From contig OX387607.1 of NCBI GenBank assembly GCA_947568835.1, positions 5,580,001-5,644,000 of the forward strand: DNA of 64,000 nucleotides, given 5' to 3'. Origin of the DNA: Protonemura montana (taxonomy: Eukaryota > Arthropoda > Insecta > Plecoptera > Nemouridae). Below the pieces are notes generated by a model. It had not been told where the DNA came from, ran no database searches, and saw only the letters and a program-made list of their open reading frames with translations. How positions within the stretch are numbered: position 1 is the stretch's first letter; every line of letters starts with the position of its first letter. Both the position numbers and the translations under genes were made by a program. Positions 1 to 64,000 of this stretch are shown here, piece after piece.

Positions 1-920
1 TTAAAATTGCGATGTTCAACTTTTTAGTTTGTATCTGACCAGCTGACCAGCTGACCAGCTGGGGTAACATTTTTCTGTACATGTTGATTTAAATTGCGAA
101 ATTTGGTTAAAAACGTGTGCAATTGGGTTATAATTGTTCAAAATTAAAATCTCTATCCTATTGTGACACTTTGAGGGTGATTTGAAAGCGTTTTTTTGGT
201 GAAATATTGATAATTGTGTTTGAAATTTCCTGCCTAGGAAAATTGGAGCCATGTCTCACAGTTCGATTTTTATTTCATTCAAAACTTGCCTTTAAATGAC
301 CTGCAGCAGTTTGGTAATACTGTTTATGCATGCCTATGAAAGTTATTGAAGAAATTGAGCCCAAACGCTGTTAATTAAGTTCGTTTTACGTGAAATAGAA
401 ATGATTTTGCAAAAAGAGTGACAGATGCATTCATTTGTCTGGTTTTTTGACCACTGCAGGGTGAACGAATTCTTAAACTTATCTTTGTGGCAGTGCATTC
501 AGGATATTAAAACGTCAATGTCAATGTCAACGTCAATGTCAAATTCTTTTCAATATCTCTAAAACTGAAGGGAAATAAATGACAAAACTGATATATTGTT
601 GGTGTCTTGGCTAGCAAGATTGGTAAGCCCAGATTCTAAAAGGTATTTCACAAGTTTCACTCTCTAAAAAATATTTCAAGAAATCATACACGGAAATCTT
701 TTGACAGCCAACTTCGTTTGTTTTCGAAATTGTCATCGTGGTCACTTTGGAATTCACAGAGTTTCCACAATGCAGTGACCCCAAGTGAAATAAGCGGCAA
801 ATTTCAAATAAAATAAATGGGGGTACTTTTGGTTGTGGTCCCATTAGAGGCTTTACATTAAAACCAAAATGCACAATCCCTCAAAATCTTAAGGTGCCGT
901 TAGGCATCGGGTTCTGCTAG
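1..920 (+). mobile_element. Helitron-like element, array member 1 (short form, 5' edge cut by window)
   Basis: This is the first of four head-to-tail copies. It has a 5' domain (to about 560) with three copies of GACCAGCT at 37-60 and a short run of GTCAAT-type hexamers near 520-540. A short-form-specific middle follows (about 620-815). The 3' end has a 4-bp stem with a GTTA loop (895-906) and ends in CTAG at 917-920. Aligned to member 2, only about 17 bp are missing at the left edge, so the full copy is about 937 bp. Hairpin plus CTRR terminus is the usual mark of Helitron-type rolling-circle elements. No Rep/helicase gene is present, so it would be non-autonomous. The family assignment is inference; the repeat itself is plain. 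Confidence 0.75.
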
Positions 921-3900
921 TTAACCTTATATAAAAGCCTTAAATTGCGATGTTCAACTTTTTAGTTTGTATCTGACCAGCTGACCAGCTGACCAGCTGG
1001 GGTAACATTTTTCTGTACATGTTGATTTAAATTGCGAAATTTGGTTAAAAACGTGTGCAATTGGGTTATAATTGTTCAAAATTAAAATCTCAACACTATT
1101 GTGACACTTTGAGGGTGATTTGAAAGCGTTTTTTTGGTGAAATATTGATAATTGTGTTTGAAATTTCCTGCCTAGGAAAATTGGAGCCATGTCTCACAGT
1201 TCGATTTTTATTTCATTCAAAACTTGCCTTTAAATGACCTGCAGCAGTTTGGTAATACTGTTTATGCATGCCTATGAAAGTTATTGAAGAAATTGAGCAC
1301 AAACGCTGTTATTTACGTTCGTTTTAAGTGAAATAGAAATAATTTTGCAAAAAGTTTGACAGATGCATTCATTTGTTTGGTTTTTTGACCACTGCAGGGT
1401 GAACGAATTCTTAAACTTATCTTTGCGGCAGTGCATTCAGGATATTCAAACGTCAATGTCAATGTCAACGTCAATGTCAAATTCTTTTCAAAATCTCTAG
1501 AACTGAAGGAAAAACGTGTGAAATTGGCTTATTTTGGTTCTTTATTCAGGATTTAATCCAACTACGTCTTTTTCACGGTGATTTTAAAGAGCATTATTAT
1601 AGTAAAGTATCAAAAATATTGTTGGTGTCTTGGCTAGCAAGATGAAAAATAGCCACTTGACAAGCCCGTGGCATTCTTGTGGAGGTTATTTACACGTCAA
1701 AAAGGTTTGGAAAGTTAAACAATCTATTAACACAACTATTGGAATCTTTTGTAAACATATTTAAAGATATTTATTGTAAATAGTATACGAAAGACAAGAA
1801 ATTTCTTAAAATACGACGATTTTTCTCCATCCCCAGCCTAGACAAGATCACACAGTTGATTCCAAGCCATCAATGATATTTGTGACAAATATGTAAATCA
1901 ATAACAATCCTAACTTTCTTTGCAGGTCTTTTACACATTAAATAGGGTTTTTAAACAAACAAAACACACTTGATTAGTTTTTTATTGATAATTTTGCCAA
2001 AACTAGATTTAAAGTGACATTGACAGATCAAAGATAAACATTTGACAGATATCTTTCATCGAATCAGGACGCCGTGGATACTTATTTTATTTTCGAGGAT
2101 GCCGTGATTATTCAACAGGTATTTAAATTCAAAACGTCATTAATGACAGAGTGCAGTTTTATCAAATCTAATCCAAATAAGCAATCTAAGTTTAATACGG
2201 TTTTCTATGGAAGTGTTTAATATTGTATAGTACTTTATGGTGTTACATGGTAGTCTATGTTATTCTATGGTATTCTATGGTATTCTATGGTATTCTATGG
2301 AGTTCTATGGTATTCTATGGTATTCTATGGTATTCTATGATATTCTATGGTATTCTATGGTAAACTATGGTATTCCAAGGTATTCTATGGTATTCTATGG
2401 AGTTCTATGGTATTCTATGATATTGTTTGGTATTTTATGATTTTGTATGGTATTATATGGTATTATTTAGAGTTATATGGTATTCTATGGTATTGTTTGG
2501 TATTCTATGGTATTGTTTGGTATTCTATTATATAGTTTGGTATTCTATGGTATTTTATGGTATTTTATGGTATTGTTTGGTATTCTATGGTGTTCTATGG
2601 TATTTTATGGTATTCTATGGTATTCTATGGTATTCTATGGTATTCTATGGTATTCTATGGTATTCTATGGTATTCTATGGTATTCTATGGAGTTCTATGG
2701 TATTCTATGATATTGTTTGATATTCTATGGTATTCTATGGTATTCTATGGTATTCTATCGTGTACTATGGTATTCTATGGAGTTCTATGGTACTCTATTA
2801 TATTTTTTGGTATTCTATGATATTGTATGGTATTGTATGGTATTGTATGGTATTGTATGGTATTCTTTGGAGTTCTTTGGTATTCTATGATTTTGTTTGG
2901 TATTTTATGATATTCTATTGAGTTCTATGGTATTCTTTGATATTTTTTTGTATTCTATGATATTGTATGGTATTCTATGATATTCTATTAAGTTCTATGG
3001 TATTCTATGGTATTCTATGGTATTCTATGGAGTTCCTTGGTACTCTATTGTATTTTTTGTATTCTATGATATTTTATGGTATTCTATGGTATTCTATGGT
3101 ATTCTATGGTATTCTATGGTATTCTATGATATTGTTTGGTATTCTATGGTATTCTATGGTATTCTATGATATTGTTTGGTATTCTATGGTATTCTATGGC
3201 ATTCTATCGTGTACTATGGTATTCTATGGAGTTCTATGGTACTCTATTATATTTTTTGGTATTCTATGATATTGTATGGTATTGTATGGTATTGTATGGT
3301 ATTCTATGGTATTCTATGGTATTCTATGGTATTCTATGGCATTGTTTGGTATTTTATGATATTCTATTGAGTTCTATGGTATTCTATGATATTGTTTGGT
3401 ATTTTATGGTATTCTATGGTATTGTTTGGTGATCTATGGTATTCTATGATTTTGTTTGGTATTCTATGGTATTCTATGGTATTCTATGGAGTTCTATGGT
3501 ACTCTATTATATTTTTTGGTATTCTATGATATTATATGGTATTCTATGGTATTCTATGGTATTCTATGACATTGTTCGGTATTTTATGATATTCTAGTGA
3601 GTTCTAGGGTATTCTATGATATTTTTTTTTGTATTCTATGATATTGTATGGTATTCTATGGAGTTCTATGGTATTCTATGGTATTCTATGGTATTCTTTG
3701 GAGTTCTTTGGTATTCTATGATTTTGTTTGGTATTCTTTGGTATTCTATGGAGTTCTATGGTAGTCGATGATATTATTTGGTATTCTTTGGTATTCTATG
3801 GTATTCTATGGTATTCTATGGTATTCTATGGAGTTCTTTGGTATTCTATGATATTGTTTGGTATTCTATGGTATTCTTTGGAGTTCTATGATATTCTATG

Positions 3901-4264
3901 AAATTCTATTGAGTTATATGGTATTCTATGGTATTCTATGGAGTTCTATGATATTCTATGGTATTCTATGGTATTGTATGGAGTTCTATGGTATTCTATG
4001 GTATTGTTAGGTATTCTATGGTGTTCTATGGTATTCTATGGTATTCTATGGTATTCTATGGTATTTTATGGAATTGTATGGTATTTAACAATATTGTTAG
4101 GTGTTGTTTGGCACTTTTGGTTGTGGCCCTATTTAAAACTTTTGGAACGGCATCTGACAAATTTCGAAAACTTTTTAAAATATGCTTCAAGTCAAGTAAA
4201 ATATAAATCAAAATGCCCACTCCCTCAAAATCTTAAGGTGCCGTTAGGCATCGGGTTCTGCTAG
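921..4264 (+). mobile_element. Helitron-like element, array member 2 (long form with minisatellite)
   Basis: It begins directly after the CTAG of member 1. The first bases, TTAACCTTATATAAAAGC, are shared at each junction. The GACCAGCT triplet is at 975-998. The long-form middle (about 1500-2200) differs from the short form but shares GGTGTCTTGGCTAGCAAGAT with it. A 10-bp minisatellite fills 2201-4111. The 3' end repeats the terminal hairpin (4239-4250) and CTAG (4261-4264). No transposase-like ORF is visible; open frames inside are products of the minisatellite. Members 2 and 3 are collinear without indels from their starts to the start of the minisatellite. Confidence 0.75.
2201..4111 (+). 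repeat. 10-bp minisatellite, array 1
   Basis: About 190 units of consensus TATTCTATGG. Common variants are AGTTCTATGG, TATTGTTTGG, TATTCTATGA, TATTTTATGG and TACTCTATTA. The variants recur in longer patterns, so there is a higher-order structure. The top strand is T-rich and C-poor. Because 10 is not a multiple of 3, every plus frame reads the same rotated decapeptide, which explains the many open frames here; none should be taken as a gene. Confidence 0.95.
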
Positions 4265-7200
4265 TTAACCTTATATAAAAGCTTTAAATTGCGATGTTCA
4301 ACTTTTTAGTTTGTATCTGACCAGCTGACCAGCTGACCAGCTGGGGTAACATTTTTCTGTACATGTCGTTTTAAATTGCAAAATTTGGTTAAAAACGTGT
4401 GCAATTGGGTTATATTTGTTCAAAATTCAAATCTCTATCCTATTGTGACACTTTGAGGGTGATTTGAAAGCGTTTTTTTGGTGAAATATTGATAATTGTG
4501 TTTGAAATTTCCTGCCTAGGAAAATTGGAGCCATGTCTCACAGTTCGATTTTTATTTCATTCAAAACTTGCCTTTAAATGACCTGCAGCAGTTTGGTAAT
4601 ACTGTTTATGCATGCCTATGAAAGTTATTGAAGAAATTGAGCCCAAACGCTGTTAATTAAGTTCGTTTTACGTGAAATAGAAATGATTTTGCAAAAAGAG
4701 TGACAGATGCATTCATTTGTTTGGTTTTTTGACCACTGCAGGGTGAACGAATTCTTAAACTTATCTTTGCGGCAGTGCATTCAGGATATTCAAACGTCAA
4801 TGTCAATGTCAACGTCAATGTCAAATTCTTTTCAAAATCTCTAGAACTGAAGGAAAAACGTGTGAAATTGGCTTATTTTGGTTCTTTATTCAGGATTTAA
4901 TCCAACTACGTCTTTTTCACGGTGATTTTAAAGAGCATTATTATAGTAAAGTATCAAAAATATTGTTGGTGTCTTGGCTAGCAAGATGAAAAATAGCCAC
5001 TTGACAAGCCCGTGGCATTCTTGTGGAGGTTATTTACACGTCAAAAAGGTTTGGAAAGTTAAACAATCTATTAACACAACTATTGGAATCTTTTGTAAAC
5101 ATATTTAAAGATATTTATTGTAAATAGTATACGAAAGACAAGAAATTTCTTAAAATACGACGATTTTTCTCCATCCCCAGCCTAGACAAGATCACACAGT
5201 TGATTCCAAGCCATCAATGATATTTGTGACAAATATGTAAATCAATAACAATCCTAACTTTCTTTGCAGGTCTTTTACACATTAAATAGGGTTTTTAAAC
5301 AAACAAAACACACTTGATTAGTTTTTTATTGATAATTTTGCCAAAACTAGATTTAAAGTGACATTGACAGATCAAAGATAAACATTTGACAGATATCTTT
5401 CATCGAATCAGGACGCCGTGGATACTTATTTTATTTTCGAGGATGCCGTGATTATTCAACAGGTATTTAAATTCAAAACGTCATTAATGACAGAGTGCAG
5501 TTTTATCAAATCTAATCCAAATAAGCAATCTAAGTTTAATACGGTTTTCTATGGAAGTGTTTAATATTGTATAGTACTTTATGGTGTTACATGGTAGTCT
5601 ATGTTATTCTATGGTATTCTATGGTATTCTATGGTATTCTATGGAGTTCTATGGTATTCTATGGTATTCTATGGTATTCTATGATATTCTATGGTATTCT
5701 ATGGTATTCTATGGTATTCTATAGTATTCTATGGTATTCTATGGTAAACTATGGTATTCCAAGGTATTCTATGGTATTCTATGGAGTTCTATGGTATTCT
5801 ATGATATTGTTTGGTATTTTATGATTTTGTATGGTATTATATGGTATTATTTAGAGTTATATGGTATTCTATGGTATTGTTTGGTATTCTATGATATTGT
5901 TTGGTATTCTATGATATAGTTTGGTATTCTATGGTATTTTATGGTATTTTATGGTATTGTTTGGTATTCTATGGTGTTCTATGGTATTCTATGATATAGT
6001 TTGGTATTCTATGGTATTTTATGGTATTCTATGGTATTCTATGGTATTCTATGGTATTCTATGGTATTCTATGGTATTCTATGGTATTCTATGGAGTTCT
6101 ATGGTATTCTATGATATTGTTTGGTATTCTATGATATTGTATGGTATTCTATGGTATTCTATGGAGTTCCATGGTATTCTATGGTATTCTATGGAGTTCT
6201 ATGGTATTCTATGATATTTTTTGGTATTCTATGATATTGTATGGTATTCTATGGTATTCTATGGTATTCTATGGTATTCTATGGAGTTCTATTGTTTTCT
6301 ATGGTATTCTATGGTATTCTATGATATTGTTTGATATTCTATGGTATTCTATGGTATTGTATGGTATTCTATGGTATTCTATGACATTGTTTGGTATTTT
6401 ATGATATTCTATTGAGTTCTATGGTATTCTTTGATATTTTTTTGTATTCTATGATATTGTATGGTATTCTATGATATTCTATTAAGTTCTATGGTATTCT
6501 ATGGTATTCTATGGTATTCTATGGAGTTCCTTGGTACTCTATTGTATTTTTTGTATTCTATGATATTTTATGGTATTCTATGGTATTCTATGGTATTCTA
6601 TGGTATTCTATGATATTGTTTGGTATTCTATGGTATTCTATGGTATTCTATGATATTGTTTGGTATTCTATGGTATTCTATGGCATTCTATCGTGTACTA
6701 TGGTATTCTATGGAGTTCTATGGTACTCTATTATATTTTTTGGTATTCTATGATATTGTATGGTATTGTATGGTATTGTATGGTATTCTATGGTATTCTA
6801 TGGCATTGTTTGGTATTTTATGATATTCTATTGAGTTCTATGGTATTCTATGATATTGTTTGGTATTTTATGGTATTCTATGGTATTGTTTGGTGATCTA
6901 TGGTATTCTATGATATTGTTTGGTTTTCTATGGTATTCTATGGTATTCTATGGAGTTCTATGGTACTCTATTATATTTTTTGGTATTCTATGATATGATA
7001 TGGTATTCTATGGTATTCTATGGTATTCTATGACATTGTTCGGTATTTTATGATATTCTAGTGAGTTCTAGGGTATTCTATGATATTTTTTTTGTGTTCT
7101 ATGATATTTTATGGTATTCTATGGAGTTCTATGGTATTCTATGGTATTCTATGGTATTCTTTGGAGTTCTTTGGTATTCTATGATTTTGTTTGGTATTCT

Positions 7201-7717
7201 TTGGTATTCTATGGAGTTCTATGGTAGTCGATGATATTATTTGGTATTCTATGGTATTCTATGGTATTCTATGGTATTCTATGGTATTCTATGGAGTTCT
7301 TTGGTATTCTATGATATTGTTTGGTATTCTATGGTATTCTTTGGAGTTCTATGATATTCTATGAAATTCTATTGAGTTATATGGTATTCTATGGTATTCT
7401 ATGGAGTTCTATGGTATTCTATGGTATTCTATGGTATTGTATGGAGTTCTATGGTATTCTATGGTATTGTTAGGTATTCTATGGTGTTCTATGGTATTCT
7501 ATGGTATTCTATGGTATTTTATGGAATTGTATGGTATTTAACAATATTGTTAGGTGTTGTTTGGCACTTTTGGTTGTGGCCCTATTTAAAACTTTTGGAA
7601 CGGCATCTGACAAGTTTCGAAAACTTTTTAAAATATGCTTCAAGTCAAGTAAAATATAAATCAAAATGCCCACTCCCTCAAAATCTTAAGGTGCCGTTAG
7701 GCATCGGGTTCTGCTAG
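4265..7717 (+). mobile_element. Helitron-like element, array member 3 (long form, mosaic)
   Basis: This is a second long copy, 109 bp longer than member 2. The flanks of the minisatellite are the same length in both, so the whole difference lies in the array (2020 versus 1911 bp). Its first about 440 bp carry the variants of member 1 (for example GTTAATTAAGTTC and AAAAAGAGTGAC), and the rest follows member 2. Hairpin at 7692-7703, CTAG at 7714-7717. The minisatellite has the same unusual variant units in the same order as member 2, so the pair arose by duplicating an already expanded element. Confidence 0.75.
5545..7564 (+). repeat. 10-bp minisatellite, array 2
   Basis: About 200 units of the same TATTCTATGG repeat inside array member 3. 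It starts with the same degenerate units as array 1 and shares rare ones such as GTAAACTATGG and TATTCCAAGG. It is collinear with array 1 apart from gains and losses of blocks of units. Array 1 has about five repeated standard units near 3070-3125 where this one has about four near 6565-6610. Confidence 0.95.
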
Positions 7718-8660
7718 TTAACCTTATATAAAAGCTTTAAATTTGCGATGTTCAACTTTTTAGTTTGTATCTGGCGACCGACCAGCTGACCAGCTGGGGT
7801 AACATTTTTCTGTACATGTTGATTTAAATTGCGAAATTTGGTAAAAAACGTGTGGAATTGGGTTATAATTGTTCAAAATTAAAATCTTCACACTATTGTG
7901 ACACTTTGAGGGTGATTTGAAAGCGTTTTTTTGGTGAAATATTGATAATTATGTTTGAAATTTCCTGCCTAGGAAAATTGGAGCCATGTCTCACAGCTCG
8001 ATTTTTATTTGATTCAAAACTTGCCTTTTACTCACCCGCAGCAGCTCGGTAATACTCTTCATGCATGTCTATGAAAGTTATTGAAGAAATTGAGCCCAAA
8101 GGCTGTTATTTACGTTCCTTTTACGTGAAATGGAAATAATTTTGCAAAAAGTTTGACAGATTCATTCATTTGTTTGGTTTTTTGACCACTGCAGGGTGAA
8201 CGAATTCTTAAACTTATCTTTGCGGCAGTGCATTCAGGATATTCAAACGTCAATGTCAATGTCAACGTCAATGTCAAATTCTTTTCAAAATCTCTGGAAC
8301 TGAAGGGAAATAAATGACAGAACTGAAATATTGTTGGTGTCTTGGCTAGCAAGATTGGCTAGCCCAGATTGTAAAAGGTATTTCACAAGTTTCACTCTCT
8401 AAGATATATTTGAAGAAATCATACACGGAAATCTTTTGACAGCCAACGTCCTTTGTTTTCGAAATTGTCATCGTGGTCACTTTGGAATTCACAGAGTTTC
8501 CACAATGCAGTGACCCCGAGTGACATAAGCGGCAAATTTCAAACAAAATAAACGGGGGTACTGTATGGTATTGCATGGTACTATTGGTTGTGGTCCCATT
8601 AAAACCAAAATGCCAACTCCCTCAAAATCGTAAGCGGCCGTAGGCAGCGGGTTCTGCTAG
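7718..8660 (+). mobile_element. Helitron-like element, array member 4 (short form, right end of array)
   Basis: This short copy is similar in build to member 1 but carries the diagnostic variants of member 2 in its 5' domain (GTTATTTACGTTC, AAAAAGTTTGAC). One GACCAGCT unit is altered. At about 8559-8584, where the long copies hold the big minisatellite, there are two or three units (TGTATGGTATTGCATGG). The terminal hairpin is degenerate (GCC-GTA-GGC at 8637-8645), followed by CTAG at 8657-8660 and then a T, as expected for Helitron insertion between A and T. Sequence after 8660 is unrelated to the array, so this is its right boundary. Confidence 0.72.
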
Positions 8661-11600
8661 TGTTCGTATATTTTGAATAGTTTAAGAACCATTAAACCGA
8701 TTTTGCTAAAAATCAAATCCGGTCTAATTTAAAAACACAAAAATGTGCTCTACAAATTAAAATTAAATCGGTGCAGGCGTTGGGACGCTAGAGCGCAAAC
8801 AAAACACACAAACCAACAAAAAAAAAGACACAATTAATTTTTTTGGGGGGTAAGTAAAACTGGAGATTTCGCTCGTTACGCTCATCAATGACCTTGAACT
8901 TTGGTTGTCCACCATGTTGAACAAGATTGTTAAAGTCTGCCATGTCAGCTGGTTCGGGCAGACCGAGTTTCTGTTGCACAAATCCGTGTCAGATACTTGT
9001 CTTCTATTGTTCAATTTTCCAAAATTATCCATGGACTGATTTAGCCCACAACTCTCAAGGTTAAATATTTCTCTATTGTATAACAGCCTTAGAAAAGCTA
9101 CGAACACCGATTTTTGTTGGCTAACAATCTTTTAGCAACCATGGATCAGTTGCTTGTCGACAAATAATAGCAGTACGCGGTGATCTGCTGTTGTTTCAAC
9201 AAAAAACAGCGGCGTTTGCAATCGAGAAAATCGTTCCTTTAATTTAAAATCAACAAAGTGATGCATTTAGCATGAAAATGATTGTCAATCGACAAAATTG
9301 AATACAGTGGTTTATTTAACATTTATTATACCGATTCCGACTACACGTACCCTCTCAATTCTACTTGAAAACTAAACATTCAACTGAATAAAATTCACTA
9401 GCACACAAACAACCACTCAATAATTCAACATTGCAAAATGAAAACAGTTATAGCCCTTCCATGAGCGCATGGAACAACAAAATACACTATACAAATAATT
9501 AATAAATTACGATTTAATAAATTTCCACTGGCGTATATAGCGAGGAATTCTGGTCAACTTTAGCATCGCCACCGCAGCGATATTTGCATTCAACTAAACA
9601 CCACCAGAGCGAAAAAAAAAACCCATCGCGACGCCGGTTTTAGCACAGTTTGAAACCGAGTTTCATTCCAAACCACAAACGCATCTGCGTCGCCCGAAGC
9701 AGCAGGAGGACTTGGGTCTAGCGCTCTGGGTTAGGTTACCACCGCGAGTCTACAGTCAAACAATACTAAAAGCGACGATATTATTTGCAAGAGAAATTAG
9801 TATCACCACAGTTTTGGTGAAGAGAGCTCGTCGTCGTGCATTGCAGCTGGTGGAATCTGTCTGGACAAACTCTGCGCGGTGTCTTGTGTGATCAAGCTGC
9901 AGAGTAAGATACCCAATTGCGTTGCGTCTTCAGAACTGGAAGCTTAACCAACAAAGTCTACGTTAACTAATTAACTCTAATTAACTAAAACAGTTGCGGT
10001 TAAAGCTCTGACCCGAGCGATTATTTCTGGAGTTTATTTCGAATGGTACTTCACGGTTTATATTACAGTATTGTTTGGTGTGATGTGGTAATAGCTAGCG
10101 GTAGCGCAGTCTATAATCAATAGCAATAATAATATTAACGATACTTCAGTACAAACTGTTATTAATGATGTTGCAACATGTCGGTAGTTGATGCTCATTT
10201 TGGTTGTCATTGATTGAATGCTAAAAATAGTGACATTGTAGCCTTTTTTTCCTTGTTAATGACAAATAGCAATTAAGCCATTTGTTTTGTCGCAGCTGTC
10301 ATTGTGTACAAACTATTTCCAATCGAAGCGTTAATTTTTTTTCTTATTGAAAAAATCGCTCCGCGCGGTTTTTTGTTTTCCGTACGAAACCGTGATTTTA
10401 CATGGTCTCTGAACAGCGTGAAAAGAAAACAGCATACCAGCAGTAATCTCCGCTCTCGCCGTTTAAGCTGCGAGCTGGAAAATGCTTTCATGCTCGAGAA
10501 ACGAGACAGAAATCAAGACGAAACCAAAGAAAATCATCAACGCGCAAGACATCTTTCAACAGTCTTACATCTCCCGCAAAAGTTTCTTATTCATAAACCA
10601 GGTTTAAATGTAAATCCTTCCCGTAAGGCAGCAAAAGACGATAGCCACCAGGGTATGGTTTACCATCAGAATATCATCCAGAATTTAAACCACGAACATC
10701 AATACTTAAATCCCCTTTAAATTAATCCCACGTGCCAGCTTAAACATGCAGCAACGGGATCCTCTCTAATCTCCATATTATTTTCTACCGCATTGTCTGT
10801 CGCCGAGTAAAGACAAGGTAGCCTGCAAAAGTGGCTTCTTTGCACATGCGGTTGCGTCGATGTCGTCTTCGTCGACGAACACGACGACAAATAAAAGATG
10901 AGCAAAGAAAACAGCGGCATAATTGAGTATTTCGTTCCATTTAGCGAGTCAATTCGCTGGCTGAGCTTGACGCTCTTCAGAAACCGCTGATGATAAAGGC
11001 AAGCGCTCTCGCTAATCATCACCGTGCACACATGATCTATTCATGGCACTGTTTCTGGCCATAAAAAAATCTCATTGCGCTCTATAGGTAATTTATTTGA
11101 GCCCATTTACATCTCGTGCTTAATGTGTAGTGTGAAGGTAGACGTTGTATTCATGAATAGAGCATGAGTTACGAGCACAAAACATATAGGAATTGATGCC
11201 GAGTGGTTAAGCCCATCAAGCACGTGACACCTGCATACGTTCAGGAATCCGTTCGCTATTTGTGTAAATACCCGAGTTGCGGGATATTGTTAAATGAGAC
11301 TCATTAACCGCACAACAATTAGTGGACCCGGAGTGCATTGAAACATAGCCGTTCAATTGGGGAGCAGGGCAATGCAAGATATTTGCGTTCAGCACCGCTT
11401 GTAAGCCCAAATAACAGAACCCTAAAGCCGTGCTAACCCGACAATAGTTCGAAGGTGAACGCTCGCTCTCCGATATAGTTAAGGGCTAACAGAACTCGAT
11501 CTGTGTTTACCGTTGAAGCCAATGATCAATTCGGCAAGCCACGATATATTCCTTGCGTCCCCAGTCGACGCCCTCTCGAGGGGGTGACATGCAAACAAAT

Positions 11601-12540
11601 GCGATTGTCTTTGAGATTCTCTGTCGCGCGCGCGCGTGCGCCCACCTCATGAGATTTAATTAAAGATGTGCGCAGTGCACATGCCCTTTGCAAACCCCCC
11701 CACCCCACCCACCTCCCACCCATCACCCCAAGGGGTACAATGGTGACCGATTCTATTCGCTCGGGAAAGCGTGCGGGACTAACTTTTCTCTCTGGCAGAT
11801 TTGTCAGTAATTCAATTTCATGGTGGGGACATATTTCATCGAGTTGCTCTTTTTTTCTGCTATACACGGGCTGGCGGCCCCTCAATAGCGTCTCGGGCGA
11901 TAGGCCCTTGGCATCGGTGAATTGGGATGCTGAATTTGTCGTTTTTAGGTCGCGTCTCCGTTTCCAATAGCTCTTCGCTGCTCCACTGTTCTTACATTTC
12001 CTTCGAGATTCGTGATGATTTGAATAAAAATTGCATAAAAGATTTTGATAATATCGTTCTTTCTTACTTATTGGAACGATTTGCGTTTTTGGTCGAGTGA
12101 AAATTCTACTGGGTCCAAATTCTACAATCAACCAATTCTGTGAGGTAAGAGCACGCCACGTAAGCTGATCATCAATTGAGTGGAAATCTATCCAAAACTG
12201 TCTAAAAGTGTTCTCGGTAATGGTTGAATCTCCGTAGGACGAAGCGTATACGAAGCGTGTGTGCAAGCTCCGTTAAATGTACATCCATCTAAATAATTCA
12301 ATCTTGCGAAGCGCTAGTATTGAAGCCTAGGTAATCAGTTCCTGTGAAAAGGCATATACAACTGTTAAATACTTGAACGAAAGTCCCTCGAATAGCAGCG
12401 GGCCAGTCGTTGATATAAACTCTATGTTCATGGAGGTATCGTTAGTAAAAATGAGATTTACTGCATCTGGATTGCAGTAGTATAAAAAATCAGTGGTGAA
12501 GTCGCGGGTATATGGGGTATACGGTACGTACCCACGTACC
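8661..12540. other. non-coding stretch, no gene recognised
   Basis: This is unique-looking sequence after the array. It holds a CTCGTTACGCTCATC motif (8871-8886) related to motifs at 34.5, 40.4 and 41.5 kb. A GC-richer block at about 9541-9905 ends in a good splice-donor pattern (CAGA|GTAAGA at 9904) and could be an untranslated first exon, but nothing confirms this. A C-rich tract lies near 11695-11735. ORFs of 138 codons (10304-10720, plus) and 246 codons (11526-12266, minus) match no family I recognise and are treated as chance. Confidence 0.5.
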
Positions 12541-12543
12541 CTA

Positions 12544-12660
12544 TAGATGAAATCTGATTGAAATTGCAAACGATTGCAATGCGTGGGGTATTTTATTATT
12601 ACCAACACTATAACCGTCTCAAAAATGGATGGTGTTGATAATAATAAAATACCGTGCACC
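12544..12660 (+). repeat. foldback repeat family B, copy 1
   Basis: It starts TAGATGAAATCT and continues with AAATTGCAAACGATTGCAAT, a block that recurs at 33019, 33348 and 56463. It then folds back: GGTATTTTATTATTACCAAC at about 12587-12606 pairs with GTTGATAATAATAAAATACC at about 12634-12653. A small hairpin MITE or the tail of a SINE would both fit. Confidence 0.6.
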
Positions 12661-12777
12661 CTTTTTTATTTTTAAGAAATACTCTAAAATACGGTAACTT
12701 TTGCGACTTCACTATGAATATTTGGACTTAGATTTGGCTGTATTTCTTAAATTGCAAGGAATTGAAGATTTAAAAAC

Positions 12778-13206
12778 CGTAAATCACCGGTAATCGCCGG
12801 TTTTCATGAGATCACCAAAGTTAAGTAACACTGCGCAATGTCAGGTATTGGTTGGGTCACCATCATACTCATGACCAGTTCTGTTCGGGAGAGAGGTTGG
12901 AGGAAAGAAAGGTAATACAGCAACTTCATTCACCTTGCTAATCAACCTCTCATGGATTTGTACACGAATCCTTTTTTCACGTTGTACCACCCTTCGAAAG
13001 AGGCGTTAAGCCGGTGGTCCCCTGGTGCTCTTTGCTAGGAGTAAGCTACGTGCCGGCACCAGCTTTTCTCCACTCCCTTCTCTGTTAGGTTGGGTTCATC
13101 ATCATCCTCATCATCATCTGCTCATTCACCGATATAACTAGATCAGTGCCGCATGGCCCTTTGTTAAAACAGTGTGTCGTTAAACACCACAAATCAATCA
13201 ATCGAT
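12778..13206 (+). mobile_element. 5S rRNA-derived SINE, copy 1
   Basis: The head (about 12785-12850) aligns with insect 5S rRNA. It has GATCACCAAAGTTAAG, the 5S internal promoter region, then GTCAGGTATTGGTTGGGT, the equivalent of the TTAGTACTTGGATGGGT part. The body includes GAGGCGTTAAGCCGGTGGTC near 13000 and CGTGCCGGCACC near 13050. The tail is GTCGTTAAAC followed by AATCAATCAATC. The same head, body and tail order recurs at 19.1 kb. Transcription would be by RNA polymerase III from the 5S promoter. It is not a 5S gene, since the 3' half of 5S is replaced. Confidence 0.75.
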
Positions 13207-15018
13207 AAACCTGATTTGTCAAAAACTAACCCCATGAACTAGAATGCAACTAAAACTTTGAGTGATTATAATTTTTAACGAACTAAAAAGAAGCTTCAAA
13301 CATTTGAAAGTGTGCCCCTCCCCCCTCCCCTATACCCAGACCGTTGGCGTACAATCTCCGTACCCCCATCCTTGTTTCACTGCAGCATAACGCTAAGAAA
13401 CGAAAATGAACGCGCAGTTTTTTATTTATACGAGTTTTCTTGCTGCATTTTCTTGTACGCTTCTTTGATGCATGATACGCTGTTCGTTGTTTGACGTGGG
13501 CACGAGTAAAGTCCCTAGGGAGCGGTTAAATCGCTCCACAAGTACATAACTTGAGTATTTAGGTTACGATGCCCTTAGGACCCCGTTTCGGTACATTAAT
13601 CTACCCAACAGGCACAACGCATTCATCTCCAATCGAACAAACCCTTGTATCGCCACTTATTTCGGCTGCGAAAATAAAACATCCCATTAATTTCAGATGA
13701 TCTCCTTCAACTCGTACCATACTCGCGCGGGTGTATGTCCCATAAATTGCACGTGCTCTCTTGTCCGGATAAAATTAACAACCAAACTCGACACGTTTTT
13801 GTTTCGAAACATGACAAAACAAACCAAAAAGGGTCGTGTTAATGTATTTTGCCAGCTGTAATAACTACTTATTCCCTAATGCCATATACTAGACATATAT
13901 AACGTGTGCAATTTCATGTAATATTGTACTTGTGGCGGTACCGAGTATGACAGTGCTGCATTGTCAGGAAAGAGAGCGTTATTTCGATGTTATACGAGTG
14001 GTGGGCGCTGTAGATATGATGAAAAGTGCCCGTCGACGAATCATCTCACATCAGAATCCACCCATATTGCAATCTGCACTTGTGATTCGATATACGCTTA
14101 AACGGATACCTCCACCCGATATAGGTATACCTGGCGCAGTAAGGAGGTAAATTTGAATGAAGGTAGTAGAATTAATAATACACGTTCGATTGAGAATTGT
14201 ATAGAAAGTACTATACGTTTAAATGAAAACTTGTTGGGGTGGAAACTAATTCCATTCGAAATTTCTATGGGGTAGTTTTTTTTTGCTTCTCTTCCCAGGA
14301 GGCTGGCTTAAATGCGGTATTCAAGAGAGCGTAGTGGTATTGTTGAGAATGCAGATATGGAAGCATTCGATGAGCGATGCTAGACTGATGTGACGTTAAG
14401 GGTGATCGTCTTTTATTAGCGCATTGCCGTAAGGAGTCGTATTTTCAGCAATTCGGCGATAACGAAGTATATATTCATTTCTTGGCACAAATGCATTGCG
14501 AATATGAGGATAGCATCCAAATCGTAGGTTAATTTTGTCATAAATCATGGCTTTGCGTTAACAAATTGTGGCTCCGCTTCAAGTTCACGTTAACTGGGGC
14601 TAACGCGGGTAGAACTTAATTTGAAACTTGGTTAAATTACCTTCTAAGTGCTGTTGTTTCTAATGACCTTTGCTACATAGTACATATTTCAGCTTAAACT
14701 GACAGTTTGCCGTCCGTCCGATGTTTCATTAGGTGAGATTAAATCTCGGATCTAATTTGAGTTTAACATGAGAAACATTTGTGTGTCCATCCAATCAACG
14801 TAAATAGTGCTGCAGATTTGATTTTAAGAGACAACCATGATGTGGAAATGTCATTTGGATTATTTCCCTCAAATTCAGCATTTGCAGCTGGTCACTTAGT
14901 GATTTGAGACTTATGTTTACAGGGGTTTTCTGGCCGTGGCTCTGGAGCTGGAATACTAAATTTTTATTTGTTTCACTCCAATCACCCTCGGTCTGACTTT
15001 GAAATCTTGTGCTTGCAG
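13207..15018 (+). other. non-coding, probably end of the intron before the receptor exon
   Basis: No exon-like segment was recognised. The stretch ends in a splice acceptor, CTTGTGCTTGCAG at 15006-15018, directly before the receptor exon. Only short ORFs occur. A T-run lies at about 14276-14284. The preceding exon of the receptor gene is not visible here. Confidence 0.55.
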
Positions 15019-15630
15019 TGCAGCGGCTACACGGGCATCTCGACGCAGTGCTTCAAGACATCGTCGGTGCCGCGACGCTCCAACGAGTCTCAGTGCCCGA
15101 TGCTCTCGTCGCACAAGGCGAAGAAGACGACGACCAACCACCGGCAACACCACCCCCCGTTCACCAACTCGACGCAGCACAAGAAGTTGCGTTTCGTGCT
15201 GGCCAAAGAGCGCAAGGCTAGCACCACCCTCGGCATCATCATGAGCTCGTTCACCATCTGCTGGCTGCCATTCTTTGTGCTTGCTTTGATCAGGCCGTTC
15301 CTCAACGAAGACGCGATACCAGGTCCACTGTCGAGCACTTTTCTCTGGCTTGGTTACGCCAACTCGCTGTTCAATCCGATCATCTACGCGACACTTAACA
15401 GAGACTTCAGGAAGCCGTTTCAGGAGATTCTGTACTTCCGGTGTGGCTCGTTGAATCACATGATGAGAGAGGAGTTTTACCAAAGTCAGTACGGCGATCC
15501 TGAGCAGTACTGCGTGATCAACAGCAGCAACGTGGGCGAGCACGTCGTCGTCAGGGAGAAAGAGGAAGAGGGTGGCGATTATGAGATCGTAGAAGCGACT
15601 ACCCGGACTGACGAAGAGAGTTTTCTATGA
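15019..15630 (+). CDS. 5-HT7: serotonin receptor 5-HT7, last coding exon (TM6, TM7, C-tail)
   Basis: This is the terminal exon of a class A G-protein-coupled receptor, 203 codons and a TGA stop. The frame is set by the acceptor TTGCAG at 15013-15018, giving a phase-0 start inside the third cytoplasmic loop. That loop is polar and basic, with a His/Thr-rich patch. TM6 is about residues 69-91 and contains the CWLP motif (81-84) with FF next to it. TM7 is about 104-125 with NPIIY (119-123), the class A NPxxY switch. A helix 8 follows (RDFRKPF), with a Cys at 142 that could be palmitoylated. The segments ASTTLGII and LIRPF and the long tail after TM7 fit arthropod 5-HT7, which couples through Gs to raise cAMP, better than 5-HT1. 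The tail is acidic and ends ESFL, a class I PDZ-binding pattern. TM1-TM5 and the ligand-binding Asp must lie in upstream exons outside the visible coding sequence. The subtype comes from memory of the family; a 5-HT1 or other amine receptor is the alternative. Confidence 0.85.
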   Translation, partial: CSGYTGISTQCFKTSSVPRRSNESQCPMLSSHKAKKTTTNHRQHHPPFTNSTQHKKLRFVLAKERKASTTLGIIMSSFTICWLPFFVLALIRPFLNEDAIPGPLSSTFLWLGYANSLFNPIIYATLNRDFRKPFQEILYFRCGSLNHMMREEFYQSQYGDPEQYCVINSSNVGEHVVVREKEEEGGDYEIVEATTRTDEESFL

Positions 15631-18530
15631 TAGTGAGAGATGAAAAGTCGAGTTGTTTAACTTTTGTTGAATGTGATTTTTTTTCTGGTAAACACGCGAT
15701 CTTTTTTTTGCGTTGTGTTTTTCGGTGGCGAAACTATGGAATGTTTAGTGCGTATGTTTTTTTTTTGAGGGGTGCAAAGCTAGTCACTGCGTCGCTGCCA
15801 CACGGGAATCTGTGCACGCGTTGTTTCCTAATGCCGCTGCGTCGATTGAGGGCGAAAGAGCAAGGACTTGACTGCAAGAGGCGTCTCTAATATTCTGTCA
15901 CAGCCGTGCGCCATAGTTCCAAGTCTTCGAAACCCCTTTTTCACTATGTGTATTTTTTTGTTTGTTTTCTTCTTCGTTCCCGCATTCTCACTATACACTC
16001 GACTTGATGTTTCATATGCTGGCGGAGCATCCAGTGCGGAAAAGTTACGCTTCAGTTTTCCCTTTTCTCTCTCCCGTCGTCCACGCTTCTAGATTTGAAG
16101 CTCTTCCCTAAAAGTTCGACGGGAGGCTTTTGTACCATGAACTATTCATTTGTTTTTACTGGTGCGATACATATATACCTATATATATATATATTTTTGT
16201 TAAAGACGGCAAACGGCTATATAGTAATAATATTTAAGCTGAACCTAGACTAGACTAGCGAGCTAAGTTCCTATACTACGAGTGAACGAGTCAAGCGTCC
16301 GGTGAGTCAGGGCATTGTCTAATAGAGGGATGAAACAGAAAGTCAAATAACCCGTGGCGTTTGAAAATATACAACTAATTAAATTCCGTCTGTTGTGAGT
16401 CGTAACGAGCAAGGATTGCAAAGTTTACGGACAAAAGGGGGAGACGATGTAACGTTATCGGAAAAACAACATCTTTACCTCACCGTGAAAGCGTTGCAGA
16501 ACTCGTTCCTTCCTTCATCGCGTGCACCGAGTGCACGGGCTCTCTTCACTTCAAAAACGCAGCAAAACGGGTACACACCGCGAGAGCGAAATGTCCGCAC
16601 CACTCGATTACCATTCGCCGCAATTATCCTATGGAAAAGCTATGCGAAGAATGCCGGCCACAGCAATTTAATTTCATCGACATTTTCCTTCGCTATCTCT
16701 TCCACTCTCTCTATCTCTTCTACTCTCTCTATCTCTCTCCTTCTTATACTCGCGATTACGTCTCGCGGAAAAACCACGCGGGCATTTTCTTTCGATTCCG
16801 CGAGCGTTGAGAAAATGCAATACGACGACGAAGGCGACATCTAGCGAGGATTTTCCGCGTGCGGTGTGTGTGTGTGTGTGCGGAAAACGGGAAAAAACTC
16901 CTCGTGTGACCAAAGGGAGCGCGGAAACCGTGAGAGAAGAAAATAAAACAGTTGTTCGGAAAGGAAACCGTCGTGCGTTACCAATGTTAAGTGAAAGAAA
17001 ACATTGTATTCCCAAAAACGTGTATTTTCCTGTGTGTTGCTGTTCTTTTTTTCTAGTCCATCCCGTTATTTTGTTTATTCTCTAGAGTATTTATTTTTGA
17101 TCATAAGTTCCGATAAGTCGTTATAGATATATTTAAAAAAAAAACGCAAGAAAAACAGCCATTTTCACACGCTTTAAGCGTGTGTTACTATCGTTAAAAA
17201 AAAATAGTTACCAAGCGTTGACCGTAACGTGAACAAAGCGGGTTACAAACTGCGTTGACTCCACAGATGGCTAGAACCCCTGCATTTTACATGTAAATTA
17301 CCATACGGTTCAATTAACGTGTTTACTTTCTCGAGTTTTACTTGTCGAATTGTCTGTACAATCATTAAAACAAATCGTATAATGCCTACTTTGTACTGCG
17401 CCACTCGCGCGGTGAAGAATTTCGTGAAGCTTGTAAACCTTGGCCACGGGGTGAACCAGTGATAGTTCGTTACTTGCCCTTCGTCACTTTAAGTATCACC
17501 ACACTCGCCAAATAGTGCTGAAATGGCGCTCTTTCGGTCTCTGGCTTGGAATAATTGCTACGAAGGAAGTTTTTGGACAAAGAGATTTCTGCTAAGCTAA
17601 CATAAATCATAGGCAAATGATAGGGGTACATTTTGCTATCGGTAATTTGCCAAAGAAAAAATTGGTAACGGATTGAACAGAGACTGAGATCTAATCGGGT
17701 AAAGGGTACAATTATGAATGATTGCATCATGCAGCACGTAATGATGCAGTTAATTGGTGCATTTCATTGAAATTGAAATAATTAATGAGCTTGTTGTGTC
17801 AGGTGATGACGGTGAGTTTAAAGTGATGACGGCGGCGAGTAGCATGTGCCATCCCCCTGAAAGTTTTAGCTCTCTAAACGACAAACTAGGCCCGAAGCAC
17901 GGAGTTATGTTACACCCACCAACCACCATTCACAAAGCATTGTTGTAATTATTGAATGTAATAGACCAAAATAGAGAGAAAATAGAGAGTGCTCAATATA
18001 ATACTCAAGTCCGATAGCAGCACGATTATTCTAGAGGACGCTCACACATTTTTTTTTTTTTTTTGCAAAACCAAAACCGTCAAATTTAGTAACAGAAGTT
18101 ATTGTAATGATGACTCCAAACGTAATGTTTAGAGAAAATTGTGTAAATATTGAACTACGACTTCCTTAATTGCCGATTTGTAGCCCGGTGAAGCAAAGTA
18201 TAAATTTAAAAGGAAAAAAATCCGATCGTTATTTTCCGGTCAATGATTGTGGGTTCGAAACTCGGTAAGGGCACAATTCGCCTGATAAAAAGTATTAACA
18301 TAGCTAGACCGTAACTAGATTATAGTAATTGTAAGCCTATATTATGTAAGCCTAAGTTAGGCTATGTGATGTTATTTATAAAAATACAGAAAATAAAACA
18401 CTATTTGTATATAAATATATATACATAGATAGATATTATTATTATTATTGATTTAAAATTATTATTAATCATTCTCTTGCCACGTATCTGTATAAAAGTT
18501 AGAGAGTAAAAGCACAAGAATAAATGCTGA
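15631..18530 (+). other. probable 3' UTR of the receptor and following non-coding DNA
   Basis: The region after the stop is AT-rich with T-runs (near 15680, 15700 and 15755). It has a TA microsatellite (about 16170-16195), CT-rich repeats (16680-16745), a GT run (16864-16881) and a T-run (18049-18064). Possible poly(A) signals AATAAA are at 16942-16947, 18392-18397 and 18519-18524; which is used cannot be told. A 149-codon frame at 16395-16844 is low-complexity and not taken as a gene. Confidence 0.45.
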
Positions 18531-19089
18531 GCTACAGCTAAGCAAATGTACTCTATGCCTTCGTATATTGTGACTTATTCTCAAGTAGCTCTGCCTTCTT
18601 AATTACAAGCATCATTGTTTTCACCTAACGCTTCTTCACAACGAGAGGGGAAAAAATCTCCAAGAAAGAGAATTAATTCTTAGCTCCTTGACCCGAGAAT
18701 GCCTTCGACCTTAAGGTTTCGATATTACAATCGTTCTGAAGACATCGATTTGTTTGTACGGTTCATCGATTCACTCATACAAAGACATACACTTAATAGA
18801 GCTGTAAACGCCTTACATGTATAGAAAACATATTAACTTTTAGATTCTTAATTTTGCTACAAGTTTTGATAGAATCGGCTATTTCTAGGAATACCTGACC
18901 AATAAGTTATTTTAAACAAATATACTGTCGTCTTAGTTGAATGGGATTAATTAGTGGAATTAGGATAATTTTGCAGGTACACCAGAGAACTACGCCTATT
19001 GTTATGCTGTATATCGAATCAATTGAACTTCATCAAACCCATTATTTGCGTTGGCAAATCTTTGCGTGGTAACACAGAAATTAAACCGA

Positions 19090-19512
19090 ACTGGAGTGTT
19101 GGAGAAGCTGGTTCTTGTAAGATCAACAAAGTTCAGCAACAATGGGTAGGGTCAGGTATTGGATGGGTGGCCAATATACACAAAATCAGTTCCGTTCGAG
19201 ATTGAAGTTGAGGGATTGAAGTTAGTACAGCAACTTCATACGCCTTGCTTATCAACCTCTCGACAGCATGGATTTCTGGAGAAATCCTGTTGTTCGCGTT
19301 GTACCGTCTCACGAAAGAGACGTTAAGTCGGTGGTCCTCTTCGTGCTATTCGACAGGTGTAGACTACTTGACTACACCGAGTTTTTCCTCCTCTCATCTC
19401 TAGGCTAGGTTAGATTCATCATCTTCGTCGCTTACTCTTTCACCGACGACCTACCAATTCTACAGTGCCAGTAGTCAAAACAGTGCGTCGTTAAACAACA
19501 AATCAATCAATC
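19090..19512 (+). mobile_element. 5S rRNA-derived SINE, copy 2
   Basis: Same order as the copy at 12.8 kb. The 5S-like head has GATCAACAAAGTTCAGCAAC and GGTATTGGATGGGT. The body has CAGCAACTTCAT, CTTATCAACCTCTC, GAGACGTTAAGTCGGTGGTC and TTCATCATCTTCG. The tail is CAGTGCGTCGTTAAACAACA followed by AATCAATCAATCG. Its head keeps GCAAC after the AAGTT box, which copy 1 has changed, so the copies are diverged and probably old. It has no coding capacity. Confidence 0.75.
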
Positions 19513-22240
19513 GCGAAATCGAGAACGTCATCAAAGAACCTGTGAGGTAAGCACTCGAATCAATTATAGCGATATCATTCTCATTCGAGACAGAGCGCAA
19601 ATCATGACGGCTATTTCCACACAGCACGGGATCTAATATCACAGCTTGTCGCTGCCAGATAAGCGCGGCCAGTACTTTTAAAGGGGACTGATTTAATTTC
19701 CTGATAAGCAAATTAATGAACCCTTCACTGTTATTATTTCATGAGTGGTTCTATTAAAAATTATGGCACCTTGACCTCGCTAAGCACACACACATACTCG
19801 TGAGGCTCCAGCTGTTGACAAAAAGCTGGAATGATTTGCTCATAAAATACAGTTTGATTCATATGAAAGCCAACCAAGCAGAGAAGATGCTCTATGATTG
19901 AATTTGAGGAATATTTTCACTGCTTTTTTCATATTTCTGATCATAGTATTAATAATCTACATGAAAGTTCTTCTTCTATTGAACTGTGATACTTTGCAAC
20001 ACGTTCGGTTAGGAGATTTTTGATATTTGAAAAACGGATTTTGAAGATTCGAAAAATGTGTAAAAGCTTTGGAACTTAAAAGCAGTTTTAAAATATCTGC
20101 AGAAAAGAAATAAAACTGGCTCTGGTATCTAGGTATACAAGGTAATATAATAAATCTGATTTGATGTGCCCCGGGGTGCGATTCTGTGATTTTTTTCCGG
20201 TTAAATGTGATGAAATGAGATGAGAAACCCAATTGTTTCCTTCACTAATAATGGAACAAATGTAGGCTTACATCTCATCTCATTTTATGCCATTCTACTG
20301 GAAAAACGTGTTGAAGAATCGCACCAAAGAGATGAATCTAGAACTCACGTCAAGATCGTAAAACCAAAGAAAATTCGGATACACATACAAATCAACAGAA
20401 ATGTCGATTTTTATCATACCAAGCATATTTTTTAAGACTAGAAATAAAATTTCAGCGACAACTCTGACAAATCCCCACGACTTTCTGATGGTAAAATTCA
20501 CTCCAACTGCGAATAGCGCTTCTAGTAATCAAGCGAAATCGCTATTTGCTTTCATATCTTGCCACTGAGAAAACGCAGAATTCAGATTTCCATCAAAAAG
20601 ATGTTTCGACAATTTACACCAGTTTTTAATGCAGCTTTTAGACTTGATTTGAGTCTCCCCAGACTCCATACCATTCATACTTTTTCCTTTTAAGAGCCCT
20701 AAAATCGTAGAACTTGAGCAAATAAAAGATGATTTTTAATTGTAAACCACGAAATGAGCTATATAAGTGCTTTCCCGGTGATGAAAAGAGAGTGATAATT
20801 AAATAGAACTGTAAAACGGAAAATTATTTTCCTGTAAGAGTATTTTTTCAAGCGGACTCTTTGCAAATAATGCAGCAAAATATCGCGCACCAGAAACATT
20901 TTGTGTGTTTGATTTCGCGACATTATTTGATTTTTGCAATGTGTAAACAGCACTTGCATTGTAATACCGTTTAGCATATCGCATTGAAAAATTGGTCGAT
21001 TGAATTGACGTGGCGTGCATATTATGAAACATTGATGACAATTTTCAAATCAACTTAATGGAGAAACGAGGAAACTGCATTGCATGCATTTGATAATTTG
21101 TTTTTAAGTTGTAAGATATTCGCGATGATCGATTAGCGTTGGTATATTAAATATTAAAGTTAAACCAATTACTGTAATATAAATCAAATAAATCACTCGG
21201 AAGTGAAGTTTTTCTCAGAAATTGTTTAATTAGTCATATCGGAAAAGGTATCATCGTTGAAACTTATTTTTTTTTATACAAAAATTAATAAAATTTAACT
21301 TTTCTTTGGTCTTGCACTAATTTTTAACTGACGTTTTTTCTATATGGTTCAAAAGCAGTATCAAAATAAAAATAATCTGATTTCTTTTCCTGCTCATTTG
21401 GTCTATTTTAGGGTTTATTCTGATCTAACATATTAATTTTCCACCCCTATGCAAATGTTTAGTTTCTCTACGGCTAATTTTAGATGGACTTAATGCATCC
21501 AATTGTAAATGTCACGAGTACCTGTCTACAGAATCGACTGTACTATTATTGTTAAACCCTTGAGCAAGGTCAGATCTGTTATGGAGAATAACCTCAGTAA
21601 ACTACGTGTCACGCAAAAATAAACAAATTTATCACAAGTATTTCACCATAACAGCCGCATGTATTCACAATCAATTACGTGTGCAGCAGGGTTAGACAGA
21701 ATTGTCACTTTCGATTCGAAATCTACGTCTATTGGGGATTGAAATAAAGTTTTTATATTTCCCTGAGCGGTGTAACCATAACCTAAAAGTCAAGATGCCA
21801 CACCACAGTGTCTACGCAAGCAGACCAGTGGGTAACAATAACACACTCACTGTTTCAAAAAGTTGCAACTAAACTTGCTCAAACAATTCGATCTCGAACG
21901 AAATAAATCATCGACCAGTTTTTTTCTTGACACCGACCCAAAAGCAATATAAATCGCATGCGGTTTCAAACCTTGTGATGTGGTGTTTAGTCTAGCCTCT
22001 AATTTGATCTGGTTTCACATGGCTCCTTAATCTTGTCATATTGGTAATTACATAACAACAACGCGGTTTTGTTATTGAAACAAAAAAATATGTGTTGCAA
22101 GCGTAAGTAGTTTTTTGGGAGGGTGTCTTTAGAGGGAACGTGATTATTTTCAGTCGTGGTCTGTGATTTATGATCATACTTTGTAGCTCCTTTACCTTCG
22201 TCGAGCACGCGAACGAAATGAAAATCGCCATAAAACTTAC
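19513..22240. other. non-coding stretch, nothing recognised
   Basis: AT-rich unique sequence with only short ORFs. It contains no recognisable gene, RNA or mobile element apart from A/T runs. If the minus-strand donor at 22241 is real, this is the start of an intron on that strand. Confidence 0.4.
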
Positions 22241-22268
22241 CTGGCGCGAAGAGAAACGGTGTAAGCAT
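22241..22268 (-). CDS. possible first coding exon, minus strand (9 codons)
   Basis: On the minus strand an ATG at 22268-22266 is followed by nine codons and then a textbook splice donor, CAG|GTAAGT, with the exon ending at 22241. The predicted start MLTPFLFAP is too short to classify. It faces away from another exon-like segment 150 bp to the right. The call rests only on the donor and the arrangement. A chance donor is quite possible. Confidence 0.2.
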
Positions 22269-22421
22269 ACACCGTGTCGTGCACAATTTCCTCTGATTAT
22301 ATTAAATTAGCGTTGCAATTTTCAGGGTAGTTTTCACAAATAAATAAGCGAGCACACGTTTTTTTTTCACAATCGTACACTTTTAACGGCCATTTTGTTT
22401 ACGGAAACAGCTGTTCAGCGT
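22269..22421. promoter_or_regulatory. possible divergent promoter
   Basis: A 153-bp interval lies between two outward-facing ATG-plus-donor segments. It holds GGCCATTTTG, an A/T-rich patch, a T-run and CAGCTG. No TATA box is well placed. Head-to-head housekeeping genes often share such a region. This is inference from the flanking splice signals. Confidence 0.25.
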
Positions 22422-22466
22422 ATGGGTAGTTGTTGTCCAATTTGGCCGTTACAGCGTCGACCGTTG
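22422..22466 (+). CDS. possible first coding exon, plus strand (15 codons, MGSCC start)
   Basis: ATG at 22422 opens 15 codons and ends at a strong splice donor, TTG|GTAAGT, at 22466/22467 (phase 0). The predicted N-terminus MGSCCPIW has Gly2 and Cys4-Cys5, the pattern of N-myristoylated and palmitoylated signalling proteins. The base at -3 is C, so the start context is not ideal. No downstream exon was recognised, so the product cannot be named. If real, its later exons are probably to the right. Confidence 0.22.
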
Positions 22467-25400
22467 GTAAGTAACTTACTTCCTAGTTTTTTATAGAAGT
22501 TTTTGCAATGACAGCACGCATTGCGCTTTAGTTAATTACTTTTTTTGTGACTTGATCAAAATTATCATCGTGCCTTCAAGCCCTCCAGTGAGTACATCGT
22601 CTATTTAGTTACTTCCTACAAAACCACAGCGCTAATGTTAAACCAGCGTCAAATCTTCACGAAAAATGACTACTTTAAAGACAAAAATCGAGGATTCTAT
22701 GTGAATTCACCGTCGTTTCGAACTTAAAAAATTTAATTTTGTTTGACCTTCAACCAATCTTTATTAATACTAACCTAGTAAATAAATAAATAATTTCATT
22801 TAATGAATTATATAATTAATTTATTATAGCGCCAAGTATTACCGGCTCGTTTGCTCAGCAGAAAGTTGAACATTAAAGCTGATCCTCTGACTATGCGTTC
22901 TAACTCAATGATGCTAAACACTGTGATCATTTTAAAGTTTATAGCAGAGCAACAAAGCAATTTAGCTCCATCTGTTGGGACCTTGAGAAACCTTATGGAC
23001 TACACTATGTTTGTTGTTTACCAAATAAATTCGGGTATGTACATAATTAAATGAACCCAGTGAACACCCAGTGAACCCAGTTAGTACACAACATTTAATG
23101 TAGTACGTTTTTCCTCTAGAGGATTTCAAAAGACATAACTGCACAGAAGGTGCATTTATTTGCAAGGACATTTCGAGCTAATGGCCATCCCAACAAATGA
23201 CTACAACAAACTTCTGTCTCTTGTAGAGTGTAGAGTCTTGTATAGTGGGGAGGGTTGTTTCAACACAATGCACTTCCATCTAGACTGCTTATAAGGTCGT
23301 GGAAAGGCCAGCCATTGGTATTTGAGTTGAGTCGGTATTTGCCTAGGAATTGTTTCCTGTGTCGTTTCTTGGTAATACCTAAGAGTTTATAGTTGGAGAC
23401 ACTTTCCTCGTTTTATGATGCTCAGCACAGCTTGGAAGCATACAATACTTCGAATTATGTCGCTAAACAATGCGCTGAGAATGGCTCGCTACTGGACAAG
23501 AACAGGCAAGGAATTACGAAAATACTCACAACAATGCGTAGATTGTTATTAATTGCCAGTCCGAACATGTTTTATGAACAACCCTACGTCACGGTGAGGA
23601 ATAATTAATCAAATCCAGTGTCTTTTGTTGAGAGAAAACTTGATCTGATATAAGTTACAATGGAGAGTTTGGGATTATTGTGGTTTAAAGTTGGAAATAG
23701 ACTAGCTAGCGGTGTTGGGATCGAAAACAAAGCTGTTGGTTGGTGGAAATCGCTTGCGGAACGGAACTTGCCTTGAAACTTTTGAGCTCACCGTTTTCAA
23801 TCAAAAGCCTTTTCGCGATATATAGAGACGGAGAGATTAACAATGCTGCGATATCTACTGTACATTTTCACGCTTTTCACTTTTGATGCTTTGATCGGAA
23901 ACGGAGATGAAAATGTTCGCCTAGAGCGAGTAATATTTATCATTCGTAGAGAGCATGCACATATCTCTGCTCTTATCGAAACTTCTAGGTCATACCGTTG
24001 GTCATACTCACCTGTACACTCGCGTGAAAAAGTGCTCTATCTACATTTTAAATAAAGAGCTTAAATTTCACTCAGCAGCCCAAGACATGCATTAGACCAT
24101 TATGTAGCCAACTATCGGTTTTAGATATATTTTGGCTAGAAATAAGCATCTGCAGTGACTGAATTAGGTTAAACTCGTCCAAGAAACTCACATCTAATAC
24201 ACGGTAGCCACTGAAATGCATTCTATAGTCTGTTCAAAACTACCGGTCGCTCAGCAGCGTCCAGATAACGCTTTATCTCCACTACCACCATCTCAGCTTC
24301 CCTGAACCTCTACCAAACAACCGTCTAAACATGGAGATTTGAAACACACATCCAATTATTCTCAATTTTCCACCCGCTTGGGAAAGCTTCTGTTGTCTCC
24401 CAGAGCCCAGATAACCCTTGCGGGGTCGGAACTGCGGCCCTCCTGTATTCCACCAGCTGACTTCCCCCCTTCGCCCCCAGGAATCCGTTTTCTGTCCTTC
24501 GGTTTGCCTGCGCTGCAACGCTGCCATCAGCTATCTCAGATTCTATACCACTCCAGACAATTGCCTCTGTATGTCTGAACCAGAGGCGCACTCGCGAAAC
24601 TGTCGCGGTACGGCACAAAGCTGTCGCTCTCCTCTGTCTCCGTTTGCTTCTTGCGGTTTTCATTCATCTTTTGGCTAAATATATATATACAATAACAGGA
24701 TAGCGATAAAGCCAGGAATTCTGTCCTGAAGCGTTGGCGGTGGGTTTTCAAGTGTGGGAAATCAGTAGCTAATTCGATAGAGAGGTTGTCAAAGAAATAA
24801 GCTTAAGGAGTTGCTTTAAGGAAAGCAATGTTGCGGAAAGAGTGTATATGTCATTGTTGTTTGATCGTTCCTAGTTGATGCTTGTCAAGCGCACGCTTTT
24901 CTTTAAGAGAGCTCAATTGAATTCCTATCTGCGTTCGTTGACAAATTGTGTATTGACTTGAAATTTATCAAATATGGGTGCAAGCGGTTGGTTTCTCGAG
25001 GTTTTATGTTGAAACTGGGGCGCCCTTTATTAGAAGAGGCAGAATAATGTTGGACAGCATTGTTGTTTCGGTGGTTGACGCTACTGTTTTGCCGTTCATG
25101 GTCAACGCGCCACCCGGAATAAAATATATTTTAAAATTCAAATACACCCAATCCTCACATTTGGTGTAATTGAACTTCACTGCAGGTTTTTCAACTTGCA
25201 CAAGTAAAGTACATCCGCGTATCGGGGAAACGCTCTTTTTCTTCCTGTTTAAAAGAACGGGAATTGGTTTTCATTTCCTGCCGGTGTGTACCAGTTTGTT
25301 CTGGAATCATTACCATCATGTACAGAGTACGTATCCGTCAGGTCTGTTCAATACGAAATCGGTAGTAAATTTGTTTTTCTTCGTTTTGTTTTTCAACTAC

Positions 25401-27000
25401 CTAAACGTGTTCCTATCCGCAAATCTGACTGACGGCACCAACACCGAAAAATGAAATGCAACGGTTGAAAATCACCTCTTCACGTTATGATTACTTTCAC
25501 AGAGTTCCGGCGTATCACGAGAAAATTTTTTGTGCTAGAACGACACTAGAAAAGAAGTCTCAGAGCAACTCATATTAGTTTTAATCAAACACAAAGCATC
25601 AAGAAATATCCCGGCTCCTATTTCGAACAACCGGGTGCACGTCCAACAAAATGTAATTCCAATATAACAGTGAGCGCGACTTCAAAGTTTACGCTTAAAA
25701 TATTCATGGAAACTTTTCCTTAATTTCCCTCGCATCTGCACTTTCCCGACGGCGGCGCGCGCCGCGGAAAATCACCGACAGTAAAACGCGCCGAGACCGA
25801 GAATGCGGCGACAAAACTCGTAAAGAACCGCAAGTTTTATTATTCGGCCATCTATTGTTCGCTGATGCGTCGTTAAGATTGTCGTTAAACAGGCCGGGAG
25901 AACAGAACTGGGGGAAAAAACCACATGGTTGAATTGTTTGCAGTTGGCACCTAGCGACATTGCTGTCGAGCGGAACGAAATTTAATTTAATCAAACTGGT
26001 ACAATTCGAGTCGTTACTAGTTTTATGGCGGCTATTCCATGCGACCGTTGCTTCTTTGGATACGCAGATAAGCAAGGAAATAGGAAACGTCGATCGAAAC
26101 GTAACGACATCTTTATGATATGACCTAGGATGGTTCGTCCTAACTTCCTTTTTAAATTTAGAAACTTTGGCAAAACCCATTGCCAGTTACAACAGGTTAC
26201 GATTAAATATCAATTGTGACTGAAGAAGTTACCTCATTGTTGAAACGTTATTTCAATCTTGCTGTAGAAAACGCTCCAAAACTACTTTGTATACTAAATA
26301 GATATGAAATTTGAGACGTGGAGAGATAAGATTAATACTTAAGAACACCACATCTGGATGTACAGTTTTGCTACCGAAATACTAATTTCAAGAAGTAACA
26401 ATTTGTTAAAACAGTAACCAGCTGAAACTTCAACTTCAGGGTTAAGTTTTGGGTCAAGCGACCACAAGACAGTATGTTTTTTTTTTTTTTTATTTAAATG
26501 CTAGTTTTTGTTTTAGAATAGTATTTCCGTAGATGCAAAACTACATAGTTTTTCCTCCTAATCACCGCAGACTTTAAGTTGTATACTTATTTTAACTTTC
26601 AATTTTTAATTTTCATTGATTTTCTTTTAGTCCCTACTGCTTTTCAAGTGTGTTCCGCTATCTGTTTGCATGATTTGGCAGCGCGAAATGTCTTTTAAAT
26701 TCAGTAGAAACCGTCGAGGGATTCTAAGACCTTGATTCAAGAACGCACCCCGCAGAGCAAACTCGGCACCTCCACTGCGGCACCTCCATCATCGCATGGA
26801 AAACAGGAAAAAATTGTACATATTTTCATTAAGCTTTCTAGAAAGTTTTTGGAAACGATTATAAGTAGTTTCTGTCTGTACTTTTACCCAGTTAAATCCA
26901 ACATTTTGACCAATTATAAAATGGACAGCAACGGACTCGATTATGTTTTGTCGAAAATTCAACTATAATTTAGATAAAAGACTCAAATAATAATTTATCT
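22467..27000. other. non-coding stretch, no gene recognised
   Basis: Only short or unconvincing ORFs occur. A GC-richer block at about 24400-24680 is open on both strands without family signs, as is 25704-26180 on the minus strand (158 codons, Arg-rich end). A T-run is at about 26476-26491. No repeat family seen elsewhere in the window was found here. Confidence 0.4.
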
Positions 27001-27980
27001 ATTTTTTTTTATTTGCTTTGAAAATTATATCGGTGGCAATTGCAATACAGTCACAATGTCACATAAGAAGTTATTATACATAATGATATTATAAGATATA
27101 ATACATAATGTATTAGTCATTTACTCTTAGTAAAATGAATTTAAACGATTTTATGTTCTTCTTTTCAATTTTCATGGAATCTGCTAGTTTTTTAGTTAAA
27201 ATTATCTTATCCCCGGTAATTGAGATTTTCCTCCGGTGTAGCTGGTCTATGATCTCAGAGTGGTGCAGGTCGTAAAATACCACCAGCACTGCTTGTCTGA
27301 CATTTAGATTTCCTGCCTTCTTTTCAAACTGTACGGCGTCCAGTAGAGCATTGAACTTGATTACTGAATCTGGAAGCTCTTTTATTTTTAGTTAATTCCA
27401 GAGCCGTATTCCTTTCCCCAGTATGGAATGCAAGCCTGTAGTCGAGTTGAATCTTGGAATACACAGCTTGCATGGGTCTAGTCGACTCACTATAACTCGA
27501 CCAGGCAATGGAGTACCACTTTGAAGCTCGGTCCATGCTATTTGGTTGGTGACAATCTTTTGGATTACAATGAGAAGTGCTTTGTCTCTTCGTGATGCCA
27601 GTGGTTCCCATTTTCTAGGATTCTGAAGAACAGAGTTAATGGAGTATGGGTCAAAATTACGACAAACTAGTCGAATGGCCTTCTTTTGGACTTTACCCAG
27701 TAAATCAGTATGAAAACCGAGATGAGGATTTCAAATGGAGCTACAATATTCCAAAAGAGGTCGAACTATTGTCATATATGCCTTTTCCCGGGCTTGAATT
27801 TACCTTTTCTTCAAATTTCGCATCACATAACGGAGGATTTTCATGGATTTGGAAACTACCGTCCTAAGATGACTGTCCCACAAGAGTTTGGAGTCATACG
27901 TCACTCCCAGATACTTGCAGGTATCATTAGCATTTTATCATTAGGTTTCATTAGCAAACATCGCTATCTTGTGTACTTAT
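27001..27980 (-). pseudogene. decayed non-LTR retrotransposon (LINE), reverse-transcriptase C-terminal part
   Basis: Reading the minus strand from about 27970 down to 27113 gives one continuous frame with typical LINE ORF2 features. There is KIAMFANET (about 27970-27944), a decayed form of the FADDT catalytic motif, then CKYLGVTYD, VRPLLEYC, GKVQKKAIR and, further on, FNSTTGLHSILGKGIRLW. This order matches the end of the reverse transcriptase in Jockey/CR1-type elements. Three nonsense codons break it: TAA at 27800-27802, TGA at 27731-27733 and TAA at 27392-27394. There are further stops just after FANET, and the usual stretch between FADD and KYLGV is largely missing. The frame ends at 27113. 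An A-rich end with AATAAA lies near 27001-27020, consistent with the element's 3' terminus. The endonuclease and the N-terminal RT are absent, so this is a 5'-truncated dead copy. The exact clade is not certain. Confidence 0.8.
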
Positions 27981-28032
27981 TTGTTTGTTTGTTCTGGCGT
28001 TGATGGTACCTAACCCCTACTTACTGGTGAAT

Positions 28033-28083
28033 TCCATACATTTCCACTAGCTAATCCCATACATTTCCACTAGCTAATCCCAT
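28033..28083 (+). repeat. short direct duplication
   Basis: Two adjacent copies of a 23-bp unit containing CCATACATTTCCACTAGC, followed by a third start (CCCATA). It is next to the left edge of nothing else recognised. Confidence 0.8.
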
Positions 28084-28309
28084 AAAAGTGAAAATATGTA
28101 ATCATTGTCGATACAAGGCGAAACACCCCATGGCCTGCCATGGCCAATCGCCTGTCTTATGAAATTAAAGCAAACAGCACTTAATCAAACCCAGGCGTTC
28201 AAGGCGCGGCAGGAAAAAACCTTCTGGCTGATTAGTTTGGACCAGTTTATGAGTTTGCCGCCATGACAATAAACAATTTCATCAATCTCAACTCGATGTG
28301 GATGCTGTT

Positions 28310-28341
28310 GTTGCCGTGGCAATGGTGCCATTGGTGTCACG
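28310..28341 (+). promoter_or_regulatory. candidate promoter-type site cluster
   Basis: GTTGCCGTGGCAAT (28310-28323) resembles an RFX X-box. It is followed by CCATTGG, an inverted CCAAT, and CACGTG (28338-28343 region), with a second CCAAT just beyond. A TTACGTCA CRE-like site lies near 28398. Such sites often cluster in promoters, but no exon is identified next to it. Confidence 0.25.
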
Positions 28342-28349
28342 TGATCCAA

Positions 28350-31300
28350 TCAAGACACAGTCCGGTATGACCTTTTGGAAAATCACGGCTCAATTTTCTT
28401 ACGTCAATTTATGTCCGGCAAATGTTCTTTTCTTTTCTTTTTTTTTTACTCTCTTTTTGACGAGCAAGAAAATTCGCTCCGGCTTATATAACGGGCGAAG
28501 AAATGTCGGAAATCCTCTTGAAATTTTAACGAGTACGCTTTTCCTATCGGCAGCGGTGGCGGCGGTGGCCAAGTTTTGCACGCGAAAAAAAACCTTCACA
28601 TATAATTTATAGCATGTTTTATAAAAGTTTCGACATGCCAGTCTTTTTGACAAATTCGACGGCTTGCGGCATGTAAATCAAGCGAATGGTCAAAATGTTA
28701 CCCTGAGAGTTTCGTATTCTAACGGTTGTTGGAGTTTTTCTGGGCAACCGGGGCATGGCCGACATTTATGAAAGGAAAATACGGCATACGAAAGTGAAGC
28801 ATGTATTTATGTCAGCTTAGAATTTTAGCTGCATTCACATTCATTTAAGTCTGGACGATTCACAAATTACATTCACCGGATTTAGAAATGGCGTACAACG
28901 ACTTAACAAGTTTGGACATATCATTAATTTCAAGTATGCTTTGCATTTGCAACGGGTGTACCAAGAGGTTAGTGCTACAATATCTGAAGCTAATTTCTCC
29001 ACTAAATTGGCTTTATTTCTTTACTTTTCCCTGTAATCCCAGCAGCAAACACAGATTCGAACTACCAAATCCTTGTTTAATGAAAATTTGCCCTAAAATT
29101 TTGAAATGGACACAATTTCGCCGAGCACTAAAACTATGTTAGCAAAATGTTCGGCAGATATCTCAACGATTGCCCAACGCATTTGAACAGCTTGGAGACT
29201 TCATAGTTGGTTAACAATGTTTACCCAGTCAAAGTAATGGGTGCACCGCGGGGTGGCCGTGAGAGCAATTATTATGTCACGATTACAAATCACAGCATTC
29301 AGCTTCTCGCGAAATGTGACCCTCGATTGGTAGTGAAATAACCCGATGCATTTTTATATTTTTAACTTGGTACATGCCGTGGCACATGATTTAAAAGCTT
29401 GCTTCAAAGAAGAAATAACGTAATAAGAGGTTGCAGTTTGTGCAAGTAATATGATTTTAGAAGATTTTCCGACGTCAATTGGGATATTTTTAAATTTTTG
29501 TGTTTTTAAAAGCTAACATTTTTTTTTCACGGCATCCTGTCTACAGTTTTTGCGATGTTATTTCAATACTTTGACATTTTGATAGATATATACAACTTTA
29601 AAAACAGCGAAGTAGGTAGTAGTTTCGACGCCGTGGGGGCTATTTTGTGCGCTTTTTTGAGGGGATTTTTTGTCATTATTCGATATTTTGGTAGCTTAGC
29701 CTTTTCAATTCTCACAAATATTTTTCTGGATTTTTATCTAAAAAAACCTCACAAAACTGGCCATCGACACACCTTTGAGGCACCTTTTGGAAACAAATCT
29801 AAATCTCCATCTAAATCAAAATGTAATAAACATAAATACTGAATGACTCTTCAAAAATTAAAATTTTGACCATTGACCAGAGCTCTGCATTGCCGGCCAT
29901 GATACTCTTCGATAAATCGTTGGAAGCCATTCACTCTCGGATCTCACTCTCCTCTCGATTAAAACAAAGTCGTCCAGTTTTAAACGACACTGCTTTTTGT
30001 GTGGTTGTCGATCTCCATTTATAGATTACAGACGGTCAACTGATATCAGTGATGAGGTAGCAGATCAGCTATAAGTCAATGAGCGGCCATTACTGCTAAA
30101 CTCACCCCTAATTGGTCACTCACGCACAGTTATTACATTTAGGAACACACGAAGCTGCCTTGTAGCACGTAAAGAGATATCAAAAGCACGACATTAATTT
30201 TAATTCTATGGCAGAGAAACGTAATGAATTTGAAATATAAATGTAGATTTCGGTTCAGATGAGTTCGTTGCTCTTGTTAACCCATGCTAATAATTTTGTT
30301 ACAAATTCCTAAAAGATTTACTTCTCATACCATTCATACTTTACCTCTCACTCTCCTAACATTTTTTAACCTCGAGTTAAGCTTCATTTCACTAGAACCC
30401 GGGGTATAATTTATTTTCGAATACACTGAAAACGATAATAAAGTCAAATTTTGACAATTCATATGATTAATATTCTTCAAGGCATCCAATTCGTCAAAAA
30501 TACTGGTAAGTCGAAAGTTCCGATCAATCCGACGTCGCCTTCATCGTCAGTGTTTGTTTATACATCTCATCTACTAAAATAACATTTTACAAATTTAGCC
30601 CCCTGATTTAAGCCCATGAGATTGACATTTCAATATCCTAAGCGATCACCCCTAGCAAATGTACATGCATAACGCACAGCTCGTTTCGTAATTGACGCGT
30701 GAACGTCAGATTCGAACGCATTCTTGTGTGGGTACAAATGGCAGTCAGCTAACACGATGGACGACCGATCGTAGTCCATGTTTCGGCCCAGCGAGCGTGA
30801 TGGGCCATCAGGGGCTGGCCAGCAAACACCATTGCCGTTACACCAATCCACTCGGTGGGTAACGCAATCACAGGGAAGACCAGATTGGCCGGAGGAAATT
30901 GAATGTCGGCTCCGATGAAACCAAGAGCGTTGCGTCACGAATTGACATTGGAATAATGGAGATATTAACGGTTATTTTTGATCTTTTAATGGCTCATTTC
31001 GTTACGATGAACGAGTGAAATCGCCCGGTTTTACTTTTTACAGCTGAGCAAATAGAACGAGTTGTGTGCAACGACGTGGGAAAGGTCTTCTAAATTTAGC
31101 ACGGCGCTATGAGTGTGTTGGATTTTTTTTTTTGTACGAAACAATAAAAATAATCAAATTTCCTTCCCACTCAGAAACATACAGAGTATGTAATTCTGCG
31201 CAGCTTGGTAGATGAGGTGTGTGTTTTTGTGTTCATTTTATCTGAACGTTTTTATAGTGGTAGTGACTTCGACTTAGAAATTGTTGTATTTATTTGATTT

Positions 31301-33010
31301 CCAGCTCGCTCACTGCAAAGTTGAGCTCGTGGCTCGGCTCTGAATAAATATCATCTCAAAGTTAATCAAATCAATGGCATCGAAGTTGCTTTCCATATAA
31401 CCAAGTACAATCTTCGGAAACGTCCGTACACTTGGCGATTCATTTCATAAACACTGGGTTATCGAACCAATGTCTTTTATTGTTGCAACGGAAAAGGCGC
31501 GCGCAAAGTACGTATCTCCCCGTAAAAGCTGACGGATGAAATATCGTCGACGTATACGCAGAAGAGTCATGACTCAAGAAACGACGCAGGGATATGGGGA
31601 GGAAACGTGCGAACCTGAAACCTCCACTCCGAGAGGAATTGGAGAATGAAAATGTACCTGTGTACGCATATTGAACACCGATCCCGAATCGATATCATGC
31701 CTCGCACCTCTCACCAACGCACCAGTTGACAATACTTGTGTCTGCATCTTTCATTGAAGCGTCCCCTATTTCCCGTCAAAATCACGTCTCGCTTAGAGTC
31801 AGGAGGCACATCAGGATGAACGTATCCAGAGCAATATATAAAGGATAACGGTGGATAGCTATAGGTCCCCTTTAGGCGGAAATACGTCACTCCCAACTGA
31901 TATGGCCTGGAAATGGAGATTAATAATTCCGGGAGAGAGGTCGCTCTTTCCTAAATCCCAGGATCGATCCCAACGCCGCCACGGGATGCGAGGCGTTTCC
32001 AGAGACGGGCTATTTATAGAGCTGGCTGTATTTGGATACAGAATCAAGGGGAAACCACAACAATGGGGGCCACGTTGAAAACTATTCGGGCACAATAAGA
32101 TGACTTGGTACAGTATCCTAGCTGCATGCTTGTTTTGGTCAAGACGCAAAAGTGGCATTGAATTCATAAGTTCTAGAATTTCCTTGCTTTTCCGGACACT
32201 CAAGGTTGTGGACACAACGACAGTTCCAAAATTAGAACCAAGTCAAAATGGCTGACCAAACAGCCATCTAGCAACATTAGTTCTTAAGAACTAATGAGAT
32301 TTTTTCGCTGTGTTAACCCCCTATAGTGCCGAGAAGTTCTAATCCTGGCTTTACTATAAAAGTTTTTAAGCACTTACAGTTATTTTAAATAGTTAAAAAT
32401 CGCCATTGTTTAGCGAATGACAGCAATGAAACAAATTAAAAAAATATATGGCATGCACTAACCGCAGGCTCCTTTCAAATGGCAAGAGCAAAACAATATC
32501 CGCTAGAGTTCACGTCACAGATCAAGCAAACTTAATTAACTTGTCAATTCTGATATCTTAATTAAATTAGTTGATATCGCTATAATTGCCAGCCAGCCAG
32601 AATGCATGTCTTGTTTTATATTGTCGTTAAATGTGTCTGAGCAGTTTGACGTTAATTTGAACTTGGTCGAGTTTGGAGGCACGTTGTTTTGGGATGTCGT
32701 TTTAGACGGTCATGCGGAATTCCTCTGAGTCTGAACCGTGTATGTGACATTGATTGGTGGAGAAGCATCAATCTTGGGATGCTGGACCCCTAGTGTGGAA
32801 ACCGGAACGCCAGTGGAGAGAAATTGGGAAGATATTCTGGAATACAGCTAAACACAACATTCGTGGCAGACAAGTACAGCATTGCTTGGGGCTAGTTCTC
32901 AAAATAATTACAATTTTTCAGAAAATTATGTTTTTCTCAACAAGCTCTGCAAAAATATTAAGTACATGGACCCATTTTTCAGATTTTTACACATAGAATG
33001 AAAGAATATT
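28350..33010. other. non-coding stretch, no gene recognised
   Basis: Only short ORFs occur. The best is minus-strand 30630-30938 (102 codons), with coding-like codon use toward its end but no recognised domain. The 29555-29842 plus frame (95 codons) is hydrophobic and unmatched. No member of the window's repeat families was found. Confidence 0.4.
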
Positions 33011-33018
33011 ACCGATTT

Positions 33019-33090
33019 AGATGAAATCTTATTTAAATTTCAAACGCTTGCTATGTGCCGGGTATTTTCTTATTATGAACACTATAAACT
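33019..33090 (+). repeat. foldback repeat family B, copy 2
   Basis: TAGATGAAATCTTATTTAAA, then TTTCAAACGCTTGC and GGGTATTTTCTTATTATGAACACTATAA in sequence. This is the same block as at 12.5, 33.35 and 56.46 kb. A tRNA-like sequence on the other strand follows directly, so the block could be the tail of a minus-strand tRNA-derived SINE. Confidence 0.65.
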
Positions 33091-33103
33091 TTTCAAAAAA
33101 CGA

Positions 33104-33176
33104 TGCTCAAACGGGGACTCGAACCCCGATCTCCACCTATCGCGGGTGTTGCTCTAACCCATTGAGCTACTTGGAC
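33104..33176 (-). ncRNA. tRNA-like sequence (pseudo-tRNA or SINE head)
   Basis: The minus strand folds as a 73-base cloverleaf. The D-arm is GCTC/GAGC, the T-arm CGGGG/CCCCG around TTCGAGT, and the lengths of all arms are standard. Box A (TAGCTCAATGG) and box B (GGTTCGAGTCC) both fit RNA polymerase III consensus. It is not a sound tRNA: position 33 is G instead of T, the anticodon stem has an A-G mismatch, and the acceptor stem has a mismatch and wobbles. The nominal anticodon CGA would be serine, which normally has a long variable arm, absent here. Confidence 0.55.
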
Positions 33177-33344
33177 ACTGGCATTTTGAGACGATTTTAG
33201 TGTATTTGATGAGAATGACGGATCTCCAAGGAGTAGAACCAGGAGGCTGTGAATACTCACAGTCACTCTGATTCTAGTGACGCTATATCACGTCACAACC
33301 TGTCAAACTTAACTAATTCCAAATTGACGTTGGATGCGTTGTTG

Positions 33345-33425
33345 TATTTAGATAAAATCTTATTTAAATTGCAAAGGCTTGCAATGCGCGGGGCATTTCA
33401 TAGTGTTCATAATAATAAAGTGTTA
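33345..33425 (+). repeat. foldback repeat family B, copy 3
   Basis: TAGATAAAATCTTATTTAAA, then TTGCAAAGGCTTGCAATGCG, then directly the opposite arm GTGTTCATAATAATAAAG. The loop region present in copy 1 is shortened here. Confidence 0.6.
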
Positions 33426-33774
33426 CCGATTAGTTTATGATCAATTTATTTTGTACAGCTATATTTTAAATTTGGTAGAAATAACCAGAAGTTAAGTAAA
33501 TAACTGGGTTTATAGGTAGCTCCAGCTTGCACCAATAGTTGAGTGGGCAATTTATTTTTGAGCACTATGATCCCATTTTGATGACATTTTGATGGGATTC
33601 TGATCCCATTTCGGTGCAATTCATCGATGTCATTCACGGCTAAAGTACTTGATATGAAAATTAGATTTTCCTTGTACCTAAATAAAATGGAGAGCAATGT
33701 TTATGATGCTGAATACGAGAAATCTAAACTGGTCAGTGCTGAGTTAGCATAATACCAGTGAGTTTACTGTAATA

Positions 33775-34080
33775 GTCAGAGGGCCAGCGTTAATGTTAAG
33801 CTTTCAGCTGAGTAAACGAGCCGGCAACACGTGGTAACGGTAGGTGCCACCCGATGGTGCTTGCAGCCGTTCTTCTTAACAAATAGCAAAAAATTCATAA
33901 TTAATTCTCAAAATATCGATACATGAATATCAATCGTCGCGGCTAGCATTAATAAAAATTAATTGGGAGTAAAACAGACTCAAAGGCGAGTAATCTGCGA
34001 GAAATAACGAAATTCAATTTCTTAACATTAGAAACGACGGTGACTCCATCTAATAACAATCGATATTTTTGTTGGTAAAG
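33775..34080 (+). mobile_element. MITE family C, copy 1
   Basis: The left end is AGTCAGAGGGCCAGCGTTAA. A conserved core follows (GCAACACGTGGTAACGGTAG and CCACCCGATGGTGC). The right core has GCGAGTAATCTGCGAGAAAT and CGACGGTGACTCCATCTA, ending at TTTTTGTTGGTAAAG. Other copies are at 36.6, 51.7 and 62.3 kb. The right inverted terminus is missing here; it is seen in the 62.3-kb copy. No coding capacity. Confidence 0.7.
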
Positions 34081-36599
34081 AATAGCAGAGCCACGTTGGA
34101 GGATGAGTGTACGAGAGGAAGAAATTGGCTTGAGGGTGCGGCTAGAGCTTGGCTAGTAGAGCTTGGTCTAGAGCTTGGTTGGGGACCAGATACCCAAAAA
34201 AAAAAAGTACCCAAGTCTACGCATATGCACCGCGCCGTTGTCATGGACGCAGTTTCTATTATTTATAACCCAACAATATGATGGCATATGCTTCCCCGTT
34301 TAGGGTTCGTGAAATGTTCGTCCATTTTGATTGGTTAAGAAACTTTGGTGCCGAATTTACTGAAAACCGTGTGGGGTTCTAATTTTATATCACGAGAAGG
34401 ACCGTCAAAATTTCCTCAAATCTCAACAGCAGTGTGGCTGGTAGAGCGGGATCAAACACACGAAGACAAAAAAAAACAGATAAACATTACCTGTCTTGGG
34501 GGAGGGGGTGGGGGACTAGGAACATTGAAGGGTTAGCTTCCCTCGCTACGCTCATAGAAGAAAACGGAAATGTTTGATAGTTTTCTGATAGTTATTGATT
34601 GTCTGGTCGTGGTTTATGCGTTTTTTTTTGCCTCTCTATGTGCTCGATCAATTGTAAGTATTCAATATTCAATCTCAAAATTTCCAGCTCTTTGTTGATA
34701 TCCTAGATACCGGGAAGGAGTGCGCTTGGCTACGAAATGCATCAGCGTTTGGCAAGAAACCATCTTAGAAGTATAAAAATTAAAAAATAATAAAAGGCAC
34801 GACATGAGCATTGAGTAAAGTAACCGTAGCATTAAAATATTTAAACTTAATAACTTTAACAGACTCGATTAAAAAACAAATTGATATGGGAAGCCGCGAC
34901 CTATTTTTTCCTTCGGTGGTTTGAGGGATACAAATAAGAACCCCAAACAAAATTTTTAAGATTAAAATAAAACAACCCCTTCTGCTGGTTTCCAGCGCAT
35001 TGTGTGTTTTCTTAATCCATTCCAGAAGAACGTGCTATCACGTCCTTCGTTACATACTTTTAATTAAAGCCACCGGTTATCTTACCTTAATGCCCCAAAC
35101 TTCCCGCTTTAAAACTCAAGACGAAACAAAGACATTGCCAAACGTCTGCACAAAGAACATACAACAGATACGTCATTCCACCCCAACCTTATGATATAAC
35201 CCGCTGACACACTTGCCTGTTTAACGGCGCATTTTACGAGAACATCGTCAATCCAACGCCATCCCTTTACGTAATCTTAAGTGAAGTACTCGGACCATAG
35301 CATCCTACATTTTTATCCCCATCCCCACCAATCCCGTTGTTTTCAAATTGTTTTCTCTCGAATCAAGTGCCTCTCAAGGTACGAGCTAGCATAAGTGATG
35401 CCCCCATCGCTGGAAAATCTGTGCCCCGGAAAAGGCCGGGAAATGAGACAAGCGGCGAGTCACGCTATTTTACACACTGTGCTCGTTTATGTAAAGTATG
35501 ATGATATTAGTCTCTGTAGAATTGTGTTGAACGCGTTCGGTCGCCTCAGGGACGGCTATAAAGGGTTGGTAACTCAAGGGTAGGTCCAATGTGCATTGAT
35601 AGATAAGACAACGACGCGTATATATCTATATATAGTGAATCGTGCTTTGTGAAGTAGGAATAGTTTCGATCTGCTCAATACCAAAGTAGTTCCTGGAACC
35701 GTAAAGATAGGACGGGCTCATGAACTTAATGTGTTTGTAAAATTTTCGAAATGGTTTGCATGTCATGCCGTTACTTTGTTCGTTAAATTGTTTGGAACGC
35801 CTAAGGATAGAAATGTTGATTTTACTTCGATATCTGATGAAAGTTTTGATCATGTACTCTTGAACAAAATAAACATTAAAGTATGGAAGCGTAACTACGA
35901 CTAGGAAGTTTTAATTTTTTTTTAAGTTTTAATCATCATGGTCATTATATGGACATATAACGACAAAAAAGCACAAATATAGCGTACAATAGGTTCTTGA
36001 ATTTTCAGAAAACTTTCAGAAATAACTCTACTGGTAGAAATCAAGCATTAAAGAAAAAATGAAGCATGGTTTAAATTAAATAAACTATCGGAGTGGCTTT
36101 AAAGTCTCTCTTTGAACCACTGATACGGCGTAAACGTGCGTACGCTAGAGGCCATTTTCTGCAGTGACGAGTGCGTGTAAACTGCTATGAATAAGAGTTA
36201 TGCCGTAAAAACGAGGAGGTGGCGCATGGAAATGTTCCCCATGGCCTCACTCAGGTTGAAATATTGCAACGCGTTGTGTTTTCACTTTTTCGGAAGTGGA
36301 TTTGAAATTGAATAAGCTTGCGCGACGGAGTTTACACGTAGCCGCTTCCGTCTTCACCAGCTCGAGGTTTAAGCCTTTAAAAGAGGAATTTTATATTCAT
36401 AAGTCACAATTTACTTTTATTATTGTCGAAAACTTTTTTTTTAGTTAGACCACAGGTTAGACTGTAAAGTTGAAAGATAAAGGTCACACAACAAATAAAC
36501 CCTTAAAATGTCAATTAACATTTGATCTCGTTATTTTCTGTAGGAAAACAAGAGGAATACACACTTCACTTTGCTACTATACCATTGAAGTTTTTAGGT
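34081..36599. other. non-coding stretch, no gene recognised
   Basis: It holds three TAGAGCTTGG units (34143-34178), a G-rich patch with three G5 runs (34498-34514) and a CTCGCTACGCTC motif (34542-34553). ORFs are short and unmatched. Confidence 0.45.
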
Positions 36600-37090
36600 A
36601 CAGTCAAAGGGTCAGCGTTATAATGTTCAACTTTCTGCTGAGCTAATGAGCCGGCAACACGTGGTAATGGTAGGTGCCACCCGATGGTGCGTCCGGCCGT
36701 CCTTTTTAATAAACCTCAACAACTAAGAATTTAAAACTTATGATATCGAAACATGTATATCAATTGTTGAGGTTGGCATTAAGAAAAATTAATTGAGTGT
36801 CCTTTATCCTTTAAGACCTATGTAAAAAAATGTCTGTTAAAAAATGCTTTTTATTCTGTCAAAGAGTTTTTACATTTTAAGCACATAACATAGAACATAG
36901 ATTTTAGATATTGACTTGTCATATCCCATTATGTACATGGTTTTTTAATCATACAATAAAAGCAATTCAAATTCAATTGTCAACCAGCCTCAAATGCGAG
37001 TAATCTGCGAACAATAACGAAATTAAATTGCTTACCACTCGAAACGACGGTGACTCCATCTAGTAGCATTCTTCATTTTTGTTGGTAACG
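36600..37090 (+). mobile_element. MITE family C, copy 2 (with nested insert)
   Basis: The left end is CAGTCAAAGGGTCAGCGTTA, just after TA. Both cores are present (GCCGGCAACACGTGGTAATG; GCGAGTAATCTGCGAACAAT). Compared with copy 1 it is interrupted between TTAATTGAG and CAGCCTCAAATGCGAG by about 190 bp. Similarity ends after GTTGGTAACG. Confidence 0.68.
36798..36993 (+). mobile_element. probable LINE 3' tail nested in MITE copy 2
   Basis: This AT-rich insert begins GTGTCCTTTATCCTTTAAGA and ends with AATAAAAGCAATTCAAATTC, a poly(A)-signal-like motif followed by short AATTC repeats. Many non-LTR elements end in such a simple repeat. No coding part is left. The assignment is inference. Confidence 0.35.
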
Positions 37091-39842
37091 TAGCCCATTT
37101 TTCGCGAAGATAGTGTAACATTAGTTTTATGGTAGAACGGTTTTACACGAAAGTAATCTCTCTGGAACGAATTTTCAATTACTCGTGTTAAATAATAAAA
37201 CTTAATAATAGCACTCTGAAACATTAAGTCCGCTCTATACTTTCACCATCGCACTTTTCAATAGCAGCGACGCGTGCGTTATCATTTCAAATCACACTGA
37301 CATCAAACACCGCAAAAATATTGAAGCCTATTAAAAGATGAAAACATTTCTCGTTACGGTTGTAAAAGTTACACCATTCCAGGCTCATAATTTCTCAACG
37401 CTTCCATGCTGCTTTTAGCGACTGCTATAAAACTAAAGTTAACACCGGCGGACATAAAAAAAAGGTATTGGATGTTATCATAAAAATAATTATCTTGTAT
37501 TCCTGGTAACACAGGTTTGAAGCGCGGACTAGGGTTGTAAAATTTCGAGAAGATAAGAAAAGTTGATGTTTGTTTTGCTTGTGCGGTTTGGGTCCTGTCA
37601 GCGAGCGCGTTCGTTCATCCACGAGGGTTCAGTTTTGTTGATGGGTCGTTTTAAGGATGGGGAAAACACCCTAAGGGAAAATATTTTCCACAGGTGCTTA
37701 CTTATTTTTGAAGAAATTCCGCGAAAAATTGATGATTGAAATTGTTCGGTGTTCAGAAAAGGAGATGGTCATTTTCTTTGCGGGAAATTTCAGTTGAGGT
37801 ATTGACAACAATACTTGAAAATAGAGTCTGTTAGTCATTGAAATTGAAACATACTTCACTATGTCGATGGAAAGTGGCTCTCCCAAAAAGAATTTTCTCT
37901 CCAGGAAATGTTTGGAGCGATATTTCGTTTTCAGCATACAAACGATCTTCCATTTCCTTGCCTTCATTGTGGTTTGGCATAAACCCTGACTATTTGTAAT
38001 CGTTTAATTTATCCTCTCCGCTTGGAAATAAAAGATGACCAAACGTTTTCAACGCAGTGAGATTGATTTAGCAGCACCAAACCAATATTGAATTAAAGAA
38101 AACTGATCGTAGTCTTTACGAGCAGCGAAATTTAAATCCAGAGTTCCAATAAGCATTACACAAACAGTACGGTCATGATAATACGTATTGACTCCCAAGC
38201 TTGCTCGTCCGTCAACATTCTACTATCATATTGTAATTCACCTGGCGGCTAACACCCCTTTCCCTACGCCCGTTGGCTGGGAAGTGATCCATACGCTGTT
38301 CAGAGTAATCACTGATTTGAATACAGGTGTGCCGTACGCCAGTGAAGGCTTGGGGGTGGTTTTAAGCCGTGGATAAGCGCCGAGGGCAGCAGGGATGATT
38401 CCCATGGAAGCGGCGGACATTCTCGGGGCTTCCTCGTCTCGTCTGCGCATCTAGTGGAGTCAGTGGTACGGGCAGGGATCAAGCCGGTGTAAAAGGTACA
38501 GGCACCGGATGGGCAAGAAGAATATACTACTTTCCATTTCAGTATGGAAAGGAGAGTGGATTTGCGTTTTTCAAGAAGGTCAACCGTTGCTAGTCGTGCT
38601 TTAAAACTCAGTTTTACCATTCAACTCGAAGCTGAAGTGGTCTAGTCTAGTTAAAACTGTCGTGGGTTCCAACCCAGTTAATTCTGTTGATTATAGTAAA
38701 TTCAACTCAGTGTTAAGAATTTGGTACACATTTAAGGCCAAATGAGAAGTTTTACAACTTTTGTTTCGATAAATCTATCAACGTTCGGTACCTACCTCAA
38801 GTCACAAAACTGCTTTGGTCAGCTTACACATTTAAGTTAGAGCTGTACATAAAAAGGTAAACATAAAGTTCTCATCAGCTGTGCCATTGGAGAGTAACCG
38901 ACAGTTATAATTTTAACCGTCACTCTACAAAATGTAGAGCTAAACTAAGGAAAACTTAAGTAATTGCTTTTTAAGAGTGTTTCTAAGATTGATTTTTGCT
39001 TCGAATTCAATGCCCCATTGTGGAAACCGTTTTTTTTTTTTTTTTTTTTTGATGTGATGTTTTCTTGGCGTGGTTTCAGACGGCCGTGATCTGCCCCGGC
39101 AACATTAACCCAAGAAATAAGTCGTGCCTCGGAGGGTGAGAAATCGAGGTCATTTATTGCCTTCGAGGTCTTTCATCTGCAAACCCACTCGGAATATTAA
39201 GTAATATTCGAATAAAGCGCCTTTACCGGTCGGTCTGCTATATTCAATTTGCTTCTCTCCTCTTTGATTAATTAATATCACCAACCTCGGAGTGAATTCA
39301 ATGAAAAGCTGAAACCGATATTTTGTGAATCACTGCTTTTCGGATAAATTGAACGAGAAAATCACGAAAACGAGCTCAGTCATTACTTTTCGTAATCTTA
39401 ACCAATAGAAATTCTAGAAATTAATGTATGTATTTCTATAATTTTTTATTTTAGCAGATGTTATTTTGAAACATATTTTCACATGAAATATACTCACACA
39501 TAAAATACCCAATTAATACTCAATTATCATTAGTAAGTTCACAAATTTGGCGATTAGTCTGATTGAATATTTAGTTGTAAAATGACGTGCACGTAGTTTG
39601 TTAAAAGGGTAATTCTTTGCCCTCTAAGGACCTCACATCATCATATGATTTCCCTCTGGGTACTCGCTCTTTAACCGACTGGAGCAGTAACTGACATGGC
39701 GTAGCGGTGAGGGCAAAGAAAAATCTTCCCTGACGTTGGAGTATAATTATTTCTCATTCTTTTCATCTCAGCTTATTTTCTAGATCAAAGGCTACGCGAG
39801 ATACAGATGCACCGCGGCGATGCTCCAGTTACATAAACTTTC
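37091..39842. other. non-coding stretch, no gene recognised
   Basis: It contains a 21-base T-run (39030-39050). A GC-richer block at about 38270-38500 is open on the minus strand (38309-38620, 103 codons) with no recognised domain. A tRNA D-arm-like piece, GGCGTAGCGGTGAGGGCA, lies near 39698-39715 and may belong to an old SINE. Confidence 0.4.
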
Positions 39843-39882
39843 CGACGCCAGAGCCGACGCCGACGCCGACGCCGACGACGCC
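39843..39882 (+). repeat. GACGCC hexamer tract, copy 1
   Basis: Four to five GACGCC units with an interruption (CGACGCCAGAGCC) at the left. A similar tract is at 63129-63151. GC-rich within AT-rich surroundings. Confidence 0.75.
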
Positions 39883-42800
39883 TCGATCACGATCCAGAAT
39901 TATATCATTACGAATGAAAATTGATATTTTGAAGGTTCCACGGATATTTCCACTATCAACTAGGACGGGGTTGTGACAAAGTGAGATTTTTTTGTTATTT
40001 GTTAGAATTGATCTAGAGGAACTTCCAGAGAAAATGATAGAAAATTAGGGATAAAGTAGAACAGAAAAAAAAACGTAACTTAAAGATTTATGAAAGAAAT
40101 TTGTGTAGACGAAGGAAAATTGAGAAGAAACAAATTAACGGAGTTTGTAATTATTACGTATTTTTTATTTTGGCAATTTTGGTCAATGTACTTTTGGCAT
40201 TTATTAAGTACCTACCTACCCAATATTTTTGAAAAATATTTAAAAATGGCTAAGTGTTCTCAAAAACGTGGGAGATTTAATTTCAGAAATTTTAAATATA
40301 ATTTAAATTTTGTATTCAAATCAGTAGGTTTTCTGTGAAAAGGAAACGGTTAGATTTTTTGCGGGCAAAATTAAGTTTTCGCTTTACTCGCTACGCTCGT
40401 CCAAAAAAATTCCGTCGCTCAGCGAATAACAATTAGTCGTTTCCAAAATTCACGATCCCCTGCTACAATAAATCATATTATTTTATTTTCAATGGCATTC
40501 GATTCGATTTAAAACGCTTACCCTACGTATTAGTGCCTTATTATTTTGTTGTCAAACAGCATGTCAAAATTGAAAGGTTTATCTCTGGCTAGGCTAGCAT
40601 CGGAGTTAAAAGGTTTTTTCGGGAAACCAAATCGCATGCGCAATGTCATAAAATGCTTTGATAAAATTAAAATATATAGATTGGCTGTCATTTTATACGA
40701 AAAATGCCAAAGTTTTTAAATTGGCCAAATCATGAAATTGAAGTCCAGTTGTGGAGTGCCCTGAGATTATTAAAATGTCTCATGCAGCAAATCTGGCAAC
40801 TCTTTAAATTCTGTGTGCACATTTTTGAAAAGACTTCTCCCTTAAGCTGAACTATGAACACTATCGCCGTTGTCACGATTTAACTGAAGATAATGCAAGA
40901 TAAAATGATAAATACGGTATTTACCAAGTCCTCCACCAGGACGTACTGGTACCAGGCAAGGTCGGGCGCAGAGCTGCGCATTCCTGTCGCACCTTCTTGA
41001 TGCAGCACTTACTCCTGATGCAGCGCTGTGGGCGGCTGGTCTCGGAACCTCGCAGACAGCAGCTGGATTGTCTCGCGGTAGCTAAAGGGACAACAGGAAA
41101 AAACATTGCTGCTTGGCTGACGATGTGCTTCGTACGATAACATTGGGTTTGTTGGTATTAGTGGTTTACCATGTTCTCCAAGCAATCAACTCTCAGTTTT
41201 AAGAAGACAAAATTAAGCGAGGACGAAGAGAATAATTAATTTCGAACATAAAGTACATTCAAGTTAATGTTATTTCCGAAGACGAACGAAGTCATAATCT
41301 AGATAAAAAGTGGAACTAATAGCTGAGTCTCTGATTTGAGAAAAAGCTGCGGCCAGATACGGGCTAGGGTCTACCTGGTAGATGATTTGGCTAGACGAGT
41401 ACTCTTTTGCCCCAAAGGTTGAGCTGTCTCTTAAGAGGGAGTTTGAGAGCATTAAAAGAAAGAGGTAGGCCAAAAAAAGTACGTGTACAAATTAAATATT
41501 TCGATCCGCTCGCTACGCTCATCAATTATTCCAGAAAAATGGACGATGGTAGGCGTAAGGGTTTCTAAATTCTCTCATCCGACGCGACTTCGCTACAAAC
41601 TTTCAACTTCTGACGCGCAGCCAAATCTATTGACATTGACTTTCTACGCTAAGCACACATTAGAAAATCAAACACAGAGTTTTCCTCGGGAAATTTTAAC
41701 ACTGCCAAGAGAAATTTATTTTAGCCGTAATTCAAACTCTAAGTTATGGATTTGATATACGTGTTCGCAAATTACTAAATCGAAATGTAATTAAGTTTCA
41801 ACGCTGAACGAATCCGTTAGGGGAGATAAATTGAGTTAGTTTAGTGCATAGCTATACTAAAGCTTAAACAATTTGTTCGTTTACGAATAACACGCCATTA
41901 AAAAAAACTGTCTTCCAATAATCAAATTGTTGTACCCTGTTCCCCTTTTTCATCGACATCATGTCCAATTGACTGCTGACACAACTCCCCCCCCCCCCAC
42001 CCCTCATTCTCATCCAAGTTGTCAAGTGTCCTCAGCTTCGTCTCTGCAAATTAGTCATAAGATTGACATTTCAGAGACGTACGCTGGCCTTCGTACCATA
42101 GTAATCTTCCTCAACATCTTCAATCACCATCAACAACCATTCCGTGCCGGCGAAAAGCTCGACCAGAATCCTAACGCTCTCCAGTAAGCTGCACTTTCCG
42201 CTTGCTAGAGTGCGTCGTTAAACAAAGACCAGACCGTAGACGTCTATCAAACTTATTGGGAAAATCATAAAGAAAGCGGGAACACAGAACGCGCGAGTTA
42301 AAGAAATTTCCACGTACCCGATTCAATGCTCTAACATCGTCGAAGGCGATATTTTCTAAAAGATGATTGATGAAAAACGACGCAAGGCTTAAAATTGTGC
42401 CTCGCTATTTTCTTTCGGTTCGGGTGAATAGAACGGACGCCTGCACCAATCATGATGGCGTCGGGAGAGCTTAGTACTTTGAGTTTTTGGAAATTCGCTT
42501 CAGCAGGGTGTTTTTTTTTTTTGGTTTTCTTGAAAGACGCCGAGTATTAATGGCGAGACGCAAGCGTCTGGTCACATCTCTGGCTCGTCATTGTGCTCGT
42601 TGCAATCGATTTGCGCATGAACACTCGACCTCATTGTGTTAACCTATAATTAACAGTTGTTATGCTATGTTTAGTTTCAATTAGTAATTAAAATATTTGC
42701 CGCTGGTATTTTATCCCAAGGATAACAATGAATGAAGGTTTTAATTGAGGTTTTGCAACACAAATTTTACATAAAAAAATCTCTCTCATTTAAAAATAAA

Positions 42801-45800
42801 ATATTTTTTCGTTACATTATTACTTCACTCATCACTGCAAACAGTTACGCGCCGAACTGAATGTCCCTATCTCAACACAATTACTAACCTCTCTTTTGAC
42901 GTTCACTTCAGAGATGACAGCGAGATAAATTCTTAGTCCTGTATCTATCTAGAGCTCAGACCGCCTATCCATTTGATTCTCCGGCTGAGACAAGCTTTGT
43001 TCCAGACTTGAAACTCACTGCCAGTTATACGTAAGTTCAGTTTAATCCCACGGGATTTTACCGTTGACATGTTAGATCTGGAATTCAGACTCGACACAGT
43101 TCGGGAGGCGCATGGGCTGCCGGCATTTCTCATGATAGCACCAAGTCTTCGCAACTGAACAAGCTGCTGGTTGTAGCTGATGGATCACATAACCTCAAAA
43201 TACACCGCCGCCATCGCTCTGAGAGCCTACCAGTTAGTTTAGTTGTGTATGACAAGGTCTCATCCCAATCTATTGGAAATAAAACTCTTTGTCCCGATAA
43301 TTTACACACAAAATGTGTCATATGCTTAGGTGCTCAATGTTGCAACAAAAACAAATTCGTCTGACATCTTATTAAACGCCGCGTCACTTTACGTCATTGT
43401 TCTTGTCTCAATCGATCTAGCAAAAGAGTTCGCCATCTTCTTTATCAATGCGTAGCTTTTTTCAAAATAACTTTTTCCAAACAATGCTTCAATTCCAATT
43501 TAAAAAGTTGTCGTAACTGTTTATATCACATAATTTTAACTATTTTACTTGTAGTAAGTATGCAGTGTAGGTGAGCATGATAATGTCTACTTTTGGTTTA
43601 ATAAACCTGATTGTTATTGCGTATACCCAACGAACGAAGATAGCTTAGAGGTAGGTACTGCACCACTGGGTGTACGTACTCCGACGCTAGCTAAGCAGAG
43701 TGCTATCCAAGATTGAGTGCGTTCGAGCGGAAAAGAAAATACGTTGCTGGTGTTCTCCATATTTAAAGGTAAAGTGCAAAGTTCAGATCTCGCCCTCCGT
43801 GTCGGAGGAAGCGAAACCAAGTTAAAACGTGGAACCGCTACACGTAGACGACCATGCGTTCAAAGTTTTCTCGATGTTATGATTGAGATGGATCGCAAAT
43901 TTACCAATATCAATTTGACATGCTCCCAAAGGGGGACGTTCCAGGCCATTTTCTGCGGAATTGCACTCCTCTGCCTTGGTCTAACATTAAGTTACAATTT
44001 GCCGATTCAGCTAATGAGCCCGCATGTATACGTTGTAGCAACATTCAACCGCTACGACCATTCCGACTAATCAATCGGCCAGTTCACCGACCAATTTCGC
44101 CACAATACAAATTAACACGTCATGTTCAATATATCTGTCTATCCAAAACCACTACAACAACCATATAACCCCAAACAGAGAGAGAGAGAGAGATAGGGAG
44201 AGAGAAAACTAAAGAAATAGGCGGCCACTTGTGGAATTCAACTCGCGGTGGAAACCTGCACGAGGCTATTGTGAAATTACGTTTGGCACGTTTTTGGGGC
44301 CTCAAATTGCGGACCGAGTGGTTAAGCAAACTGAACGTGGACGGCAACTCTCAAAAGATCGATTGTGCCCACACTGTAGGGTGCAGACTTTGGACGTGTC
44401 TGTGTGCTGTGTTGGTGGTCGAATTTGTGGAATAAACACACACATAGGCACACGCTTTTCGTGGGCGGTCCGCTTTACTTACTGTTTCAATTAAAGTCTG
44501 TTGTGAACAGCTGATGTAATGTTATAAAACTGTTTACTTATATATTGTAGAATTTTGTGAACGCCGGCCGTGGTGGTTGTAGAGGGAGAGAATTAACTTT
44601 CATGGCAGCTGTATTTATATAAGCAGTGGTAGAATTCAATTATACTTTAAACTCAGAGGAATTAAGCTATCTTGGCCAGAGATATATGTGAAATTATCTC
44701 TGCAGTGTGTTATACTGCTCTGTTTTCAGATGTCACTGAAATACAAGACGAGAATAAGTTTTGCGAGATATTCTACAAGGGGTGGAGACTTTTGAAACTA
44801 TTGGGGTACTTTAGTCGTGCTATTGCTAGTAACAAAAATGAAATATTTACAGCAAAGCTGGCAGATTTTTATCGAAAGAGAAACACATCTCTTTAAAGAG
44901 AGGGACCGAGAAGAGAATATATGGAAATATGCAGAGTACCTTGCCACATTTCTAACGTAGAAGCTATCAATATGCAAGGTTTGTTCGCTTCGAAGAAAAC
45001 ACAACACATGCATGTGATCGAATATTACTTTTTGGAGAACGTTCATTGTGGCTTATATCTCCCAAACCAACCCAAAACACTGTTTTTCCTGGCTTTTCCT
45101 TATTCGTGAACGTCACGAAATGCGCTTTTTATTTTTTTTTGAAAAGCCACGACGATCAAGCGAAGAACCGTTCTGAGATCATACATTTTGATGAACAATG
45201 CAATAATTTCCGGAGAACGTCTTCTTCTGCTGAATGTGAACATTTTAAAAATTCATTGTCCTATGCCGCGCCAACCCGAAAGCTCTGAGACAAGTGTGGC
45301 AAAGACGTGGGCCTCCCCAATCCGACGAGAGATCGTAAAGCAGCGTCAGCAAAGCGTGTTTCCACTCACGGATGATATCTGAAATGAGTTTTGATATCTG
45401 CCCAGTCTTTGGTCCATGCCCCGAGTCCCGGGAGAAGAGTTTCATCAACGCAGTGCTACCTTTATGTGTAGATCGAGACCCATACTCTGGTCCCTTGCCC
45501 ATAGAGACCGTTGTCGGATATTTCTCTTGGGGATATTATTGTCGGAAACATTGAAAAACTTGAACAAAAGCGCTGCAGCATGAGTGAAATAAAAGTTTGA
45601 TCTGTGAGATAGAATTTTGTCTCCGTCTTCAAAAAAGAAGAAACATATAGCTACCGAATGAAATATAGAATAGTCCGTCTGACTTTTTTTTGCTACGTGA
45701 ATGATGTGGTTATTTACAAATTTAGCAACATTTCGTTTTTTCAGTCGCGAGTTTTCAAGTATTTTCGTCGACCATGTCGACCCTTTCAAAGACTACCGAC

Positions 45801-47907
45801 AACAAAGGATCAGGCACGTGACAGTCCTAATTAATTTATCGAAAACTGATTGTTATTAATTAAAAATTTGGTTCAACATTTCTGGCTTCTGCTACGATAA
45901 TTCAATTTCGACCAGCGTATAGGTCCAGCCCCTAACTACTTCATACCGGCATGCTGGCAGATATCGACGGAATGTGACATTATCTACCTTAACCGTGCGT
46001 TCCACGAAACTGGTGAATATTTGCGGGCTGTCTGCCTCAAAACGCGAGGATGCTATCGACCTGTTGCATCGGTCCTGTCGCCAGAGGAGAGCGCTGCATT
46101 GCTCATCTTTCACGAGCTAGGAAACTCTGTACAGATGAAACCAATGGCGTGCGCTCTAACCAATAGGCGATATGAAACGCGCGTGTTTTGTGAAAGCTTA
46201 GAGATCGGGGTTTATGAAATGCTGAAGGAGGCATTCATCTTCTGGATCTTTGGAGAGCGTTAATGGAATCTGTGATCGCTAGCGTGGACTGGGTTTGATT
46301 CGTGAAAACCAGATGAAAAGCTCACCAAATGCTCGCTAAAGGAAGGGATTTTTTTTCCGCACTTTCATTTCAATGCGCCAACCAGAGCGAACTTTTTGTT
46401 TGAAACGTACGTGTGTTTTGTTTTGATGTTGGTTTCTTTTTTTAGAAGGTCTGTTTATGATTTTGTTTGTATCGAATTTTTTTCGCCGGCCTGTGAGTGA
46501 GCGTGTACGTAAAACACACGAGGAATATTAATTAGAGCAATTTGAAGACGACTCCCCCGCAGTTTTTTTTTGCTGTTAAACTAAGCGGATTTGATATCCG
46601 TGTGAAGTTACTCTTTTTTTAATCAAAGAGTATCAAGTTTCTATCAAACTTGCGCAGCTTCAATTATTTATGATTGATGGTTGAACAACACGTCTTGTAG
46701 CTTAAATAATAAATCGCTGGCTTTAGCAAGTAGAGTAATGCTCGTTCATTCATTATTCAAGCATCTGCTCGTTTCGTGGTTTTAATAGCTAACTCTCACT
46801 AATGCAACTATCGAAGGGCTCTAGGTTTACAATGCATGCCTAGCGATAATGCACTTTGAAATTGATATGCATAACGCTAGCACCGTTTACTGGGTGAGAG
46901 CTACATCCATGGCGGCAAACACGGGAGCTCAGGTTGCATGCAGCGTCTCAGGAATTCAACCTGAAAGATTTGAAGCTTGAGGATATTAAATCTTCACGCT
47001 TGGAAAACTTTTCGAGAGATCAGATCTTAATAGTAGGTCAATAAAATGTAAAGAAAAAATAAATATTGGCACACTTCCCCGGCATAAAAATAGCGTTCCA
47101 CTATCTCAATCGTAAATTCCAATACTTTGAAAAGTTTCTGTGCTTCCTCGCTCACTCGAGAGACCATGTTGTTTAGTTTACTATTTGTGTTGTTACTCTG
47201 TAACGCACAGATATGGAAGTTGATTAGCAAAGACATATGTAATATTCATGTGTGCCAGAGCGAACGTTGTGTTGTGCATTTCCCGATATAGTTTTCCCGG
47301 GGTTTGAACAACAATGAACAGAGCCCCGCGTGTTGACTTTCCCGCAATGTGGTTCATTTGTCTCCAGTAGACTAATGTCAAGGTTTGCCGTCAGCTGATT
47401 GGACAAACCAAATAACAGGCCTTTACACAAACGAAAAAGGAAATTGGTTTTTCTCTTCGGGCACCGTTGCACTCAATTTTCTTGTCGTGCTAATTTCCTT
47501 TCTTGAAACCACGCAGAAATCTGGCAAATCTTTCCGTTCGATGGTTTTGTAGGAAAATATATTATCGGAAATCACTGTGTTAATTTACTTTCGAAAAAAA
47601 AAAACACAGGAAAGTTTTTTTTTTACTTTTTCTTGTAGTGACTGTAGTGACAGTATGTGACTGTCCGGTTTAACATTCCTGCCAAGTTTCTCTTTCTAAT
47701 TTCGCAAGAGTGCTCACGTCGCGCAGTTTCTCTGTGATTATCCGCGTAAACTTGAAAGTTTTTCACGGCTGTAGCGCTCATTGGGGCATTTTCTTTTCCT
47801 TAAAGTTTTGCATTCGCGACAAGCCAAGCGTGAAATGAGGTTTTTCGGCGAGTGTAAACACATTTAGTCTTACAGTGCTTAACGTGGCCTGTCCAAGTTT
47901 CACGCAA
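39883..47907. other. long stretch without a recognised gene
   Basis: It holds CTCGCTACGCTC motifs (40387-40398 and 41509-41520), a C12 run (41987-41998), a GA run (44178-44208) and isolated SINE-tail-like GTGCGTCGTTAAAC (about 42211-42224). Coding-like but unmatched frames occur at 43717-44070 (plus, with one hydrophobic segment) and at 45901-46263, where both strands are open. None is supported well enough to call. Confidence 0.4.
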
Positions 47908-48114
47908 GCATGTTGGCAGCACTTCCACCCAACTTCAAGAGATGTACTCATGCTATTTAGCATGTTGGCAGCACTTGCATTTAACCACAAGAGATGTTCT
48001 CATGCTATTTAGCATGTTGGCAGCACTTGCACGCAACATGTTCTCATGCTATTTAGCATGTTGGCAGCACTTCCACGCAACTACAAGACATGTTCTCATG
48101 CTATCTAGCATGTT
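47908..48114 (+). repeat. 52-bp tandem repeat carrying a palindrome
   Basis: Units start at 47908, 47960, 48012, 48056 and (partial) 48108, with spacings of 52, 52, 44 and 52. Each unit has GCATGTTGGCAGCACTT, then a variable middle, then CATGCTATTTAGCATG. That last block is a 7-bp inverted repeat with a 2-base centre, and it spans the unit joint. The third unit lacks 8 bp of the middle. Confidence 0.92.
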
Positions 48115-49526
48115 TACAGAAAACCTCGTGAACCGAAACAAAGAAAATTGTCTTGATTCTTGAGTGATTACATTTTCTTTTGTGTTATTGGATATCGTGC
48201 TCGTTTCGAAGTACAATAGCGTTAGTTGAGATGTTATGGTTTTTAGACCTTATCATCCTTAGCACTAATTTTAGAAGTTAGGTAACTATTTAAAAACTGT
48301 CGAATTCGAAGTAAATAACTCATTTTTTCCATACTCACTAATTGATTTAGTTTGTGAGAAAAAAAAATATGTAATTTTTACACCGAAAACATAAAATATG
48401 AGTTTTTCAATTAGTTTTTTTTTTAGTTAGATTCATATAGGAAGCCTAAACAAGGTAATTGCTAGTATTTTGTGGTTCTCTTGTTATCGGGGAAAGTCAC
48501 AGCTACTTTCACCCGTGATGAAGTAATAGGCATAAGTTATGAAATGCAGAGAAATTAGTAAAAAAAAATAAGAAAAAAAGTAGAAAATTTGCATTCAAAA
48601 ACCGAGTATTTAAACGTTTTTTTTTTTTAAAGTCATTTGAAATCCCTCGAATTTCCTCGTGGAAGTTAAAAGTCACGAAACAAAAAATCGTTAAAGAAGG
48701 ATAACCATTCGATTTTACCATTTGCATACGGGAAAAATAAATTTAGCTTAAATAACACTGAAACAGTTTACGAAATTTTGATCAAACAATATTTTCTTTG
48801 CTTTGCTCCGATTTTCTTTGCGCCACAAACGTAATTTTTCCACTCGAAGCATGTGATACGGGGTTATTTTCCTTGAAAAGGTTTTGCCGTCTTTATATGC
48901 ACGAAGTGGAAGAGAGATCTCCTTTATTAATAAACTCTTTGACGATAAGAGGATTTAAAAAAATGAGCGGTTATCATTACTTCGAGTGAACCCTCGTGTT
49001 TGCTCACTTCAACAAAATTTCCACTAGAAATTTCAATAAAACATTCCAAAACATGACAAAAAAAAATGAAAATATGTCAATTCCAATCTACTCGTGAATC
49101 TCGTCTATCAAAAGCAACACAAAAATATAGTACAACGAACGCGCACAATAATTATACCAACCACATTAGCACAACCAATCGATCTAAAAGTGCATTAAAA
49201 CACAATAAAATCTAAATGCAAACGATCTCAAATTCAACCCCCACGCTCTACATCCACCGTACCAAATTTCCTGTCGTCATCCCCCTTTGATTGGTGAAAC
49301 CTTTCACAATCTGTTAGCCCAATTTTCATTTTCCGGTCCCCCTACAACGTCATCCTCCCCAAAAGCCCCAGCTACCCAACCCACACCGCGACTTAAAGCG
49401 ATTACGCAGCACCACTAATGTGCCCAGCTGTCTTATATATACCAGAGCCACACCTTTATTCCATAAGCACCCACAGCTTTACATCCCCCTACCTCACCTT
49501 CTTGTATTTATACACACCTGTACCCG
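48115..49526. other. non-coding stretch, nothing recognised
   Basis: A/T-rich with several A and T runs (48360, 48420, 48560, 48620) up to about 49220, then C-rich pyrimidine sequence. No gene is seen. A short acceptor-like TTTTTGCAG followed by 17 open codons (49611-49669) was noted but is too short to support. Confidence 0.4.
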
Positions 49527-49565
49527 TGACCCAGCGTGACCTATACAGGTCACAGGTCGCGACCT
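49527..49565 (+). promoter_or_regulatory. cluster of five nuclear-receptor half-sites
   Basis: In 39 bp: TGACCC (49527-49532), TGACCT (49537-49542), AGGTCA (49547-49552), AGGTCG (49554-49559) and CGACCT (49560-49565). The spacings make a DR4, an everted repeat with 4-bp spacer, a DR1 and a 12-bp perfect palindrome. AGGTCA half-sites are bound by nuclear receptors such as USP/RXR partners and HNF4 (DR1). Function here is inference. Confidence 0.45.
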
Positions 49566-50198
49566 CTGTACTGAAAAGACTGATGAATGAAAATGAATCA
49601 CGTGCATTTTTGCAGTGCCTGCCTGACTTGGATCCTGACGTGAATGGATGTACCTGGAATTTTCATTAAGATCTCTTATGCAAATTACTCTGCAGTTTGC
49701 GTGTCTGCAGCAGCGTCGTAGTGAACGGCGTTCATTGTGACTTTTAGAATGATTTAAATGCCTTCCTGTAATTAATTAGGAGCGACTGCGTATAAGAGCC
49801 GAGTTCAAAATGTTAGCTTTTAGGCTAAATGAGGCCGGGAGAAAAAAACATTCCGGTTTTCTTCAGGCGTAATGGAGATCCGATACGAAACTTAATGAAT
49901 CATTAAGAATTCAAACCAAATTTATTACAAACACGTTTTAATTTGGTGTGCCAGTATAACACCTTGCAAATGTGTCAAATTTAATCTCCACATTTAAAAA
50001 AATGTTTGAAAAGCGTGCAAAAAGAAGAAAAGGACCAATTTACTTTTTTTTCTGTCAGTTCGCTGTACATTTTCCGAATTTCACACCAAAACCACGTAGT
50101 TTTCTTTCCACAGTCACACACTGCTAGGCTGTGATAACTAATTCCTCCAAAAGGTTTTTAAAGCGACAAAACGCTGGGGAATGCCCTTATTCTCGCTT

Positions 50199-50230
<32 letters not shown>

Positions 50231-51666
50231 AACACCCTTACGACTGGACAACGGCCAACATTCCCACCGTCGGCAAAGAGCTGTAAACATTATCAATTGA
50301 TTCTCGCCTGTTCTCGATCATGCTCATTGATCTGTCCCACCGCCCGCCTAGGGACACGCCATGTAAGAGAACGAGGGTCGAAGGGTGGGCTGTGATTAAA
50401 GCGCCTAGGTCTTTGGGACCAAGAAGTGGGGGTGCTGGGGGCGGAAACACGCCGGGGGTGACGCTGCATTAGTTAAGGAAGGGCATCCATCATGCGGCTA
50501 CCTGACAGCTAAGGAGGCGTGGGTGCCTGTTGGGCGGACAGGGGGGCAGCTTTGATAAGGGCGCTATAGAAGTGGCGTCGTCGGACAAAATGCCGATGTT
50601 TCGCGGTGTTGGGACAGCGGATATGGCGATCTGGGTCAGATGCCGGACTGCGGATGTGATGGAGAGCGGGGAATTGATTTGTATGGCGTTGCGAGGCCGG
50701 AAAACTCGGTGTCAGGGTTTCTAGTAGTAGTATTTGGTTGTCTCGTTTTACATGGTTTATGGTTGGGAAGCATCACTCTGCTTTGTTAAGTTTCACCACA
50801 CCGAAAAATGGTTTCAGATCAGGTCACACCGTTGAAGGTGACATTGTAAATATCACGTATCTTGTACAAGTTGAAGATAAATGTTTTACCAATTTTACAC
50901 TTTTTTTGAAAATTTATATCCGTTTTTCTTAAATTATCTTCAAAATCTTATTTTTTTAATCAAACGTAGAGTGATTTACTTTTCAAAGCGGACAAAACTC
51001 AAAAAAATTATTCAATAGGTCAAAATTTCAATTTTCAATTCTTACATTCTCAAAATTTTGCGAATTTTGTTCATCTCAGAAATTTTATTTAGGACATTTC
51101 ATACCAACGTCTATTACCATATTTACGTCAGTCTTCGTGCTTCTCCTGCTGATGGAAACCAATTAACTTAAGTCGGAGTCTAGGGAGGCGAATTTCAACA
51201 TTAATGCTACTAAAATAGCGAAAGCAAAATATAAATGTAAAAATAATCCGATACTTTTTAATCCCAAAATGCAAATGTGATCCAAGTTTATACCATGTTT
51301 TCCATACATATAAAAACTCGCTTTGCATGGTATTAGAAAAGACTTTCGTTCTTTCGCTTTCCAATTCATTCCTAGCTGCTAGCAATGTATTCCATATTTT
51401 CCTTTCCTCATTTTCCTCATAGGAGAAACACTATGCATCGCTTAAAGCTTCAAAATCCAGTTATGCGTTTTCTACCTCGAGAGCAGCGTTACCCTTCCGT
51501 TCAGCAACCGTTAGCAGAAAACTAAAAAGTCCCGTGAACTATGTGCTGACGCGAAACCGTATTTCAAGACACAGCTAGAGGGTTGTTTGCTGTTTACAAA
51601 CTATATTATGAGAAACTTTAATTTGGCTAGATGTTAAGTCCACTTCTTGCATTGGGTTTGTATAGT
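49566..51666. other. non-coding stretch with C29 run and GC-rich island
   Basis: A run of 29 C lies at 50199-50227. A G-rich island follows (about 50330-50720), with an open plus frame at 50530-50724 of unknown nature. The rest is AT-rich with short ORFs only. Confidence 0.45.
50199..50227 (+). repeat. homopolymer C29
   Basis: Twenty-nine C in a row, in sequence of otherwise ordinary composition. The other strand could form G-quadruplexes. Assembly length error is likely in such a run. Confidence 0.9.
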
Positions 51667-52130
51667 TAGTCAGAGTCTTCGGATCATAAGTTCCGCCAAC
51701 AAGTGGTAACGGATGATGATACCAGATGGCGCTTGCGGGTGTCCTTTTCAACAAAACCAGTTAAATTAAATAATTAAATACAAGTATAACAACCGTGGAA
51801 GTCAGCTTTAAATAAAGAGTAATTGTGCGTAAACCAGTTTCAAATTTGTAGAAAAACTATTTGACCTGGGTTTTGAATGCTAAGTAAAGGGCTAATAAAT
51901 GTAGTAGGCTAAGAAATAAAATAAGGGCTAAGAAATTTAGTAGCCCTTTACTTAGCATTCAAACCCCAGTTCAAATAGTTTTTCTAAAAACTTGTGCTAA
52001 GGATAAATCAAGTAGACGTGAGTCTAAAAACCATCATCAGTTTCAAATTTGTTAGAAATAACGAAATTAAATTCGCTAACCCTCGGAATGACGGTGAACT
52101 CGGGCGACTATCATTTTTGTCGATATCCCA
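51667..52130 (+). mobile_element. MITE family C, copy 3 (degenerate, interrupted)
   Basis: It carries AGTCAGAG at the left, then GTGGTAACGGATGATGATAC, CAGATGGCGCTTGCGG and, after an insert, GAAATAACGAAATTAAATTC and ATGACGGTGA. It is more diverged than the other copies. The insert at 51850-51985 splits it. Confidence 0.6.
51850..51985. mobile_element. nested hairpin insertion (foldback MITE)
   Basis: Two arms of about 45 bp (51850-51894 and 51941-51985) are near-perfect inverted copies, starting AGAAAAACTATTTGACCTGG and ending CAGTTCAAATAGTTTTTCT. A 46-bp spacer separates them, itself with AAGGGCTAAGAAAT-type echoes. The sequence CAGTTTCAAATTTG is found on both sides (51835 and 52037), as a possible target duplication. 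Confidence 0.7.
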
Positions 52131-55100
52131 GTTATCGTTTGGTTTATTGACTAATAATAAAGCCAACTATGCTAATTGCCTGAAGGCCAAAGTCAACTCA
52201 GTTTCGAAAAATGACTCACATTTTACTGCAGTCCAGCCCGTGAGAGAAGATACCATTTCAAAGCATTTATCACTTTGTGCATATCAAAATTTGAATTTGT
52301 CTCCACGGCACGATCTCAGATTGCAGAAATAGATCTTGAAAGCTTTGATTTTTAATATTTCCTCATCAAATGTACTGTACAAGCTAGACGGTATTTCAAT
52401 GAAAAAGTTACTTGATTTGCACTTTTCCTCTTGCACTATTTTTGAGGTTAAGGTTGTTCAAAAAATAAGTCTCGTCTTCTTAACGTGTTTATAATATTCT
52501 GGTCTAGCCGAGTGAAGTTCGGCGGACAAAATTTGAACGTTAAACAGAGTCCCAGTGAACGTTTGTGAAAGTATTTCTACCATCAACCAGTTGCTGACGT
52601 GTCGAATTTCTAAACACTGTATGAAGGTTGCTTGCCGCTCGCAAACTAGTTTACTTCGTTAAGTTTGTACCGAAACTTTGTTGTATTGCGCCAAAACAGA
52701 CGGAATAACATTTGAACCTCCACAAATGTCTTTATACAAAGCCAGAAACGCTCTAAGCTGTCGACCCATTCTTGCTAGCACGTGGCAATTCGTCTTGATC
52801 TTGTCGTAAGCGATTTGACTTGGCTTGATTTATCTCAAGGTTGTTCGGTCAAGATGAAGGGTCCGTGCTGGGTTTTGAGTACCCTTGAGACTTGGCTGAC
52901 CTCTTTTTAACAAAATTGTCAGATCGGCAGAGTGATATTACGGGTGAAATGTCGAGCATGTTCACGTTGAAATCAGAATGCAAATAGCTACATTTTGAGA
53001 TGCATTGTTGGTTGCATTTTACTCCACGTTCCTGGCATGTTAAATGGTGCTACATCTTGCTTGGTTTTGTTTCTGACAGGTCATGAAATATGTAAAATGA
53101 GTAAATAAAATGTGAAAAAGTAAGCACCTTGGGGACATACTTTAGAAATTACTAAACAAATAAACCAATTTGTGTATGTACATGTACACCACGTCGAGAA
53201 AATTGTGCGCGGAGTAAAAAATCCCCCAGACGAGTTCGGTCAAAATTCATCTTATGCGAAACGCGTAGCACTAATTTGAAAGAAGTTTTAAATCGTTTAC
53301 GGAAGTTTTCTACTAAGAAGCTTTTAATATGTGTACACGACACAAGAAGCATGCTATTATATTTCGATAAACGGCGACTGTGCTACAGCCGCGCAGTCCC
53401 TCGGGGCTCAGTGAAGGAAGTTTCACTAGCGAGATTATTACTCTAAGGGTCCTTTGTCTCTACTTTTTAATACACTCGAAAAAAAAGGAGTCTCAAAAAC
53501 CTGGGGGGGTAGGAAAAAAAACTCCGTCTTTCAATTATTCAAATATTCTGTGTGTGCAAGTATTTTTAGCCATGATACTATCGACCGTACCGTTGCAACG
53601 AGAACGCTGGCATAAGGAAAATCCACAAAGTGCGAACTAAAGAAAGAATCATATACCGGGCATGCTCGCTGTACCATTCCTCGGTGCTATCTTGCGATTA
53701 TTGAATATGTAAAACACCGTTTCGTTGGCAAAAAAAGAAAAGCGGATGAAATTTCCATTTGACATTTTCTTTCGAGTCACTTTCGTCTTTGTCGTGCACC
53801 TAGAGTTGAGGCTTTGAGGAAAAACTCGATTTTCAGGTTTTTTATTATGGTTTCAGTTTATCATTTCTTGAAATTATATCCGATATCCGCAAGGAATGTC
53901 TTTATATCGTAGATATCAATCATCCTAACCAATTGCATTTTCACAATTCCCACGAGAGCATCTCCTACAGAAAGTTTCCTCTCCGGTCCAATAACCGAAA
54001 ATTTAATTTTGGCATCTTTAAAGTAAGCATCACCATGCGCGGCAGATTGTCCGCTATCAACATATCGCTGATGAAATTTCCTTCATCATAACCAGCTATG
54101 ATTTTATCACTTCGAGCCCGAGGCTTTTTCCATCCCACGACTCCACGACTCAAACGCATGCCGTAAACTTTAATTTCTCGCGACTTTTCTCCAACAAATT
54201 TCAACTCTTTACTCCTCTGCGTATGACGAAATTTATTCAACAAAAATTGAAACGTCTTCGAATTTTATATCCCAAAATAACTATTATAAATTCAAGTTGT
54301 TCCATCAAAACCAACAGATCGCTTTAGCGCCCGCATTTTATATTCGGGCACCGGTAATCCATTACCGGTCTCTCTAAATAGACTCGTCATGCACCGGTTC
54401 AAAACACAAACACCCCCCGTCCTCCAGACCCCCCAGACCCCCCAGACACCCGCAAAGTAGATCTCATCGGACAGACTTTTTGGCGAAAGATTCGCAAACA
54501 AATTTCGCGTCGCCCTCGGCGAGCATACATCAAGACGAACTGCATTAAATGACGCACTTCCGTCGATATCCGGTATCCGATCAACGCTCGCGACGCCGCT
54601 CCAAGGGCATCGGTTAGATGTGAGGGTGGGGACGTCTTATCCCATCTCGTACAAGACGTCGGCTTGTGACGACGCTCTTCAATCACTTCTTATTGACTGC
54701 GTTTAGTTTGGTGATCGTTTCCCATCACTTAGACCGCACCATCAGATTAGCGCAAGCCGAAATCTGGTGGGATCGAACGGGAATTTTCGAGCGATTGCGC
54801 GCCGCACGTGTGTAGTAAGGTGTGTAGGTGGAAATTGCGGTAGCAGAAGGTGGATACTATATTTCGGGAGGCATGTTTGGTCCCGTACCATGGAAACCGG
54901 AACAGATGCGTTTACATTTCGACGCCTCTAGAGGAATTTTGTAAACACACTCGTTAGGAACACGTTATGTGTCATGGGGGAGATGTTCACGTTATGTATG
55001 AATTTCATACCCGTTTTTTTTAGAGCATTTTAAAAGTTTTTCTGAGTTATGTTCGATTTTGTGACCACAGCTGTATGATTTTGTTTTTTTGTACATGGCT

Positions 55101-56462
55101 TTAAGCTCTTTAATTTTGTTGTAACTTTTGCTAGCATTTAGCATAGTTGAAGTAAACATTTCCGAGAAAACCGCGTCAAACCTCCATGTTTACATCCCCT
55201 AGAGATGTGACCAAACACCTGTGTTTCTAAAATGTAGATTAGACTCCTCGTGTCTGAATTGAGAATTATTTGAACTTCTCGGATGGTATCGTCGTGGTGT
55301 ACAGGTATAGTCGACCGTTCTGGTCGCGGTCATTAACAAAACAAACCCGTGGGGGTGGTATATCATCTCCGAATTGCTTTACACAGATCCGAGCTCAGAA
55401 AGTTTAGAAAGCCACCGACAGAAATCAGAAAATTATTATGACCGCTTCCACATTCATCCATGCATAGGTCAAAGTCAACCATGATTCCTCTTTCATCTTG
55501 CTTAGGACTTGTCCATTCCAATTAGCCTTGTCCGACGTTAATCGAAATAGACTCCGGTATTGCTCTGTTACACAAACGTCTTCCTTTCAAAATTACCCTA
55601 AAGTTCAAATGTCTTTTTATGATTAACGACGAACGATAAACACTGGTGTGCAAAGATCCATAAGTTTTCAACCTCGTTGATTAACATCAAAGCATTGAAG
55701 GCGTGCGTCGTTAAACCGATTATAAGTGTTAAGTTTTTTGTGGGTTAATCATACGACATGACCGCTCCGTTTCGTCTCAGGCAACTAAGTTTGTGCGTCT
55801 TTGGTCCTGGGTCTAGCCTCGGTGCGCATGCTGGTATTCAGACTGCAGATGTGAGTAAACCTGGGTTGCGTACAAGTTAGCGAATACAGTGCGTACGTTC
55901 CTTTTCATGCGCTAAACGCACTGCGTAGATGTGTCTTAGAGTTTTCTTCTTAGAAACTTTTGTCGTAGAGACCGCAGTAGCAGCTCGTAACTACATAGGT
56001 ATAACACGTTCAAAACGCAAAGATACTTACGAAAATATTGTCATGATAGTTTTTTTACTATTACTATTTTGCTTACTGAAATGAACATTTTGGTTTTGAA
56101 TCCTTTATATTCTTGAATCATAATAGCCTAGAGCACAGATCTGTGCCAATCTGTGCCTAGAGCAGTTACTTAAATTAAAACTCAGGTCTCATAATAGTGT
56201 CCGGAAACCTAGTTAATTAATATTGTCCTTCTAAAGGACGATAATCCGGTGCTTATGGCAGGCATGGTACATAATGGGTCTACTCGACAGGAGTTAGGGA
56301 AAAATTATGTCCTATTCTTCCTTCTAGGCTCGGTTACGTTCTAGAAAAAGAAAGCAAATTTGGAAGCCGTTGTTCAGGTTCTAACCTTTGTGGGACAGTA
56401 CGTTTACAGACGAACTAAACCCATACTTTCTGTCTCCCATCCTATGCCTGAAAATAAGTTCT
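52131..56462. other. non-coding stretch, no gene recognised
   Basis: It contains C-rich repeats at 54425-54452, where the minus strand has several G-runs. An isolated SINE-tail-like GCGTGCGTCGTTAAAC lies at about 55701-55716, and a 14-bp palindrome GCACAGATCTGTGC at 56133-56146. ORFs at 54292-54686 (minus) are low-complexity at one end and unmatched. Confidence 0.4.
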
Positions 56463-56595
56463 TAGATGAAATCTTATTTAAATTGCAAACGCTTGGAATG
56501 CTTTTTACTTTATTAAAGTGATTCTTATTATTATTACTATTATTATTTATTTGCAATACTTTGTAAAAGTGTTCATAATAATGAAAATAAGTTTC
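56463..56595 (+). repeat. foldback repeat family B, copy 4
   Basis: TTAGATGAAATCTTATTTAA, then ATTGCAAACGCTTGGAATGC, an ATT/TTA-rich middle, and the opposite arm GTGTTCATAATAATGAAAAT. A box-B-like GGGTTCGATTCC follows at about 56638-56649, again a tRNA-related piece beside this family, as at 33.1 kb. Confidence 0.6.
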
Positions 56596-59118
56596 TTCTC
56601 GTGCCAACCATCTCCGTCTCAACGCACTGTAGGTTACGGGTTCGATTCCGCGTGGATACCTGTGCCGCTTACTCCGTTGCGACGTGAACCGTATGATATG
56701 ATGCACGCTCCAGGGGGGAAGGGTGGGGGCTTACATGGGTGCCTTGTAATTAAATTAGCAGGGTAGGGGGCTCTTAGACGGTCTCAGAACAGTAGGTGTT
56801 AAATGTCGCGGAGCGGATCGGGAAGGGGCATTATGAGCAAGGTTATCAATGAGCAGAAAATTGGCGCAGAAAGTATTCATCTTTGGATTGTAGTCATTTT
56901 TTCTCCTGCTTTTGCGTAGAATCGTTATTTGCCAAAAGTGGTCTCAGAAGTGGTCTCAGTGGTCTCAGAAAAATAAAATTTTGTTGCACAGACGGGTGTA
57001 TTGTCTTTTTTTTTATTTTTTTTATTTTTACGTCTAACAGAGCTTTATAAAACAAGTGCAAAGGTTAGAATAAGTAGACATGAGCCTAAAATTTAATTTA
57101 AGATTTAGTTTAAATTTAAATTTAAGTAAAATTTAAGCTAAGAAATTACAATAATTTATAATGAACTGTAATTGGCTTTTTTTTTGTTGCTAAATAAACA
57201 ACTTCAAAAAAAAACGTAATAGCATTTCTTAATTATCATAAACGCGTCTTTTGCTCTGTCATTAGTTTTCTTAGGTGTTTTCGATCAATTTTAGGGTTTA
57301 TTTTCAGATGCATTCTTGTCGGCACCGTGATTGGCTTTCTCGTATACAATAACAGAAATACCCAGAAGGTGCAGAAAATGTTCATCCAAATTTTATTTTC
57401 AAACGTTTGCCTGTTTGGTTCCATTAAAATGTGTATTCAAAATATTGTTGCTCAACTTTGTTTCGTTACCTTTCGCATAGTTTATATATGAGTATTACAT
57501 TTCTCATAGATAGACATGCACATAGTTTGTTTACTCGTTCCTACTTTTCCCGGCTAAATCTCATCCACATTCCTGACAGCCGGCGGCCGGGAGGTTAACT
57601 TGGCGTAATAAGCAACTTCATAACGACGTGTTCCCATAGTTCTGACAGCCAGTACGAAGATGTAAGCAGCTCTAGACGGTAAGAGAGTGGCCATCTTCCT
57701 CTAATGGCTGAACTGTTTTTAGCAACGTTAAATTCTAACTTTTAGAATGCTAGATTGGTGGTCCCATGGCTGTCTATGATTTTACCACGTGTATGTATGC
57801 TTAATACTGTCTATTCAGGATAAGAACCACCAACAAAAATGGCCGAGATTTTTTTCTTTTTCACTTTTTTCACTTTTTTCTTGCCTATTATCTCTTACAG
57901 GCGAATGCTTTTAGAAGAGTTTGTGTCGCCAGTTTTTTGTGTGTCAATTACCTTAATGATAACCTCGCCTTAACTTTAGGTATTACCTTACCTACCACCT
58001 ATACGCACACTTACACAGATTTCTATTCCTTATGGAGGAACGGCTACGATAAAGAAAGTGCTGCTAATAACTAGTTTAAAAATCTGCTGCAATAGCGCTT
58101 TAGTATCTTGATTGAATTAGAGAGAGTGAGAAGGTTAGAATATCATCAGCAGTGCGAGTGAGATCAGATTAAATTGCAAGTAACGCCACCCATGGAAAAA
58201 GGTCCTAACTATTTTCGCTTTCAGTTCGAAGAGAATTCAGTAAAAACTTCTTGGGGGAGAATTACCTCAGTGTTTCGCGTACGTAGCAATTTTGACCCAG
58301 GATAAAATATCTGTGCACGCTTTGCCTTTACCTTCGTGATAATTCTACAAATTATTGAAAATGAAGCCTGCAAAACACCAATAATTGCAAAACTTTCAAA
58401 GAGCAAATTGATAGTTTACTGGTTGTGTGAATTCGTGAAACCCAAGCATGCTCACTTTCAAGCAGTATTTTACAACCCAACTGCAACCCATTACAACCCA
58501 AAAGCATCTACGTGCACAATGAACACATTATGTGCAAGACTGCCTACAATTTCTGAATCTCACTGTACAGAGATATATGGCAAGTACAGCTCGCAACCTA
58601 AGTCTCTGCTGTGTTAATTACATTAGCTGACAGTCAAGACTCCGACAGCGTTCGCTGAGGTTCAACCAAGTCAGTCGACTCTAATAATCTCGGGGTTCAT
58701 CAGACTAGACCTATGCGCCACCGCTGAGGCCGCGCGATCTCAGATACATTAGGCCGCGTCTTTGAAGATTGTCTTTCCTCCCAATTAATTACGCGAATCA
58801 TTAATGTGATATGAATCAGCATATCTTTGAGACGAAATACACACGTCGACCGTAGCCCACCGTAACCAAGAGTCTGTGGAATTGAGATGGTTTATGAAAA
58901 GGTCTATAGGTCTAACCTTATTTCTGTCTCTAAGGTCCAACCATTAGACCCAGTTGGGCGAACGTCAAGGCATGTCCAAACACAGAACAAAGGTAACCTT
59001 TCTGGTCGATGAGGAGTAGTACACCAACATTTCATTTGAACTATTTTAGTGTGACGGTAATGATCTTGGTGTATACGCCGAAAGCATAATTATATTCAGA
59101 GAATTGCTGCCATTTCAG
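56596..59118. other. non-coding stretch, no gene recognised
   Basis: It has a short GTGGTCTCAG repeat (56938-56968), A/T runs near 57005-57030 and 57175-57215, and only short ORFs. A G-rich patch (56711-56727) precedes an unmatched frame. Confidence 0.4.
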
Positions 59119-59364
59119 TCATTTGCATGGCATCAGCGAACGCGAATCGTTTGCACCCAGCTTGTCCAGAATCGTGCTTACCAAATCTTTTATAAACTGA
59201 CCATTGGAAAGACTTTCTAGCGCCTTGCTTTCCCAATTTTCCACGTCAATAAAGGCATCACTGTGATAGGTCAGACGCTGGCCGCACAGCACGCGATTGA
59301 CAACCATGTGTAAATAAACAGGGGCAATCGTACCGGATGTGGAATTGGAAACCGATGTGGCCAG
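59119..59364 (-). CDS. possible coding segment, unrecognised
   Basis: This minus-strand frame is open from 59364 to the TGA at 59119-59121, 81 codons, with an ATG at 59307. Codon use is GC-rich at third positions (many CTG, GTG, GCC, AAG), unlike the AT-rich surroundings. The predicted product contains APVYLHMVVNRVL and a mixed, charged C-terminal half (DVENWESKALESL). An internal TTG|GTAAGC at 59181 could be a splice donor. No family was recognised. It may be an exon, a dead mobile-element fragment, or chance. Confidence 0.25.
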   Translation of the reverse strand: MATSVSNSTSGTIAPVYLHMVVNRVLCGQRLTYHSDAFIDVENWESKALESLSNGQFIKDLVSTILDKLGANDSRSLMPCK

Positions 59365-60090
59365 TCACGTGTGTGTGTTGGATGTAGTGTGATAGATCCT
59401 GGCGATGGTGAAACAGTAGCAACTTGAGGTAAGAGTGCCAAAGATAACAAAAGGTTAGCTAACAGAAAGCGATGGAAATTGTCTGTGACACAAGAGCGGG
59501 CCACTTGCACAAGCAATTGTCTCGTTGCGAGCTGAGGTGAGGGAGATGTCGAAGATGGTGATGTGTGGGACATGGCAGTATATAGCGTTGATCAGGTTAA
59601 AGCTTGATTATTTCAATAATTTCGTGTTTTTGACTAAATACATTATGCTGTTTGCGTGGGACTTAATTACTTTCGGTCTATATCCTCGATAGAAACTATT
59701 TGGAATAGGCAAATGTTTTTTTTTAACTTAATGTTGAAAAGTGGCAAAGGTTTCTTCGAAATGTATGTAAGAGGAAAGACTTGTTGTGATTTTAGAAGAA
59801 TCATTTTTATACCTTAAAGGTAGGGCCATCTGTGGTAGGGCCATAATATCGCTGTAAAGTTTGGTATGTTTTCAGACTAGTTTACTTCATTTGTGTGACT
59901 TTTATTTCCCCGAGTCTCAAATACCTGGATAGAGCATTATAAAAGACCACTAGCCTACTGCTAAAAATTGAAGTAAGAAAATCCGTTTTTGGTTTAGGGC
60001 TGTACAAAGTTCGTGAAAAATAAACAAAATGGTTAATACAAAATTAACTGAACAATGAAAACTCAATCACAATTTGTTATTGTTTCTAAC

Positions 60091-60096
60091 TTTATT
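60091..60096 (-). promoter_or_regulatory. possible poly(A) signal AATAAA
   Basis: AATAAA on the minus strand, about 30 bp after the stop of the 60125-60457 ORF. This fits a terminal exon but is common by chance in AT-rich DNA. Confidence 0.25.
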
Positions 60097-60124
60097 GCTA
60101 TGGAACCGTATGATTTATACTCAA

Positions 60125-60457
60125 TCAATTTAATATGGTAGATAAACGATCCCACACATTTGAGAACCCACTTGAAATGTAGCTAATCACGCTACAGAAT
60201 TCGTTCAATAATACCAGCCAACCGTAAAGGGTACAAAATCTCGACATCGTCGCACCCGAAGACGATCCCACTCCTGGCCGCCAGTTGTGCGGTATATCGG
60301 GACTTGCTTTGTTCAAACGACACGTGTAACCTATGTGTACCGCGGCTGTCACCAGCATGCTGCCAAACGAATTGAGCATGAAGGATTGCGAACTAGCAAT
60401 GTTTCTGGCGAGTACTTTGACACTTTTCTGCTCGAGTAGGTGTGCAGCCAATTTTAA
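60125..60457 (-). CDS. possible terminal coding exon, unrecognised
   Basis: This minus-strand frame of about 110 codons follows an acceptor-like CACACAGCTAG and ends at a TGA (60125-60127), with AATAAA shortly after. The frame has no ATG at its start, as expected for an internal or terminal exon; the first ATG is within FMLNSFG. The product is mixed polar and hydrophobic, with two mildly hydrophobic segments (SMLVTAAVHIGY and LYGWLVLLNEF) and a Gly/Ser patch between. Codon use looks constrained. No domain was recognised and no upstream exon identified. Confidence 0.3.
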   Translation of the reverse strand, partial: LKLAAHLLEQKSVKVLARNIASSQSFMLNSFGSMLVTAAVHIGYTCRLNKASPDIPHNWRPGVGSSSGATMSRFCTLYGWLVLLNEFCSVISYISSGFSNVWDRLSTILN

Positions 60458-62256
60458 CTAGCTGTGTGGGCTCTGGTTTTTGGAAAAAAATCCTACTAGG
60501 TCACGTTTTGGTGCCAAAGATCTTAAGAAGTTATATATTTCTTGGAAAGAATAAGGGTGAATAATTCGTAAGTGGATATGGTTATATTTGGCTCGTTAAG
60601 CCTGCGTACATCGTGGTTGGCATCGGAATATTTAATTGGACCAATGAAGACCACAAGGTCATTAGTCTTCGCAACCTGATAGGTGAAAAGAATTTATCAC
60701 AGATTTTGATCTAAGGTATTACAATATTTGGATAAAGAAATGAAAATATAAGTATCAGGTTGTCTGTGACCGTGGATATGATTTTTTAACGGGTAGTAAT
60801 CTTTTATACGTTCAATGTAATATATTTTATTTATGGGCTAGGCATCCAAAATTAAACCACTGTTCTTTTTCAATCAAACGATGCCAGACAAATCAACATA
60901 TCCTTCCAACCTTCAGAAATTAGTTTCGGAAACGGCAAAATAGCAGCCACTAAACATCTTCGGCTGTCAAACGTGAGTTGGCACTTAAAACAGCCCTTCC
61001 TCGTCACGAGACGATTGGTCGTTGATCGAGTCGGTCCATCGAAAGACATGCGTCTTGCGCGAAAACTCGCCGTGAGTTCGTCTCGTGATGCTGGGTGGAC
61101 AGTCTCCCGCGTCTTAATAACGGTCGTTGATTGTTACTCTTGGCACCTTCTTCAGCCACATCCATCATCAAATCTATTCTAGGCTTGTGCCACAGAGTCG
61201 CCTAGCAATCACCATGAGCATTGACCCGCCATCCGCTTCAAGGTTCGACGACAGAGCAACTTTATCTCTATAGATAGCCCACACACACGAAATGATTAAC
61301 CTGGCGAAGAGGTAATTAAAAAAGTTGATTAGTTAAGTGAATGCTTTTAAGTGGATACTTAATTCCGAGTGTAAATTATTTTGTGGGAACTAGTTTTAAT
61401 GGGAATTAGCTTTGCAAGGCGCAGACCCTGTGATCGTTAACCTGAGTTGGAAAGTTTCTGGGTCGTAAAGCGGTGGATGATTCGAGTTAAAGCATAAGCC
61501 ATTGCAATATAATATGTGTACCGCGCAATACACTGCTTTATTATTTTGCTTTTCAGATTATAGGTTAAAATTGGTTTTACGGCACACCTCTTCCTCTCTC
61601 TCTCCATGGATCTTAAGAAGACAATTTTGTTCAGACACATAAATTCTCGTGTTCAGTCGACTTATTTTGGTCTACTCATGATATTAATTTGTAGAGAGGT
61701 GGTGGCGCGTTTGGTCTTTGAGGGTCTCTAGGCTTTGAAGAACATCGAGGTAAACTTTCAAATGCCCTGGGAGTGTTACTTCTCGTCACTTAGGTCAGAT
61801 AACGATGCATTAAAAGCGTGTACATCAGCTCGCATCGTATATAGTATCTCTATATTTACTCGATTAGGCCCGAGGGTGGTTTGTGATGCCGGCAGTTGCG
61901 GCCGACGTTTCCTGCAACCCTCTATAGTGCTCTCTCGGACTTTTCACTTAGTACTAAACGAACACTTTAGTCAAGAAATCATGGGTTTTGACATTGAATA
62001 TCGTGGTTATTACAAAGTGAAACTGAAATTATAAAGGATTTAAACTTTGGATAAGCTGCTTCATATATGCGAGAGCCATTTAAAGCTTTAATCTTTTGTT
62101 GATCTTTATTGATCTTGAATTTCACTGGAGAGGAAAACTAAATTGCCTATCACCGGCCTAGATAATGTTTCTGTGAAGATGGCTTACGACCTGACGGGTT
62201 TTCAGCAGGGAAAATGTTGTGGACCCAAAGCATTGTGTTTATAAGTAAATTCAGAT
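60458..62256. other. non-coding stretch, no gene recognised
   Basis: A 13-bp near-perfect dyad (61002-61014 with 61078-61090, CGTCACGAGACGA type) is the only structure noted. The 61735-62034 plus frame (99 codons) is unmatched. Confidence 0.4.
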
Positions 62257-62576
62257 AGCCAGGGTTGTTAAACTTTTTGCCGAAAAATAGAAAGGCAACA
62301 TGTTGTTACGGTAGGTGCTACTCGATGGCGCTTGCGGCAGTCCGGTGTTCACAAACCTCTACAATTAAATTATTAAGACCTAAAATCCTATTATTGAGCG
62401 TAAAACAGTGTAAAATACGAGTAATCTGCGAGAAATAACGAAATGGAATTTTTACAACACTTGAAACAATGGTTATTCCACCTAGAAGCATCCTTCATTT
62501 TTGTTGGTAAAGTATTCATTTGGCGGCCATGTTTTGCTAAGTCAGTTAAACACTTTAACGCTGGCCCTCTGCAGAC
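62257..62576 (+). mobile_element. MITE family C, copy 4 (with right terminus)
   Basis: The core is GGTAGGTGCTACTCGATGGC, then CGAGTAATCTGCGAGAAATA and CATTTTTGTTGGTAAAG. It continues to TTAACGCTGGCCCTCT at 62556-62571, the inverted form of the left end AGAGGGCCAGCGTTAA seen at 33778. Together the copies define an element of about 300 bp with inverted ends. The left end of this copy is worn. Confidence 0.7.
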
Positions 62577-64000
62577 TACACGCATGAATTCAATGTCCGA
62601 AGGTATCGGCAGAAGTATCTTTGCTAAGATTTAACTAAGTTTTTCTGTACGTATCACCAGAAAATATTTCAGAAGCGTTCATTAAGCATTTCGCATACTG
62701 AAAGAGAATTGGTACCAAATGACGAATATTTTAAATTCTCTTGTCAAAATTTAACAGGTTTCTTATAAAAAATAAAAAAAATAAAAAATAAAATGTCATT
62801 ATTTTTGCACAACAGCAAGAAAAAGCGACTTTACAACGAATTATCATCGCTGTGAACTTCTTTGACGATAAATAATTAGCATTATACTAATATCCATAAA
62901 ATAAATCAGATTCCCATGTTTTAAACATGTGAACTTGAGTCCAAAAATAGTTTTTTGTAAATTGACTTGAAATCACCTTATAAATAAATCTAGCACTATT
63001 AATCGTGAGCCAGCATCCGCGCTATCCCATCAGACTACCGAGGCGTCTATGTGACAGTCAGCGTCGTCAACTGACATGCATTTGCGCGACGCTTGGCAAA
63101 GAGAACCGACGCCCTGAGTGACACCTACGTCGACGCCGACGCCGACGCGCGGATCATAGCGACGTCAAACGACGCCCTATTACTATGATAATGACACGAG
63201 TGAAGTCGGGAGTCGCGTTGCAAGGATATATTATTTACATCGGACCTAGAAGGTGTTTTTTTTTCTAGGGGTATAGCAAAGGATCTTGGTTGGTGTTTTT
63301 ATGTGGAGCTTTGCAACTGCAAGAGTGTGCATCGAAGAGTGTTGAAATGTATGGTGCATACAAATATGTGGCATGTTATCATTTTGAATTAAAAAATCTG
63401 GATGTATTTTGAGCTGAAAGAGCCCAGAAGATTGTCACAGAAGTAGGAATGTTTTTAAATGGTCTAAAATATATATATTTTTTTTTAATTGCAATTTGTT
63501 CAACTATTTCCTAGTTATAAATCAAGTCAAGGTACCAGTTTGTACGTAGATACAACTAGTTAATTCCACCAAGATAAGGTGCAAGGAACTTAGGCTACAA
63601 AATTATTTTTCTGTTAGGAATATTGCTAGCATATTTTTGAAGGGCAATCTTTGGCATCTTTAATATGCTAAGCTAAGCGATCGTATCAAATTATTGTTAC
63701 TCGAGTCAATATTGAACGAGTATTTTACAAATTAACTGTTTTTAGAACGCTTACAAAACATTACACTGCCGAATAACAAAAAGAAAAAAATATCAAGCGA
63801 ACATCTTTTTTTATTATTTGGTTAGAGGAACACAAATATATTTTAAAATTTGTTTAATTTTGTGCCAGTTAAAAAAATTTACATGAATCCAATACGCACA
63901 CTTCCCTTGACAGACAATTAACTTTTGAATAAACTTCTACAAAAAAAAATCATATGATTTTCTTGGCCTGGTTGGATTCATGGGCACTGCGGATTTAAAA
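62577..64000. other. non-coding stretch, nothing recognised
   Basis: AT-rich sequence with a tRNA-like half on the minus strand near 63010-63055 (CGGTAGTCTGATGGGATAGC, box A-like, no box B) and a GACGCC tract (63129-63151). No gene is seen to the window end. Confidence 0.4.
63129..63151 (+). repeat. GACGCC hexamer tract, copy 2
   Basis: Three GACGCC-type units beginning CGTCGACGCCGACGCC, with further single units at about 63103 and 63171. Related to the tract at 39.85 kb. Confidence 0.65.

Follow-up and report, generated by a model that had tools for sequence, protein, structure and literature searches.

The tandem arrays of a Helitron family in the genome of Protonemura montana probably arose as single copies inserted one after another at the 5' end of a resident, with unequal exchange being local and secondary; we give this reading a probability of roughly 0.58. 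One of the many arrays of this family opens the window, i.e., the analyzed stretch of 64,000 nucleotides, and contigs C1–C3 by themselves contain 34, as located by exact motifs.

The array of the window consists of four units that follow each other head-to-tail, without any spacer and in the order short, long, long, short, as the original prediction had described (Table 1). All three junctions are exact, and the same motif was absent from 100 shuffles even with up to three mismatches allowed. Extending the sequence to the left of base 1, as had been proposed, meets the 5' boundary after 19 bp. The long units contain a TATTCTATGG minisatellite together with additional sequence. As to the terminal hairpins that had been noted, the common 3' tail may form one, with a stem of 6 bp and a loop of 4 nt located 12 nt from the end (−3.9 kcal/mol, z −1.8; equalled by 11 of 200 shuffles), whereas the tail type of unit 4 folds on a par with shuffles (z −0.26; 74 of 200 as good). 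The two tail types found besides the common one fold no better than their shuffles. A blastn search of window positions 8701–64,000 (E 1e-5; queries, eight of the 83 parsed units and a piece of the autonomous element) yielded no more degenerate copies.

Table 1. Units, junctions and terminal features of the array in the window.
Feature	Position	Strand	Remarks
Unit 1	1..920	+	939 bp; first 19 bp (C5:5579982-5580000) outside the window; preceding base A
Unit 2	921..4264	+	3344 bp, long type
Unit 3	4265..7717	+	3453 bp, long type
Unit 4	7718..8660	+	943 bp, divergent tail
Junction 1, CTAG|TTAACCTTATATAAAAGC	917..938	+	border 920/921
Junction 2	4261..4282	+	border 4264/4265
Junction 3	7714..7735	+	border 7717/7718
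3' terminal hairpin and CTAG of unit 1	891..920	+	these 30 bp recur unchanged at 4235-4264 and 7688-7717
3' end of unit 4	8632..8660	+	hairpin altered; ends in CTAG, next base T (8661)
TATTCTATGG minisatellite in unit 2	2221..4085	+	
TATTCTATGG minisatellite in unit 3	5565..7538	+	

The family belongs to the Helitron superfamily, as predicted, which is seen from its Rep/PIF1 partner, its insertion into A|T without duplication and its CTRR end. The autonomous element that had been expected to share the 3' end exists: 28 of its last 29 bp are common with the units of the window, and it encodes an uninterrupted transposase of 1893 aa, a relative of Helraiser, that matches Helitron_like_N (1.7e-59) and PIF1 (1.8e-56), carries HAH at 922, YLCKY at 1057 and Walker A at 1406, and aligns with PDB 7lcc at 1280 bits over residues 351–1845. 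The N-terminal part of the transposase contains 69-bp repeats. Seventeen full-length autonomous copies were found, 14 of them without stops. CTAG terminates all 83 parsed units, for which the parser required both ends (3' motif CGGGTTCTGCTAG, up to two changes). Since 82 of these 83 start with TTAACC, with an ambiguity of one T in the border, the family is not filed in the 5'-TC subgroup of Helitrons. DINE-1/HINE/Helentron elements carry a central minisatellite as a trait and insert between T and T. The likeness to them that had been suggested extends to the central TATTCTATGG minisatellites, a trait not specific to that group, whereas kinship was dropped because the target is A|T here.

Single copies elsewhere (L032, L034 and L036) have the same start and end points and A/T flanks, which confirms the unit borders. 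The outer borders read A...T in all 24 arrays or solo copies with both borders read, and of 310 listed 5' ends, the first 100 are preceded by A in 98 cases and by T in two. When the two flanks of the window array are joined, the resulting sequence aligns across the joint at 38 other sites, all without the array (40 of 535 candidates scored), and no target duplication, which might have spoken against the class, is seen there. Likewise, a nested insertion site is found exactly, over 36 nt, in 31 of the 83 units, consistent with insertion without target duplication. Exact head-to-tail junctions occur 644 times genome-wide and not at all in the reversed control, rising to 678 with up to three mismatches in the 31-mer, while head-to-head border junctions with up to two mismatches number zero in the genome. 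Copies meet at the border in a single orientation. Of 954 exact 5' ends counted, 644 adjoin the 3' end of another copy; on C1–C3, an exact junction behind the exact 5' end is lacking in 44 of 78.

The units of the sampled arrays are drawn from a pool that spans the genome. Across the 24 multi-unit arrays sampled, the closest unit lies in another array for 65 of 76 units and in the own array for 10, with one tie. Herein, 82 of the 83 parsed units were used for distances (unit 8 of L028, 541 bp, was left out), L041 and L042 were dropped as duplicates of L032 and L034, and the C1a arrays were not counted as other arrays relative to each other. A tree of the heads requires 57 changes of array label, and a single template for each array does not fit these counts. 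Array membership is not random, since 57 lies below each of 200 shuffles (58–68, mean 63.5), yet it is far above the minimum possible of 23. A first, smaller sample had the nearest head in the same array for 15 of 57 units (shuffles 2.7, maximum 12). Neighboring units tend toward the same broad subfamily; the correlation of one head with the next is 0.56 over 52 pairs and −0.01 among 37 young-tail pairs. Movement of multi-unit arrays as blocks is not seen in the sampled arrays, where conserved neighbor pairs do not exceed chance: none among 16 chances recurs elsewhere at a distance of up to 0.01, one versus 1.4 in shuffles at 0.02, and eight versus 6.7 at 0.03. Nor did divergence reveal an age polarity along the 24 arrays: compared with the 5'-most unit, the 3'-most is the more diverged in 11 and the less diverged in 12 (means 0.020 for the 5'-most and 0.030 for the 3'-most; Wilcoxon p 0.54). 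Local duplication contributes a minority of units.

Several arrays show further regularities. Units 1 and 2 of the minus-strand array L013 have identical heads, and on C8 the spacing of four junctions is exactly 2991 bp. A 375-bp spacer recurs between arrays at C1:281000-300999, the units of L028 follow an ABAB order, and some single units combine head and tail from different subfamilies.

Two duplicated sites differ by an array of 46–60 kb between the A of the host and the first base of the resident. At C11, the left flank (536 bp), the resident unit and the right flank (648 bp) are identical at two places, one of which has an additional 59.75 kb that starts directly after the A of the flank and stops directly before the resident. 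This block begins with an autonomous-type unit and also holds non-autonomous units. At C4, two places share an identical flank of 166 bp but differ in the 5'-most unit that comes next, and the head of the second unit reappears in the other array, 46.3 kb further downstream; near-identical copies of the head of this pair are also present on C2, C12 and C14. The two heads are identical over 26 bp at C11 and 22 bp at C4 before their first difference. The regions concerned are C11:506-568 kb and C11:776-780 kb for the first pair, and C4:316-363 kb and C4:544-546 kb for the second. Both pairs differ by blocks, not by single units, and the interiors of the blocks are mostly unread. We infer the direction of the difference, gain or loss, and an assembly error is possible.

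The size of these blocks, tens of kilobases, would suit a mixed concatemer, in which, within one transposition event, rolling-circle synthesis passes from one copy's 3' end to the 5' end of a different copy, and the product is inserted as a whole between A and T. A single step would thereby yield exact junctions in one orientation, units of mixed type and A...T borders, and an age gradient, which was not seen, would not be needed. Against it, one C11 unit follows nonfamily sequence in one place and the 60-kb block in the other, and the exact 5' ends on C1–C3 without an exact junction behind them fit it poorly; we regard it as unlikely, while the best of the alternatives. Alternatively, the units might have been built and shuffled through exchange among arrays, by gene conversion and unequal crossing-over, insertion having only seeded the loci. 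The recurring spacer, the ABAB order, the composite units and the partial kinship within arrays favor such exchange, which however predicts joints anywhere in the unit, whereas the differences at C11 and C4 start at the first base, and which does not readily explain near-identical units on different contigs with unrelated A...T flanks; as the main process it is improbable. The origin given in the original prediction, one element copied repeatedly as a circle, inserted as a multimer and reshaped later, accounts for the circle-like exact junctions and the single orientation, has a parallel in the precise end-to-end circles of Helraiser from bats (accessible text of PMC5876387) and would suit L013 and C8, but is contradicted for most sampled arrays because most units have closer relatives elsewhere, and also by the long and short types combined in the window and the autonomous-type and non-autonomous units mixed at C11, so that it is very improbable in general and possible for a minority of arrays.

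Serial insertion at the resident's 5' end would, by comparison, draw on a preference for that end as a target. Measured against the part of the window right of the array as the only background, the 5' end of the element ranks at the 96th percentile of target score among A|T sites, and 46 of 88 real targets score above it (99 typed right-flank rows, after one had been dropped as the own 5' end of an inverted copy, gave 88 distinct). Resemblance to a target as the whole cause predicts about 0.6 border hits versus the 644 found. Per site, insertions struck the family's own 5' borders thousands of times as often as internal A|T sites of copies. The enrichment, from rough densities, is 8700-fold if seven of 99 distinct left flanks (100 listed) are taken as nested, a judgment call from the 18 matching a unit at two changes or fewer; the background of such matches is 10 of 300, and right flanks match in four of 88 versus three of 300. 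The transposase may prefer the left end of resident copies, the nick site of the donor being also the target site, a tentative proposal that we hold at slightly less than even odds.

In the mechanism proposed, the Rep/PIF1 transposase of full-length relatives would produce single copies that are inserted between A and T, preferably where positions of about +7 to +13 are A/T-rich. Such a site would be present at a resident's 5' end (A|TTAACCTTATATAAAA), which is probably also recognized and nicked by the transposase as a donor end. The newcomer would then sit directly before the resident in the same orientation and restore the A|TTAACC border, and because this border is presented anew, stacks would grow stepwise, by one unit per step and mainly at the 5' edge, with donor-end recognition as the likely cause. 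Unequal exchange would add and homogenize some units locally. If the left ends of residents are indeed preferred in this way, stacks would ratchet onward because each insertion renews the target, and autonomous elements would give rise to satellite-like chromosome blocks composed of their own family. This would be a direct path from an active transposon to satellite-like arrays.

An analogy is offered by IS608 of the IS200/IS605 group, whose HUH enzyme targets the sequence of its own left end so that the left edge of a resident stays a target. The left end of a resident would be the target in both, whereas IS608 is bacterial and has no helicase. In IS608 the target is chosen by base-pairing. 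Tandem Helitrons are already known; arrays in plants and bats were reportedly described by Xiong, Dooner and Du in 2016 and by Pritham and Feschotte in 2007, and share the head-to-tail arrangement. As far as the accessible text of PMC5876387 and PMC12628747 goes, such arrays are cited as support for rolling-circle copying, and those of plants are described as truncated copies, many of which have several 5' ends but just one 3' end (PMC12628747), in contrast to the sampled units here, which have both ends (as the parser required) and are of mixed types. In Metarhizium acridum, the accessible part of PMC5148889 raises self-targeted insertion for a three-copy Helitron array and leaves it undecided; that is one case, whereas the hundreds of junctions here permit a test. 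McGurk and Barbash, as partly accessible through PMC12628747, attribute TE dimers in Drosophila melanogaster to insertion-site preference. There, too, repeated insertion at preferred sites leads to tandems and possible satellite seeds, although that account concerns TEs in general and not, as here, a rolling-circle element that offers its own 5' end as the site. The literature covered, with PMC6544945 and PMC13286980 included and most subscription papers outside it, contained neither a description of this family nor a genome-wide test of self-targeting. Helraiser/Helibat shares with the present family a Rep and PIF1 transposase with HUH, Y2 and Walker A motifs, the A|T target without duplication and the 3' CTRR; it differs in its 5' end (TC there, TT here), and distinctive here are the 69-bp repeats and the share of exact 5' ends that adjoin another copy. 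With hundreds of junctions, which in the sampled arrays mostly connect complete units unlike each other, and with uninterrupted transposase copies in the same genome, self-targeted insertion becomes testable.

The four-unit, head-to-tail array without spacers at the left edge of the window is upheld, with three exact junctions (CTAG joined directly to the next TTAACC head) as opposed to none in 100 shuffles. Extension to the left located its 5′ border just outside the window, directly after an A. The long units carry TATTCTATGG minisatellites. The hairpin that the original prediction placed at each unit end is found, though modest, in the common tail type; the tail type of unit 4 folds at shuffle level.

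With the left and right flanks of this array (140 + 140 bp) joined as query, 40 of 535 candidates were scored and gave 40 matches. Two of these are the flanks of the array itself; the remaining 38 are array-free, because the array sits in a dispersed repeat, and align across the A-T join at 77–86% identity, which resolves the join position only to within a few bases. More precisely, an array on contig C2 is nested in another family copy, and 31 of 83 units contain an exact match to the joined flanks of this array (36 nt), which fixes the borders as TTAACC...CTAG. Insertion is between A and T and leaves no target duplication, the border being ambiguous by one T. The list of 5′ ends not preceded by G has 310 entries; in its first 100, the base before the element is A in 98 and T in 2. 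The outer borders are A...T in all 24 arrays or solo copies with both borders read. The left neighbor is a fragment of another copy in two of these 24 (the first array of locus L010, and locus L050). Nested insertions inside family copies occur in both orientations.

Positions of the window array and of other loci; C1, C2, and so on are contigs of the same genome, C5 being that of the window
Feature	Position	Remarks
Window array, left border	C5:5579982	19 bp outside the window
Window array, right border	window 8660	next base T
Window array, units 5′ to 3′		939, 3344, 3453, 943 bp
Dispersed repeat around window array	C5:5579842-5579981 and window 8661-8800	at least 38 other copies, 77–86% identity
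Open frame	window 14968-15627	end of rhodopsin-like receptor (Pfam 7tm_1, 1.7e-15); points to an animal genome
Nested array	C2:569508	
Apparent array in another copy's head	C2:3103208 and C2:3106635	opposite orientation; T-T, not A-T site (flanks only)
132-bp unit 5′ fragment	L050 117-249 (C3:26846716)	cut at internal A-T, directly before two full units; remainder absent at other border
69-bp repeats, N-terminal part of transposase gene	L052 4215-4904	STPR-like in Pfam; two-piece matches of 8/25 scored copies overlap here
Opposite-orientation arrays	C1:3725560 (-) and C1:3726008 (+)	starts ~0.4 kb apart
L028, units 4-7	C2:6431500-6441400	1055/1083/1054/1083 bp
L010 + L011, three arrays	C1:281000-300999	same 375-bp spacer between, flanks shared
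Regular junctions	C8:654201-663210	four, spaced exactly 2991 bp
Unit directly after non-family sequence	C11:777561	1562 bp
Same unit, second place	C11:566191-567752	100% identity
Its left flank, second place	C11:506136-506435	
Recurring head	C4:362561	immediately after a junction

An autonomous Rep/helicase element sharing the terminus was also found. This 11,512-bp unit lies between two junctions in a C2 tandem array. The protein that it encodes (1893 aa, uninterrupted) carries the domains Helitron_like_N and PIF1 as well as HUH, Y2, and Walker A motifs, and its residues 351–1845 match Helraiser with 1280 bits. In the last 29 bp, 28 positions agree between this unit and window units 1–3; over its first ~525 bp, it matches the four window units at 66–67%. 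A first look gave 2317 candidate transposase loci, of which 25 were scored. These comprise 17 full-length copies with 98–100% identity, 14 of them without internal stop, and eight that match in two pieces. Judging by sequence, the family looks recently active.

Genome-wide (258 Mb, 34 contigs), 644 exact junctions were counted, with none in the reversed control. Allowing up to three mismatches gives 678; hence, few junctions have decayed to that degree. Head-to-head border junctions, which the A-T dinucleotide by itself would permit, were absent from the genome search at up to two mismatches. On C1–C3, where the lists of 5′ ends and junctions are both complete, 78 exact 5′ ends were counted: 44 lack a following exact junction, and 34 are followed by one to eight. 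Of the 83 junctions there, 73 can be linked in a chain to such a 5′ end. For one tail type with 140 junctions, the first 100 listed include 34 on C7 and 31 on C8 (65 together); these contigs, junction-dense by raw count, may hold satellite-like blocks of the family.

The original prediction explained the array as a rolling-circle concatemer. This was examined with 83 units parsed from 30 arrays or solo copies, found by exact motifs and mostly from C1 and C2. For the 76 units in 24 multi-unit arrays, the nearest relative lies in another array in 65 cases, in the same array in 10, and is tied in one. Neighbor pairs recur at other loci not above shuffle level in the parsed sample, and a tree of heads requires 57 array-label changes, as opposed to 23 if each array were one clade. 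Therefore, neither copying from a single template nor the movement of entire arrays by transposition holds as a general rule in this sample. Since 200 shuffles gave 58–68 changes, same-array kinship is in small but real excess, and local duplication remains a contributor in a minority of cases. In the first sample, the nearest head is in the same array for 15 of 57 units versus 2.7 in shuffles. The near-identical heads of L028 units 4–7 alternate in ABAB order, which is a local dimer duplication; the L010 + L011 pattern is as left by unequal crossing-over between neighboring arrays; and the regular spacing on C8 would be compatible with either local amplification or genuine rolling-circle copying. 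Neighbors have the broad subfamily in common (r 0.56, 52 pairs) and not the fine type (r −0.01, 37 pairs with young tail).

Target preference was determined from 88 distinct right flanks, found with a pattern that leaves out C at +5. A/T content reaches 89% at +7, 96% at +9, 97% at +10, 96% at +11, and 86% at +13, compared with about 62–64% at A-T sites of the window; left flanks show little signal beyond the A. Of 8927 background A-T sites, 96.4% score below the 5′ end of the element itself, whose score is typical of a target and is exceeded by 46 of the 88 real ones. Target-like composition as the whole cause of the junctions is rejected: about 0.6 border insertions are expected from target-like sites (about 0.02 from all A-T sites) versus 644 observed, so something besides composition steers insertion. 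Most likely, the transposase would recognize the left end of the resident copy, which it must nick as donor.

Filled and unfilled sites were compared at two duplicated left flanks, each block being read in minor part. On C11, the 1562-bp unit recurs together with its right flank, both at 100% identity, and a 300-bp left-flank piece matches these two places only. At the second place, an extra block of 59.75 kb separates flank and unit; it starts with an autonomous-type head (91.9%) and ends with a minisatellite-bearing unit, and in between it has a transposase copy and one or more additional junctions. On C4, a 166-bp flank occurs in identical form at two places, before an autonomous-type unit at one and before another type at the other; the head of the latter recurs 46.3 kb into the first array (961/966 bits). 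This pair is weaker since C2, C12, and C14 carry near-identical heads as well. Only 26 (C11) and 22 bp (C4) are shared before the heads first differ; thus, if homologous exchange had caused a loss, the crossover would have to fall within this short stretch. We read both differences as gains at the resident 5′ border, and infer their direction and how many steps they took.

Unit age showed no gradient along the arrays: the 3′-most unit is more diverged in 11 of 24 and less in 12 (p 0.54). As it stands, this does not support strict 5′ growth; a gradient may be masked by gene conversion, few units per array, or the sampling-dependent distance.

In the parts of the literature considered here, such stacks are not described for an insect Helitron family (PMC6544945) or wheat (PMC13286980). 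A Helraiser paper cites tandem Helitron arrays in plants and bats (PMC5876387), and those of plants have been characterized as truncated copies that arose by faulty rolling-circle copying (PMC12628747). For Metarhizium, 5′-end insertion and rolling-circle copying were both raised and the choice left undecided (PMC5148889).
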